Shown piece by piece: positions 1 through 64,000 of a stretch of DNA of 64,000 nt (position 1 is the first letter of the stretch; the number at the start of each line of letters is the position of its first letter). Both the position numbers and the translations under genes were made by a program. This DNA comes from Karstenula rhodostoma CBS 690.94 (Eukaryota > Ascomycota > Dothideomycetes > Pleosporales > Didymosphaeriaceae), in assembly GCA_010093485.1 (NCBI GenBank), contig MU001507.1:259620-323619 (forward strand), in the 5' to 3' direction. A model generated the notes under the pieces. It had not been told where the DNA came from. It ran no database searches and saw nothing but the letters and a program-made list of their open reading frames with translations.

Positions 1-245
1 CGGCGAGTGTGGAGGCCTTTGGGTGGACGCTGGTTCGCTTCGTGGCTGACAATGCGGGGGTTTGGCCGTTTCACTGCCATCTGGGCTGGCATAATGAGGC
101 GGGCTTGCTGATGCAGTTTGTCACGCGCGCGGACGAGGTTGCGAGGTGGACGGTGCCGGATGAGGCGAGGGGGTTGTGTGATGCGGAGGGGATTGATAGG
201 GGCGCGGGGCCGGACGATGAGATTTGGTTTGGTTCGTTTGATTGA
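1..245 (+). CDS. multicopper oxidase, laccase-like (3' end only)
   Basis: The window opens inside this gene in frame 3; the reading frame is open from base 3 to the TGA at 243-245, giving about 80 C-terminal residues. The segment [16 protein letters not shown] is the C-terminal copper signature of multicopper oxidases: the HCH pair and the following His bind the type 1 and type 3 copper centre, and the axial position four residues after the last His is Leu, as in many ascomycete laccases. Such enzymes are secreted or cell-surface oxidases of phenols, or ferroxidases. The acidic tail after the motif is short. The upstream exons, signal peptide and other copper sites lie outside the window, so the exact subfamily cannot be decided. 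Confidence 0.88.
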
Positions 246-3200
246 ATTGCTAAGCAAGAAAACATGGGATGGTGTTCGGGTTAAGAGGTTAAGACAGCTT
301 TCTGTCCCTTGGGATGGGCCATGCACAACGCCCACCGTACCGGTTCCACCCAGCCCTGCCATGGACAACCCATCTCAACCTGACCTGCATCGAATGCCAA
401 CCCAACCCAACCACGTCGCGTCGCCGTTGAAACTCACCGCACCTTTGTCCGCGCATACGAGTCGAGCGTCGAAACCTACGCACCCAGCACCCCAGCATCG
501 CACACCCAAAACGCAGAGCCTCTACACAGTCCCCTGCGATAAAACCTACAATGCCACGGTATAGCTAACATGCACAAATACAAATACAAAGCCAAGTTAT
601 ATCCAAACACCCCCGAAAACGAATCGTGCACTACACTGCACTGCACGCCAGACCACACACCCTTCCTATCGGATACCACGCCAGCCGATAGGCTCTGCAG
701 ACGGGAAGGGCGGAGGTTGTTGGGGCGGAGGCGGAGTGCAAGGAGGCGAGCCGGGCGGGCGTGTGCGGGTGGAACTGGAGGATGGATGGATGGATGGCAG
801 CGGTATGGCGACGATGTAGGGATGGGTGGGAGAGTGGGGTGTGTTCTGTGGGTGTGTTGAAGACGGGTGATTTTTATGGCGGGATGCTGGCGAGGGGTTG
901 TGGCGGTTGGGCTGGGTGTGTGAGGAGCTGAGCTGAGCTGTATCTAGATGCACAGTGGGTGGAAAGATGAACCGGACTCTCTGGGTAAGAATACCCGCTA
1001 GAGACGTCCGGTTTATTTCTTCGCCCAGTGCGATGATAAGTGTTGTGTTGTGTTCGACGTTGCGCAGGATGAGTAGGGAGGTGGGAGTGGGCAGGCGATA
1101 TGCTCCAGCAGCACTTGCGGCTACGTGCCGTGCCTACAAGGACTCTCCGTTGCCATGGACGAAAAGCCACGCCGACAAACAAGTGAAGCAGAACGACGTC
1201 GATTGCAAACACTGCTTTGCTGCGTTCGAGCGTGAGATGCGGTCGCCGTTAGGCAGCCAATCACAGCGGCGCCAATCAGCCGCATAAAGGTTCCTCCGAG
1301 CCCGACAACGTCACCTAACCGCACCTCTCCCAGCCATCCTCGGTTCCCGGCACAGGCACCTCCTCACCACCGACCATCATCGTCCAATTCATCCTGAGCT
1401 GACTCGTAGCATGAGTTTGCATCTCCGATGATCCCCTGACGAGGCTCAGGGCCCCGTGGAAGCCGTCCGTGGCCCCTGAGAACCCCCTCGCAGACGTTAT
1501 TCCGACGGAGTGCACAAAGCGCTGTCCACCAGGCGAAACCGTTGAGAAATAAGCGTCTACAAGGGGCACTCGTATAGTCATGGCAACAGTCGTAGACGAC
1601 GATGGCAGAGGGCCTTGAAGGGTCCTGTTGGCGCAATGGGGGCCCATGCTGCTGAAGGGTCTGCAGCGGTTTGGACACCGGGCTGCACTGTGCAGTGGAC
1701 TTGTCAGGAAGCCCACACTTCGGGAGGAGCCCTCGGTGCGTTCACATCTTTGTGAATGCACTCATTGAGGCATGCCACATGGATAGATATAGAGAGGGCA
1801 CTTGCTTCGAACTAGAGGTGCGGTCGCTGCGGGACATGCTGCCGGCTCCCGGTTGCTGTGCCAATGGAGGATTTTGTCATGAACCCACTGGAAAAACTAA
1901 ACAGCCCCTCAGCGGTTCGCTGATCATCGGCAACGTGCAATGACCGAGTAATTGAAAGAGTAAAAGGAAGGTGGTTGCGAAAATTCGAAACCCACCTGAC
2001 TGACGATCGTGAGCTCAGCACGCGAGAACTGGAGGCACCAGCTAGCTATTCAGGTTAAAGTTTCGGCGACCGAGCTGATGTCACAGAACCATGATTGAAA
2101 AGCGCCCAGGGGAGACGGCTAGCCTTTCCACGGGCGCTGATGCCGCCGGTGTGGGGTTCGATATTGGCTTGCACCAGGTGCAGCGCCATCAGCAAGTGCA
2201 TTTTGCCCAACGCGCATCCCAACGGCGAGACAGGAACGCGCATTTTTCGCGCGTGGGCTAGGCTGCAAGACAGTCGTGTTGCCGGGCGGAGAGTGACGTG
2301 CGTGTGAGCGATGATCCGTCAGGCTCCATCGGACAAGGACCGCTGTGGACCCGGACCGGTCTGGCTTTAGGAGCCGCCACGACATGGTTCGAAACAAGTG
2401 ATTATCGTGCATGCTACGCTCACTACTTAATTAAGCAGCAGCATCTGTCTGGCAAGGAGGCCGTTGTCTGACTGCAGGCCACAGTGTTGGGAAGATGCCG
2501 TCAGCAGATGCGGTGACATTCAATGTGCAGCGACAGCGGCGGCGGCAGGCTCGCAGCGGGCGTAGCGGTGATTATCTGCAGTCAAAAGTTTGCTCGCGGC
2601 TGTGTGAGGATGAGCAGCGCTGTCGTGGCCGTGTTACGGTGGTGTAGAGTAAGCGACTGGAGCGCTAGGAAGGGAAAGGAAGCCGCCGCTGCGAATCTTC
2701 CATCGCCCGTGTTACGCAGCCCGCTTTTCGAGAGCTCGCTACCACGGATACTGTGTCGTTGCTCTGGGAGACGATTGACGTCTGGTCACACCGACGGCAG
2801 AATTGGTCAAGGACCCGCACGACGTCGAAATTTTCTGGAAGTACGGACAGACGACGAGGCAAGGAGCGTCGACGGGTCGCATATTGGGCCCACTGCACAC
2901 GAGACGTGCGTCCTCCCCCGGGTCCGGCGAGCACGGAGGCGGGATCGAAAATAGCAAGAGGCATGGTTTCGTCGCGCTGTCGCGTGTGCTTTGACTGCAG
3001 GTCGACAGAGACGCGCTCGCGTTCGCGACTGTGACATAATCTGAGATCAGGCGAGACGAGACGAGACGAGCTGCAGTGGTGTGGCTGGCGGGCAGGCAGT
3101 GTCGCATCGGACGGCGGCTGCTACGGGCTAGCTGCAGCAGCCATGGAGAAGGCATTATTGAGACGCGGGGGCGAATCAAGGACCGAGGACGCAGCGGCAG

Positions 3201-4500
3201 CGTTGGAACTGGGAGGACTGCTTGCGCGGTGCCATGTTCATGTCCATGTTCATGTTCGTGTTGGGAGCGCGGGAGATGCGCTAACGCTTACCGATTCCTC
3301 GGATCCACAGCGGAACAAAGCCTACCACAGGCAGCATACTGAGCATCTGATCCAAAGATTCGCATCCTGCATGCAGCTGAAGACGCGTGCCAAAGGCTGA
3401 GTGCTTTGTTACCACCGTGATGTGCATGCGGACTGGCCATGACAGGTGCATGTGCGGAGGCCAGACCTCGTACGGGTTGTGGTCGTGGTCATGGCCATGT
3501 CATGTCAATCACAGACAATTGCTGCTTCGCATGGCAGCATGTTCGCAGCGCGTGTGGATTCGTCGAGCATCACCAACCCCCGCATGTGGCGAGGCTCCGC
3601 AAGGGATCCGGAACGGCGCAATAATCACACTGCACAGTTGCGGCTCGCTCGACGCTCGGAGAGGCCCCACGCCCGGAGTCGCATTGGCAATTTCGAGAAG
3701 CGAGCTAGAAGGAGGCGATGGCGACTCGACGCGTGAGATTGCGTGTGGGAAAGCAATTATAAGGCGAGTGAGGCATGGTGGGCATGGTCAGCATGGACAC
3801 GGTCCCACCGAAGCAGAAATTGAGGGACGTCTGGCGGAAGATCTTGGGAGAGCAGCGTAAGGCGCGCGTAAGGAGTGACTGTATTACCCCGGCCACAAGG
3901 TCGGTAGCGGCGAGTTTGTGGTATAGTAGGTTCAACGCGGAAGCAACGTGGGCGAGCTGCACGCTCTGCACGGCGGGCACAGCAAGGCCACCAGCTAGCG
4001 ATGGGGATGGGCAGCCAGCCAGCCAGGGCGGCGTGGGTGCGAGACGGGCACGCGTTGTGAGGCGACGGCGGTGCAGCAGCCGGCGTCGAGCGGGATGGAT
4101 GGCTATAAGCCGGCGCAGCTAAAAGGAGAGGACGAGCAGCGCACACGAAGCGCGTACAAATGACGACGCTCCGAGCCCAGGGGAACCTCGTAGTTTGCAT
4201 GCAAGTGCTGGGGGAGGGCCTGACGGGGGCACTGCCTAAAGGTAAAAGGCAGGGCTTGGCGAGCTGGCGTCCAAGATGTTTCGTGGGTCGCGTGTGCGCG
4301 CCGACGCCGACGCATGAGTGGCTGACCGGACGTTCGCGATCCATGTACGTGTAGACGAGTGCTGCGGGCGATAGTAGGTACTAGGTAGAGGGCCAGCCAT
4401 GGCGAGGGTCGTCTTGCGTAGAGGGTAGAGGGTGCATCGCGGACGGCGACCTCTCCACTCTCCACCGTGGTAGCCGCGCGCCGTGTCGCACGCTGCCAGT
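246..4500. other. long gene-free interval, proximal part
   Basis: No open frame here has the composition or splice pattern of a fungal gene. Small items only: a GGAT-type tetranucleotide run near 779-797, two CCAAT boxes 12-20 bp apart near 1257-1276, a GAGAC/GACGA pentamer run at about 3050-3070 and a CATGTT/CATGTC run at 3236-3262. I see no tRNA or rRNA gene. Confidence 0.5.
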
Positions 4501-4556
4501 GCCCCCGTAGGTATTGGTACGCCGTCCCACGCCGGGCAGCGAGAAGAGGACGCTGC

Positions 4557-4604
4557 ACAGGATACAGATACAGATACAGGATACAGGCAGGATACAGGAT
4601 GCAG
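4557..4604. repeat. GATACAG-type short tandem repeat
   Basis: Degenerate tandem copies of a 6-7 bp unit (GATACA / GGATACAG) fill about 48 bp. It lies in the gene-free interval about 2.1 kb upstream of the cyclin start. No coding function is visible. Confidence 0.75.
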
Positions 4605-4670
4605 CCACGGCCCGGACTGGCGCGCGGCGGGGGGTGGGCAGGGCGACGCGTGAAGAGGGATCGTGTTCCT

Positions 4671-4699
4671 GGCGAGTGCTGGCGAGTGCTGGCGAGCTG
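4671..4699. repeat. GGCGAGTGCT tandem repeat, about 3 copies
   Basis: Two exact copies of the decamer GGCGAGTGCT and a third partial copy, in the same gene-free interval as the neighbouring repeats. Confidence 0.8.
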
Positions 4700-4831
4700 C
4701 CAGATGCAACAAAGAAAGAAGCCCATCCTGCCTTCACGCCGCACGACACCGGACCACCAGCCGTCGATTGGTTAGGGGCGGCCGGTGGTTCCTTGCTCGT
4801 GGGCGCGCATGCAGCCTAGCTCCACGCATCC

Positions 4832-4873
4832 ACCACACTGACCACACTGACCACACTGACCACACTGACCACA
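4832..4873. repeat. 10-bp tandem repeat (ACCACACTGA), about 4 copies
   Basis: Four near-perfect head-to-tail copies of the decamer ACCACACTGA. The period equals one helical turn, so each copy would present the same face. It sits about 1.85 kb upstream of the cyclin start codon. Confidence 0.9.
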
Positions 4874-4899
4874 GCTCCACCGCCTGATGCTGGGCCCTG

Positions 4900-6711
4900 C
4901 TGGCCTGTGATTTCAGCCTTGGCCCGTCTACTTCTCCCCGTCCTCTCACCTCACCCTCTCCCTCTCCCTATCCGCCTCCTCACCACGGTCGGAGCATCGA
5001 GTACAGGATCTGATGGAGTGCTGAACGTTTCACATCCGTCTTTCCTTATAACTCTGCCACCTGCTCCTCGGTTCCCCCCAAGCCGGCCGTTACTCTCTCC
5101 CGACCTCGACTCCAACGAAGCGTACAGACCCCCCCCCTCGGTGCCTTTGGTGCCCTCCGCAACCTTCACTCTCTTCCGCCACTGCGACGCCGAGCTGCTC
5201 GAGACCCTGCACGCCCACCACACCCGCCTGCCTCTGCCTCCCAGCGCTCCCCAGCTCGCCTCTCCCTCACCCTCGTGCGTCGACAACCGGTGCAGACGTG
5301 CAATCATCTGTTGTGTTGTATACGGTACGTTTCTCTTTTTCCTTTTCTGCCAATCCCTCGTCATGTTCCCTGGACTCGACCGTGTGCCCCACTCCATCCC
5401 GCTCGGCAATCGTTGCCACCGCTCCTTCCCTTTCGACGTCAGCATGGAAGCTGCGACTCGACCACCACCATTCTGGACCGGACCAAGGCCCTCAATCGTG
5501 GACGGCAACGACATGGACCTCGGCGGTGGCGGCGTGGCAGAATGGCAGAATGGCGTGTGCGTCGTGTGGTGTGGGTGCCGACGGTCCCGTGCAGGACTGA
5601 AATTGCATGTGTGGGTACTGGAGGGACGATGCATACCAAGTGGACGTCGGATTCTTGCGCGTTCGAGACGTGTCTTGCTTGACCGCCATGTCTTCTGTGC
5701 TCCATCATCGCAATCTCCGCGTGCTATCTCGTGCTGACAACTCAGCGATGCCGTCTGCGCCTCTCGCTATTTTGTTGAGCACGGGCAGCCGTGGATCTGA
5801 CCTCGCAACAACCGTGGTACAATGGTGGTGAATTACGCTTTTTCCCACCGGTTCGCTGCCGCCCCGCCACCACGAGTTGGTCCTAGGGCGCCGTCTTACA
5901 TTTTTTCCCGTTCAGGAGACGCACTTCCATTCCAACAATTTCAACGCCTACCCCACCCAATTGGATGCGATCCTGCCTTGCGAGACCTGTCGACACCTGG
6001 AGTCCTTCTGGTCCTTGAAAGTTCTGCAACACATGCTAACTGAACGGCTGCGCAGTCCTGTACCATACGGTCGTGACAACCAGCTGCCACCCGCCTCAAC
6101 TCGACCCTACCCCCCAGGGCCACTCCCAGCGTACGTACAGCCTCAGCTACCACTCCACGCGGCCCAGCTAATAATTACGTCAAGTTCGTGATTGCCAGAT
6201 CTGGAATCCGCGCATTCCCCGCTGTCTTGGCGATCCACTAACCTCTACAACCAACCGGCGGACTCGTTAACTCGTGCTCTGCCCCATCTACGAGCTCTCC
6301 CTCTCCAAGGATAGTAGCCGCCACCCATTCCAACCCTGCTGTCGGATGCTGCTGGCAAGGGACTCGATTCTTTGGACCTGTCTTGTATTCGTCCCTTCGG
6401 ATTTCTCGGTTCCTGTCCTTCACTCCTTCACGTAATTATCTAATTCTTCAGGTATGAGATCTCGCGTTCTACCTGGCGTACCCTGTTCCTAACATGTCGT
6501 TTTAGGCTCTATTATATCAGTTCCCCGCCTCTCGATAACTGGGAATTTTCAAAATCATCCAACTAATTACAGTCTTTTCGCCCTTTGCCTACCAGGCTGA
6601 CGCTCTCTAATACAGCTCTTCGAGCTACCGCTATCACCCGAGCGTAATCCAACCAGTATATAGTCTATCCAGGAGACCTGACGTCCACTCTTTCGAATAC
6701 CAAACGCTACA
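4900..6711 (+). promoter_or_regulatory. long pyrimidine-rich upstream region and probable leader of the cyclin gene
   Basis: This stretch is rich in CT tracts (for example 4925-4985, 5090-5250) and holds several short ATG-initiated frames, as in long 5' leaders of fungal cell-cycle genes. The transcription start cannot be located from sequence. A frame at 4907-5737 is open but reads as low-complexity Pro/Ser/Leu sequence and is not accepted as a gene. Confidence 0.45.
6452..6615 (+). other. possible 5' UTR intron of the cyclin gene
   Basis: GTATGA donor at 6452, a GCTGAC branch-like sequence about 15 bp before a TACAG acceptor ending at 6615; the interval is 164 nt, longer than the coding introns nearby. 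It lies about 100 bp upstream of the start codon. RNA evidence would be needed; this is inference from signals only. Confidence 0.4.
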
Positions 6712-7978
6712 ATGGCTTTCCGACAACCCCTGTCCCGCTACGGACAATGCAACTCGTACTTTGTCGAGACACAAGATGACGGCCTCTACGCCGCCCGCGC
6801 AGAAGAGAGGGATCGTGCCCGGGCCATTGCTCGCATGCAGCAGCGAGCCCTTGCGGAGGAACTGTCAAGATTGACTGCGGATGAATATCAGGAGGATATC
6901 ATGGACCACATGGAGTACATGGAGGTTTGTGCCCAAGATGCCTTGAGCCTGCATCCTCGCTGACCCGAAGCAGTCACAAACTCTGCCCGACGTCAACTCC
7001 ATTGACATCCAGACCGAGATCCAGTGGTTCATGCGTCCCTACCTTCTCGACTTCCTCGTCGAAGCTCACGCTGCGTTCCAGCTGCTCCCAGAGACCCTCT
7101 TCCTCGCCGTCAACCTTCTGGACCGCTACTGCTCTCGTCGCGTCGTATACAAGCGTCATTACCAGCTAGTTGGCTGCGCTGCCCTGCTGATCGCTGCTAA
7201 GTACGGTGACAAGAAGGACCGTGTACCTACGATCCGGGAGCTCAAGTCCATGTGCTGCTCGCTATACGACGATGAGATGTTCACCCAGATGGAGTGGCAT
7301 GTGCTGCAAACCCTGAACTGGATCGTTGGACACCCCACTGTCGACGCCTTTCTCCAGGTTGCTCTTGCCGAAGGACCTTACGATTCCGAGGTTGAGCACA
7401 TGTCTTTGTACATTGCGGAGATCGCCCTGTTCCACAAGGAGTTCGTCTCGACTAGGCCATCCATCCTCGCGAGGTCCTCGCTCGCTCTGGCCAGGTGTAT
7501 CCTTTCTCGCAGCGACCACAAGGTGTCCGAGTGGGCTGCTACATATGACCCGCAGACCGTGATGAGCTTGTCCAACCACCTCTACCAGCCTTCGCAGGTC
7601 CTCTCCCGCAAGTACTCGTCCATGCACCTCTCGAATGTCTCTACTACCGTAGACGAGTTCCTTCAGCGCCAAGCACAAATTGCTCGACGGGCTGCAGCCC
7701 CACCGACGCCGCCTGCGTCTGTTGGACTGGAAGAGCCGAAGTCCATGTCGGATGCTTATGGACCCCAGACGCCCCAGAAGACTCACTACTCTGCTTCCGT
7801 TATGCAACATGGATGCCTCACTCCTCCCATTACGCCGGAGAACGATCAATACGTGGCCAAGTCTCACCCAATGCCGCCCACCACATACCCTACTACCCCG
7901 ACCCCCGACCATCCAGCCAATATGCACCAGGCGCAGTACTACCAGCACACATACCTACAGCCTCAGCCACAGTACTGA
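6712..7978 (+). CDS. G1/S-specific cyclin (Cln/Puc1-like)
   Basis: Two exons, 6712-6924 and 6974-7978, with a 49-nt phase-0 intron (GTTTGT...GCTGAC...CAG); the product is about 405 residues. The cyclin box starts near residue 85: RPYLLDFLVEAH, then PETLFLAVNLLDRY, then CAALLIAAKYGD, the classical helices of fungal G1 cyclins that activate the Cdc28/Cdc2 kinase at the G1/S transition. The C-terminal third is rich in Pro, Thr and Gln with several TP motifs, as expected for a phosphorylation-controlled, unstable cyclin. The ATG at 6712 is the first in the leader that opens this frame, in an ACAATGG context. The unusually long upstream region may provide transcriptional or translational control. 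The family is clear; assignment to Cln1, Cln3 or Puc1 type is not. Confidence 0.9.
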
Positions 7979-9210
7979 CGGCCTGTGGTGGTAATGGTCG
8001 TAGCGATCCAGGATCAATAGGTGTCCTCTTGGCCAGACTCCACATCTTCTGGCTTACCTGGTTCACCAGTTTCAGCTGTATCAAAACTCGTTTGTATGAA
8101 TGAGCGTCATAGCATGGTCAATTTCATCGGCATTGCAAGCGTTTGTGTTTTCGTTCCCTGGAGTCCAGAGATACTCTTCATTGTTCATTAGCGATTTCCT
8201 ATGTTCTTGCGACCATCCACAGAAAAATAACGGTCGTCATTTCACCCTGGTGGAAGCAAAAAACATGTCAACTCAATATGGTGCATCCCCGGCACGGCCC
8301 CAGGCGTACCCCATGTGTATAATGGACACGTAATTTGGGTCCCCGGGTGCGAGCGTGCTAGGGGCTGCGTGGTCGGACGGATGGACAGGCTGAAATTGAA
8401 TACGGGTATGGTGGTCTGGAGCTTTCGATCGATTCCCCAGCCAGCAACCTCACAACACACAATCAAGTTCTATCGCCCAATCATTTTCTTACTTCGGCGA
8501 GAAGAGATACCCCTTCTTTCATCACACTTTTTCACTCTTTCATCTTATATTTTACGCCATTGCCTTCATGTCGACGGAAGCAAAGGTGCGCATGATGGCA
8601 TCCCTAGCCGTAGAGAGCCGGGATCAGGGACTGAGCGTGCGCAGATAGCACGGCTCCTTCAGATTGTTTTTGGGTGGCGAGCGAGCGGAATGGCTGAAGC
8701 AAAAAGCACATTGGCGAGCATTAGTTAGAGAAACCCCAATCAAAAACACTCATCATGAATTCGCGCTATCACCGTGTCCCCGCCGCATTGTTTGCTCCCA
8801 GAATCTGCTTGCCGTTTCCGGCGTTCGTGTTCGCGCGCGGTGCATGAGAACATGCGGTTTCAGAGTGGCGCCGGCTGCTGATATGCGTGGTGTTTCATAG
8901 GCCCAGCGTCTTGCGGACAGCCAGCGGCGAGTAGGTAGGCAGAAGTGGAGGCGGCGTACATGATACAGAGAGCGCCGCAGGGGTCGAATGTACAGTCCAG
9001 TACTGACGTGCTACGTCTCACCGCCGCGCAATGTTGTGAGCGCTCATAAAGGCGTAGTGGAGCGATGGCTCCCGCGTGTACACCCCATTTTCACACCCTC
9101 CCCCTCAAGCGAGCATGGCACCTGTGAGTCGTCGACGCCCAATCGATCCAGTGCACAGAGGCCGGAACACAGTGCGCTGAACCACCACGTAGATATCCCT
9201 CTCCCTATCG
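7979..9210. other. intergenic interval
   Basis: Probable 3' UTR of the cyclin followed by the promoter of the small membrane protein gene. I see no gene, repeat or RNA in it. Confidence 0.5.
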
Positions 9211-9669
9211 ATGTCGCCCTCCAAGCCAAAAGCCCCGTTCTCCCCGTACTCAGACGCCCCCGCCCTCTCCAACACCATCCTCCAGCCCCACTACGCAGAC
9301 TCCCTCCTCTCCTCCACGCCCACCTCTCCCGCCTCCATCGAATCCTTCGACATCCTAGACTCCATCGCCTGGCGCCGCGGCTACACCACCCACCCCACCC
9401 CCGACGCCCGCCAACGCGCCTACCAAGTTCTCCGCAGCCGATGGCGCAAGAACCGCGCGTACGTCGTAGCGGCGCTGCTGCTCTTCGCGCTCTTCGTAGC
9501 CGTCTGCGGCGTAGGCGGGTGGGCCGTCGTCCGCCACGAGAACACGCAGGTTGGGGAGACTTGTATAGCACGCGGGGGCGGAGAACGCTGCAGTGACCCG
9601 GCATGGGCGAGGTGCGTGAGCGGCAATGGCAATGGCAATGGCAAGGGGTATTGTGATGGCGTCATGTGA
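9211..9669 (+). CDS. small single-pass membrane protein, unknown function
   Basis: An intronless frame of 152 residues with strongly C-ending codons, unlike the flanking DNA. Residues 1-50 are rich in Ser and Pro; a basic stretch (RSRWRKNR, about 75-82) precedes one hydrophobic segment of about 25 residues (83-107, AYVVAALLLFALFVAV). A short tail of about 45 residues carries four Cys and a Gly-Asn run. The positive-inside rule suggests a cytoplasmic N-terminus and an exposed tail. I do not recognise a family. A longer antisense frame over the same bases is composed of Arg/Gly repeats and is taken as a shadow. The gene call rests on codon bias and the clean membrane segment. Confidence 0.5.
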   Translation: MSPSKPKAPFSPYSDAPALSNTILQPHYADSLLSSTPTSPASIESFDILDSIAWRRGYTTHPTPDARQRAYQVLRSRWRKNRAYVVAALLLFALFVAVCGVGGWAVVRHENTQVGETCIARGGGERCSDPAWARCVSGNGNGNGKGYCDGVM

Positions 9670-11806
9670 GGGCGGCTCCGCCCGGGGCAAACATTCTATA
9701 TCTAGACATCTGGGCCGTTGGGGACGGCGACCGCCTATGACGAAAACCCCTCCAGGAATCGAGCGGAAACATGAGGGACGGGGCGGGATATGAGGGACAT
9801 GGTCGCGCCTGGACGGGCGGGTGAAGGCGCTTGGTTTGGTAGGGTATGGTATGTGGACCGCACTACGGGGAAAGGGGGCGTCCTTCGAGCGTGGAACGAG
9901 GCGGCTGCGATATGGGAACTTTGAACGCGCGTCGGGGGTGAGGAGAGGGTTGGGCGCGCTTGCTTGCTGCGCTGGCAGGAGATGACTGGGATACCTGGTA
10001 TTTGGACAAAAGTAGTTCCTGAGCGAAAAGATTAGCGGGAATCAATGCATGTGTTGACGTGGTTACGCAGTGGACGGCTCGCTGGCGCTGGGTGTGCCGG
10101 CGTGGGCAATGGGGAATACTTGAAGATGCGGATGTGTCGGGAGGTCTTGTTGATGGTTCGTAAAGAGATCCATGGATGTGGTGGTGACACGTGATCTTGT
10201 TGAGAGGTAGCGTGGGTGGGCATCGTCAAACTGTCGTACCAGACCTTCCTTCCTCCTGTCATAGAACTTTGCTATTGTATGCCCACGCAGTGTTTGCGCT
10301 CATGTCGTCGCGTAAACCGTATGTGATCATGCACTATGCAGTCTCGCTCCCTCGGTACTTTGGCCCATTGTGTTAATATTGGGCGGCTCCACTTACAACG
10401 CTTCATTTTGTGCTACTTTTGGGCGGCAGTCTGTATTTTTGTCTATCACTTTACGGGACACCACTTCGTGGTTCGTGCCAACAGCTAGAAAATTGTACTT
10501 TAGCCTCAAAATCTATGGACCAGGACGCATCAAATATTCCTCATACAGGGGTTGCACATTCTGGACTCGTTCGGGTTCCGCGGGGTCATAAAGTGCTCAC
10601 GAATACAGGAGACATCTCGATGCACGCAGATTGGTTCGTGCGTGTAGGTCGCAACTGAAGATCCAGGCACCGACGAAGGCAGCCATTGGTGGACCTCGGA
10701 CACTCAACTGGAGACTGCGGGGAGCAACCCTATCATAACACAACAGCTTGAAGGCGTTAGACCCACAAGAGATTGTCAGTGACAGCTATCACTTCATTGA
10801 CTATGTACTCAAGCGGAGACAGCTCGGAATGACATCGGCTTGTAACTTCGGCCCTTCAAATTTCCCTTCACAAGTCAAAGATTTTGACTCAGCGCCACAG
10901 ATGACATGTGTTGCTGACTTCGGTCGTAGGAAGACATTTAGTAATACCGCATGTGTCACGGTAGTATCAAATCCGGCCGTAAAAGACTCGCTTCGATGCA
11001 GCGAACTGCTGTTCACTGCCTGACCTTTTACTGAATACGGCAGGTCCAGTTCAGGTCAACACAGGACAACGTTGGCCCCGCTTTCCATCCCCACCATATG
11101 TATCCTGGCCTGCAGAATCCGGGGCCGAGGCTTTTCGATGGGTCGTATTTCCAATCACCTTTTCGTGGGGATATATTAATGTTTCTTCGCTTCTCGTCAC
11201 CTGGCCCGGGGGCTGTTTGTGCAGGGATAAGCGCGGCTTGGGACACGACACGGAATTCGAGATCCATAGTCAAACAAAACACTACTGTATAGAACTCATC
11301 TTTAGGAGCGTCTTGGGCAGAGACTAAATGTTTAGCTTTTTGCACCAAGTCTACTCGGTTTTGTTGTCACCAGAAGCTCGTAAATCCGCCAGGGTACATG
11401 GCGTAGACTAAAAACCCAACCCGGATGTTGCATTCACTTTTGAGGTCGTATACTACCTTGCGACTAACTTTAACCCCGCAGACAGCTTACCATCCGTGGC
11501 AAACGCATACCCTGCTCTGATGGCACCTTAATCTTGAGCGCTTCTACATGCTTGAGGAAGGCTAGGTGTCCATCATATATCACATGGTCCGAAAAAAACA
11601 AACCTCGGGGAACATGTTCGTGTTGTGTGTAACCTTGAGCTCATACTGCTGCATCAGCGCCTCACGTTCCGCTTTGCTGACGCCATCACTGGCTCACTCT
11701 TCCAGGTATAAGATGACAACCTAGAAAGTGATGAAAAATCGTATTTATAGGGCCCAGAGCTTCGCATAGTTTCTCACCAACTCATTCTGAGGCCGCTCAA
11801 TTTGCA
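9670..11806. other. intergenic interval with one dispersed repeat
   Basis: No convincing gene over 2.1 kb. It contains one copy of the dispersed hairpin repeat (10419-10487, listed separately) and a short frame at 10748-11023 with no recognisable content. Confidence 0.5.
10419..10487. repeat. dispersed hairpin repeat, copy 1
   Basis: About 65-70 bp is clearly similar to 35899-35975 (shared blocks GGCGGCAGT, TTTGTCTATC, TTTAC-GGACAC, ACTTCGT). Differences are mainly C/T and G/A. The centre is an inverted repeat CCAC-TTC-GTGG. It may be an end of an old transposon or a conserved structured element; no terminal repeats or target duplication could be defined. Confidence 0.6.
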
Positions 11807-13823
11807 ATGGTTCGCTCACACCTCTTGACCCGGATAGGGTTGCTGTGCTACCTCGCGCTGAGTGTACTTGCTCAAAGCGACAAGCTGGTATTTTGTCACT
11901 TCATGGTATGTTGCCACCCTGCTTGATTTGTACAACAACCACTGAGACCTACCCCAGATCGGTATCGTTGGTGACCGAAACAGCGCCGCAGAGTACGATG
12001 ATGACATGAGACGAGCAAAGACTCTCGGTATCGACGCCTTCGCACTCAACATCGGCACCGATTCATACACCGACGCGCAACTCAATTACGCATACGAAAG
12101 TGCAGCCAATAATGGCATGAAAGTGTTCATTTCGTTCGACTTCAATTGGTACCATGACACATCAGATGCTGCAGCCGTAGGCCAGAAGATCGCGCAGTAT
12201 GGTAGCAAACCAGCGCAGTTGAGAGTTGACGGCAAGGTGTTCGCGAGCAGCTTTGCAGGTGATCAACTCAACGTGCCTGCCATGCGCAGTGCTGCTGGTG
12301 TTTCGGTATTCTGGGCACCAAACATCCATCCGGAATATGGTACCAGCTTTGCTAATGTCGATGGGGCTCTTAACTGGATCGTAGGTGGGCTTGAGTAATT
12401 TTCGTAACAAGGCTGACCGGAGCAGGCATGGGACAATGACGGTAATAACAAAGCGCCAAAGCCCGGTGCAAATGTCACTGTAGCCCAGGGCGATAGTCGT
12501 TACGTACAAGCCTTAGCTGGCAAGCCATATATTGCGCGTAGGTCTACGCCAGAATCAGACCGACCAACAGTGTTGCTAAATCGAGCTCAGCCGTATCGCC
12601 ATGGTTCTTCACTCATTTCGGACCCGAGGTTTCGTACTCCAAGAACTGGGTTTTCCCTGGTGATTTACTCTGGTATCACCGCTGGAACGAGATTCTCGCT
12701 TTGAAGCCTCGCTTCATCGAGATCATAACCTGGAATGATTAGTCAGTACATGTTGAGTTTAGCAGTTGAGAGCGTACACTGACTAGATGCTCTTCTCAGC
12801 GGCGAATCGCACTACATCGGTCCTCTGAAGTCGCGACATTACGACGACGGGAATTCCAAATGGACCAATGACATGTACGCTACCTCTATCCTAGTACCAT
12901 CTCTATTGCTGACAGAAACTAGGCCTCACGCTGGCTGGCTCGATATGAGCAAGCCGTACATCGCTGCCTTCAAAGCTGGTGCATTAGACGTGACACCATA
13001 CATCACCGAAGACGAACTTGTGTACTGGTACCGTCCCACGCTCCGAGACATCAATTGCGACGCCACAGACACCACCATGGCGGACGCGAACAACGGCAGC
13101 GGAAACTACTTCAAGGGCAAACCGGACGGTTGGCAGACAATGAGCGACTCTGTGTTTGTAGTATCGCTGCTCAAGACCGCAGGCCAAGTAACCGTTTCCT
13201 CCGGGGGCAACACTCAGACCTTCAACGCGCCGGCCGGTGCTGCCGCCTGGACAGCGCGGATGGGAGTTGGACAGCAGAAATTTGCACTCCAGCGAAACGG
13301 GGGTACGGTCATGAGTGCTACAAGCCTTAAAGACGTTAGCAACGTCTGCCCATGTGGACTGTACAACTTCAATGCCTACGTAGGCACTCTGACGTGTTCC
13401 GGCAGCGGCGAAGCCGACCCCCTCGATGCCGACGGTCTCTACTCCCTCACCATCGGCTTGAAGGTGTCCACTTGTCAGGCGAAGCCAACGCTGGGCTCGC
13501 CACTCCCGGGGAGCTGCAATGGCGCTGCGGCGCCGACTGCCACGTCGAGGGTTTCTTCGCTGTCGACTTCTGCTCCGGCTACGAGGACGACGGTTTCTAG
13601 TACGAGCATTCGGACGAGCGCGCCTGCGACTACTAGTCTGGTAACGACTACCTTCAAATCTACGACTGCGGCTGCGACTACAACGAAGGCTTGCGGTAGG
13701 ACGATCACGGCGAGTAGCCAGATCTTCCCGACAAATTGCTTGCAGCCGGGTGATGTGTGGCAGGGACCAGCCGGGCAGGGAAAACCGGATAAGTGTGATG
13801 GTGCTGCACCGTGTACTCCGTGA
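11807..13823 (+). CDS. alpha-1,3-glucanase (mutanase), glycoside hydrolase family 71
   Basis: Six exons: 11807-11905, 11958-12380, 12426-12537, 12591-12741, 12800-12874, 12923-13823; all junctions keep phase and give about 586 residues. A hydrophobic signal peptide (residues 1-22, ending SVLAQ) indicates secretion. Family hallmarks follow in order: HFMIGIVGDR, the region up to FWAPNIHPEY, the WDNDGNNKAPKPG segment, THFGPEVSYSKNW, FPGDLLWYHRWNE and the WNDYGESHYIGPL block that holds acidic active-site residues in GH71. After about residue 470 comes a Ser/Thr linker (probably O-glycosylated) and a C-terminal tail with conserved Cys and a PGDVWQGP motif, of a type that could bind wall glucan. 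The substrate is alpha-1,3-glucan of fungal walls; roles are wall remodelling or mycoparasitism. Intron starts vary (GTATG, GTAGG, GTCAG, GTACG). Confidence 0.93.
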
Positions 13824-14189
13824 GGAGAGAGCAGCGTTTCTATGGTGTCGAGCGCTAAGGTGCTGCGATTTGTGTCAAGAAAATCGGTACGCAATCCGAA
13901 GCAGTAGATTACCATCTCAAATTTATGCGCTTCCCTAATTACTTTACATGTTTGTTCAAATCGACTCTTGATGGAATGTACAAGTTTGAAATATTTGTGT
14001 TTTGGCACCCCACCGAGTTCCTTTACTGTGTTCTGCCGCGGCTTGCCCGAGCGCGCGAAGTATCGAATTTGATGGAATGTACATCCATGTGATATGACTC
14101 GATAAATAATCCCCAGATCGTGTGTTCCATAACTGCGCAACATCTGTCCCCAGATTGACCCAACCTTTTTCAAGTCCAGCTCATACTCA
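13824..14189. other. convergent intergenic interval
   Basis: Space between the 3' ends of the GH71 gene (+) and the surface-protein gene (-). Nothing else is seen. Confidence 0.5.
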
Positions 14190-15239
14190 TCACCTATCTA
14201 TGCCGACAAGCTCAGGCAGGTCAGGCCTGTTATGCTCAGCTTGCTGCTTCGCTTCCTTGTTCTTGAGCCGCCTTCTCCGGAAGATTAATAGGAGCACCAC
14301 TAAAGCAATGACCAGCGGTACACCTAGCCCGGCACTAAGCCCCGCGATCAGGCCACGTTGTGGAGATGTATTTGCAGATGAGGGAGGTAACGATATATTC
14401 GAGGATGTGCTTGAAGGTAGCGACGAAGCGGATGATGCTGTTGATAAGACCGGCGTTGTGGTTTTTGAGAACGTGGTCGTTGTCGTAACTACCGTCGCAT
14501 GAACGGTCACTGTACGGTCGTAGATGACTCTAAAAGCGCTAATCGACAAACCCAAAGTGCCAGCGGGATCGTACGTGGAGTCTGTGGGGACAATATCGGC
14601 GCTTGTTTTGTCATCTTTCCAGAGGTACTCTAGGCAAAAGGTCAGCTGAAGTATGCACTGACAAGGCAGGAAAAGAGCGGCAATTCGTTGAATGGGGACA
14701 TGTGTTGTCACAGGCGATATTTGGCCGGATTATATTTACTGACCGCAATATCGATACTCGGATGTGACGACAGAGGTAGTCACGCTCGAGGTCATAGACC
14801 CGTTCAAGATGAACGTTAGTGTTTCATGATAGGACAACGTTGGAGAAGCAGTTCCCAGTGTTGGATTCAAACACGCAGCACTATCTCAAGTTCTTAGCAA
14901 CCAATTCTCTCTCCGCCTTCGGGGGTCGGGTACTCACACAGGACAGCATAAAGCTGTTGTCCAGGTGGGAGTTAGCCATGATGCCAGAGCCGTGTGGCCC
15001 TGTGGACAACCGACACTCGTGTATTCCATGCAGATAGAAGACGTGGGTCCTGGTAGACAGGGGTCGAATGCGCTCTCTGTATTAAAGTCCACGCTATTGT
15101 AACTGTCCACAGCGAAGTAGCGCATGCATCTCGTGAACATGCCGGGGGAAGCTCGAGACCCATAGCACTGATTGCCGAGAGACCAACAGAGAGACGAGTT
15201 CCATTGATAGTCTGGCGAAATGATACACGAAGACATCAT
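14190..15239 (-). CDS. single-pass Ser/Thr-rich surface protein, unknown function
   Basis: Three exons on the minus strand: 15239-14938, 14880-14744 and 14629-14190, phases consistent, about 292 residues. The N-terminal 100 residues contain about ten Cys in a spacing typical of small extracellular fungal domains (GNQCYG, FTRCMRYF, DPCLPG, SICMEY, VGCPQG, LCCP). A Thr/Ser-rich stretch follows (VTTTTTFSKTTTP, SSASSLPSSTSS), then one membrane segment (GLIAGLSAGLGVPLVIALVVLLLI region) and a short basic cytoplasmic tail (RRRRLKNKEAKQQ). This layout matches fungal wall-stress or Mid2-like sensors. No signal peptide is seen at the chosen ATG (MMSSCII), so an upstream exon is likely missing from my model. 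Introns: 14881-14937 and 14630-14743. Confidence 0.6.
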
Positions 15240-16191
15240 TGATCAGTTCCAACCCTTCGAAACAAAAGACAATGCGAAACCGCTCTGATGTCCGAATCAG
15301 TAAAGTTTATATCCAGTTGGTTTCTTGACTGAGAATTTTCAGTAATCTGCTCGCCGGTGTGGGGTAATCAGAGGCTTTTGAGGAACTGCAACCGCCGAAT
15401 CTATCGTTTCAAGGGGTGTATCGTGGTACTGCGTTGTTAGGTTGCCGTGTTTTGTAAGGTGTACGACATTGTGCCATTGCCGTGTAAGTTTGTCGTCGTC
15501 CTGGAAAGCGTACTACCCATGCCCTGAACCAACTATCGGACTTTCTGCTATCGAATACCAGCACTTTCGGAAAACCTGTGGTCCGCTCTGAAGCCTGGTG
15601 CTTCTTTTCTAGAAACATCCATCGTTCGAAAATTTCTTCGCCTGATGTTGTATCGTCGCCCCGGTTGCAACACAAAAAGAGCGTATCTTGCACGGCGTAG
15701 ATAAGTGGCAACTTTCAACGCAGATCGCGCTTTACATACCGTAGGTAGCACACGCAGGAAGTTGAGGAGACTACAAAGGAATATTGCAAGGGGGCTTCTC
15801 GCACGTGCAAATAAGCTTAAAGTGTCATCTAAAACGGGGGCACTACCATTGGTATGTTATTTTAGGTAAGAAGCAAATCGATGCTTCCACTCCAGCGCTA
15901 CTTCCACAACATTACCTTCATCGTATATTGTATATTTTAATTTCGCACGCTTTCTTCATTCATCTACCCATGTATCGCAACAAGTACGGGATGACGATGG
16001 CTGTTCGAGACTGCGTGTTAGTGACGAGTCGAGCTGTGACGTAGCCATGATGCCAAGCCCGGCATCCACACACGCACTATTAAAGACTACTGAAATGTAT
16101 TTCCCTGCCACGAACCCAAGGAAGCAGGGGATAACGTTACCGAGCTCCATATAAAACCAAGCAAGATCTGTACTTTCCGACACCAACAAAG
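15240..16191. other. divergent intergenic interval
   Basis: Shared upstream space of the surface-protein gene (-) and the decarboxylase gene (+). No gene or repeat is recognised. Confidence 0.5.
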
Positions 16192-17588
16192 ATGGTTCAT
16201 CAAAACAGAGTTGACGATGTGCCCCACGAGCATCAAGTGCATCGGTAATCCACAGTTCCCGAATGCATCCGGGGCCTTCACTAATACCTTGCAGGCCTGG
16301 AGAATGGCTCCCAACAGATCATCGCATTCACAAGGACTGGATGAACAGCATTATCGAGAAAGTCGATGCCAATCCCAAGGAGTACCACCCAGTCATCAAG
16401 GAGTTCAAATCCCTCATCGAGAACAACACTCGCATCCATCTTCTTGTGTCCTCAATGTTCGAGCAAATCCCATCCAAGAAGCCGTATTCTCAAGACCCCG
16501 CAGGCCACAAACAAGTCCGAGACTACGAGCACATGCTGCTGCTCTTCAACCACATCTTAACCACAGCGCCCGAATGGAACGACCGATCTTATGGCGTCGG
16601 TATGGTGGGAACTCCAATGAATGCCATCCTAGACTGGCCAATGGGGACGCCAAGCGGCTTTGCCTTCTTCCTCGATCCCGATGTGAACAAGATGCTCAAA
16701 AAGGTGCTGAACGCCTGGGCAGAATTCCTCTCTAGTCCCGCCTCCGCCTACGTCCTCGGTAACGACTCCATCGGCTGGTTCAGCAACCACGGCACGCAGG
16801 ACCTCTGCGCAACCGCCAACATAAGCAAGACCGACTACGCATTCGGAGAGCTGTTCAAGTGCGATCCTGGCGCTACGCACCACGGCTTCGAGTCCTGGGA
16901 CGACTTCTTCACCCGGCACTTCCACGAGGACAAACGCCCCGTCGCCGCGCCCGAGGACGACACCGTCATAGCCAACGCGTGCGAATCCAAGCCCTACAAC
17001 GTCGCCCGCAACATCGCGGCGCGTGATCGCTTCTGGATCAAGGGCCAGCCGTACAGCCTGCTCGACATGCTTGACCACGACCCCTTGCACGCGCACTTCG
17101 TCGGCGGCACAATCTACCAGGCGTTTCTCTCCGCGCTGAGCTACCACCGCTGGCACGCACCTGTGTCGGGCACCGTCAAGAAAGCATATGTAAAGGACGG
17201 GACGTACTTCTCCGAGCCGCTGTTCGAGGGGCTGGGCGATCCGTCCGCGAAGTCTAGCGATATCAATAAAGGCGGTGAGGCGGATGGGCAGGGGTACCTT
17301 ACTGCGACGGCTACGCGGGCGATTATTTACTTCGAGGCTGACAGTAAAGATATCGGGTTGGTGTGTTTTTTGGGTATTGGTATGACGGAGGTGAGCACGT
17401 GCGACATTACGGTCAAGGAGGGACAGCATGTTAAGAAGGGCGATGAGATTGGCATGTTTCATTATGGTGGTAGCACGCACTGTGTGATCTTCAGGGAGGG
17501 ACTGGAGTTGGACGAGTTCCCGGAGATTGGGGGCGAGGAGAATCTGCCGGTGAGGTCGAAGCTAGCGGTGGTTAAGGGATGTAGCTGA
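16192..17588 (+). CDS. phosphatidylserine-decarboxylase-like enzyme (L-tryptophan-decarboxylase-like)
   Basis: Two exons, 16192-16244 and 16295-17588 (50-nt intron), about 448 residues. The N-terminal part (residues about 15-190) matches the fungal PSDC-type domain placed before PSD catalytic domains: RPGEWLPTDHRIHKDW, EWNDRSYGVGMVGTPMNAIL, GFAFFLDPDVNKML. The C-terminal half has the PSD fold with the HAPVSGTVKKAYV and FLGIGMTEVSTC blocks and ends in GGSTHCVIF, the site where these enzymes self-cleave to form the pyruvoyl cofactor; here the motif is GGST rather than the LGST of true phosphatidylserine decarboxylases. Established relatives with this arrangement include PsiD-type tryptophan decarboxylases, so the substrate may be an aromatic amino acid rather than a phospholipid. 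No N-terminal targeting signal is evident. The substrate is inferred only. Confidence 0.85.
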
Positions 17589-17855
17589 GAAACTAGCAAA
17601 CTAGATTGGGGAAAGGGGCAGAAAGACTCGCTGCTGTCTGTGATGTGATGACACGTGTGAGAGTCCCTACGGTAAGAGTATGCGAGGATGAGGAAGCGGC
17701 AAGGGTTGACCAATCGGAGATGATGAGAACGGATTAGGCGCACGCTCGAGCAGCCCCGCTACACCGAAGTGACAAGTCAAATGACGACTCTCCGATTCCC
17801 GAACGACGATGTACCATTCATTGATTTTGAAGCTTTCCACCAAACCTCCGTACCC

Positions 17856-19752
17856 TCACGCACTAACCTTCCCCCCCGCATTCTGCTCCCCATGATTCTC
17901 CTGCCCCCTCTCCTCAATCGCCTTCTTCTCCACCCTATCAAAAACCTTCAACGCCTCCCCATACCTCTCCCACACCCCCTCCCTATATCCCTCGCAAACC
18001 TTCTTGACGAAATCCTCCTCCCTCCACCTCTTCTCCAAGAAATCCTCAAACTTCTCGTCCTGTCCGCGCTGCACGCCCCACGCCGCCTTATACGCCGCGC
18101 CCAGCGCACACGCATTGCCGCCGATGTCGAGCTTGAAGACGCCCTCGGAGCCGCCAAGGACCTGGCCGGCCAACTCGGCGATGGCGGCGTTGGCGGCGCC
18201 CCCGCCGACCATGTAGATCCTGCGTGGTTGCGGGGGGAGGTCGCCTTGTGGGCCGACGAGGGACTGGGAGCGCAGACGGAGGCTGAGGAATTGGGATTCG
18301 AGGATCGCTCGGGCGTCTGCTGAGCGGGGCCACGTTTTGTCCTCGGTCTTGCCGTGGGCTGTTTGGGGTGGCACGGGCGAGAGGGTGTTGTCTTTGTGGA
18401 GGAAACGCCACGTACCTTCCTTGACGTTGGGGACGATCTCGGGCCGGGGGAAGTACAGCCCCAGGCGCATGGGGTCGGAGGTGGGATCTTGTTGTCCGAG
18501 GACGGGGGTGTTGAGCGCGGTCGAGTTGAAGAGGTCCCAGGACTTGGCGGGCCCGTTGGATTGCTCGTTGATGGCGTCGCGGATGTGCTCGCGTGCCAGG
18601 CCGCCGTTCTTGTAGCAGAGCATGAACATGTAGAGACCTGCTGTTGTGGGGTGGTTCAGGAAGTGGTACGCAGGATTGGGTTTGTACTGCGGGGTGGACA
18701 TGAGGAAGGTGGTGGAGGTGCCGAGGGAAACGATGGCGTCCGAGGAGCGGAGAGGTAGAGCGAGGATGGTCGATGGGTTGTCGCCCGTGAAAGGGATGAC
18801 CTGGGCGGTCGATGGGAAGCCGTAGCGCTTGACAAAGTAGGGCGAGATAGAACCGAAGCTGCCGCCGCCGTCCTCTGGCACGTCTCCCAGCTTGGACCTC
18901 AGGTTTTCAGCTCCTTCTCCACCAGCGGCGAGAGCGAGACATTCTTCGTTCCAGCGCCCGGTCTTGATATCCCATAGGTTGGCACCGCAGACATCGCTTA
19001 TGTCGATGGGAGCCACCTTTCCGAGGAAGACGGATGCAAGGAAAGACGATACGAGCGAGATGCGAGCCGTCGCCTTGTATGCTTCGGGGTACTTTTGGTG
19101 AAAGCGGAGGATCTGCGGTCCGCTGAAGCGCTGCAAGTAAAGTTAGTGTTGCTCTCCCATGCCGCTCGTCGCACATACATGGTGAGCTTTGCTGCCTGTG
19201 GCTTCGGCCAACGCCTCGGGCGTCCCCAGCTTCTTATCGAATTCTTCGCACTGCTTCTGCGTGCTCGCATCTTGCCAATTCGGGCTGAATGGATGGCTAA
19301 AGGCACCCTTCCTCTCGCCCTTTGCACCACCTTCCAACTGCTCCAGGAGCGTCTTTCCCGGATCTAGGCTTCCCAGTATGCTCTCTGCATCCTTGCTCCA
19401 GAACACAGTACCGTGCTGCATGCCCGCACCCGAGATGCCCTGGACTTTCGAAAAGTCGGCGCCTTGTTCCTTCAGTCGCTGCAGCACGAGCTCGATGGCG
19501 TCGAGGAACAGGGCGACAGGCGCAAACACCTCACCCTCGCTTGGGTTGGTGAGCACGCCCTTCTCGATGCCATATTTGGCGAAGTCGGCGTCGAAATCGA
19601 CCTTGGCTTCGTGGATGAGCTTGAGGTCCGACTTTACGATGATTCCTGGGGCGATACGTTAGTTGCTAGCTATGGCGGGGTAGCTCTGGCGGGGCAGACG
19701 GACCTTTCAATTGCTGCGTACTCAGGTCGAAACCCAGAAACTGATCAGCCAT
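17856..19752 (-). CDS. D-xylulose kinase (xylulokinase)
   Basis: Three exons on the minus strand: 19752-19704, 19645-19179, 19130-17856 (introns of 58 and 48 nt), about 596 residues, the normal size for fungal xylulokinase. It phosphorylates D-xylulose to xylulose 5-phosphate (EC 2.7.1.17), the last step feeding xylose and arabinose into the pentose phosphate pathway in the cytosol. FGGY-kinase features: N-terminal phosphate-binding loop ([13 protein letters not shown]), [11 protein letters not shown], the substrate region [40 protein letters not shown], the SLGTSTTFL loop and the C-terminal [20 protein letters not shown] with [12 protein letters not shown]. The start ATG is preceded by GCGACC and gives the conserved N-terminus. 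The tail after residue 560 is charged and variable. Confidence 0.95.
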
Positions 19753-20211
19753 GGTCGCAATGTGTCGGTGGTAGAGTGTGCAAAGAGGCAGTGTCACTTG
19801 GAGGCAGACAAGACATTAAAAATGGACAAAGATCTTGAGGGTCCAGCTCGTCAGTCGTTTCCCCGAGCCTATCTATGCGACTAAGCTGCTAGCCCTAACG
19901 CGCCCCACGGTGACGCTTGAAGACGATCGTCTTTTGCCGGTCGTCCCTGCAGAGGCGACGATGCTCCATTGGATGCGGATAAAATCCGGATGGGTCTTTT
20001 GGAGATGTTTTCGTATTTTTCCGTACAGAAAATGTTCATGGAACATGTCGTCTCGCACAGCAGTTACGTGAAGCGTACGGAGCATATATTGCAACTGGTT
20101 TACCTAACCGCCCTGGCCAAGTAAACGGGGGAATCGTTTGTATCCGAATGCAAAACGCCAATAAACAAGATGTGCTGCTCTAGTATAATATACACATTCA
20201 ATAACACACGC
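19753..20211. other. intergenic interval between xylulokinase and CDF transporter
   Basis: Promoter side of the xylulokinase gene and 3' side of the transporter gene, both on the minus strand. No further feature is recognised. Confidence 0.5.
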
Positions 20212-21790
20212 TCACTTCCTCTTCTTCACACTCCCGTTCTCCTTGTGTTCGTGATTGTGTTCGTGGTTGTGCTCGTGGTTGTGCTCGTGGTCCGACTCTG
20301 ACTCGGGAGACAGGCTTGCACCATCGCCAATGTTGATGAACTCGTCCAGAAAGTCCGGTTGGTCTGCTGTCGCGGAGACAAACCGCACTCGCACTTTTTT
20401 CACTCCGCGCACCTTGGCTCCTACTCGTTCGCGAACTAGGTTTTCAATACCTCGTGTCTGCTCGACGCTGTAGGTGCCGGGTACGCCAAGCTCCACGTCC
20501 ATGAGGTAGTTCTGACCAGATTTGACACCCTGCACATGGCGCACGTTCACGTCGCTCGGCGATCCGGTATTGATGTCGGCGAGGGCGTTGGTGGCCGCTT
20601 TCCGCACTTTGTCGCTCATCTCCTTTTCGATACCGACGTCGGCGAGTTCAAAGAGCGCATCTCTCGTGTTGCCCACACCAGCTTGGATGACCATGAATGA
20701 GATGACGAGTCCGCCGACCGGGTCCAGCCAGGAGGCATTCTGAAGCATGTTGGAGCCAAAGATCATGAGCAGCGCGACGAAGGCGGTGAGCGAGTCCACG
20801 CGGTGGTGGTAAGCGTTCGATGCGAGGACGGAGGACTTGCGCTCGTTGGCGACCTTGAGTGCTGCAGATTGTGTTAGCTGTGCGCGAATCCGTCCGATGC
20901 TGCAACCTTACTTGCGCGGTATAGCCATTCCTTGATCAATATCGAGCCTCCCGCCAGCCATGCCGCGTTGATGTTTGGCCCCAGGGACCCAGCGCCGTGC
21001 GAGTGCCCATGGCTGTGCGGGAGCAACCCCCACTCGGCCGCAAAGTGTGCAGCGTCTGGAAAGAACTGCTGGGCAAGTGCGACCAGGGCAGCCCATCCCA
21101 TCATCATCCCGCCTCCCAGCAGGATGCCACTGACGCCAAGCGAACCCAGGCTCTCAATCTTTCCGTATCCGCTCGGAAACCGTTCCGAAGGGGGCTTCAG
21201 CGACCACGACACCGTCGCCAGCGTCATGATGTCACTGACGAGGTCGGTCAGACTGTGAATGGCGTCGGCAGTCAGTGCTAGATATCGTCAGGAGGCGTAC
21301 TATACGTCGGCGCACCGCGGTACTTGCCCTGGCTGTGGAAGACGTAGCCTCCGACGCCCTTGCCGACGGCCATGCCCAAGTTGACGTACAGGCCGATGCG
21401 CGTGATGCGCACGCCGGCATCGTTCTTGTTCTTGGACACCAGATACGTGTTGTCGTGATGGTGGTGGTGTGAGTGGCCGCCGTGGCTGCGCGTCTGGGTC
21501 TGGGTCGCGCTCATGGTGGCAGCGGTGGTAGGGGAAATGAGCTGCTTGCGATGGGCGGTCGTCGACCAATTGAGGACCGTCCTGTTATTATATGGAGTGT
21601 CTCGTGCAGTCTGTGTGCGGAGGACACGCAATTGCCGGGCTATCGGGAAGCCCCAGCGCAGGGGGGTGTGTGTAGGAGCGGCGCCAGCTGACGACGACGG
21701 GTGTTGCAAGGTGAAAGGTGGCCCGGACAAGCACCCGCGACGCAACTGGCTAATACCAGGCAAGCCATTTCTGCGGTGGTGCAGAAACAT
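20212..21790 (-). CDS. cation diffusion facilitator, mitochondrial MMT-like metal transporter
   Basis: Three exons: 21790-21328, 21277-20912, 20861-20212, about 492 residues. The first intron (21278-21327) starts with GCAAGT, a rare GC-AG intron; the second is GTAAGG...CAG. The first 90 residues are rich in Arg, Ser and Thr and nearly free of acidic residues, as in a mitochondrial presequence. A His cluster (HSHHHHHDNTY) precedes the first membrane helix. CDF hallmarks: RITRIGLYVNLGMAVGK, the metal-site helix ALTADAIHSLTDLVSD (paired Asp/His ligands), SGYGKIESLGSLGVSG, and the second metal-site helix with SNAYHHRVDSLTAFVALL. The cytoplasmic or matrix domain follows and the C-terminus has an EHNH repeat (about residues 465-482). 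The family exports or imports Fe, Mn or Zn by proton antiport; the MMT group acts on mitochondrial iron. A shorter start within the His-rich segment is the alternative. Confidence 0.92.
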
Positions 21791-22327
21791 TGGCGAGCAA
21801 TGGGCAACGCGAGTCCTTGACTGCAGTGTGCCCGTCTTGCAGTGGACTTGACTTTTTGAGCCTCTCTCGGGAACTGCCGGCGCCGCATCATCGTGCGCGC
21901 TTCCACGCGGCCTTGCTTGGCCAATTGCGAGATGCCTATTCAGCGTCTCCAGCGCCGAAGTCCACCCTTACCTACCTTGAAACAACAATGTGAGGATTAT
22001 ACCGCCAGCCTAGCCATTGACAATTACGAGTCCTCAGCTTTAATATAGTTCATACAATGTATAACTAGGTTCCGGACTGAAAGCTACAAGCAGCATATGC
22101 CCCTAGCCCCATGCTTCCTCTGACCCTTGTCGCACCTACTTGTATATCTGCTCTACCTCTGCTAGCTTTCCTTAACATGCTTAAAGCAGGCTCCAGCCTG
22201 TTGACCCTCCACCCCGCCAACGTCTTCACGGTCCTTGTTCAAAAGAACCAGTTACTTCTCATCCGCACGAAATCTTCTTCGTAGGTAGTTTGGGGTTTGG
22301 GCCGTATAGTTACCCACTCGTCATCTA
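21791..22327. other. intergenic interval
   Basis: Upstream of the CDF transporter and downstream of the AIM9-like gene (both minus). Nothing else is recognised. Confidence 0.5.
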
Positions 22328-24260
22328 TTAAGACTTTCTCACAGCCCAGCGTGTGTTTTTCTCAAACGCTACCCGTTCCTCGCCACTCAAGCTCTGCAAT
22401 CCCTGGTCTCTCAGTTCCGCAAACATTTCGAGTGCGTGCTCATAGTTTTCGTTCGACGTCCATCCATCGCGATGGACAAACCCCTGGAGTGAGTCCCAGA
22501 AATCCGCATTCTCGTTCCAGCCTTCCCCATCCTGGAGATGCGCTTTTAGCTCTTCATCGGTGAATTCTATCGGACAAGGGATCTTGGTGTTGATCTCGTT
22601 CCAGTGACTGTGGTCCTCATGTATTAGCGACCAACGTCGATCGATGTCAGGTAGTGGGTACTAGGTGAACATACCGTGCTATGCGGATGAGACATTGCCG
22701 AAAGGGAATGATGTCTCCATCCCACGTGTTGGCAGAAAAGTCTACCGTGTCTCGCCTTGTACGCGCTTGGTCTGCCTGCAATATGTCATGGAGAATCGGG
22801 TTTACGTTTTTGGTCTCGGTTTCGTATGTCCATAAGAGTATCGACTTCTCGACTTGGGTCCGAACACGCATTTTTTCGTCGTCGTCTTCAAGAACATCGT
22901 AGCTTTTAGGTAGCTTCAGCATGAGCTCTCCATTGTAATCAACAAGCCGCGGACGTCGTGCTTGGAGGAACAAAGGGCCAACCCATGCATCCTGCCAGTC
23001 AATCAAACTGGTGATACGATCTTTGTGAACGAATATGTTAGGGGCATGGATATCCCAATGCCATAGGGTAGGTCTGATCTGATCTCCCTCGGGCAAAAGA
23101 TATTCAATGACGTCCAAGAACTTCTTATAAAGGGTGATATGAGCATCTGGAGTGCGTTGCGCTTCAGATACTGCAAACAAACCACCTAACGGCTTTTGGA
23201 CAGCGTAATTGCTTATCCAGGCAATTTCTCGTTGGGCGATCGCTCTAAGATAATCCTGAGCCCGTTCCCCTGTGAACTGGCATTAGTAAAACTGTGGTTC
23301 GTGGCTTGTATACAGTTCAACTCACACGGGCCACGATCAAGATTCATAGCTGCTCGTTCTTGGTGCCAAAATCCTCGATCAACAACTGGACCTATCACAA
23401 ATCGATTCTCCACCACGTCCTTCACCGATTGTGGCAGGTTGCCAACGATTTCGGCTTTTTCACAGCCCGGGAAAGCGTCGTTCGCGAAGTAGAGATTTCC
23501 ATAGCTATGGGTCTCTGTTAACTATGCCGGCACAAGTACATCAGTTCAGAGGAGCATACCGAGAGAATGAAAAAGACAAAAACTTTGTCTCAAAGGCGAC
23601 AATATCGTCCACAATCTTTAGTTTATCGTGAAGCTCTATCTCGTCCCAGTTTTCACCGAGCTGATTACCAGTGGCCTCTTCCATCAGAATGTACTCTGAT
23701 TCTACGGGGTTTTTAGCCTCCCCGCTCCACGACAAAACCTTCGGCACGGGGATTTCGAGCACAGTCCGAGCCTGATAATACAATTGTATTAGCTTGAGCG
23801 ACTGGAAATTACGGTGGTAGAGCAGACTTACAAAATCCATAGTAGCGACTTCAGACGCAGTTGTTTTGAATGGAGGCCCAGCATTAGGGTTCGGTATGCG
23901 TGCAATCACGATAGAACCGTCATCCATGACAAGCCGAAAGATCTTGTTGAACCCGCCTTCAGCCAGCTTGCTCATAGACACGCAAGTCTCCGCCCCAATT
24001 GTTTTAGCAGCGATATTTTTAAGCTCAGATACATTGAAACGTTTATATCGCTCGCGAAGCTGAGAATCCTCGTCCCATAGCCAGCGCCCACTGGTGTAGC
24101 GGTAGTATTCTTCGTTGTCACGATCATGACATGCAGACATCGTCTGGATAGGAGATCTGAACGAGCGAATGGAAGGCGACAGGATGCGAATAAATTGTTG
24201 CGGAGTGTTGTATCTAGAGACAACCGTAAGGCGCTGGAGATGAGTTAAAAGCAAGGGCAT
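22328..24260 (-). CDS. AIM9-like mitochondrial phosphotransferase-family protein (APH fold)
   Basis: Five exons on the minus strand: 24260-23832, 23771-23560, 23504-23326, 23269-22675, 22607-22328; every junction keeps phase and gives about 564 residues. The protein has the aminoglycoside-phosphotransferase/choline-kinase fold: a Gly-rich nucleotide loop region (SKLAEGGFNKIFRLVMDDG, about residues 90-110), a conserved IARIPNPNAGPP lysine-loop region, ILMEEATG hinge, catalytic loop WHWDIHAPNIFV and the metal-binding IDWQDAWVGPLF. The N-terminus (LLLTHLQRLTVVSRYN) is basic and hydrophobic, compatible with mitochondrial import, as for yeast Aim9. The substrate of this fungal family is unknown to me. 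The last exon, ending in a basic stretch, is recovered from splice signals only. The second ATG at residue 40 is an alternative start. Confidence 0.88.
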
Positions 24261-25045
24261 GGTAGATCATGTTCCGCGCGTGAAAGTGAGTTTATGCGCA
24301 TGCGAACGATCATCGGGAGGTAGGACGGCCCGCGCACAGACTCGGCGTATCGGAACAAAGAACTTCCGGATGCAAGCAGTCTCCACCTTCCGAGGTTACT
24401 CGCAAAGGATGCAGTGTATTCGTTCAACCTCCCAGTGCTAAGCGCTCAGAATTTGCCAGCGGTAAGGCTGCAGCTCTCATTAGTCCATGTTCTCGCTTTC
24501 TTACGTCGTACGCCTGACTGGAAGGAGTAGGATTTCCTTTATTGGGTCTAACCAGTACACTAATCCTTCGATTACCGCGCGGCAAGATGAAACGGCGTTA
24601 GAGCAGGTCGTGTGTATCTTGTTCAATAGATGCATGGGTAGGACTTGCTAGAGAGAACTAAATGAAGTTCTCTTAGAGTTGACCCGTCAAGGAACCGAAA
24701 TAGCGTCCAATAAGAATAATCACACAATTTCCAAGCGCTCAGGGGCATACCTGTACTCTTCTACAAATCTATAAATTCAACGTGGTCTTGACCTCCATCT
24801 TCGATGTGCAGTTCTTCGGTTCACTATCTCGGCACAGCTCGCTCTCTTAACACCTTTGCAATTGACCGGTCCGAATCTCGCATGCGTCAAATTACAACGG
24901 AACCCCCATAGAAACTTTTAAACAGAGGAATTGACCTTCTAAGTTGTTAGAATCGTGATTATACCAGGACAAAGGTATCTCCCAAAAGTATGTTATCATT
25001 GTCCTGTGCTGACATTAGTTTGCTAGAAGTTCTCCAGCCTTTGAC
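24261..25045. other. intergenic interval
   Basis: Upstream space of the AIM9-like gene (-) and of the small ORF at 25046 (+). No feature is recognised. Confidence 0.5.
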
Positions 25046-25396
25046 ATGCCTCATGATATCTCCTTCAAGACGGTGCAAACCTTTTTCAACAAGGTCCAGT
25101 GGGAAAAGGTGGTGCAGAAAGCGCCCAATACTCCCAGAGGACAGAGGTTGTTCCCAAGTCGTACTCCGAAGAACGATAAGAACTACAATTTCAGGATTGA
25201 TAAGGGTTCGGACGTCAACGGCAAACCAGAGCTGATTATACAAGCGAACAAAAATGCGACAGATAAGAAGGTTAGGGATTCCGCACAAAAGAACAGTCAC
25301 GATATCTTAGCAAAAGCCACGGTGGACACGAAGATCGATGCAAATGGGGAACGAGTAAGAGTGGAGCTAGAGAAAGACTTCAAGGAAAGGAGGTAA
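25046..25396 (+). CDS. hypothetical small basic protein
   Basis: Intronless frame of 116 residues starting at ATG 25046. The product is very hydrophilic and rich in Lys, Asp, Asn and Arg (for example KNATDKKVRDSAQKNSHD), without membrane segment, signal peptide or Cys. I do not recognise a family. The flanking DNA is more AT-rich than around the neighbouring genes, and a CTGACATTAG sequence upstream resembles a branch site plus acceptor, so the frame could be the last exon of a larger gene or a gene remnant. Support is only the length of the frame and its protein-like composition. Confidence 0.35.
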   Translation: MPHDISFKTVQTFFNKVQWEKVVQKAPNTPRGQRLFPSRTPKNDKNYNFRIDKGSDVNGKPELIIQANKNATDKKVRDSAQKNSHDILAKATVDTKIDANGERVRVELEKDFKERR

Positions 25397-26063
25397 CCCA
25401 TGGCTCGAGCCATTCCTTAGATGATGTAGATGATGTCTATCAGAGGAAATATCAACAATCAGTGAATGCCTTTTCTATAGTGTTTGGAAGCTGATCTACA
25501 CAACGCTTGTTTTGATCGCATCGTGTTCTTTCCGACCATTCACCGCTCCTTGTGCCAGGTTCTCAAGATTTTACTATCTGAGCCTTATGTTTAACTCATA
25601 TCAGTTTCGATAAATGTACATTGTAAAGTATGATCAAGGATGAGACTCTATCCGCTGCCGGTGAGTGGTCGGACGTGGATGACTCGGGGACGGCATCGCT
25701 CAGGGTGTCGCTCAACCGCCATCTGTCTTACGAACCATTCAATGGCCTGGTCAAGTCGAAGTAGAGCTTGCATGGCTATTATTGTATTTTCCATGCGCCC
25801 GTTGATCATTTCTGGACCCAGTTCGAGCAAAGCTACGACAAACATACGCTAGACCGCCTTATCTACACAATCAAACAAAAAGTTGCCGTTAATGATAAGA
25901 TCGCGTCTAAATACATAAAGTAGGATCTAGTGTTTGTCTCCAGCTGTATACTGACACTGTTTCAGGTAGGGGCTTTTCGATGCACAGCGTTTGACAAGGT
26001 CCAATTACTTTTGACCATCCAAAAACTGGATAGAATTGCTCGGTACCTCATCGCAGCAAAGCC
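25397..26063. other. intergenic interval
   Basis: Convergent space between the small ORF (+) and the hydrolase gene (-). AT-rich; no gene, repeat or RNA is recognised. Confidence 0.5.
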
Positions 26064-27189
26064 TCAAAGCTTAGGTTTGGAGTCTCCCACCTGCACTGGG
26101 TATTCTGAGCGCGACAGTACCCAGTTGGCCACATCGTTCACGAACACGTCCTTGTCGGGACTCGGCTCATCGTGCACTGGACCAGTCAGCAACGTCAAAA
26201 CTCGGAGTGTTCAACGCTTACACCTATGGTAGTATCCTGCGTATGTCTTGAACTCTTTGTCCTTCACGGGAAGACGTTCCGCGAGAGTTTTGGTTGCGTG
26301 GTAGTTGGTGATGCCATCCTTGTCACCGTGGCCTATCCATACCCTCGTGACACCGCCCTCGCCCGCGTCATCGCCAATGTGGACTTTGCCATTAGCGAGG
26401 TCCGCAGTCCGATCCAGCATTCCAGCAAGGCCCTGAAGAGTGCCGGTGTCATGGCAAAGCTCGTCCTCGGTGAATTGTTTCTGCACTACTGGGTCGCGTG
26501 TGATGAGCGTGACATCAAGCGGGTTGGTCAGTTGACGATGCGGCAACACCTTTCCAGCTAGCCGACCGAGCACTACGGTGATGGATGAGGGCTTGGACTT
26601 TGGATCAAAGTCGACAAAAGGCGACTCCAACAGGTACCCGCGAATGTGCTTGCGTATCTCAGATGGCCCAGTCGACATGTACAAAAGCACTTCACCGCCG
26701 CCCATGGAGTGGCCCATGAGAAAAAGAGGAATGGGACATGGGATGACTGTCCTGAGGAATGAAGTAATATCGTCTAGCACTTTCGAAGTCGGTCCGGTGT
26801 CTCCCCTCTCGGACGGCTTTGCAACTGAGCGGCCCCATCCTCTGGTGCTGTTAGCTGAAAACCGTGTCAAGCAGCCAAGAGAACAGACCTCTGGTCGAAC
26901 GCATAGACTTCGATGCCCTTCGAGGCCAGCGTTGGGAAGAACTGGTTGTAGGCATTGCCTGGCTCGCGTCAGCAGGTGGCACCTCTTTAGGTGAGTTGGG
27001 TGCGACCGCAACGTACAGTGGTCGCTGAAACCGTGTATGAAGACCAGGCGAGCTTCGGCAGGACCACTCGTCTGTTATACGTGTTAGCGTGCCGCTATGT
27101 TTCAGCTTGCATCTACCCCGTACCTTCCACGTCTTTGTATATAGCTTCTTGCCGTCCTCCACCGTATGCCAGCCTTCCTCCACAGACAT
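26064..27189 (-). CDS. monoacylglycerol-lipase-like serine hydrolase (Yju3 family)
   Basis: Five exons on the minus strand: 27189-27124, 27071-27017, 26958-26889, 26841-26222, 26176-26064, about 307 residues, close to yeast Yju3. An alpha/beta hydrolase: the N-terminal strand leads to LVFIHGFSDH (oxyanion-hole HG), then VYAFDQRGWGRS, the nucleophile elbow GHSMGGGE (Ser), the acidic member in VWIGHGDKDGITNY (Asp) and the catalytic His in the YYHRLHDEPSPDK segment, which only appears when the last 45-nt intron (26177-26221) is removed. Expected activity is release of fatty acid and glycerol from monoacylglycerols in the cytosol, on lipid droplets or on membranes. The gene is divergent from the OXNAD-like gene with about 290 bp between start codons, so the two may share a promoter. 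Confidence 0.9.
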
Positions 27190-27481
27190 GATGGATGAGG
27201 ATTACGAAAAGAGGCAGGATGGTAGAAGGGGCAGCGACGATATACAAGGCAAATGGCAAGTATGCAAGAATTGGTATGAGGGTGTCGACATTCTTGCGAC
27301 CTTGGACCTGCACCTAGAGGAAGCTTGCGGAACGAGCCGAAGCTTGTCCCAAAGCAGCCTAGGCGCACAGCCAAGAAACGCGTCATCAGGGAATGCCAAT
27401 GCCCACCCTGGAGCATGTCGTGCCCCTCAAAACCCCACCGCAGACTCTTCACCAACATCCCTGCCGCACTTGCCAGCTGTA
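27190..27481. promoter_or_regulatory. short divergent promoter region
   Basis: About 292 bp separates the start codons of the hydrolase (-) and the OXNAD-type reductase (+). It must hold both promoters. No specific operator is identified. Confidence 0.5.
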
Positions 27482-28624
27482 ATGCTCGCACGGCCACTTC
27501 GAACACTTCCGCGCCGTTGTAATCTCCTCCCTTCCACACTACGCGCGCCTTCACTGAGAAGCATGGTCCAGACGCGCTCCAAAGCCAAAGCAAGCCTCAG
27601 CCATGAAGAGAGAACAGCCACCGAGCCTCGCGACGAGGGCCTCTACCCGGTGACCATCGAGACCGTCACGCCAGTCAACAACCGCATAAAAACATTCAGG
27701 TTGGCTCTCCGCGAGCAAGACACATTCAACGTATCGTCCGCGAACCCCCTGCTGTTCTCGACGGTCACTGATGGGCGAAGTTCCAACCAGGCCAATGGCT
27801 CGACGTCCACGTTCCCGGCATCGAACAGGCGGGAGGCTTCACCTTGACATCGACTCCCAGCCAAGCTAGACCAAGACCGGACTCAGAGCACACGCCTTAT
27901 CTCGAGCTCGCTGTGCAGAACAACCCGGGCAATCCACCTGCAGCCTGGTTGTGGCAGTCGCCCGAAGAAATAATAGGGAAGGAGGTCAATGTTAGAGTCG
28001 GAGGCAGTTTTGTCTGGCCACCGCCCGAGATAGACTACGCGACTATCAAGCGCGCCGTCTTCATTGCTGGTGGTGTGGGAATAAAGTAAGGATGCGTTGC
28101 GGCACGCCGTGCTCATCCGTCACGGTTGCACTAACTTTGACGACAGTCCACTTGTGTCGATGCTGTCGCACATCAACGAGCAGGAAACGGAACCCGAGGT
28201 TCGCATATTATATTCCTCTAAAGTTCCCTCGAGCGACACTCAGCCCGAAGAAGTCCTCTTCCTCACCAGACTACTCGACTTGTTCCGGAAACCGCGAACA
28301 CACTCGACCAAGAATTGTATAGAGCTCTTCCTCACGGGCACCTGGGACGGTGCGCCGCTGAATCGCCGCAACGATGAGCCTATCCAACCGCTAATGTCGC
28401 TCACACTACCGCAAATACAGTCGGACACGGAAGTGCCTGTTACCGCCTGGACGCATCGCATTGATGATACTGCGTTGGCAAGTGCTGTAGGCAATGCGGA
28501 AGAAGCACAAGGCACCGTATTTTATGTCTGTGGACCGGCCGAGATGACTGATTCGATCGTGGACTGGATTCAAAAGCAAAAGAACGTAGATCCAGAGCGC
28601 GTTTTGTGTGAGAAGTGGTGGTGA
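27482..28624 (+). CDS. mitochondrial oxidoreductase, NAD-binding domain (OXNAD1-like)
   Basis: Three exons: 27482-27730, 27781-28085, 28147-28624, about 343 residues. The N-terminus is a clear mitochondrial presequence type (MLARPLRTLPRRCNLLPSTL). The FAD-binding barrel contains FQPGQWLDVHVPG and GGFTLTSTPSQ; the NAD-binding half has FIAGGVGINPLVSMLSHI, formed across the second intron, and FYVCGPAEMTDSIVDW near the C-terminus. This is the ferredoxin-reductase fold of the OXNAD1/NADH-cytochrome-b5-reductase type, presumably a flavin-dependent electron-transfer enzyme in mitochondria; its partner is not known. The first intron ends at GAAG rather than the usual YAG, but the FQPGQW motif fixes the junction. 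Confidence 0.9.
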
Positions 28625-29648
28625 CGAAGCAAGACCGCTGTACATATCTGTGCCACGCACGGGAAGACGGTACATATATTCACGGCCATACATGGGTGAT
28701 CTTAATCTATAGGTAACACATAACTCAAGGTAACTTGAACCCTAATCTGCACCAAATACCAAGCCTAATACCTTGTTCGAGGAGTTTTTGCACTGTCGGG
28801 ACTAAAATCGATGGGTGGCCTACAGCCACGTCGTATTTGTTCTAATGGTAGGGCTACGAGAATGGCTGTGGGGGGTGTGTGTAGGTAGTTCGCGAGATGC
28901 AAACGCCATTGGCAGCATGTTCACGCCGCATCATAACGTCTACGCGCCCAGACTACTCCCACGACGAGCATGTCTCCCGAGGCTCGTCCCATCCTCAGCC
29001 CGCCGTGGTAGAGTGTGCTCCACTTTGCTCGCGGGCGCGGGCGCGGCACGGCGCGGGTAGCTCCTCAGTCCAGTCCGTTTACAACGCAATCACCATTCGG
29101 ACCAACGTCTTGTATGACGACCCCATAAATCTCATCACGGCGCGCCCAATAGCCATCGCAACACATATTGCGCTTCCGCTTCCGGCCAGATGACTGCCTG
29201 TGCCAGCTGCACGCGAGCACTGCGGCGGGCAGGGATGGTGCAGAACGGATAAGGCGTGTGCGGGGCGTGATTGGCCTGTTGACGCCACGCCGCGCTGTGA
29301 TGGGCAGAATCGAACACCCACTCAGCGGCTGCAGACGCGCTGTTGCTGGCTTGCGGGCGAGCCCCCGGCACACAGCCGCGCCCATGGTCGACTTTAAAGG
29401 TGCCGTGGCCCTGCGAGCCTTGTGCTGCCGTGCCATTTCACTCCGGACCGTGCGACGAGCCCTGTGCGACGCCATCGACGACGACGCTGACGCTGACGAG
29501 CGCTGAACGAGCTCGAGCGTATGCCGCTGCACGATATATAGCCCCCATCCTGCTTCGCCCCAGGTGCGCCAGCCGCATCCATATATCGTCGACCTAAGCT
29601 GCCAGCGAGGCCTGCGTGGATCCGACCCTCACCACCACATCCGTCGCA
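28625..29648. other. intergenic interval
   Basis: 3' side of the OXNAD-like gene and promoter of the four-pass membrane protein gene. No further feature is recognised. Confidence 0.5.
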
Positions 29649-30856
29649 ATGGGCCGCTTTTTCCTCCCGCGCAAATGGCGCATGCCGAAGCTCGTGTTCG
29701 GCCTGATCATATTTGAATTCCCCTTCACAGTAGCCAATCTGGCCCTCTTCGGCATCGCCGCGCCCAACACATACCGCACAATCCTCTGGCGGGTGGGCGG
29801 GGAAATGGGATTCAACAGCGATCCTTCGCAGGTCGCGTATGCGGCGTACAACTACCAGAAGATGGAGACTCCGGTGGTGTGGAGCAGTCTGTCAGTACCA
29901 CATCTCATATTCCTATATGCCGGACCCACCGGCTTCCCGGGGAGCAATATCTACAATATCTACAAACATGGATCAATGCATGAAAGTATGGGGAACAGGC
30001 GCTAACACGCACGTAGCAACACCAACTACAACATGTATGTCGGCGTTGTATGCATGTTCTTCTACCTCATCAAATTCACCCTCTGGCTCCTGCACATCTT
30101 CTACCCGATCCTCTCCCTCATCCTCCACATCGCCCTCGCCGCACTCTGGGCCGCATCGCTATACCTTCAAACCGCGCCCGACACGGTCGATCCCGCGCAC
30201 CAGAACAAAGGCGCGCCCTGGTACATCACCAAGAGCTGCGGCATTGTCAGCGACAAGACGGAGCGCGGCTACTGCATGCAAGCCAAATCCGCCTTCGCCG
30301 TCTCGGTGATCATGCTGTAAGACCTCCCTCCCTCCCTTTCCCACAGCCCCAACAAAAACAAACCCACTAACCCCCAACCCCCAGCGCAACCTACGCCCTC
30401 CTCATCGTCCTCTCCATCTGGTCCCTCATCCCCACCCCCGAAGCCCGCGCCGCCCACGACACCAAACTCGCCGAAAAGAAGGCCGAAAAGGAACTCTACG
30501 CGTCGGAGCCCTACGACGCCGAAATGACGGCCGAGGAGCAGTGGCAGCACATGTGGGAGCTGCAGCAGCTGCCCCGCACGCCCGGCACCACGGCGCCCGC
30601 ACCCGCTCCCTGGGCTAAAGTCCCCGCCACCCCGCGCACCACCGCTTTCAACCAGCTGCACGGCGGCCACCAGGACATTTTCGCCCACCCGCGCTCGCCT
30701 ATCCATGCATCGCCCCAGCAGTACCAGCATCAGCAGCAGACGTACTATCCGCCGCCGGGCCAGGACGGCGTGGGGTATGCGGGGGTTGCGCCGCAGGGGC
30801 AGCAGGTGTACCATGACTATGTGTATGATGGGAATGGCAAGGGGACTGCCATGTAA
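29649..30856 (+). CDS. four-pass membrane protein, unknown function
   Basis: Three exons: 29649-29890, 30017-30316, 30385-30856, about 337 residues. Four hydrophobic segments are visible: residues about 15-37 (LVFGLIIFEFPFTVANLALF), 86-107, 110-132 (PILSLILHIALAALWAASLY) and about 173-195 (ATYALLIVLSIWSLIP). The loop between the third and fourth segments has paired Cys (KSCGIVSD, RGYCMQAK). The C-terminal 140 residues are hydrophilic, rich in Pro, Gln and His, with an EEQWQHMWELQQLP helix near their start, and are probably cytoplasmic. The protein resembles conserved but uncharacterised ascomycete membrane proteins; I cannot assign a function. The second intron is pyrimidine-rich and only its final CCCCCAG fits the phase. 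Confidence 0.8.
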
Positions 30857-32165
30857 TACCCCCCCTGTTTTTTTCTTTCATGGGGGCGTTCTAGCGTTTT
30901 GCTTTCTGAGATACCAAGTGCACTCGCTCTTTTGGGAGGGGCGGTCGGGTCGGGGTCCATGTATGCCGGTCTTTTGATCACTGCGTATATACAGTAGTAA
31001 TGTTGACTTGACTTTGACGTGAGTGGGCAATGTCTGCGTGTTATTCTGTGCGGTTGTGTGTCAGATGGACGGAGATATCCATGCGTCCGAACCATAAAAA
31101 CGGAGGTTACATTTACATCTCGTCCAAGGGTAGGTGTGTCGTGGCTGGCAAAAGCAAAAATATGTGAGGGCTTCACGGGTCTTCCGCGGGTGACTGGCAC
31201 TATCCTGCACGTACGTACGTAAGCTTCCTGAAGAGCGTCCTCGGCGTAAACCGCCTTCACAGTCGTGCTAAGGGGTAGATATACCTACCTATGTTATTAG
31301 ATAGATATAGACGGAGAGGTGTTGCGCGTGTTGGTGCCATCGCATTGTCATATGTTGTATTACCCTGCGAGTAGCATGAGCGCTGAGACTCGACTTCACC
31401 CCGTTATACCTAGCTCGCCCACAGTATGGCAAACGTACGCCTGAAATGTACGGGCTGTTGGTATCGTTGTTGTGGATCTGGGGGTGTGGTATGGGTGCTT
31501 GGGTGGATGAAGGGAGGTCCTGATCCGTGAGATGCATGCAGGAAACCTTTTTTCAAGTTCTTGGTGACCTTGTTGATGGTGACTTGGTGTGGGTAGGATC
31601 GAGGCGGATATTGATGGATAAATATATTGAGGTCTTCTAGATGCGGGTTTTCGGTGGGAAAGGTGTGGGGGTTTTTTTTTTTGGAATCGAGGTCGTTGGT
31701 GATGTTTTATAGTTATGGGAGATGAGAGTCGGACGCTGGCGCTTTTTTTTTGGTCTCCTGGATAATGATGAGTTAAGAGATGAACCAAATTCAAAGGACA
31801 TGTGTATTCGAAAGTTTCGGTCATGTGTAAGACTTTAGCATCGTGAGCTACATAGATGTCACAACGAGCTACCGTGTACCTGTGACTGTTGTAGCATCCC
31901 GCTGAGAGTCGTCACAAGCATCACCGCTCCCTATCCAGCTGGTGCCACGTTCATTCGGAGCAGTAATCCGGGGAAGGCGTTGGACCTCGGTCCAATTCCC
32001 CCCACGGGAGCTGCGCATGTACTTATCCTCATCTCACCACGGCGCCATGTAATACTCAACAATAAACGGCGAGTCCGTTCCTCAAAGCCCCAAAGTGCCC
32101 TTATCTGCCCAATACCCCTTCTGCCACGTTGTCGTCGAGTACATAACATCATCCATACCTCCACC
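30857..32165. other. intergenic interval
   Basis: No gene is recognised. Two poly-T tracts (about 31671-31683 and 31743-31752) are the only low-complexity items. The last 150 bp are the likely promoter and leader of the enoyl-CoA hydratase. Confidence 0.5.
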
Positions 32166-33137
32166 ATGGCTTCCACAATCCTCAAACCCGCAACGCAGCC
32201 CCCGCCCACATCGCACGTCCTCCTCACCTATCCTGCCCCCTATGTCCTCCTCGTAACGATAAACCGCGAGCGCCAAATGAACAGTATACCCTTTGCCGGG
32301 CACACGGAAATGGGCCAGATCTTCGACTGGTTCGACCGCGAGCCGAATCTGCGTGTAGCTATCATCACGGGCGCAGGCAAGAAGGCCTTCTGCGCAGGAC
32401 AAGATTTGATCGAATTGGGAAAGATTAGGCAGGGTACGGTCGAGAAGGATGTCGCAAAGCAGAGACACCCGCTGAGCGGTTTCGGTGGAGTTAGCAGGAG
32501 GGCGGGGAAGAAGCCCATTATTGCGGCGGTGAACGGGTTTGCGCTTGGGGGTGGATTTGAGATTGTGTTGGGTTGGTGAGTGAAGCCGCTTTCTTGTTCT
32601 TACGGTTGGGGGGAGAGGAGAAGAAGGACGAGAGTCCAAGGGCCGACATCAGATCAGAACTGATTGGTATCGGAAACACGCTAACAAACGCACAGCGACA
32701 TGGTCGTCGCCTCCCCAACAGCGACCTTCGGACTCCCTGAAGCTCTCCGCGGTATCTTCGCCGGCGCCGGCGGCCCACCCCGTCTTGTCCGCAATGTCGG
32801 ACTGCCAATCGCCTCCGAGATGGCTCTTACCGGCCGCCCTATAACCGCGCAACGTGCAAAGGAACTCAACCTTGTCAACCGCATATCGCCCTCTCCCGAT
32901 ACCGTCGTAGACGAAGCGCTGAAACTTGCCAACGATATCGCGGCCATCAGCCCCGATGCAGCCATCGTAACGAGGGCGGCATTGAAGGAGGCGTGGGAGC
33001 AGGGAAGTGTGGAAAGGGCGACACAGCTGGTCATTGAGAGGTTTGATCGGGATCTGACTACAGGCGAGAATGCGTTGGAGGGCTTGAAGGCTTTTGCGGA
33101 GAAGAGGAAGCCTGAGTGGAAGGCTAGTAAGCTGTAG
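32166..33137 (+). CDS. enoyl-CoA hydratase/isomerase, peroxisomal
   Basis: Two exons, 32166-32575 and 32696-33137 (120-nt intron), about 283 residues, normal for the crotonase family. The ATG sits in a strong CACCATGG context. Crotonase signatures: VLLVTINRERQMNS, the oxyanion-hole segment KKAFCAGQDLIELGK, and the catalytic block [28 protein letters not shown] (split by the intron), followed by ATFGLPEALRGIFAGAGG and GRPITAQRAKELNLVN. The protein ends in SKL, the canonical type 1 peroxisomal import signal, so it probably acts in peroxisomal beta-oxidation or a related acyl-CoA pathway. Glu is conserved at the first catalytic position (FEI); the second is in PEALRG. The exact acyl-CoA substrate is unknown. 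Confidence 0.93.
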
Positions 33138-34136
33138 GTAGCACACTGATGTTGGCAAGATAAGCTTCAAAAGTCCTGCGATGAATGATTGAGCTATACG
33201 GCAACTACTGCGGTCTATGCCCATATCGAAGCTTCGAGGAAATGCTCGGGCAGAATATCCTTGAATTGAGTAACACAGAATGCCTTCAGGATGCATATCC
33301 ACGTGCTCATGTACAGATTGAAGCTATGCGTACGGTTCGCGTGCGCATTCCTAATAGGATCGTGGTAGGACCGGAAGTAGGAACCGAACTTGCGAGCACT
33401 CCCTTGCACCACAAGTACCTACCCAAACGGGCTACTCCGTATACTCCAAGTAGGCTACATGCAACCTGTGCAGAGACTCGGGCAGAAGGGACATCCAAGC
33501 CTGAGGGACCCTGAATCTCGTCGCACAAATTTCCGTTCCAGTCGAAATTCCGAGATCTTTCCCCAGAGTTCCCAATCACTCAATCCAATACCCGGGGCTA
33601 CATATACGCTCCCGCAGCGGCTCCAGAGCACATGTTGAAGACCTTGGGTGATTCGAACTATTCGCGTGGTCTGGCCCTCACCCTGCTGTTCCCGACAGTT
33701 ACCGGAGATGCCCATCCGACATCATTGGAGCATCCATCAAACTCTCGTCATGCATCCACGCCCGGCGCGGCTCGGTATATGAATCGGCCTTGACTTTGAT
33801 CTTCTAGCATTGTTTACCGGTGCACTAGTGCCAGATGGGCACGCACGCTACGGAACGAGGTGGAGAACCTCTCCATTTCCCCGCATTGTGGCTAGGAACG
33901 GGCGGGTTTCCGGGGCCGTAGTGTGTGGACAAGGATCCTCGGCAGCTGATCAAACGCCACGCGGAACGAAGTTGGGGTAGCTATTAATGTGGACAAGCGA
34001 CGCGGTGTCGGGTCAGATAGCGAGTCAATGTTTGCGACATTGCCCGACACTATTCGAGACTCTTGTGATAGCGATTCAGTATTATCGACTTGTCTGAACG
34101 GCTCCATACTGACCTTGGCCGTGATTGGAAAGAGAG
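33138..34136. other. intergenic interval
   Basis: Space between the enoyl-CoA hydratase and the broken bZIP gene, both on the plus strand. No other feature is recognised. Confidence 0.5.
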
Positions 34137-35825
34137 ATGGTGAACCGACGGTCCAACAGTGATGCCTCGAACATAGCTCCATTGCAGTCTGTCGCGCCTG
34201 TTGTCAAGCGCAAACGCCGGGCATCATGTCTGGGCGAACAAGAAAGGAAGGAAAGGAAGAGAGCGATTGACCGCGAGGCACAGAGGTCGCTGAGGGAGAA
34301 GACAAAAACGCACATTGCCGAGTTGGAACGAACGATTGAGATATTAAGGAACCAAGACAGGAATGGCGCGAAAGCGAGTCTCCTCACTGAGATCGAAGGG
34401 CTAAGAGCAGAGAACGAGAAGCTCAAAGATGTAATTGACGGTGTGAGGAGCGTCATTGGAGGGGGAATGCTTGGGAGGATGGCACCTGCCGCTTCCACTT
34501 CGGCAGGTGGGTCGGGTGCAAGGCTTGAGGATAATACGCCCATGGATGAGAGTGCCGGTATGCACACTGACACGATGTTTTGGCGGGAATAGAATGACTG
34601 ACGTCGATGGTAGGCCCGACCTCACCCGGACTCCGTAGAGACTCCGTCTCATACTCACAAGCGGCCACCGATGCCAAACCACCCTTGCTACCGTCGCCTG
34701 GGCCTACACCGCCCGACGCGCAGTATCCTTCGACCCCATTTGACTTCGCCTCTCCTATACCAGCAGCATCACGCGCCGTAGATCTCGATGGCATGACCAC
34801 GATGCCGATCGCTATCTCAACCTCATCGAGCAACGATAGCGCACTGGATCTGAGTCTAGCACTGGACGATGTCACAAACGAACCAACACAGGAGGATGTT
34901 TTCATCCCAGCCCCCGACTCGCCCGCAACCGCCATTTTCGCACCCTTCGTTCATGAAACGGAACTAATCCGGAGTGCCTGGAACGGCCCGTCCCCGATAG
35001 TCATCCACCTCGACGACCAAAACGACGACCGGCCCTTATCATCAAGTGCATCCATATCCGCCATCTGCCCCATATGGTGCAATCAAACGAACTCTTCGGC
35101 AAAATCTATACGAACCGTCTACCCTCATCAACAGGTGTGTCTAACCTTGCACTAGGCGATGAATTCGATTGGGGCATGGAAGCTGGACTGCTGTTCAAGG
35201 GAACCAAAGACGGCTGGGACACTTTCGACAACTGGAAAGAGAGCCCTGTGTTGCAGATCCCGAAAGCCGCGGACCAGTTCTTATTGTGAAAAGCGGTAAG
35301 ATGGAGCGATTGGCGGCCGGTTATAAGAGTTTCAAGCTCTTGAAGGTGGGTACCACGCCACCGAGTATACCTGATGGTTTGTTGACCGAGCACACACATT
35401 ATTACATCAATCCCACGAAGGGAGAACTTGACAAAGTCCCCACGTGGCTGCGCCCGACGTATGCCCTCCCTCCCCTTTCCTCACATTCCAACTAACCGCC
35501 CCGCAGGCTCTTGCAATCCTCAACCTCCCACCCCATAGCCATCGACATGTTCGCTTGGCCCTCCCTCCGCAACCGCCTCGTCCACCACCAACACACCCTC
35601 TTCCGCAACAGCAAGCTCTCCCACAACTACGCCAATTTCCTGCGCTTCGACTGGCCCTTTAGCTTCGAAGATAGCTTCTACTACGACGACGCGATGGGAG
35701 GCTGGTGCCCGAGTCCGCTGTTCGAGAGATACCACAGCGATGTGAGAAGTTGGACTGTTGAGGAGGGGTTTTGGGATGGGCTGGAGGAACACAGGGGGGA
35801 TATTGAGGGCTGCAGCGCAGGATGA
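34137..35825 (+). pseudogene. bZIP transcription factor with DUF3425 domain, two frameshifts
   Basis: Apparent exons 34137-34557, 34614-35458 and 35507-35825; both introns have good signals. The basic region and zipper lie near residues 40-100 (KRKRRASCLGEQERKERKRA, REKTKTHIAELERTIEIL). The rest matches fungal bZIP-DUF3425 regulators: DRPLSSSASISAICPIWCNQ, LFGKIYTNRLPSSTG, DEFDWGMEAGLLFKG, KMERLAAGYKSFKLLK, DKVPTWLRPT, HPIAIDMFAWPSLRNRL, LRFDWPFSFEDSFY. These blocks lie in three successive frames within exon 2: the frame moves by one base near 35085-35095 and again near 35285-35292, each consistent with loss of one base, and no GT-AG intron fits. The gene is therefore probably a young pseudogene, or the sequence has two local errors. 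The bZIP half alone could still be translated to the first break. Confidence 0.68.
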
Positions 35826-35898
35826 TGTTTTGAGGTACAGTGCTGGGTAATGTGGTGTGGAATGTGGCATCGTGTAACCAAGACGATTATGTTACTGT

Positions 35899-35975
35899 TA
35901 GGCGGCAGTCGCGGTCTATGTTTGTCTATCCTTTTACAGGACACTACTTCGTAGTTGGTGTCCTACAATCAGGAA
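35899..35975. repeat. dispersed hairpin repeat, copy 2
   Basis: Similar to 10419-10487. Here the central inverted repeat is CTAC-TTC-GTAG, with flanking GGACAC and GTGTCC that can extend the stem, whereas copy 1 has CCAC-TTC-GTGG. Paired changes on both arms preserve the hairpin. Confidence 0.6.
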
Positions 35976-36744
35976 ACCACAACCATGACGGATGCAGATA
36001 TCGGGACGTCGCCAACCGATGGTTATAAAATAACAGCATTTCTCTTACCTTCCAAACAACACCGATTCACCCAATCTCACCCTTCAAGCGTCCCGTCGCT
36101 AGACGTACAGGCCTTGGTCGTTCGGCACGTTTTTCAACGCAGATTCGGTTCAGCAACGTCGTTCTCTATCTTCCTGCCTCGGGCACATCGCAAGAGCCCA
36201 CTGGGCCCTTATCCCTCCGCGACACACTGTACGCCAACCCGCATTCCCCTTCCATTTCCCCACCCACCACTAAACGCAGCAACCCTCACCCATATACACG
36301 TACCTATACACACACACATCCCAAGTTTAAACCCCGAATGCCCAATCGTGCAAAAGCTAGTCCTATCGATCCCGCCTCTGCCCAAACACCACGACGGACA
36401 CATACATCTCCCTCCGCGTAGCGACCAACGCATGCTGCGTGCGGCTGGCCTAACGGAAGGACGAACACGTATCGGCGAGAAAACCACGTATTCGAGAAGA
36501 CGACGACGGTGCGGCAGCAGACTAGACGGGAACGACCAGACTTGCGGTGTGCAACTCCAGCTTAGCGCACGATGGCGAGGTTAGGCAGATGCATGTGATG
36601 TGCCTGAGCAAGTACAGAAATCCCGCGATGGATGGAGGACAGCCCTTGCTGCGCCTCGGCTACCCGGCCGTGCAAGTTTAGATACATACAGTTCCATTCC
36701 ATTGCCAGGCTGTGCAGTGTGCGATCGTGGCCATCACAAGCGCT

Positions 36745-36938
36745 ACTGTGGTTGCAGCCGTAAGTAGTGGCAGTGGGTCCTCCAGAGCAGGGATAGGTAA
36801 AGATAGCAAATATATATTGATCTAATACTTTAAAAGGAAGAGCTTAATCCTTTTAAAGTGTTATAAAACTCTTTCATGGAGGCTTTGCTATCGGGCTAAG
36901 AAGTCCCCACTGCCACTACTTAGGGCTGCAACCACAGT
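36745..36938. mobile_element. inverted-repeat element (MITE-like), family 1 copy A
   Basis: 194 bp bounded by inverted repeats of about 33 bp that differ at a single base (5' copy starts ACTGTGGTTGCAGCCG; the 3' copy is its reverse complement). The interior is AT-rich and contains its own partial palindrome around CTTTAAAAGG / CCTTTTAAAG. There is no coding capacity, so it would be mobilised in trans. No clear target-site duplication is seen. It shares end sequence and the internal CGGGCTAAGAAGTC block with 62131-62362. Confidence 0.88.
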
Positions 36939-37541
36939 GTGCATGTCTCGCACGCGCCGCGCGCACATCCCATGCCCACGCCACATTGCCATCCTTCGTT
37001 AACCATCCAAGCTTCCCAGACGAGCTAGACATGCCCCAGCAGCCGTACACCGACGTCTCTGCATCGTCATGTTAAAGACGCGGCGCTTCCCACCGATGTA
37101 GAATCACGTGTCGACCCAGCCAATCACAGTCCCCGAGCCGCCACGTGGTCACTAAGCCCCCGATCCTCTTCACCCACGCCCCCACTGCACCCATGCGATG
37201 CGGGAAAGATTTTTCTTGCGACCCTTGACCCAGTTGCGCCAGCCTTCCGAATGCAATTTCAGGGATGTCGACAGCCGAGCCACCGCCGCGGAAGCCGCGC
37301 GCGTGTATGCATGGGAACCTGCACAGGGTCCCGCTCCGACTTTCCGACTCGTTGGTGGTGGGTCTGGTACCTGAGATGACGATATTGACAAAGGGATCTT
37401 GCATGATGCTCATAATACTGTAAATCATGAACCAAGCTGGTTGAGCGCGCGCTGTACAGGGTGCCGATGGCACTGGAGGCTAGAATCAACAAACACTGCG
37501 GGGAGTAATCTAAACCAAAATCATTGTGTGCGTCAGACCTT

Positions 37542-39668
37542 TCAGGTAGCATCTTTTTCGGTCGACTGCAGCGCTGTATCTGCGCACGATACTGCTCCGG
37601 TTGAGCTCGCTCGTCTGAGCGCGGCCAACTCTCTGCGCAAAGCTTCCACTTCTTGTTCTTTCTGATCCAGCTGTCTGTCTTTTTCTGAACACTGTTTTTG
37701 GAGAGCTTTGATGTAATCGATAGCGGACTCGACCTTTGCCGCTTTCGAGTTGTTGGACTGCGCAGCAGTCATGCTCTCTGGACTTTTGCTTTCCTTGCCA
37801 CCGAGGTGCGGAGATGGTAGGAGGGCTTGCATCTCATGCAGTGCCGTGTTGATGCGATTTCGGCGGCCTTGTTCGGCGATCTTGTGTGAGGTACGTTTTG
37901 ATGTCAGATTCGTGGAGAGTGATGTTGGGTAGGAGACTCCAGGGACCACGGTGCCATCAAGTATATTCTGGTAGTTCGACTTGGAGGCAAGAAGAAGTGC
38001 GTGAGTGTCATCGGAGACGGCTAAACAGTGTCAGTATAGCATCAATGGCAGTCAAAACGTTGAATAAACACTTACAGCCATCGGGAAGCAGCGGTTTGAT
38101 GCTAGGGGAGATCTTGGGTCGCAGCGCAGGGCTGACCAGAGTCGTAGTGACGCTATTTCGCTTCTTAGACGAACGAGCGCACTTGGGATCTATCTTTTTG
38201 TTGGTCCCTGGGAAGAATGCCGGACTCGTAGGCGAGGAAATTGCACTGAGCATGGGACTGGGGCTGGGCTTGCCTGACTGCGCAGATGCCCCAGAAGGTG
38301 TTGATAGCGGACCAAGCTTGGGTGTTTTCCGTGCAGATAGTCTTGGAGTATCTTGGTCATCGTCTCGGATTGCAGTGTCCAGGCGTGATAGCGGAGGCCT
38401 GTCTAACGAGGCTTCCGGTAACGTCAGATCGTCCAATGCCGGTGGCGCGTCTACATCACCAAAAGTGGGCGAGGGGTGGATGCGCATTAGGGAGGCTGGA
38501 GTGGCGGGTGCAAGGCCTGTTTCAGTAGTTTGCGCGTCCATTGCTGGAGAAGGATGTACTGAATTCGGCTTGGGTGGAGGTCCCATCTCTGATAAAGGAC
38601 CTGGAGAGATGGAGTCAGACTCGGAGCTCTCGCGGCTGCAACATAGGTCCGTTCCACTGGACGAGGGACGGATCGCGCGTTCTTCCTCCAACAGGTCCGT
38701 CACTTCTTTGGGAGGAATAAGAGAAGACACGGTAGCTTTGCGCCGTGCAGGTTTGACGATGGGCGACTGTCGTACACGCGCGGGCGCTGCCGAGAACCGC
38801 GTGGAAGCACTTTTCTTAGTTGTGCTCCTAAGTTTCCGGCCGTGGCTTGACTGGGCTATGGCGGGCTCCTCCAACATATCCATATCCACATCAATGGGCG
38901 ATGCGCCCGTAGAACTCCCAGAGGCAGTGCCATACTGACCGGAGTGGGTCTGTGCGTGGGGGTAGTTTTGCGCATTCAGGGCGGGCGAAGTCAGTGGGCT
39001 GAAGTATGCGCCCGGCACCGTCGTCATGTCGTGCACTTGGAAGCGGGGCTCATGAGGCGTCACAGCGGGGGAGACCAGCGGGGTGAAGGACTATGCGGTG
39101 GTCAGCTTCCGTCTTTCTTGTTGCTGCATCTTCCTACCTCGTCCTTGCGCATCTGGAATCGCTGGTCGAACATGGCGTGTTGCGCATCCATCTGCTGCAG
39201 GTAGCGCGCCGGGTCGCCGTGCAACTCCATGCTGTTTGGCGTCGGCGGCACTGGGGCGTGCGGCTGGTACATGTCGGGCGCCTGGGTGAAGGCAGGCACG
39301 CCGTGCTGCTGGAATGGCATGCTGAATTGAAAGAAGCCGCTCTGGGTGGGCATGCTGTGGGGGAGCCCGCCGATGTGAGCATCCATGTGCCTCTGCGGCT
39401 GCGGTGCGCCGGGCGTGTGAGCGCCATTGCGGTGCTGGTGGTGCTGGTGGGCGATCTGCGGGCTGAAGGGGTTGTGCAGGTGCTGGACGTCGAGCTCATC
39501 GGCGAGCTGCTCGAGCTGCTGGCCGCCGTGGCCGGCCGAGGAACCGTTAGCGAACTCGGAGAAGTCCAGGTCAAAGTCCAGGAGATTGCTGAAGTCATGC
39601 TCGGAGCCGGCCATGTCAAACTGCTCGGCGCCAGACCATGCTGGAGGCGCACCAGTGGTGCCGTTCAT
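37542..39668 (-). CDS. bHLH transcription factor, NUC-1/PHO4-like
   Basis: Three exons: 39668-39138, 39090-38076, 38020-37542 (introns of 47 and 55 nt), about 674 residues. The C-terminal bHLH begins with KRTSHKIAEQGRRNRINTAL; His, Glu and Arg of the basic region are at the positions that read CACGTG-type E-boxes, and the loop is long (PHLGGKESKSPESMTAAQSN), as in NUC-1/Pho4 relatives that control phosphate acquisition. A leucine-type helix follows (KVESAIDYIKALQKQ) with a charged coiled coil. The SKSNYQNIL segment just before the bHLH is formed across the second intron. The N-terminal two thirds are low-complexity and rich in Ser, Pro, Gln and Ala, with an acidic HDFSNLLDFDLDFSEF region that may activate transcription. 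ATG 39668 is the first in frame; an upstream leader intron is possible. Phosphate control is inferred from family only. Confidence 0.88.
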
Positions 39669-41985
39669 ACAGGGCGATTCTGGGCGCGTTGGTCTGGAGA
39701 CCCCGAGGGGATTTTGCAACAGCACTGAGGTGGTGGGGCGGCTGGTGTTAGCGGAATCCAGATGTTGACCCGTCGCGCAAACACGGTGTAGACCCGACGT
39801 GGATGCGGGACATCAATAGCGCATGTGCGTCCGAGGCAGCACGATAGGCCGCCTTCTCTAGTTGGGGAGAGAGCGGGAGGAGAGGAGGCCACGATGGCGA
39901 GCAGACGTCGCGACAGCCAGCACCGCCGACCCCTGCTCCACCACACCCACACCCGTACCCCACGGATTAGCAAACGATAAGCGTCCGAACACCAGCACCG
40001 CCGCTTGAAGGCTGGAATTAGACCTCACGCCGGCCGAGTGCGCTCGCTGGCCGATACGAGCCCTGCTATCCTGGGGTAGCACCACGGCATGGCAGCCTCA
40101 TTCGTCTTGCATCTGCCATGGTTGCCCTCGTAGTACCTACCCACCAGTTCGCGCATGCAGCGACCTCGCTTTCACAAGACGTAACTGCTCCGCTCAGACT
40201 CGAACTAGTGAGGCTCCACTGAAACGTCCATCTCAAGCACAGGGCCATACGCCTCAGGCAGACAGACACAGTGCATGTCGCTGGAATCAGTCATCGCCTA
40301 ACTCCGAGGGCGTAACGCGCAGTTCGCGACAATGCAGTACGAGAAACACGCGACTGACTCGCACATCCGTCCGTCAATGGAACGACTGAAACTGACACCC
40401 GTCTGCAGCCGTCACGGGCCATCCATGTCCCCGGCCACGCCAACGGCCAGGAAATCATGGCGGCTTTGCCTTGGTCTGTACTACTGCCGTCGTCGTCGTC
40501 ATGTGCTGCTCGCCATGTCTTGCCAGCACGAGAGACTTTGTAAACATGCTTCTGCACGAGGACTCGCCCTTCACGGCATCCCACTGCTGTCGCCGAGCCC
40601 TTGCATGAGCGTCGTCGGTTCGACCAACCAGCGTCATCACCGTGTAGGCAGCTCACCTGACCATAGTTTTTAGGTCAACGTATACTGCTAAGTACGCTAA
40701 TCCTTACTCAACTACACTAACTTCTTTTAAAAAGCAGTATTAGGTTACCTTAACTATTATTTTTAAGTAAAAATTAAGTAAACTTATTTAAAACTAGTTT
40801 AGAATAGATTAAATATTTAAAAAGACTATAAAACCTTTATCTTAACTCTAACCCTATTCTAACCTTAATCCTAACTTAACTTTAACTTTAATCTATCTTT
40901 TCTTCTATTAGAATTTCTATTTAAATAGTATTTTATATATTAGTTCTTTACTTATTTAGAACTTATTTAGAATTTATTTACTAATAAGGGTTTAGTGTAG
41001 TCAGTTGACAGGGGGTATAGTTAGCTGAGGTAAAAACTATGGTCGGGTGAGCTGCATCCTTGTCATCACCACCCCCGTAGTATCTTTGCAGCCCCGGCCT
41101 CTTGTGTTCCTGTGCGAGCGCCAAGGCACGCGAACCGGGGCCTTTCGGAGGCCTTTTGGCAGCCTCAGTGGACCGAGCAGCCGTTCGTGCGGTGCAGCGC
41201 AATACACCCTCTCTCGTCACCCTGTTTGCTACCATCCCCGCGCTTATTTGCAGGAACGCGTCTAAACTGTCTGCTCCGCGGGTTGCAAACTTTGCCATTG
41301 TAGTGTACACTAGGTACGAGCTTGAGGGGACGCGCTATTGGGCTAATCTCGCCTAGCTTGCAAATTGCCCTCTACACTAGGCGTATGGGACCTTCCTCTC
41401 CTGGTCATAACAAAAGCTGTATGGAAACATTACTGAACTGTGAATCCTTCGAGGTCGCTGCACATCACCAGTGAGCAGGCCTGAAATAAGACACCTTTGT
41501 AAATGTCCGATTGTGGGTTGCTTCAAACCTGCATCTACCAAGGATAATATATAGTCCTCTAGCATGTACTGTGTAATGGACAGCTCCACCTCTGCTCCGT
41601 GAATTATCCATCATCCTTGCATCAAACTTAGGTTGGTTCTCTCATGGTGGTGTGATCGTCACATCGCAAATCACGAATGCCGATGAATGTGAACACTGAG
41701 CATGATGAATTAGAACTCTTGCTTTTCCCTGAGACTGAAATACCTGGCAAGGCTGAATCGACTAAACACACCCAAGAACTGGTCCCCGCTGCACTGCAAG
41801 CGCAGGCAGTAACGCTTTCCCGTAATTTACACATTGCTGAAAGTACATGGTCGGTCAAGAAGGCCGCGTTTTGACCACCATGGGTATTATCCACCGCCGT
41901 CTCCAAAAAGGTATATGAAAAGTGTGCCGTGAAAGGCTCCGCATGAACGCCGTTGCTGGACATGACACCCGCCATCTCGAGTCGT
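39669..41985. other. intergenic interval with an AT-rich element
   Basis: Upstream side of the bHLH gene and 3' side of the G-gamma gene. It holds the element at 40648-41055. The rest shows no gene that I can support. Confidence 0.5.
40648..41055. mobile_element. AT-rich inverted-repeat element, family 2
   Basis: 408 bp whose ends are inverted repeats of at least 25 bp with one C/T difference (5' end starts GCAGCTCACCTGACCATAG; the 3' end reads back as GCAGCTCACCCGACCATAG). The interior (about 40680-41000) is extremely AT-rich compared with the flanks, with almost no CpG, the appearance left by repeat-induced point mutation. It includes a CTAACC/TTAACT-rich tract at about 40838-40893. No coding capacity and no evident target duplication. 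Confidence 0.85.
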
Positions 41986-42369
41986 TTACATTACTATGCA
42001 ACAGCCGTTGCTCTGCTGGGGCGCATAGGGATCGTCTCGCTTGTCGATCTGCCACTGTCAGCCGTACTCATACATGTCGACGCGATGGCCGTCACGCACC
42101 GTTCCCCATCGCGATGGTACCATCCAGTCCTTGGGCTCTTTGTCGGTGAACGCGATAAGGCTGCGCGCACAGTCAGTACGCGTACTCGGCCAGAGGGCGG
42201 CGTCTTACTCAATCGCAGCCTCGGACACGGGTATCCGGCGGCGCTCGAGGTCCTCGCGCAGACGCTGGTTCAGCTCGGTAAGGCGGCGCAGCTTCAGCTC
42301 GGCCATGCTCTGCTTCTTGCTCTTTCCGTCGCCGCCAGTGCGGATTTCGTAGGGTGCGGCGGCCATCAT
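41986..42369 (-). CDS. heterotrimeric G-protein gamma subunit
   Basis: Three small exons on the minus strand: 42369-42209, 42160-42100, 42048-41986 (introns of 48 and 51 nt), 94 residues, the usual size. The conserved G-gamma helix is MAELKLRRLTELNQRLREDL, followed by RRRIPVSEAAIDLIAF, KDWMVPSRWGT and DKRDDPYAPQQ. The C-terminus is CCIVM: a CaaX box (CIVM) for prenylation with an adjacent Cys for palmitoylation, which anchors the beta-gamma dimer to the plasma membrane. The product acts with G-beta in pheromone and nutrient signalling. Two tandem ATGs start the gene (42369 and 42366); either could be used. No single exon is long enough to be noticed as a gene, so it is easily missed. It is divergent from eIF3a with 955 bp between starts. 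Confidence 0.93.
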
Positions 42370-43324
42370 CGTGGGCAAGGTGCGGCTGCGGGGAGAGAGC
42401 GGCTAAGAATGGCAAAGGAGAGGCGTAGGGCCGTGGGTTGGGGCGTCTGTGGGTGGAGCGACGTGCGCTGGTGATGCGTGGAGTGCTCGCGAGATGGTGC
42501 GATGTTCCTGCGTTGCGGCAGAGGACGTGCCAGAGAGGGGGGGGCGGAGCGGCGGGTAAGGAGCGGCGGGGAGTGAGAGCGAGTTCGACTTGCGGGCCAG
42601 CGACCGTCAGGGCAACGTTCTCAGACGGCGGCTGCGGAGGGCAGAGCTGAGGCGAGGGCAACGCAGTGCTGGGGAGATCGTGGGCGCGGACTGGATAGGA
42701 TAGGGGAGGGAATGAGAGCTCGGATGTTGGCTTGGTGCCCAGTCTAGACCGCAAATGGTCCAGACGATCAAGGCGCGCGAGATTGGCTTCTCGCCGCCGC
42801 AACGCCGCGCACACTGTCGATAATGTGATGAAATGGCAGCCCTCCTTGGAGCGCGGGCGCAGCGTGGCCGAGCAGCAGCCAGTCAAGGGACAGTCACAAG
42901 CAGCACACCGTGGCTCGGCGATGACTCTACACCGCCAGCGTTTGTTGTTTGGATGCATGGCCTGCAGCAGCGCCGGGTCGTCCCCGTCCCAGGCCATCGG
43001 CAACAGCTCTGACGATGCGCCTCAAGTTGCCACCGGATGCGCAATGCAAACCCATTCGACTGGCTGCGTCTTCTCCAGCAATGCAATGCAGACAGTCATA
43101 TTCCGTGACTCCTGCCTCTGATAAACTGCCGTTGGGCGCTCTCTTCACGTGACCTCGCCCCGCTTGCACTAAACCGAAAGAGATCGCGCACACCAAAGCG
43201 AACGCTCATTTTCGAAGATTAGCCCACCGCAGCCGCGTGAACCTCTGCGCAACCCCTCGCTGAGCCCGCTTCGAAGCCTCAAAGCGATACCGCAGACGGA
43301 TCTGCGATCCCCAGTCTGCCCAGC
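42370..43324. promoter_or_regulatory. divergent promoter region between G-gamma and eIF3a genes
   Basis: Holds both promoters. It is GC-rich near the G-gamma side and contains long antisense frames of Arg/Pro/Ser composition that are not credible genes. Confidence 0.5.
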
Positions 43325-46300
43325 ATGGCGCCGCCGCCGCACAGCAAGCCCGAGAATACTCTGTCCGTTGCCTGTGCCCGACCAGTGTGGCTGCATCGTT
43401 GCTAACTTCCCTCCAGCAAACGCGCACAAGAACTCATCGGAGTGCAGCAGCCCCAGGCCGCCCTGTCGCTCCTCCACGAACATGTCATATCCAAGCGCAC
43501 ACGCAACAGCCCCATCGCCTCGCTCGAGCCGGTGATGATCCTGTTTGTCGAACTCTGTGTCGACCTCAGGAAAGGCAAACTCGCCAAGGATGGCCTCTAC
43601 CAGTATAAGAACACCGCACAGAACACGAACGTCGGTACTATCGAGGTATGGACAAGTAAAAGCCAAGATCGAACGCTGGGCTAATAGTGGGCAGGTTGTG
43701 TTCAAGCGCTTTATCGAGCTCGCGGAGAAGAAGGTCACCGATGCTCAGGAAAAGGCCGCCGAGGTGCACAAAGTCACCGAAGGCCCCGCTGCTGATGGTG
43801 TAGAGGAGGAAGCAGGAGCTAAGGCTGTGGACGACCTCGAGGCCTCTGAGACTCCCGAATCCATCCTGCTCTCGACCGTTTCTGGCGAACAGTCCAAGGA
43901 CCGTACTGACCGAGCCATCGTTACGCCATGGCTAAAGTTCCTCTGGGAGACGTACCGCACGGTGCTGGACATTTTCAAGAACAACGCGCGTCTTGAGATC
44001 ATGTACCAGTCAACTGCCCTCCAGGCCTTCCAGTTCTGCCAAAACTACACCCGCAAGACCGAGTTCCGTCGTCTGTGTGAACTTCTGCGCAACCATCTCC
44101 AGAATGCTGCCAAGTTCTCATCGCAGATGCACGCAATCAACCTGTCTGACCCAGACACTCTTCAGCGCCACCTCGATACCCGCTTCCAGCAGTTGGACGT
44201 TGCGGTCAAGCTCGAGCTTTGGCAAGAGGCTTTCCGCAGCGTAGAGGACATTCACACCCTGCTTACCCTGAGCAAGCGACCCGCGAAGAACAACATGATG
44301 GCCAGCTACTTCAAGCATCTTACCGAGATCTTCCTCCGCAGTGAGAACTACCTTTTCCACGCTGCGGCATGGAGTCGTTACTACAACCTCCTGCGACAAT
44401 CTGCCGCTGCGGTTTCCGCTGGTCAGTCAAAGAAGGACAACCCTCCTGTTACCGAAGCCGATATCGTGAACACTGCCTCTTTTGTCCTTCTATCCGCGCT
44501 TTCCATCCCTGTGATCAGCACCACCCGTTCGCGAGGTGCTCTGGTAGACGTGGACGAGGCTAGGAAGAACAAAAACTCACGCCTGACCAACCTTCTCGGC
44601 ATGTCGCAAGCTCCCACCCGTGCCATCCTGTTCAAGGATGCGCTATCCAAGGGACTGCTCAAGCGCGCACGTCCGGAGATCCGGGACCTGTACAATATCC
44701 TTGAAGTGGACTTCCACCCTCTCTCCATCTGCCAGAAGATATCGCCAATCCTCGAACAGATCGGCGCTGACGAGGCTATGAAGATCTACATTGGACCTCT
44801 CCAACAAGTCATTCTCACTCGCTTGTTCCAGCAGCTGTCCCAGGTCTACGATTCCGTTGAGATTAGCTTTGTACTCAAACTTGCCCAATTCCCTGAGTCG
44901 TTCGAGGTTACCAGCGGCACCATCGAGAAGTTCATTATGAACGGTTGCAAGAAGGGAGACCTGGCCATCCGCATTGACCACGCCGCCGGTGTCCTCACAT
45001 TTGACTCGGACGTCTTTTCCTCTGCTAAGGCCATGCACCCTGGCTCAGGCGCAGGCTCTGCCGAAGGCGAGGCACGATCGGTCCAGCGCCTTCAGAGCAC
45101 ACCTGCTGAGATTGTTCGATCCCAGATCACTCGCCTGGCGAAATCTCTCTTTGTCACGTGCCAATATGTCGATCCCAGTTTCAACGCCGAAAGGCAAAAG
45201 GCCAAGGAGGCTGCGCTTCTCCGAACCAAGGAAGGTGCCGAAAAAGAGCATCGCGATACCCTTGCCCGCCGTGATATCATCTCACAGAAGAAAGAGGCTG
45301 CTCTCAAGGCGCAGCAGGCGAAAGAGAGCGAGGAACAGACCAAACGAGCTCTCCGCATTCAGCAAGCCAAGGAGGAAGAAAGCCGCCGTCTCGCCGAGGA
45401 GCAGCGCCAGCGTGCTGCCGCACGTATCAAGGCAGAACAAGAACGCGTCCAGCGTGAGGAGCTTGAGAAGCAACTCAAAGAACTCAAGGAATCAGTGCAG
45501 GTTGATCTTGATCTCCCAGAGGACCTCAGCGAGCTGGACTCTACCCGCATTCGTGCTATGAAGCTGGCAGCTCTCGAGAAGGAGAAGACCGTACTCGGTG
45601 AGCAGCTACGCATTGCCGGCAAGAGAATCGACCACCTCGAACGTGCGTACCGCAAAGAAGAGATTAAGCATCTCAAGGACGATTACGAACAGCAACAGAA
45701 GGATGATGAGGATGCATATGAGAAGTCCAAACAGGAAGAGCTCAAGGAGGCTGAGCAAAAACACAAGGAAGATGTTGAGCTCAAACACCGTCTTTCTAGG
45801 CTCGTACCAAGCTACCAGAGCTTTGTCGACGAAGTAAAGCAATCGCGCAGGGCAGAATTCGAGAAGCGCAGCAAGATCGCACAAAAGGAGCTCGAACAGA
45901 AGAAGGCGAAGCGCGTCCAGGAAATCAAGGAGCGAATCGCAAAGGAGAAGCGCGAACGAGAGGAGGCAGAGCAACGAGAGCGGGAGGAGCGGGAGAGAGA
46001 GGAGGCGGAGCGGGAAGCCAAGGAGCAGGCCGATGCAGAGAGACGAGAGAAACTTCTGGCAGAGAAGGCAGCTCGCGATGCAGACAGAGCGTACGTATCT
46101 GCATTCCATTACCATCTTGTAGCTGCTAACGAAAACTTCAGCGAACTCGCCGAGAAAGCACGTCTGCAGAGACAGCGAGAGGAGGAGGCCGAGGCGAGGC
46201 GCGTTGCGAAGAAGGCCGCGCCCTTCTCGCGCGATGCACCAGTACGCGATGCACCAGTACGCGATGCACCAGTGCGCGATGTACCAGTGCGCGAAACACC

Positions 46301-46811
46301 CTCACCTGCCGCTGGTGGTCCTCCTAGACTTGCGCTTGCGGGCAACAAGCCAACATGGCGCGAACGCGAAGCCATGAAGGCTGCTGGTCAACTACCTCCT
46401 ACCGAATCTGCGGCCCCTACCCCTGCCCCTGTAGCTGCAGCTCCTTCTCCGGCAGCTGAAGAGGCACCCAGGAGGAGCGGTTATGTTCCTCCCCATCTCC
46501 GTAACCGCGATGGTGGCGATGCCCCTGCCGCTGGTGGATGGCGTGGGCGTGAAGGCAGCGGACGTGGACCCGAGGCTGGTCGCAACGAGTCTCCTGCCGC
46601 TTCTTCCGCGCCTGAGCGACGAGGTGGATTCGGGCCTCGCGAAGACTCAGGCAGGACAGGATCCCCCGCAACTGGAGGCGGTTGGGTACCCCCGAATCGA
46701 CGTGGCACTCCAGGAGATGCTCCTCCTGAGAGCTCCCGCCCTCCTCCACCAACCCAGGCTCCTAGTGATGGCAAGTATAGGCCTGGCATGTTCAAGAGGG
46801 GCGGACAGTAA
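43325..46811 (+). CDS. tif32: translation initiation factor eIF3 subunit a (Tif32)
   Basis: Four exons: 43325-43362, 43417-43645, 43695-46090, 46142-46811, about 1110 residues. The 38-nt first exon encodes [12 protein letters not shown]; the next begins with the conserved [20 protein letters not shown]. The protein is the scaffold of eIF3 and binds the 40S ribosome. Helical repeats occupy residues about 1-450, the PCI winged helix about 450-530 ([36 protein letters not shown]), and a long charged coiled coil runs from about 585 to 890 ([20 protein letters not shown]). The tail has a degenerate 15-bp tandem repeat encoding RDAPV (46229-46297) and then Pro/Gly/Arg-rich sequence with [10 protein letters not shown]. 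The last intron is 51 nt and in frame, so retention would add 17 residues; its GCTAAC branch site supports splicing. Confidence 0.97.
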
Positions 46812-47514
46812 GTTCGTGATGCATTCAACGACGGCAATGTTCAAGCTTATGAAAATGACTTCCGTCTGCTGTGCATGATGATGGGAACAGCAGAGCAATG
46901 AATCTGGGCAACACATGGACGGACGGGCAAACAGGGAGATGATGGACGGTTGGAGTTGTGTTCCAGCGACCCGCTTTTTCCAATTTCTTAGTATTAGGTG
47001 CATCGGACAGGGATCTTTTTGGTCTTCCGTAGATAGATCAGAAGTGCGCGGCATTGTCATAAATTCCATATGGGCGGTTCAAAAAGTTTAACATTAGGAA
47101 TGGCCGTGAAGAATCGATGTCTGTGGTGTTTGCTTTTGTGGATCATGCAATCTGGTGTATATGCTTGTAATCTTCTTCAATGTGTTCCAGCCTATCTCGT
47201 GAAGACGTCCACTTTTTTCTACCATCCCCTCAAACATGAACATTTCCAGCTCAGTCATAGCTGTGCTGCTCTTTGCCATGAGCGTGGCAATACAGCTGTA
47301 CCGGCACTCACTTCTAGCCTCGAGCGTATCGACTCTTCCGGCGGGGATTTCCAGCGTCGACATGACAAACACCACATCAAGGTCTTATGCCTTTGGAAAG
47401 GTAGAGAAAGAACTTTTATCAGGCACCAATAATAACGCCAGTGTAAGATTATCTACATAGCACCACTTCCGGACTTGTTAACCCGATGCTTATATGAGTA
47501 CCTGATCCATCAGC
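46812..47514. other. convergent intergenic interval
   Basis: Between eIF3a (+) and the zinc-finger-like gene (-). It contains the small candidate ORF at 47236-47460 (listed) and otherwise nothing recognised. Confidence 0.5.
47236..47460 (+). CDS. candidate small secreted peptide
   Basis: ATG-initiated frame of 74 residues. The first 20 residues (MNISSSVIAVLLFAMSVAIQ) look like a signal peptide; the rest is Ser/Thr/Asn-rich without Cys and ends in ASVRLST. It lies in the convergent space between two genes, close to the 3' end of the gene on the other strand. No family is recognised and a frame of this size can occur by chance. Confidence 0.2.
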   Translation: MNISSSVIAVLLFAMSVAIQLYRHSLLASSVSTLPAGISSVDMTNTTSRSYAFGKVEKELLSGTNNNASVRLST

Positions 47515-48960
47515 TTAATCCCACGCGTACACTCCACGGCCCTCGTCGAGTTCGACCACAGACGGATCAATGACGAAGTCTGACGACAGATGGTTCCAGT
47601 CGAACAGAAAATCCGACGGACCGCTGAAAGCCGCGTTCGGTATGTTTTCGAATTCCCAAGATGTATCAAGAGTGTTCCCCGCCTCTATCGACGATTGGTT
47701 TTGTGACAGAATAGGGTCAGATATACCTGGGGGCTCACTTGCCGTCCTTTGCGTTTCGAGCTCTGTAGGGTCTCGGGTGTTTAGTGCACTCCAGCTTTGC
47801 CTAGGAGGCACGTCCTGCGGTAGAGATTGGCCTTGAGGGCGTTTTTCAAGAGATTTTGCGGTTATTGTTGGCGGATGAACGCACGTAGCTTCATCGAAGT
47901 ATGTGGAATACCGATGGACTTGCTTAGGCAAATGTATAATATCTGTGGGCTGGCGGTCTCGCGGACTGACATTCTCCGCATGGGTATCACAGTGAGATAG
48001 CTGCGTTGAAGAACCCAGTCCCGTCTCAAGATTCTTCTGCTGGATGCAGGTACCCATTGTGTTCACCCGACTCAGGTCAGCTTCCTCACTCCCATAATCA
48101 CCATCATCAGGAAGGCCAAGTATCCTGGACTTGCATCGCTTGATGATCCGTGGGATCCTCCCTCTGATCCTAGCAACAATCGGATCGAGACCCGATCCAA
48201 GCTCTTTAACTAGCTCGATTTCAGGCTCCTCGGCCAGCAGGCGCTCCATTCGGCTACTAATCCCAGGCTGATCATACGGGCTCAGAATCTCCCTATCGTC
48301 AGGAAACAATGCCTTGTCCATCAGTCTCCACTTAGCCTCGATGGAATCATGCATAGAAAACGGTGGCTTCTTGAATTCAAGTTTCTTCCAAAGCTCTGCA
48401 CTGGTCCGCTCATCGATGACATGTGGGTGTTTCGCGCAGATATCGTCTCGTTGCAGATGTTGATCGCAAGCATCGCTCGACGACATCTCTTCGCGACACC
48501 ACGGACGACGCAGTGCCTGAATATGTACCCTCTTGAGGTAATCTTTGAGCTTCGCTAGATCTTGGAATCCTATCCCTCTGCAGGAAGCGCGGGTGTATCT
48601 GTCTGGATCTCGCTGGTAGAAAGGGCATTTTAAGCGCGGCCGCTTTTCGGGTACTCTTCCTCTTTTTCTTCCTCTGCCATGGTCTCCGGTTTCGTCCTCG
48701 GATGGCGTTTCGCCATTGCCATTGTTATTGCCATTGCTGTCGCCATCGTCGTTACTCCTGCTGTGATGCCTCTTCTGACCGGAGGTGTTTGAGTAAGTTG
48801 TTTTTATAGGAGAAGGCGAGGACCCGCTATTCGAATTTTCCACGGAGGAGCTGTTCGTAGATGATTCAAGTCCATCCCCGGGTTCAGATAGGTCTACGCG
48901 ATCCGCCAAGATGAACTCTAAGAGCTTGTCCACTGCGGCTTTCTTCATCATTGAAGCCAT
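47515..48960 (-). CDS. C2H2-like zinc-finger domain protein
   Basis: Single exon of 481 residues on the minus strand. Residues about 108-180 carry the pattern of fungal atypical C2H2-type domains: LKCPFYQRDPDRYTRASC, then a helix LAKLKDYLKRVH, then RPWCREEMSSSDACDQHLQ and DDICAKHPH. In most relatives the first helix has His (LKEHLxRxH); here the position is Tyr (KDYLKRVH), so one site may bind metal poorly. A preceding region is Ser/Asn/Gly-rich with a basic cluster (RGRKRGRVPEKRPRLK) that can serve as nuclear signal. The C-terminal half is unstructured, with an acidic, hydrophobic end (FLFDWNHLSSDFVIDPSVVE) like an activation segment. Function unknown; such genes often sit in variable, HeLo/NLR-containing neighbourhoods, as here. 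Confidence 0.78.
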   Translation of the reverse strand: MASMMKKAAVDKLLEFILADRVDLSEPGDGLESSTNSSSVENSNSGSSPSPIKTTYSNTSGQKRHHSRSNDDGDSNGNNNGNGETPSEDETGDHGRGRKRGRVPEKRPRLKCPFYQRDPDRYTRASCRGIGFQDLAKLKDYLKRVHIQALRRPWCREEMSSSDACDQHLQRDDICAKHPHVIDERTSAELWKKLEFKKPPFSMHDSIEAKWRLMDKALFPDDREILSPYDQPGISSRMERLLAEEPEIELVKELGSGLDPIVARIRGRIPRIIKRCKSRILGLPDDGDYGSEEADLSRVNTMGTCIQQKNLETGLGSSTQLSHCDTHAENVSPRDRQPTDIIHLPKQVHRYSTYFDEATCVHPPTITAKSLEKRPQGQSLPQDVPPRQSWSALNTRDPTELETQRTASEPPGISDPILSQNQSSIEAGNTLDTSWEFENIPNAAFSGPSDFLFDWNHLSSDFVIDPSVVELDEGRGVYAWD

Positions 48961-49224
48961 GCTATCAAGAAGCTCTTCTGAAGTCTCTACTAGCCCAGCT
49001 AGACATAAGATCAGGAGGTTGTTGGGCTGGGTAACTCAGGGGGCCGGCTCTGTAGAGGAGCGGCGCATTGCTTGAAGTTTGGGCGACGATTGCGACGGCG
49101 CGTCTTCTCGTGAGAGTTATACCGAATAGTGACTGCTCGCGATTAAATTATTGGGCAGGCAGCAGCGTACGCACGAATATTTCTTGCTTCAACTTCTTCG
49201 AACCTCGATGAACGCCTGCGATAA

Positions 49225-49638
49225 CAAACCGATTCGACACTCTTCACATACGACTTCAACTGGGCCAAGGGCTACTGGGACTATGCTTTGAACTCGATTT
49301 CACGCATCCTTGGCCACATACCACACTACTGGTATAGCCGGGAGAATGGTTTCAAAACCATAGCATCCTTTCTTTACCTGCTTCCTCCGGTGTACGAGGG
49401 AAAAGAAATGAACTTCGAAACATTTTGGACTCTTCGCGATATCCATGAGGCATATGAGAATGGTGGTTGGATGCATGTCCAGAAGAACACTGATTTGTAC
49501 AAGTTAAAGGACATGTTTAAGGTCCTCTTTGAGCTTGAATTTGACCGGAAGGATGAGTGGCGGAGGCTTAAGAAGATTGTTGACGATCTTTGTGCGGAAT
49601 ACGAAAGGGAATCTGAGCCCTCGATTACCAAGGACTGA
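49225..49638 (+). pseudogene. gene fragment without a start codon, unknown family
   Basis: An open frame of 137 codons follows a stop at 49222-49224. The protein looks real (YDFNWAKGYWDYAL, GHIPHYWYSRENGFKTIASF, FETFWTLRDIHEAYENGGWM, LFELEFDRKDEWRRLKKIVD) but no ATG opens it before its middle. Either an upstream exon is joined at the AAG before GGCTACTGG, or this is the 3' remnant of a lost gene. I do not recognise the family. Confidence 0.4.
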
Positions 49639-49810
49639 TCGCATGATATGAAAGGATATCGATAGCTCTCTTTATCGCTCAAGGCACCCACCGTAACCAG
49701 ATAGAGTGGCAGTTTATTCGAAATCTCTAAGAGAGTTCATGCTATGCAATTGTTCCTGTGCCACAGTTCTATAGACCAAATGCATCAAATGCCTAAAAAT
49801 GGAATACTCA

Positions 49811-50123
49811 CCTCTCGGTTATAGGTATTTCTTTTTACGGTGTCTTCGCCGTCTTCTGTCGCTTTAGTATCATCTTCCTTCTCGCGGAAGACAAGCCACA
49901 ACACCCCCCCACGCACCCAGAATCAACAGCACCAGCCCGAAAAAGCCTATCGTGCTGACTGCTATGATGACTGTAAAGCTGACTTACTGCCCAATATGAT
50001 CTTCAAGGATGTAGTTTTCCCAGCGGCCGCGAGCGCGAAGAAAGTTACCAAGACGAAGAGGTCGTCGATGTTGGTAAGGGCAAAGGTGCTGCATGCTTTG
50101 GTGATAGCGTTGCGAAGGTGCAT
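49811..50123 (-). pseudogene. cadmium-resistance-type (CadD) transporter remnant
   Basis: On the minus strand from ATG 50123 the first 46 residues match the N-terminus of fungal CadD-family transporters (FALTNIDDLFVLVTFFALAA, LKIILG). Frame then changes near 49990 to give FTVIIAVSTIGFFGLVLLIL, and changes again at a run of seven Cs (plus strand 49904-49910) to give LVFREKEDDTKATEDGEDTV. Without those changes translation stops at a TAG about 10 codons after the first break. The inter-helix loop also seems shortened relative to the family, and nothing after KRNTYNRE matches the remainder of the protein. A dead, 3'-truncated gene. Confidence 0.72.
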
Positions 50124-50732
50124 GGTGTGGAAATGAAGTTTTGTGATAGACGTGAGCGGTAGAAGGATTATCCTCGGTGAGTGAGCGAGATTACGTGATG
50201 CCTGGTAGCCTTCGAGGGGGCGGGTTTGATAGATTTGACGAGAGTGTCGTTGGGGGTGGCTGAGCTGGGATGATACTGTGCCACAGACAGAGTTTGGAGG
50301 GTAAGTGATGTGGCTGGTGGGGAAGCGTTTGATGTGAGGGATACGCGTTCGGGATCACAAGTGTGTCCGTTCGGGTAGTGGCACGGCAAGATGGAAATGT
50401 TAGAGGGAGAACTGGAGCAGCAGCGCTCACGTAGTACCACTGCAGGTAGAACCTCGAGCCCAATACTGATTGCCTTCCCAGGAAGTTGCGGATTAGAGGG
50501 TAGATTGAACTGGTGAAGCGCGCTTGAACTGTGCGTCCTACTGGTGTAGCTTGGTGTTGTCATTCATTCCAGTATTGTCACTGCTACGCTAATCTACGAC
50601 TGGTCGATTAAGGAGGATTGACGGGATTCAGACCAGGGTACTTACTACGAGCATACCTCTAACTAAGTATCACATCTGGAAATCACTTGTGGCTGTGCAT
50701 CTTGCATCTTCTTTCCTAGCGCTGCCGCACTC
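50124..50732. other. intergenic interval
   Basis: Between the CadD remnant and the Memo-family gene, both minus. No feature is recognised. Confidence 0.5.
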
Positions 50733-51890
50733 TCAAAGCACAGCAAACGCGCTGGCATACGAGACGCTGCTGTCCTTAACGCTCACCACCTCGCTGCTCC
50801 TCTCATATCGAACGAACTTAAACTTGCCATCGCCCTGCAGTCCACTGGCCTGCTCCACGGCAGCCATGAAAACACCAATTGGGTGCCGACCGCACACTGT
50901 GTTACCGGTCTCTTGCAGCTGCTCCAGAAACTGTCTGTGCTCTCCGCTCTCCACTGCATCTATGCTCTCGAAGTCGACGGCCTTGATGCTCTCGTGAATC
51001 GGATAGTCTTTCTTGACTTCGGAGGAGGATCGGAGTTCCTTGGCGCTACCGTCAGGCAGTTGATAGTATGTGTACCGAAAGCGTGAGCCCCAATGGCAGA
51101 AGTCGGAGGAGATTACAAAGAGGTTTGTTGGGTCGGCGAGGTAAGGGGCGAGTTTGGAGCCGAGATCGCGCTCGGTTGAGGAGTTGGTTGCGCCGACTAG
51201 GATGGGGACCAGAGGGACTGCGGAGCTATCCGACTTGAAGGTTTGATTGTGTCTGAGTTCTTCAATTAGTATCAGACCAGGGAGTGATTCGGAAATTTAA
51301 GGACGCGTACAATGACAACATCTTGTAGATGTACGGCAGATGCATCTCCAAGCTGTGCTCGTCTTCATCCTGCTGCCTAGACATGGTCTTCAAGTTCCAT
51401 CCCTTTCGGATAGTCTCTACAAGCTCTGTATCGACGGTGAGGTTTCCGAGAGGAGTACCATATTCACTGCATGCCGTCGTCGCAGCGTCCGATAAGCCCC
51501 AGTGGTGGGAGGGACCGAGCAGAAAGACGCGCTTGCTGCAAGAGTGAGCTTTCAGGTATGTTCTCAAGGAGTGAAGACATACGCGTTCGCCCAGTCGGCG
51601 CTTTTATAGGCCCATGCAGCAGCAGGCCCTGAGTACGAGTATCCAGCGTGCCTGCACATCATGAGCCTTGCTTTCTCGGTAGCAACCCCCAACGTAGCCT
51701 ACGGTGCAATTATAGCTCTGGCATTCTGCACGGGGATTGAAATGCCGCCTTGCGTTGCGGAGGCGGATCCTATGGGAGTTGTTGAGCTTGGTACTTTGGA
51801 CAGCCAGCTGTCGAGCTGCTGTGAGAGGGTTGCGCCATCGTCAGTGTACCACGATCCTGCGTGTGAAGGATGGCGGATAGCTGGAGCCAT
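50733..51890 (-). CDS. Memo-family protein
   Basis: Four exons: 51890-51703, 51651-51583, 51535-51311, 51252-50733 (introns of 51, 47 and 58 nt), about 333 residues. The Memo fold resembles extradiol dioxygenases and class III amidases; members bind copper or iron and are linked to cell motility in animals and to morphogenesis in yeast (Mho1). Conserved blocks: IRHPSHAGSWYTDDG, IIAPHAGYSYSGPAA (across intron 1), FLLGPSHHWGLS, DEDEHSLEMHLPYIYKML, PILVGATNSSTE, FVISSDFCHWGSRFRYTYY and NTVCGRHPIGVFMAAVE. The His residues of SHAG, PHAG, PSHH and CHWG form the putative metal site and all are present. The start gives the conserved N-terminus directly before the SHAGSWY motif. It is divergent from the gene at 52523. 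Confidence 0.94.
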
Positions 51891-52522
51891 GGTAGCTGGA
51901 GTATTTGCAAGCCGCAGTATCTAGAAACTGGTGAAGCTGTGAATAGCTGTGGCAGATACTGAGATGTAAGAGTGGTGGAGTGGCGGGGCATTGAGGAAGG
52001 TACAGCTCTAGTGGGGCAGCGGCGTCCCAGACACGACGTAATCAGTTACGGATCGGAATGAATATGAAATGTGGAACTATTCCTTACCAAACATGAGGAT
52101 TTTCGAATCCGAGTACGTAGATAGTGGTTTCCTTGTCCTTTACAGAAGTTCAGTCAATCCTCTGCGACGTTTCGGACACGGTTAAGGTGCGTTGCGGTCC
52201 ACCGTAGCGACGACTAGGGTACAACTCCGGTTGAGTTGGCTCTCTCCTCTCGCTCTAGATGGAAATACGAAGTGCATATCACAATATACGATTGATTGGG
52301 GTGTGCCAATGTAGGTTGTTGGGTCCCTCCATCTGGACACGCGACTAGTGCGCGTCGCGACGATTCACGCGCGCCAGCCTCCACAATCCTCCGCATTTCA
52401 TCATCATTCAGCTCCGCTTACTCTTCATCACACACAACGCACGTTCTCCGCCGCATTATCTTCTTACACCGTATATACATACCGTAATATTCCATCCCAA
52501 CGACGCATCATATATTATCACA
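51891..52522. promoter_or_regulatory. divergent promoter region
   Basis: Holds the promoters of the Memo-family gene (-) and the Cys-rich protein gene (+). No specific site is recognised. Confidence 0.5.
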
Positions 52523-53237
52523 ATGGGCTTCAAACGCAAGCGATCCGTCGACGAGTCGCCGGTTTCTGTCTCCAGCTTCGCCGGTTTTGCCACGCCCGAC
52601 GCACAGTCTCCCACACCCCTACCTAATGGGTACAGCGGCATGATGAATCTGGATGCTCCCACGAGCAGAGGCACAGGCTGGGACTTCTCTAATCTGGGGA
52701 GGATAAAGAGTGGCGACTGGGGGCTGCGCACGCGCAAGCGGTTCAGAGACAACCGACCAGACGAGCATATCATACACGGTATGCTTCCAACCTTTGCCGC
52801 TAGGATGGGCAAATATACTAACGAATCTAGAAACTACAATCAACAAGCTCTTCTCCGCACAACGCACGCAGCCACACGCCGAGCCCATACTATCTGACAC
52901 GCTGCCTGCGCAGCAGGAACCCGTCGTACAGAAGCCGCAAAAGTCAACGCTGCACGCGTTTTGGAACATTCCTGCGCCGCTTGTGCAGCCGCCGATTGCG
53001 CAGATGCAGCCCCCACGCGAGGCGGATGCGCCCCGGTGCGAGGATTGCGACACGCTGCTTGAGAAAGACGCGAATGATATGGATGTCGATATGGATATCG
53101 ATGGTCCGTTCGAGAGATGCTCGCTCGCGTGCAGCGATTGCGGGAGGAATGTGTGCGGTCAGTGCGCGGTTGTCACGAACGCGAGACATTGCTTGCAGTG
53201 CGCGACGTCGGCGAGGAATCCGAAGAGATGGTGGTAG
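52523..53237 (+). CDS. Cys-rich small protein, possibly nuclear, unknown function
   Basis: Two exons, 52523-52778 and 52831-53237 (52-nt intron), about 220 residues. The N-terminus is basic (MGFKRKRSVDESP), a possible nuclear signal; residues 60-90 contain LRTRKRFRDNRPDEHIIHET. The C-terminal 75 residues carry a Cys array: CEDCDTLLE, CSLACSDCGRNVCGQCAV, ARHCLQCA, ending in NPKRWW. The spacing of CxxC pairs suggests binding of two zinc ions in a treble-clef or RING-like fold. An acidic DMDVDMDID stretch separates the first pair from the rest. Conserved ascomycete protein of unknown role in my judgement. Confidence 0.8.
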
Positions 53238-53584
53238 CATAAGTGTTCGGTGGTGCTTTTATTTTTATGGGGTTAGGGCGTTATCATTGGATTTGAGAGC
53301 ATAGCGATGCGTTCGTTCGGTGTTTGGGTTGATACCATCCGCGGGTTCTGGAGTTTGGCATGAGCCCACTGGCGGAACAAGTACATATACAGAGCACTTT
53401 TGTAGTAGATTGTAGGAAGGTTGACAGAAGAGCGCCATTTACCGAAAAAAATGCATATTCGAACAGTTTTGCGTCTGCATCCCAAACAATCGTACATCGA
53501 GACATGCTCGCATACAAGATATCGTACACCACCCACCGTCCCCCATCTATGCCATACATCATGCACGTACCCTCCAAACACCCT
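53238..53584. other. convergent intergenic interval
   Basis: Between the 3' ends of the Cys-rich protein gene (+) and the mitochondrial protein gene (-). Nothing else is seen. Confidence 0.5.
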
Positions 53585-54151
53585 TTAGTCCCCATGCGTA
53601 ACACTCTCCTCCATCCCCAACACGGCCTGCTCCAACTCCCTCACCCTCTGGCCCACCCTCCTCTTCACCTCCTCCGCAACCGCCGCATCCCCCTCCAACA
53701 CTCCCCCGTAAAACTCCAACAACCGATCCAGCTCCTCCCTCGCCGCCGCCCGATCGTCCGACGCATACGTAGTATTCTTCTCCGTCTCCTCCGCCGCGAT
53801 CTCGAACTCGTCGCGCGCGGTGCCGTACAGCTCTGTGATCTCCTCCATCACTTCGTCGATTTTGGCAGCCGCGGAGGAAGAGCTGGAAGGCGGCGGGACG
53901 TGCGAGGCGCAGGTGGGGGAGCTGCGCGTGAAGGTGCGGACGGAGGAGTAGGTGTAGGGTGTGTGGAAGCGGGTCCAAGTCTGGGCGGCGAGGAGGGTGA
54001 GGTTGCGCACGGGGTATGGTGGGGGTGGGGAGCGCGAGCGCGATCGCGAGTGGTTCTGGAGTTGGGAGAATGGGCGCGCAGGTTGGGTTGCGGGGCGGAG
54101 GGTGGTTGTTGTTCGGAGGAGGGTGCGGAGGGCTGGGGCGCGGGCGGTCAT
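53585..54151 (-). CDS. mitochondrial protein of unknown function
   Basis: Single exon of 188 residues. The first 70 residues are rich in Arg, Thr, Ser and Ala with no acidic residues (MTARAPALRTLLRTTTTLRP), a strong mitochondrial presequence type. The mature part is a negatively charged helical segment (KIDEVMEEITELYGTARDEF, REELDRLLEFYGGVLEG, VKRRVGQRVRELEQAVLGM) without membrane segment or Cys. It resembles small conserved ascomycete proteins with a coiled-coil mature part; I cannot name a function. Codons are strongly C/G-ending, supporting a real gene. Confidence 0.72.
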   Translation of the reverse strand: MTARAPALRTLLRTTTTLRPATQPARPFSQLQNHSRSRSRSPPPPYPVRNLTLLAAQTWTRFHTPYTYSSVRTFTRSSPTCASHVPPPSSSSSAAAKIDEVMEEITELYGTARDEFEIAAEETEKNTTYASDDRAAAREELDRLLEFYGGVLEGDAAVAEEVKRRVGQRVRELEQAVLGMEESVTHGD

Positions 54152-54697
54152 TTTGGTATGAGTTGGCTCTGGCTAAGAGCGGTGGTGCAATTGATGCACA
54201 GAGCAGTTATGGAATGATTGTGGCCGTGGGAGAAAAGGTGGTGAGGGAAAGACTGCGACGGGAAGTGGAACTGCTTCCGAGCTGACGGAGCTTGACCGGT
54301 TAGGACTATGTCATGGAGGAGGCCGTGCACAGTTTGTGTGTCGGTTTTTTATCTGGAACATTGAAATCGAGATCACTGAATCGTCCTTCAATTAGCTTAG
54401 GTGGACGATGTCCTAATTCACTCTTTGAGATCTTCAAAATCAAGTTGTGGTTTTCTAGCGATCACTCTGGGACTGATGCTCCATTCCCGCTCTCCTACGC
54501 CGAGGTTCCCAACGCCCACTCCAGCGCCACATCATCCCCACTATCTACTGGCTCGCTTCCACAAGCCCCGCTGCCTCATGCCTGCACCAGACTTGCCCCA
54601 CAGAGTCGATTGTCTCATTGTGCTAATTCACCGGTGCTCATTTTTGTGCTGGTATATATATTTTCTTTATGGTCAAAGTCTTCACGGATTAGCATCA
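54152..54697. other. intergenic interval upstream of the tRNA gene
   Basis: Upstream space of the mitochondrial protein gene (-). Short frames on the plus strand run into the tRNA and are not accepted as genes. Confidence 0.5.
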
Positions 54698-54712
54698 GCG
54701 GCTGTAGTCTAG

Positions 54713-54763
54713 GTTAGTTCCTCCAACTGAGGTCAATAAATTCACTGTCTAACATCCAATCAG
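54713..54763 (+). other. 51-nt spliceosomal-intron-like insertion in the tRNA D-loop
   Basis: Begins GTTAGT, contains TCTAAC 10-15 bases before its end, and ends CAG; all three signals and the length fit the spliceosomal introns of this window (the PTH11-like gene uses the same GTTAGT donor at 63437). The insertion is also bordered by direct GGTTA repeats (54712-54716 and 54765-54769), and GTTAG/CTAAC plus CCTC/GAGG inside it can pair. Confidence 0.7.
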
Positions 54764-54785
54764 CGGTTATGATGTCTGCTTTACA

Positions 54786-54807
54786 TCCAGCATTAGCAAG
54801 TGTAGAG
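54786..54807 (+). other. canonical anticodon-loop tRNA intron (22 nt)
   Basis: Located directly after loop position 37, as for endonuclease-spliced eukaryotic tRNA introns. Its removal restores a seven-base loop and a five-pair anticodon stem. Confidence 0.8.
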
Positions 54808-54843
54808 CGCAGAAGGTCCCCGGTTCGATCCCGGGCAGCCGTA

Positions 54844-55255
54844 CTATCTTTTTTCTTTTTTTCCATTGCTGTTAGGTGCAGCAGTGCGACCTTTTTGGCT
54901 GCTTAGGCTCTCGGGTGGGGCAAGTAAGGAACATCATTCTGCAGAGAGGGCACGACAATCTGTCTGCACCTACGTTTTTACGCATGGTGTTCTGTGGACT
55001 TACTGTTGCGGTGTGCTGCTTAATCGTCCTTGGCTGCACAATATCGCACTAGCAGAGGCGTCCGGACAACGACCTTTTCTTCTTCTCTCAATTGATTTGA
55101 TATCCACGGAACACTTTGACTGAAACGTCTACAGGTGGCTCACACAGAGGAGCAAGATCGACATAGCCATGCGATATCTGTGATTCGATTATAGTATCTA
55201 GGAATCCCATCTCCGGCAGAGCCTCCAGGGTTCGGTCTCACTGGCATGGTGCAAT
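54844..55255. other. intergenic interval
   Basis: Apart from the Pol III terminator nothing is recognised between the tRNA and the HeLo/kinase-like pseudogene. Confidence 0.5.
54849..54862 (+). terminator. Pol III terminator of the tRNA gene
   Basis: Two T-runs (six and seven Ts split by one C) start five bases after the discriminator base. Confidence 0.85.
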
Positions 55256-56940
55256 CTACACACAACACTGCTCAATACTCCTCACAACCCGCCAGTTGAA
55301 CTCATGCAGCCACTCCCCCTCCGGCGCGGCACCAGATAGCCCAAAGTCGGACCTCAGGCACCGCAGAACAATATCCTGGTATTCATCCCCCATGCAGCCC
55401 GCCAGGTGGCTCTCAGCCTTCCTAATCGCGCGCTGCCGTAGCATCTTGATGGGGTAAATGCGGCCCCAGTCGCGATAGAGCGACCTCAAGCGATACTCCC
55501 TTTTGTCTGGATCCTTTGGTGTCGCGGTCAAGTCCTGGATCTGTTCGTCTTGTATTGCGCGCCGGAGATCCGGGATGATGGTCTTCGAGCTCAGCCGACC
55601 ATCCTTCGGCGTCTAGTTTCTCCCATGTATTATGGTTATCTATCTTGGCCGTTCTGTTGTTGATTTTCGCGATCGTCTATTCAAGCCAATCCTCTGAGAG
55701 CTGGATTGTGCCGGAAGCCGCATCCCCACCACCTATGGGTTCGCTGGGCCGTGCATGATCAAAGGCACCGATGCGATCGGAGGTACTGGAGTCCCTAAAA
55801 ACATCGACTTCTAGCTCGCTGAGTGGGCTCCAGAGCCCTATCTCGAGGAGAACGAGACCCAAAGCGTAATGGTCATGGCGGAAGCGGTGGCAACTGCGGT
55901 GAGGAGAGGACCGCGACCACCGTTTCGTTTTGTGCAGTAAATATGCCGGGTGACGATAGACCTTCTCCGCCAGAAAATCGGGCAGTTTGTGGGTGCGCTT
56001 CGTCGCGGAGGGCGATAGACCATGCACGGCATTTCGCGAGTTCTTGAAGCCGTCAATGTACGGCATAGACATGTCGTACGGTAATCGGCTTCCAGAAGGG
56101 CTGGTCTTGGGCTGGCTCCAGAAGAACATGACGTTCTTGGCCGAGAACTCGCGGTGCATCCAAGACGCCAAGTGAAGCTGGTACATGGCTGAGATGAGCG
56201 TCTTTGGTAGTTGGTATCGTTTCGTTATGGATGGCAGGCTCACTGTTAAACCGCCACGGGAACTGCCGATGTTTGACGCTCGAATATTAGATTTTAGTAC
56301 AGTTGCCAGATTCAAGGGATCACGGGAGTGATCAATGTTGCTGGGGAGCTCGTATATCAGCGATATGCGGTTATGGTCCTTTTCAGTCATCCGGATACAC
56401 TGAAACGCCGATACTGTGATTGCCTCATTCAGCAGTCGTGCCAGGTCTTCCAGACTGCGTGTCTCGCTGTTCATCTCTGCGAGGAAATTTTCGTACAGGC
56501 CAGGCCTAGGTACGAACCCAGTCAATAACACCTTGTCTTCCAGAAACACGTGAATAGGCTCTAGGCCCGCAGTCCTGTTCCAGGTTCTCATGCGCGAGGC
56601 AGATCTCCAATGTTTATGTAGAGGGCTGGTTTGCCGGTTGATTGTGATGCTGCTCTTTTCGTCTTGGCCGGCATCTAATGCGCGGTATCTGACTGAACAG
56701 GTGAAGTCATGCTTTTGCTCCCCGGATTGAGATGCCGGCTGGCGAACATCAAGATCCTCATCAATCTTCGCATATTCCCTAGGGCGCGATGGTCGGTTTG
56801 GCTAATCACACTTGCCACGGTATCTCGAATGATGTACAGGTTATCGTTGAGCTGCGCGAGATCCTTGAGCAACTTTTCGAAACTTTCCCTGTCTTTGATG
56901 ACCCATTTGAGCTTCATGAACCCAACTTTAGCATTAGCAG
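55256..56940 (-). pseudogene. HeLo/kinase-like (prion-inhibition-domain) protein, truncated and broken
   Basis: On the minus strand the order of conserved blocks is: end of a HeLo-type domain (KLKWVIKDRESFEKLLKDLA, about 56915-56850), then the long kinase-like domain seen in fungal HeLo proteins (IHVFLEDKVLLTGFVPRP, LASWMHREFSAKNVMFFW, HDHYALGLVLLEIGLW) and a C-terminal region (YRDWGRIYPIKMLRQRAIRK). It is broken by a frame change near 56690, an in-frame TAG at 55677-55679 and another frame change near 55585, and it lacks the first part of the HeLo domain. Intact relatives take part in self/non-self recognition and regulated cell death. This copy cannot make a full product. Confidence 0.72.
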
Positions 56941-57580
56941 TGAACCTGCCGGTGCTTTTGTCCGGGGACGATTGGCCTTCATAGACAGCCAGTCCTTCGG
57001 CGTGTTCTTCATGACCGTTGTCGGGATGGCCATAAAGCTGTACTGGGGCGAAATTGAGAAACACCTGCGCTCGACCGCGCCCTACATCGCCATGGCGTCC
57101 GATCGCGGCGCCACAGCAGACCACAGCGTCCTCGTTCGCATGCCGAGCCATCCTGTCGTTGGGCTGGCATACGGCTCCAGTTGGCGCCAGCCTTTGCTCG
57201 GCTTTGTCACGGTCAACGCGGCACTCAGCGAGGTGCTCGTTATCACGCTCAACACCGTGCCGTTCTCGACGTCGACGGCGTATGTGGCTTTCGAGCTCTC
57301 TGTGTATATCAGCGCTGGTATTCTCGCGCTGATGATCGCTGCTGTGCCGCTCGTAATCGTGTGGGGACTTCGAAGAAGGAGGAAGGCGGTGGGGAATCCT
57401 CCTGGGTGCATTGCACAGGTGCTTGCGCTGGTCGATGATGAACTACGCAGCAGCTTTGGCGATCTTAAAGAGTTGGACAGTACACAGAGAGATCGTGTAG
57501 TTCAGAGCTGGAAGTGCAGGTATTCGCTGGTGGGCCGCGGCCACGGGGATAGAAATATTGTGGCGCGTTGTTCCGGATAA
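56941..57580 (+). pseudogene. 3' fragment of a DUF3433 membrane protein gene
   Basis: The open plus-strand frame matches the C-terminal third of fungal DUF3433 proteins: FVRGRLAFIDSQSFGVFFMT (membrane segment), APYIAMASD, FVTVNAALSEVLVITLNTVP, ELSVYISAGILALMIAAVPL (membrane segment), GNPPGCIAQVLALV, and a cytoplasmic end with RDRVVQSWKCRYSLV. It starts at a good splice acceptor (GCATTAGCAG, ending 56940), but the upstream exons that should encode several hundred residues are absent: the bases before it belong to the HeLo gene on the other strand. No internal lesion is seen. No start codon is available except internal Met residues. Confidence 0.7.
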
Positions 57581-57809
57581 GGACAATGCTTGTTAATAGT
57601 TACAAAGCCGTGGCTTGCAGCATCTCCACGACACTATCTCGTGATTGCATAGCCAAGTGGTATTTCCAATGGTTTCCCGGACGTCGGTCTGCAAGACATG
57701 TTTCATGTGATCATCAAGTACATAATGGTATCTCCAAGGAAGCCCCCACCCCTGAAACAGCACGAACCCAGCCCCACCCCATCCTTCTCCCTGCTCCCAA
57801 TAAAAAACC

Positions 57810-59927
57810 TCACAGCCTCACCTCCCTCCCTTTGATCTTCTTCAAAAGCTTCCCCGTAAACCTCTTATACGTCTTTGTCTCAGGATCCAGCCAGAACAGC
57901 GTATCTCCCCTCGTCTCCACCGCCTTTGCATTGATCCCGTCTTTCTGGAAGAGATGCTTCTGCTGCTTATTCGTACCCGTCGTGTGCATCTGCTTCGTGA
58001 CCCTCAGCCACAGCGGGACCGCGAAGGCGGGGAGATTCTCGCGCGCATGGTCTGCGATGGATTTGAGCGTCGCAGCGTCGGGCGCGGTAGTGCCGCTCTT
58101 GAGGATGACGGCGGCGCAGCCCGCGCGCCCGTCGTGGTGCGGCACCTGCACGCCATATACATTCGCTTCTTCGATGTCGGGATGTTTGCCTAAGGCATCC
58201 GCAACTTCGGCCGTGGATACGTTCTCTGCTTTCCACCGGAAGGTGTCGCCGATGCGGTCGATGAAGTACCACCGCCCTTCCTTGTCGCGCCGGATAAGGT
58301 CGCCGGAGCGGAAATACGCATCGCCCTTGGTGCAAACATCGCGCAGGACCTTGGAAGTCGTCGCCTTCGAGTTGCCCCAGTAGCCCTGGAACTTCTGGGC
58401 TACATTCGCGGCATCAAGTTTAAACAGGAGTTCCCCCGCTTCGTCCCACTCGCAGACTTGGCAAAGGCCGGTTTTGGGGTCGCGCAGGGGTTCTGGCGGC
58501 GAGAAGTCGGGATCCATGCGGACGACGGGGAGGGAGGCCCCCATGAGGAGATTGGCTAGCGTGCCGTTGCGTGCGAAGGCTCCTGCGCTGAAGCCGTTTG
58601 TGGATTTGTTGAAGAGGCCGCTTGGGGCTTCTGTTGCGGAGTAGAACTCGTAGATGGTCTCGATGCCGAAGCGGTCTTTGAATGCGTCCCACACATCCGG
58701 GCGCAGTCCGTTGCCGAACGCGGCGCGTACGTTGTGTTGCTTGTCGAGAGGAGAGGATGGGACTGCATACAAGTAGCGGCACGTCTCGCCGACGTACTGG
58801 ATCATTGTAGCCTTCGAGGCTCGGACTTCAGGCCAGAAGGTTTTGTGGGAAAAGCGTTTTGATATGCAGATTGCGGCTCCACTACGCAATACGGGACCGA
58901 CCCCGAGCACCGAGGCAGCACTGTGGTAGAGAGGCATCGATGTGTAGAGCACGTCTGTGGGTTTGATACCGATCCAACTGTTAATGAACTTGGCGCCCGT
59001 GAAGGCTTTACCCCAGGACATGATGGCGGCCTTAGGGAGACCTGTTGTTCCCGATGTGTAGATCAACATGGCCATGCTGTTTATTTGTTGATTTCCGCGT
59101 TCGGAGTCAGGGAAACGGGTTGGCTGGAGGGAAAGAATATGGCCTTCAAGACGCTTGTCAAAGAAGACGATTTCGAGCCTACGGGGCTGTGACTCCGAGG
59201 TGTCGTCTTCGGATTGGTTTTGAGGAACAGTCAGGTTCGCCTGCTGTTGGACCTTTTGTGGAATTTGGTTCGGATCGTTCTCAAACTCGTATATCGCTTG
59301 ATTGTCTTGTTGACCTGCAGTAGCAGGCACCGTCGCGAAACCATGTTCCGCCATGACGCTCTCTTTGAAATTCTCCTGGCTGCTCTGATCCACAAGCACC
59401 AGTCTCGCCGTGCTCGTCCTCACGGTGTGAAACAGCGGAGCGCCCGTCAGATTATAGTTGATGAAGGCCGGTTTCGCGCCAATACTCCACAAGCCGAACC
59501 ACACCCATAGAAACACCTCGCTGTTCACAAAGTCCATAGCGACGACCTCCTCCTTCTCCACCCCCTTGCTCTTCAGCCATGTTCCGTATTTTAGGACAAT
59601 CTCGTATGCCTCAGCATAGCTCCAGGTCTCACCAGAGTGTCCCGAGATAATCCAGGGGCGCTGGCGGTTGGACGACTTGGCTTGCGCTTCGAGCACGTAG
59701 AACAGGTTGAGGGTGTCATTGCGCTCGGCCAGATGGGTTCTTATTTTCGCGGAGACCAGAGACGAGAGGAGGCCGTAGTCGTAAGAGAGAGCGTGTCGTC
59801 CGTTGAGGTAGGCGAGGCTGGCGGTGGCTGCGGCTGCGGGGAGGGCGAGTGCTGCGGGACCGCGGAGGTTAGCTACCGTAACTCTGGGATGGGTACTGCG
59901 CGATTGTGGCGTGGGCTTACCTTGCAT
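57810..59927 (-). CDS. fatty-acid transporter / very-long-chain acyl-CoA synthetase (FAT1-like)
   Basis: A 7-nt first exon (59927-59921) and a large second exon (59851-57810) separated by a 69-nt intron with GTAAGC, GCTAAC and CAG; about 682 residues. The intron is in frame and open, so the unspliced reading would add 23 residues, but only splicing gives the usual N-terminus (MQALALPAAAATASLAYLNG). The ATP/AMP signature is MLIYTSGTTGLPKAAIMSWG; further motifs are YEFYSATEAPSG, FRSGDLIRRDKEGRWYFIDR and DTFRWKAENVST (FATP/VLACS motif). The enzyme activates long or very long fatty acids to CoA esters and couples this to uptake at plasma membrane, ER or peroxisome. The C-terminus EVRL is not a strong peroxisomal signal. 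An Asn/Gln/Glu-rich insertion (about residues 185-235) precedes the AMP motif. Confidence 0.94.
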   Translation of the reverse strand: MQGKPTPQSRSTHPRVTVANLRGPAALALPAAAATASLAYLNGRHALSYDYGLLSSLVSAKIRTHLAERNDTLNLFYVLEAQAKSSNRQRPWIISGHSGETWSYAEAYEIVLKYGTWLKSKGVEKEEVVAMDFVNSEVFLWVWFGLWSIGAKPAFINYNLTGAPLFHTVRTSTARLVLVDQSSQENFKESVMAEHGFATVPATAGQQDNQAIYEFENDPNQIPQKVQQQANLTVPQNQSEDDTSESQPRRLEIVFFDKRLEGHILSLQPTRFPDSERGNQQINSMAMLIYTSGTTGLPKAAIMSWGKAFTGAKFINSWIGIKPTDVLYTSMPLYHSAASVLGVGPVLRSGAAICISKRFSHKTFWPEVRASKATMIQYVGETCRYLYAVPSSPLDKQHNVRAAFGNGLRPDVWDAFKDRFGIETIYEFYSATEAPSGLFNKSTNGFSAGAFARNGTLANLLMGASLPVVRMDPDFSPPEPLRDPKTGLCQVCEWDEAGELLFKLDAANVAQKFQGYWGNSKATTSKVLRDVCTKGDAYFRSGDLIRRDKEGRWYFIDRIGDTFRWKAENVSTAEVADALGKHPDIEEANVYGVQVPHHDGRAGCAAVILKSGTTAPDAATLKSIADHARENLPAFAVPLWLRVTKQMHTTGTNKQQKHLFQKDGINAKAVETRGDTLFWLDPETKTYKRFTGKLLKKIKGREVRL

Positions 59928-60613
59928 CGTGGAGAAATGTATAAATCGTGCTCAAAGAGCGAACAGAGACGAGTGAGGCATTGTACGACGGATATAAGCC
60001 AGAATTGCGCGGTTCGGTCGTTGTTCGCGCAGACTGGCACTTGAAACTAGGAGATACCGAGGCATAACTGGCGTGGTGAAGGTCTGTGCGTTTTCTGGGG
60101 AAGGCTGCACTATCCTCGAACGGGTATAAGTAACTCCACCGCCTAAACTCGCCAGTCTGAATCTGGGTATGCGTGCAATTGTGCTTTCGGCCGATCCTGA
60201 CGGTATTGCAAGGCTCAATACTATGTGGTACCTATCAACTGCGATTCAACACGAACCCGCTTCTTTAGAAATGGTGTCTCGAGAAGTGAGCGTTTTTCTT
60301 CTTTCCCACCGCTCTTGGGATATACAAAGAGGTTTAACGCACCGCTTCGAACCTACGACACTCCCAAAATCCGGATTCGAGAATATTAATCCCTTGCGTA
60401 TGCTACCTGCCCTCGAACTTGTTCCTACGTTGGGCCGCGATGCGGGCTTGACGAACAAGCATCGGTCACTGTTGTTACAGGGATGAAACCGTGGTGGAGC
60501 CAACCAAGACACACCTCTACTAGGTAAGCTCGTCGTCAAAAGTCAAAAAGTCGCAGGCTTGAAACATGAAGTTTCCTCTGATTTTTCCTTCTGCTTGACT
60601 ACGAAGCCCAGAC
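59928..60613. other. intergenic interval
   Basis: Upstream side of the FAT1-like gene and 3' side of the dehydrogenase gene. Frames here are open on both strands but unlike any protein I know; nothing is accepted. Confidence 0.5.
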
Positions 60614-61747
60614 CTACGCAGAAGAGTAGTTTCCCTCGACCCATCCTCCATCGACATGCCACTGCGCCTTAGTCACATACTTGCTCTCGTCACCAAGCAG
60701 GAAGGCAATGGACGCAGCAATCTCCCAGGGTTCGGCGAGCTCGCGCTTGAGGATGGTGGGGATGTTGGCTGCGGAGAGGTGGAATTCGCCAAGGGGAGAG
60801 TTGAAGGGCTTCTCCATCATCTCTGTGTTGATGCAGCCGCTTTCGTTGTGTTAGCATGGTGGTCTAGGGGTTAGATGGGGGTGAAGGATAGGATAGCTTA
60901 CGGGCAGAGAGTGTTAACGCGGATTCCTCGTGGTGCGGCTTCAAAAGCTGCGACTTTGGTGAGGCTGCGGTGCGGGTTCAAGGTCAGCAAAGTCAAGCAG
61001 TGTGGAATGATTTTTCGTGCATAGTTTCATGAACCGACAAGAGATCTGTCTGGGAGGACAAAGCACTTCCAGCGATGGCTCGAGATCGACATACCCTATC
61101 AAAGCGTGCTTCGCAGACACATAAGCGGCCACACCAGCAGAACCATAGCTGCTGGCGACACTACCGACGTTCACAATCGAGCCGCCATCCTTGATCACCT
61201 TCATCTCCTCCTTGATGCAGTTGAACGTCCCTACGACGTTAACATTGATCAGGCGAGCGAAGTAGTCTGCATCGAGATCGGTGATCGGGAAAATCTCGCG
61301 TTGTTCCACGGCTACGGAAATGCCATCTCATGTCAGCGAAACAATTACCATCATGCATAAACCCGGCCCGTTTCATCGCCAAATAAATACGCCGATAGGG
61401 TCGGATGTTAACAACCTACCAGCTACATTCGCACATCCGTCGAGCTTGCCGAACTTCTCGACCGTTTGCGAGATCCACGATTTTACGGTCTCGGGCTTAC
61501 TGATGTCGACGACACACGTCCAGTATCTGCCCTTTGCCTCGGGAAACTCCTGGTCGATCTCTAAGGCAGCTTTTTCGAGGTTGGAGGCAGTCGTCGCGCA
61601 TATGGACACTGTTGCGCCCCGCGCGAGGAGGTACTTGCTAAGGGCGAGCCCAGTGCCTCGACTGGCGCCTGTGATTGTGATGACTTTCCCTGCGAAGGGT
61701 CGCGGGTTGACTGCGTAAGGGCTCGCAATATTGCTAATAGAACCCAT
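60614..61747 (-). CDS. short-chain dehydrogenase/reductase (classical SDR)
   Basis: Four exons on the minus strand: 61747-61420, 61311-61095, 60964-60902, 60839-60614, about 277 residues. The cofactor site is ITITGASRGTGLALSKYLL, followed by CVVDISKPE and the NVAG-type segment KLDGCANVA (completed across intron 1). The catalytic residues are Ser in SIVNVGSVASSYGSAG and the YVSAK motif; LINVNVVGTFNCIKEE and RGIRVNTLCPGCINTEMMEK are conserved SDR blocks, the latter split by introns. The C-terminus (WHVDGGWVEGNYSSA) matches SDRs that use the D-G-G-W end to shape the substrate pocket. NAD versus NADP preference and substrate are unknown. The first and third introns (107 and 130 nt) are longer than most here. 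Confidence 0.93.
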
Positions 61748-63070
61748 GATGTCAATGAGATAGGAGTAGAAAGATCCGTCAATGCAGCGAAACTACCTTA
61801 TTGACCGAAGAGATTCTGTGTTGCCAGGAACGAGGTCAAGTTTGAGAAGGAAGGATGGAGTCCGTACGATGGGGACTCGAGTTGCCTGGCACAGAGACGT
61901 TCCCCGCTGCTCGCGAGATACTACTGTCTTGCATCTCCACATCCTTGCATTCTTTCGTCTTGACACTGTCGCAGCGACTGAAACAACCCGTGCACGCGGA
62001 GGCTCTTCCAGTCTAGGTATATCGCCATTTGCAGGAATCCTACAGGAATCCGATCGTCTGCGCAAGCTGCCAGTGGCGTGACGTCTTGGCACGCAACCGC
62101 TGGAAGATAGATCCGCTTCCCGTTGCCCCTACTGTGGTTGCAAGGGTAAGTTGGGGCAGTGGGTCTACTAGAGTAGAGATAAGAAAAATAAATAAAAGCT
62201 TACTAATATATTACTAATATATTACACTAAGCCCTAAAGTAGATTAGCTAGGCCTATTATAAAGCTTTTATTACTTTTATTATAATAGGGGGGCTAACCT
62301 ATAGAGCTTTAGAGTTCGGGCTAAGAAGTCGCCCCTACTTACCTTGCAACCTGCTCCACACTGATATCCACCCACTGTTACTCGCACGCAAGAGTTTCGT
62401 ACGAGATATGCTCCGAGTTCGGCCTTAAATGCTCTAGGCATCTAGTTTGCTGAACCTATCCGGTAGGAGACTGTTATGTGTGACACGACGTGAAAATTGT
62501 TACCCTCGAACCTGCCAAGTCTGTCCGGATGGTAGAGGTCTCTTTCGTATTGCTTTTGGCGAGGACGATGATAACGCCCACCGGGAGACGCGAATGGTTA
62601 TATGATAATCCTGATCTGGTAGCACGCACACCGTTATATGCGCGGGAGGAACCAGGCAGCAGAAGGGGCGGAGATAGAACGGGCTGCGATCATTACTGTG
62701 CGAGGTTTAGTTAAGGATTCTAATGCTCGTGGGTTGCGTCAGACGTGACCACCCTGTAGCGTGAGGTCTTTGCGGGTGTAATTTTCTAGGCTTGTAAGAG
62801 CCGGCTTGCATAATTCACATACAAACACGTCTCTGATAACCCTACAACCCTCCCATCTTAGCCCGACACTAGGCCTCCGAGCAAGGAATGTAGATGTGAA
62901 CACCTCTCCCTATTTGCGTCGGGAACAGGGACAGTGTGCCCCTAATCGCATGGCATTGAGAAATGTACATCAGTGTGCGATGCTGACGGTACTGGGTCGC
63001 ACTCCCTCTTTTCGTTTGATTATTGCGATTGTTTGTTTTTGAAGCGTGCTCTGTCTTCCGTTAACTAGGG
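61748..63070. other. intergenic interval with an inverted-repeat element
   Basis: Divergent space between the SDR gene (-) and the PTH11/SAT4-type gene (+). It contains the element at 62131-62362. No other feature is recognised. Confidence 0.5.
62131..62362. mobile_element. inverted-repeat element (MITE-like), family 1 copy B
   Basis: About 232 bp. The left end (ACTGTGGTTGCAAGGGTAAG) is nearly the left end of copy A; the right end reads back as a diverged version (GGTTGCAAGGTAAGTAGGGG). The interior is very AT-rich (TAATATATTACTAATATATT region) and keeps the CGGGCTAAGAAGTC block just inside the right end, as in copy A. No coding capacity. Confidence 0.8.
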
Positions 63071-64000
63071 ATGTTCGAATCGCAGGACTCGCCTTCGCGG
63101 CCCCTAATTGCTCGCCAGTTCGTAGACTCCGACACAGGCATCATATACCTCGCAGACCCACCCAACGGAACGCAGAGATACACGGGCGATGCGCGACCGA
63201 ACCTTCATTCTCAGTTGGCGGCGACTGCCATATCTGTTACCATAGTCGCATTCCTTACTGTGGCTCTCCGCGTCTTTACGAGAATACATGTAACGAAGAG
63301 CGGTCTGGCGATGGATGACTGTGCGTATCGCCGCCTCCTGCGCCTGGGTGCGCGAGCATTGCCGAGCTGACAAGTATAGATATGGTCCTTATCGCCATGG
63401 CGTTATCCTTCGGCTTGCTTGGAATGAATTTCAAACGTTAGTGAACTCGGTCTCCTTTTCGCAGTGCTCCCACTGACATATCTAGATATGGCTGTGGGGC
63501 TTGGATACCACTCCTGGGACATCCCAATGACCGATTATATGGTTCCCTTCCAGATTTATACCTTGGCTGGCACCATGGTCTACTCGCTCAGTCTCGCTTT
63601 CTCCAAAATCTCCATCCTCTTTCTGTATCTTCGATTGTCGACCGTCCGATGGTTCAGGTTACTGGTGTGGATTCTACTCGGTATCGTGATCGCGTATGCG
63701 ATCATCTACAACCTAATGTCCCTATTCGGATGCAGGCCAATCGCAGCCTCATGGGACCTGTCGCTCGCGACTACGGCGAAATGCTTGGATCAGCTGACCA
63801 AGTACATGGTGAGTATTGGTCGAAATAACACAAAGAGCCAGCTGACTGACCCTGTGCAGGCTCTGTCCGTCCTCAACATCATCATCGATGTCTTCGAACT
63901 CGTCCTCCCGATTCCAATCGTCGTCCCGCTTCAAATGTCAAACCGCCAAAAGGCGTCTGTCTGTCTCATGTTTGCGACCGGTATCTTGTAAGTCATTCGT
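63071..64000 (+). CDS. PTH11/SAT4-type integral membrane protein (5' part; runs off the window)
   Basis: Exons in the window: 63071-63320, 63380-63436, 63486-63808, 63860-63987, all phases consistent; a GTAAGT donor starts at 63988 and the gene continues beyond the end. The N-terminus is extracellular and hydrophilic; membrane segments are LAATAISVTIVAFLTVALRV, MVLIAMALSFGLLGMNF, FQIYTLAGTMVYSLSLAFSK, LLVWILLGIVIAYAIIYNLM and the segment before VLPIPIVVPLQMSNRQKASV. The patterns FSKISILFLYLRLS, FGCRPIAASWD and LPIPIVVPLQM are typical of fungal rhodopsin-like/SAT4 proteins, of which PTH11 is a surface-sensing receptor. Whether this one is a receptor is not shown. Intron 4 (63809-63859) is 51 nt and in frame. 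Confidence 0.88.

Follow-up and report, generated by a model that had tools for sequence, protein, structure and literature searches.

A putative spliceosomal intron in the D-loop of a tRNA-Val gene, one of at least seventeen tRNA genes with GT-AG insertions in an ascomycete genome

The tRNA-Val gene of the window

The window, as we call the whole stretch of 64,000 nucleotides that was analysed (part of contig C16), carries a tRNA-Val(UAC) gene whose D-loop is split by 51 nt and which has a second, 22-nt intron after position 37. The original prediction had given the same coordinates for the 51 nt and had named the 22-nt intron as well, and both are confirmed to the base. The features of the locus are the following:

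54653..54661, + strand: upstream TATATATAT element, 45 nt ahead of the mature 5' end
54698..54843, + strand: tRNA-Val(UAC) gene, 146 nt (sequence reading, ARAGORN after excision, Rfam tRNA model)
54698..54712, + strand: exon 1, acceptor 5' strand through G15 (the intronless reference is the C2 paralogue, L010)
54713..54763, + strand: GT-AG insertion of 51 nt (putative intron) in the D-loop, at 15/16 (sequence parsing)
54713-54718, + strand: putative 5' splice site GTTAGT (sequence)
54749..54753, + strand: putative CTAAC branch-point box, predicted branch A at 54752 (motif)
54764..54785, + strand: exon 2, C16 through A37, with anticodon TAC (sequence, ARAGORN)
54786..54807, + strand: ordinary 37/38 anticodon-loop intron, 22 nt, non-GT-AG (sequence, ARAGORN)
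54808..54843, + strand: exon 3, C38 through discriminator A73, T-arm and B box uncut (sequence, ARAGORN)
54849..54862, + strand: TTTTTTCTTTTTTT, T runs resembling a Pol III terminator (sequence)

The insertion reads GTTAGT...GTCTAAC...TCAG, in agreement with the predicted GTTAGT start, TCTAAC near the end and terminal CAG, and the predicted branch A54752 sits 11 nt ahead of its end. Three equivalent registers (AG..TC, GG..CA and GT..AG) give an identical product. The tRNA-Val was not reported by ARAGORN on the raw window; with the GT-AG stretch removed the program called tRNA-Val(tac)i(38,22), which bears out the expectation that GT...AG excision restores the D-loop. With default filters the Rfam tRNA model did not report the gene either, and with permissive filters it aligned all 146 nt at 37.8 bits, against a gathering score of 29 bits (L009:1509-1654, equal to window 54698-54843). 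The whole-gene RNA fold had a z of -1.55. Within 54713-54753, GTTAG (5' splice site) and CTAAC (branch box) are complementary, and they pair in a fold predicted for the isolated intron.

It had also been claimed that all arms of the tRNA pair. This is true of the tRNA fold in general, except in the D stem, where T-T at 13:22 is a mismatch and three pairs remain; pair 1:72 is G-U (both by eye). The same mismatch and the same G-U pair are found in the intact Val-UAC paralogue (L010, C2:967749-967832). Of 73 exon positions, 7 differ between the two genes, and four of these make up two paired acceptor-stem changes, 5:68 and 6:67, with pairing kept. Elsewhere in the window (56678-57442, minus strand), part of a gene matches the HeLo (prion-inhibition and propagation) domain.

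Interrupted tRNA genes across the genome

A phosphatidylserine decarboxylase ORF of the window matches a protein of Karstenula rhodostoma CBS 690.94 (Ascomycota, Dothideomycetes, Pleosporales, Didymosphaeriaceae) with 100% identity over 94% of the query, and the genome is probably that of this species. A single genome was surveyed (44.3 Mb, 29 contigs), and at least 17 of its tRNA genes, the window gene and 16 others, are interrupted away from 37/38. The insertions occupy ten sites, from the acceptor stem to the T-loop, in genes for Val, Leu, Ala, Arg, Glu, Gly and initiator Met, and nine of these sites lie elsewhere in the tRNA than the 15/16 of the window gene. By gene and contig, with sites given as nucleotide before/nucleotide after in our own reading, they are:

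Val-UAC, window gene (C16): 15/16, D-loop
Leu-AAG, C1: 24/25
Leu-AAG, C5, C7 and C10: 18/19
Leu-CAG, C9: 18/19
Leu-CAG, C17: 10/11
Ala-CGC, C12 and C9: 25/26
Arg-CCG, C9: 3/4, acceptor stem
Glu-UUC, C5: 13/14
Gly-GCC, C10, C2 and two on C7: 60/61, T-loop
iMet-CAU, C5: 38/39
iMet-CAU, C8: variable loop, after nt 46

Fifteen of the 17 genes (Arg by eye) also carry a 37/38 intron, which is absent from the two iMet genes. A UAA reading of the four Leu-AAG genes was rejected, since their anticodon loop is AAG.

The catalogue was assembled from the Rfam family, T-arm patterns, similarity and patterns running from branch box to B box. Rfam cataloguing gave 54 matches among the 62 scored of 1177 candidates, and two of the T-arm pattern lists had at least 100 places. 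About 89 tRNA loci were obtained, that is, 10 intron-bearing genes left uncalled by ARAGORN plus 79 ARAGORN calls, of which seven are intron-bearing genes (six misread) and only part was checked as functional tRNAs. The catalogue is incomplete, being without any Phe or His gene, for example. Ten of the 17 interrupted genes were reached without a branch-box pattern: the window gene, Leu C1, Leu C5, C7, C10, C9 and C17 (located by similarity search), Ala C12 and iMet C5 (located via the Rfam family, the iMet insertion being recognised only during a later branch-box pattern search) and Gly C10, which adjoins a T-arm pattern match. Recognition of the other seven relied on a CTAAY pattern, so that their branch box, though not their ends, is subject to bias. 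Matches to the branch-box patterns were no commoner than in reversed controls (15 vs 33, 41 vs 36, 36 vs 49 and 41 vs 57), and recognition thus rests on the tRNA exons. Most matches of one T-arm and three branch-box patterns had no tRNA, a further T-arm pattern gave 10 matches against 6 in its control, none of which was used, and exact-pattern scans of viral contigs and prokaryotic genome contigs gave 0 matches.

Other tRNA-like places came up in these searches. One on C3 (L136, 2526940-2527180) has a long anticodon-region interruption lacking GTNNGT, and one on C6 (L163, 1187430-1187590) lacks a matching acceptor 5' strand (both by eye). Also on C6 (L140, 1020780-1021180), a full tRNA-Tyr is followed by two extra copies of the tRNA-Tyr 3' half, each after CTCCCAGAACTAAAAAA(A/G)TTGACTGGGGCA, and T-arm matches resembling these 3' halves were seen at C12:1546761 and at C22:96894 and 97000. 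Six clustered tRNA-like T-arm matches at C9:1051739-1086199 are perhaps inserted mitochondrial DNA.

Gene finders behaved unevenly on the interrupted genes. On spliced sequences ARAGORN found a tRNA in 17/17 and the expected anticodon in 16/17; the exception is Arg-CCG, called Gly-CCC by the program and read as CCG by eye. On unspliced genes it missed ten, gave the wrong tRNA for six (Leu C1, for instance, was misread as Val-CAC) and was right for iMet C5, with the insertion as its intron. Rfam with permissive filters placed 7 of the 17 loci above its cut-off, Arg among them minus its upstream exon. The tRNAscan-SE 2.0 paper (PMC8450103) describes eukaryotic tRNA genes as limited to one intron; BHB models are applied to archaeal candidates to look for introns located elsewhere. 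If the genes work, tRNA gene finders can overlook a class of essential genes, and the spliceosome processes tRNA precursors.

Intron signals, paralogues and competing explanations

All 17 insertions have GT..AG ends, and they are 48-53 nt long (mean 50.4). Fifteen have a 5' splice site of the form GTNNGT, and the two Ala genes have GTAAGC and GTAAGG. A branch box is present as CTAAY in 16 and as CTAAG in one, its A lying 9-11 nt from the intron end; Ala C9 has two CTAAT boxes, the A of the last being 3 nt from the end and that of the preceding one 10 nt (own count). The search patterns made no demand for GT or AG. Each site allows 1-4 equivalent registers, and a GT..AG choice was available at 10/10 sites, for which the probability by chance is about 288/256^10, or 2e-22, assuming equal base frequencies and allowing for the registers. 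Among 61 anticodon introns of at least 5 nt called by ARAGORN, some of them misparsed, GT..AG was found within one base of the register in three, the iMet C5 insertion among them. The GT-AG rule is not obeyed by ordinary anticodon introns. The insertions combine the features of U2-type introns, namely GT/AG ends, an exon product restored exactly and a branch A at a suitable distance.

The insertion length had been said to equal that of local mRNA introns. GT..AG segments in the window with GTNNGT and CTRAY that link two open frames number 20, against 4 in a reversed control; these 20 candidates are motif-selected, partly overlapping and unconfirmed as introns. Candidates of up to 70 nt (n=11, or 8 by start) have a median length of 51 nt, and for those no longer than 60 nt the median distance from the branch A to the end is 10 nt. 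A simpler motif scan for 45-54 nt gave 29 candidates on the two real strands and 9 on two reversed controls. The 48-53 nt of the tRNA insertions fits these mRNA-type candidates, and the insertions may equal the local mRNA introns in length, as far as a set chosen by motif and unconfirmed as introns can show.

Removal by the tRNA splicing endonuclease at non-canonical sites, in the manner of Cyanidioschyzon merolae or archaea, would make the GT-AG ends incidental. Certain eukaryotic enzymes are described as able to cut such sites (PMC4090602), and hBHBh' motifs are reported from C. merolae for tRNA-Ile(UAU), in the introns of its D-, anticodon and T-arms (PMC9602550). However, a strict BHB (4-bp central helix, 3-nt bulges), the form that the test covered as opposed to relaxed HBh' forms, was found in 0/17 insertions in any allowed register, the best having 3 of 4 pairs. 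Moreover, this route leaves the 17/17 GT..AG ends, the fixed-distance branch box and the 48-53 nt unexplained. It is disfavoured, and we regard it as very improbable. In iMet C5 (38/39), a normal 37/38 cut would give G instead of A at position 38. The canonical eukaryotic tRNA intron was rejected as well, the ten sites being other than 37/38 and that of iMet C5 being 38/39. Self-splicing was rejected on general grounds, about 50 nt being too short.

The interrupted genes could also be pseudogenes hit by an intron-like mobile unit, such as an introner-like element, with tRNAs supplied by intact copies elsewhere. The original prediction had offered a killed gene as one option for the window, to be recognised by other intact UAC-Val genes together with a silent locus, and one other intact UAC-Val gene was indeed found. 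The empty site is seen in intronless paralogues of four kinds, Val-UAC (L010), Gly-GCC (L077), Glu-UUC (L146) and iMet (L042). Furthermore, according to a 2014 review, eukaryotic D- and T-arm insertions mostly affect a single gene out of many synonymous ones, and such genes are presumed pseudogenes (PMC4090602). Against this, Leu-AAG (four genes), Leu-CAG (two) and Ala-CGC (two) are interrupted in all copies found, and the exons are intact. A whole Leu-AAG gene used as query returned six loci, four Leu-AAG and two Leu-CAG, every one interrupted. Similarity search of the genome, which covered Leu and not Ala-CGC, gave no intronless Leu-AAG or Leu-CAG, a diverged copy being possible, and the catalogue holds no intact Ala-CGC copy. 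Because all copies found for these three isoacceptors carry the insertion, the explanation by killed genes fails for the class. The window gene alone could be dispensable, and its own activity is less certain because an intact paralogue exists; the Glu, Gly and iMet cases likewise have intact paralogues.

Comparison of paralogues interrupted at the same site also argues against decay. Their exons are 96-100% identical over 70-81 nt, which could partly reflect gene conversion, while the insertions of 12 out of 13 pairs have diverged to 50-75% identity and those of the remaining pair to 90% (45-52% for shuffled sequences). In the window gene, the paired acceptor-stem changes keep the tRNA foldable. 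As for a mobile unit, insertion cores from different sites have a mean identity of 0.49 against 0.48 when shuffled (123 pairs), so that no recent introner family is visible, and a word-based genome search with the Val insertion found no second copy of it. An introner-like family was rejected, since near-identical copies at several sites were not seen among the 123 core pairs. Taken as an explanation of the interrupted genes, a set of pseudogenes seems unlikely to us.

The weakest case is Arg-CCG. Unspliced, it is fitted from the end of the intron onward by both ARAGORN and Rfam (43.4 bits), and it could lack an intron altogether and have a poorer acceptor stem. The split reading is supported by a TATA, which falls at -42 only when the gene start is placed upstream of the intron.

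Among the interrupted genes, TATA[AT] lies at -51 to -38 in 12/17, two of the five genes without it having been examined over 40 nt upstream only, and the TATATATAT element of the window gene is likely to be a TFIIIB/TBP site. A T run begins within 40 nt behind 12/17 genes, and four Gly genes show one in longer strings. Leu C10 has no T run in the 45 nt examined downstream, where a Gly gene comes next. In this arrangement (C10:1112089-1112431, minus strand; L130/L152/L137) the Leu-AAG gene with its D-loop insertion is directly followed by a Gly-GCC gene with a T-loop insertion, ahead of which no TATA of its own was seen; a dicistronic pair of interrupted tRNAs is possible. A common trailer, CTATCGTCCGCTC ... 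TTCGGGA, parts of which resemble hairpins, follows the four Leu-AAG genes and the Leu-CAG gene on C9 (L012, L127-L130).

It could be argued that Pol II also reads these genes and that the spliceosome acts on that transcript rather than on the Pol III one, as spliceosomal introns normally leave Pol II transcripts and TATA boxes occur in Pol II promoters too. However, a similarly placed TATA[AT] (-56 to -35) is common among the tRNA loci of this genome, being present in 37 of the 63 catalogued loci with at least 60 nt upstream, a few of them intron-bearing. The T runs close behind the genes and the B-box region (nt 52-62), uncut in 13/17 by eye, also speak for Pol III, and we give Pol II transcription next to no credence.

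Proposed processing and comparison with known systems

Taken together, the window insertion is very probably a U2-type spliceosomal intron in a Pol III tRNA gene, one of at least 17 such genes in the genome. The original prediction had put spliceosomal processing of a Pol III tRNA first among three options, and the 16 further genes strongly support that choice at the level of sequence. The intron-like anatomy, the exact restoration and constraint of the exons, the three isoacceptors with all copies found interrupted and the TATA and T-run elements are all read in the DNA itself; a spliceosomal route would account for the ends, the branch box and the length.

In the pathway that we propose, Pol III would produce a precursor carrying two kinds of intron. 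Guided by the GU, the AG and the CUAAC branch box, the spliceosome would excise the 51-nt intron as a lariat, after which the D-arm could fold. The tRNA splicing endonuclease would then cut out the anticodon intron and a ligase join the halves. As the body of the tRNA is regarded as the reference from which the eukaryotic endonuclease measures (PMC4090602), the D-arm intron should leave first. If so, the spliceosome would probably be an obligatory tRNA-processing enzyme in this organism, since Leu-AAG, Leu-CAG and Ala-CGC would come only from intron-bearing genes. Many pre-tRNAs would pass two unrelated splicing machines in fixed order, and splicing capacity would directly set the supply of particular tRNAs.

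These introns were probably inserted by reverse splicing, as proposed for U6. As Gly, Glu, iMet and Val keep intronless paralogues, gain or loss happened within gene families. The Leu-AAG C1 intron lies 7 exon nt further on than in its paralogues (by eye), by either a site shift or an independent gain. Such genes could offer a clean record of spliceosomal intron landing, as the product is known to the base and interrupted paralogues can be set against intronless ones; gains could be dated, the shifted Leu-AAG C1 site included. Interrupted tRNAs would also allow reverse splicing into abundant nuclear RNAs to be tested directly.

We found no report of spliceosomal introns in tRNA genes in the open-access literature, a scope that leaves out most subscription papers and preprints. 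Canonical 37/38 tRNA introns are variable in length, follow no GT-AG rule and are removed by a different enzyme, unlike the GT-AG insertions described here. Introner-like elements are abundant in Dothideomycetes; unlike these fungal elements, the tRNA insertions form no sequence family. The tRNA introns of C. merolae and of nucleomorphs resemble the insertions described here in lying in D- and T-arms of eukaryotic tRNA genes, with several introns to a gene (PMC9602550, PMC4090602). Those of C. merolae tRNA-Ile are said to carry BHB motifs (PMC9602550), whereas no strict BHB is seen here, and those of Guillardia theta are given as 3-24 nt (PMC4090602), as opposed to 48-53 nt with GT-AG ends and a branch box.

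The closest parallels are mRNA-type introns in other non-coding RNA genes. In the same phylum, Ascomycota, spliceosomal introns are cited from rRNA genes, 18S genes included (Cubero 2000 and Bhattacharya 2000, via PMC11889510; Rogers 1993, via PMC11782384), in rRNA and not in tRNA. The U6 snRNA of fission yeast is likewise described as a Pol III transcript with an mRNA-type intron, removed by splicing and thought to stem from reverse splicing (PMC10484740). However, U6 is one snRNA within the spliceosome itself, while in the present genome at least 17 tRNA genes are interrupted, at ten sites.
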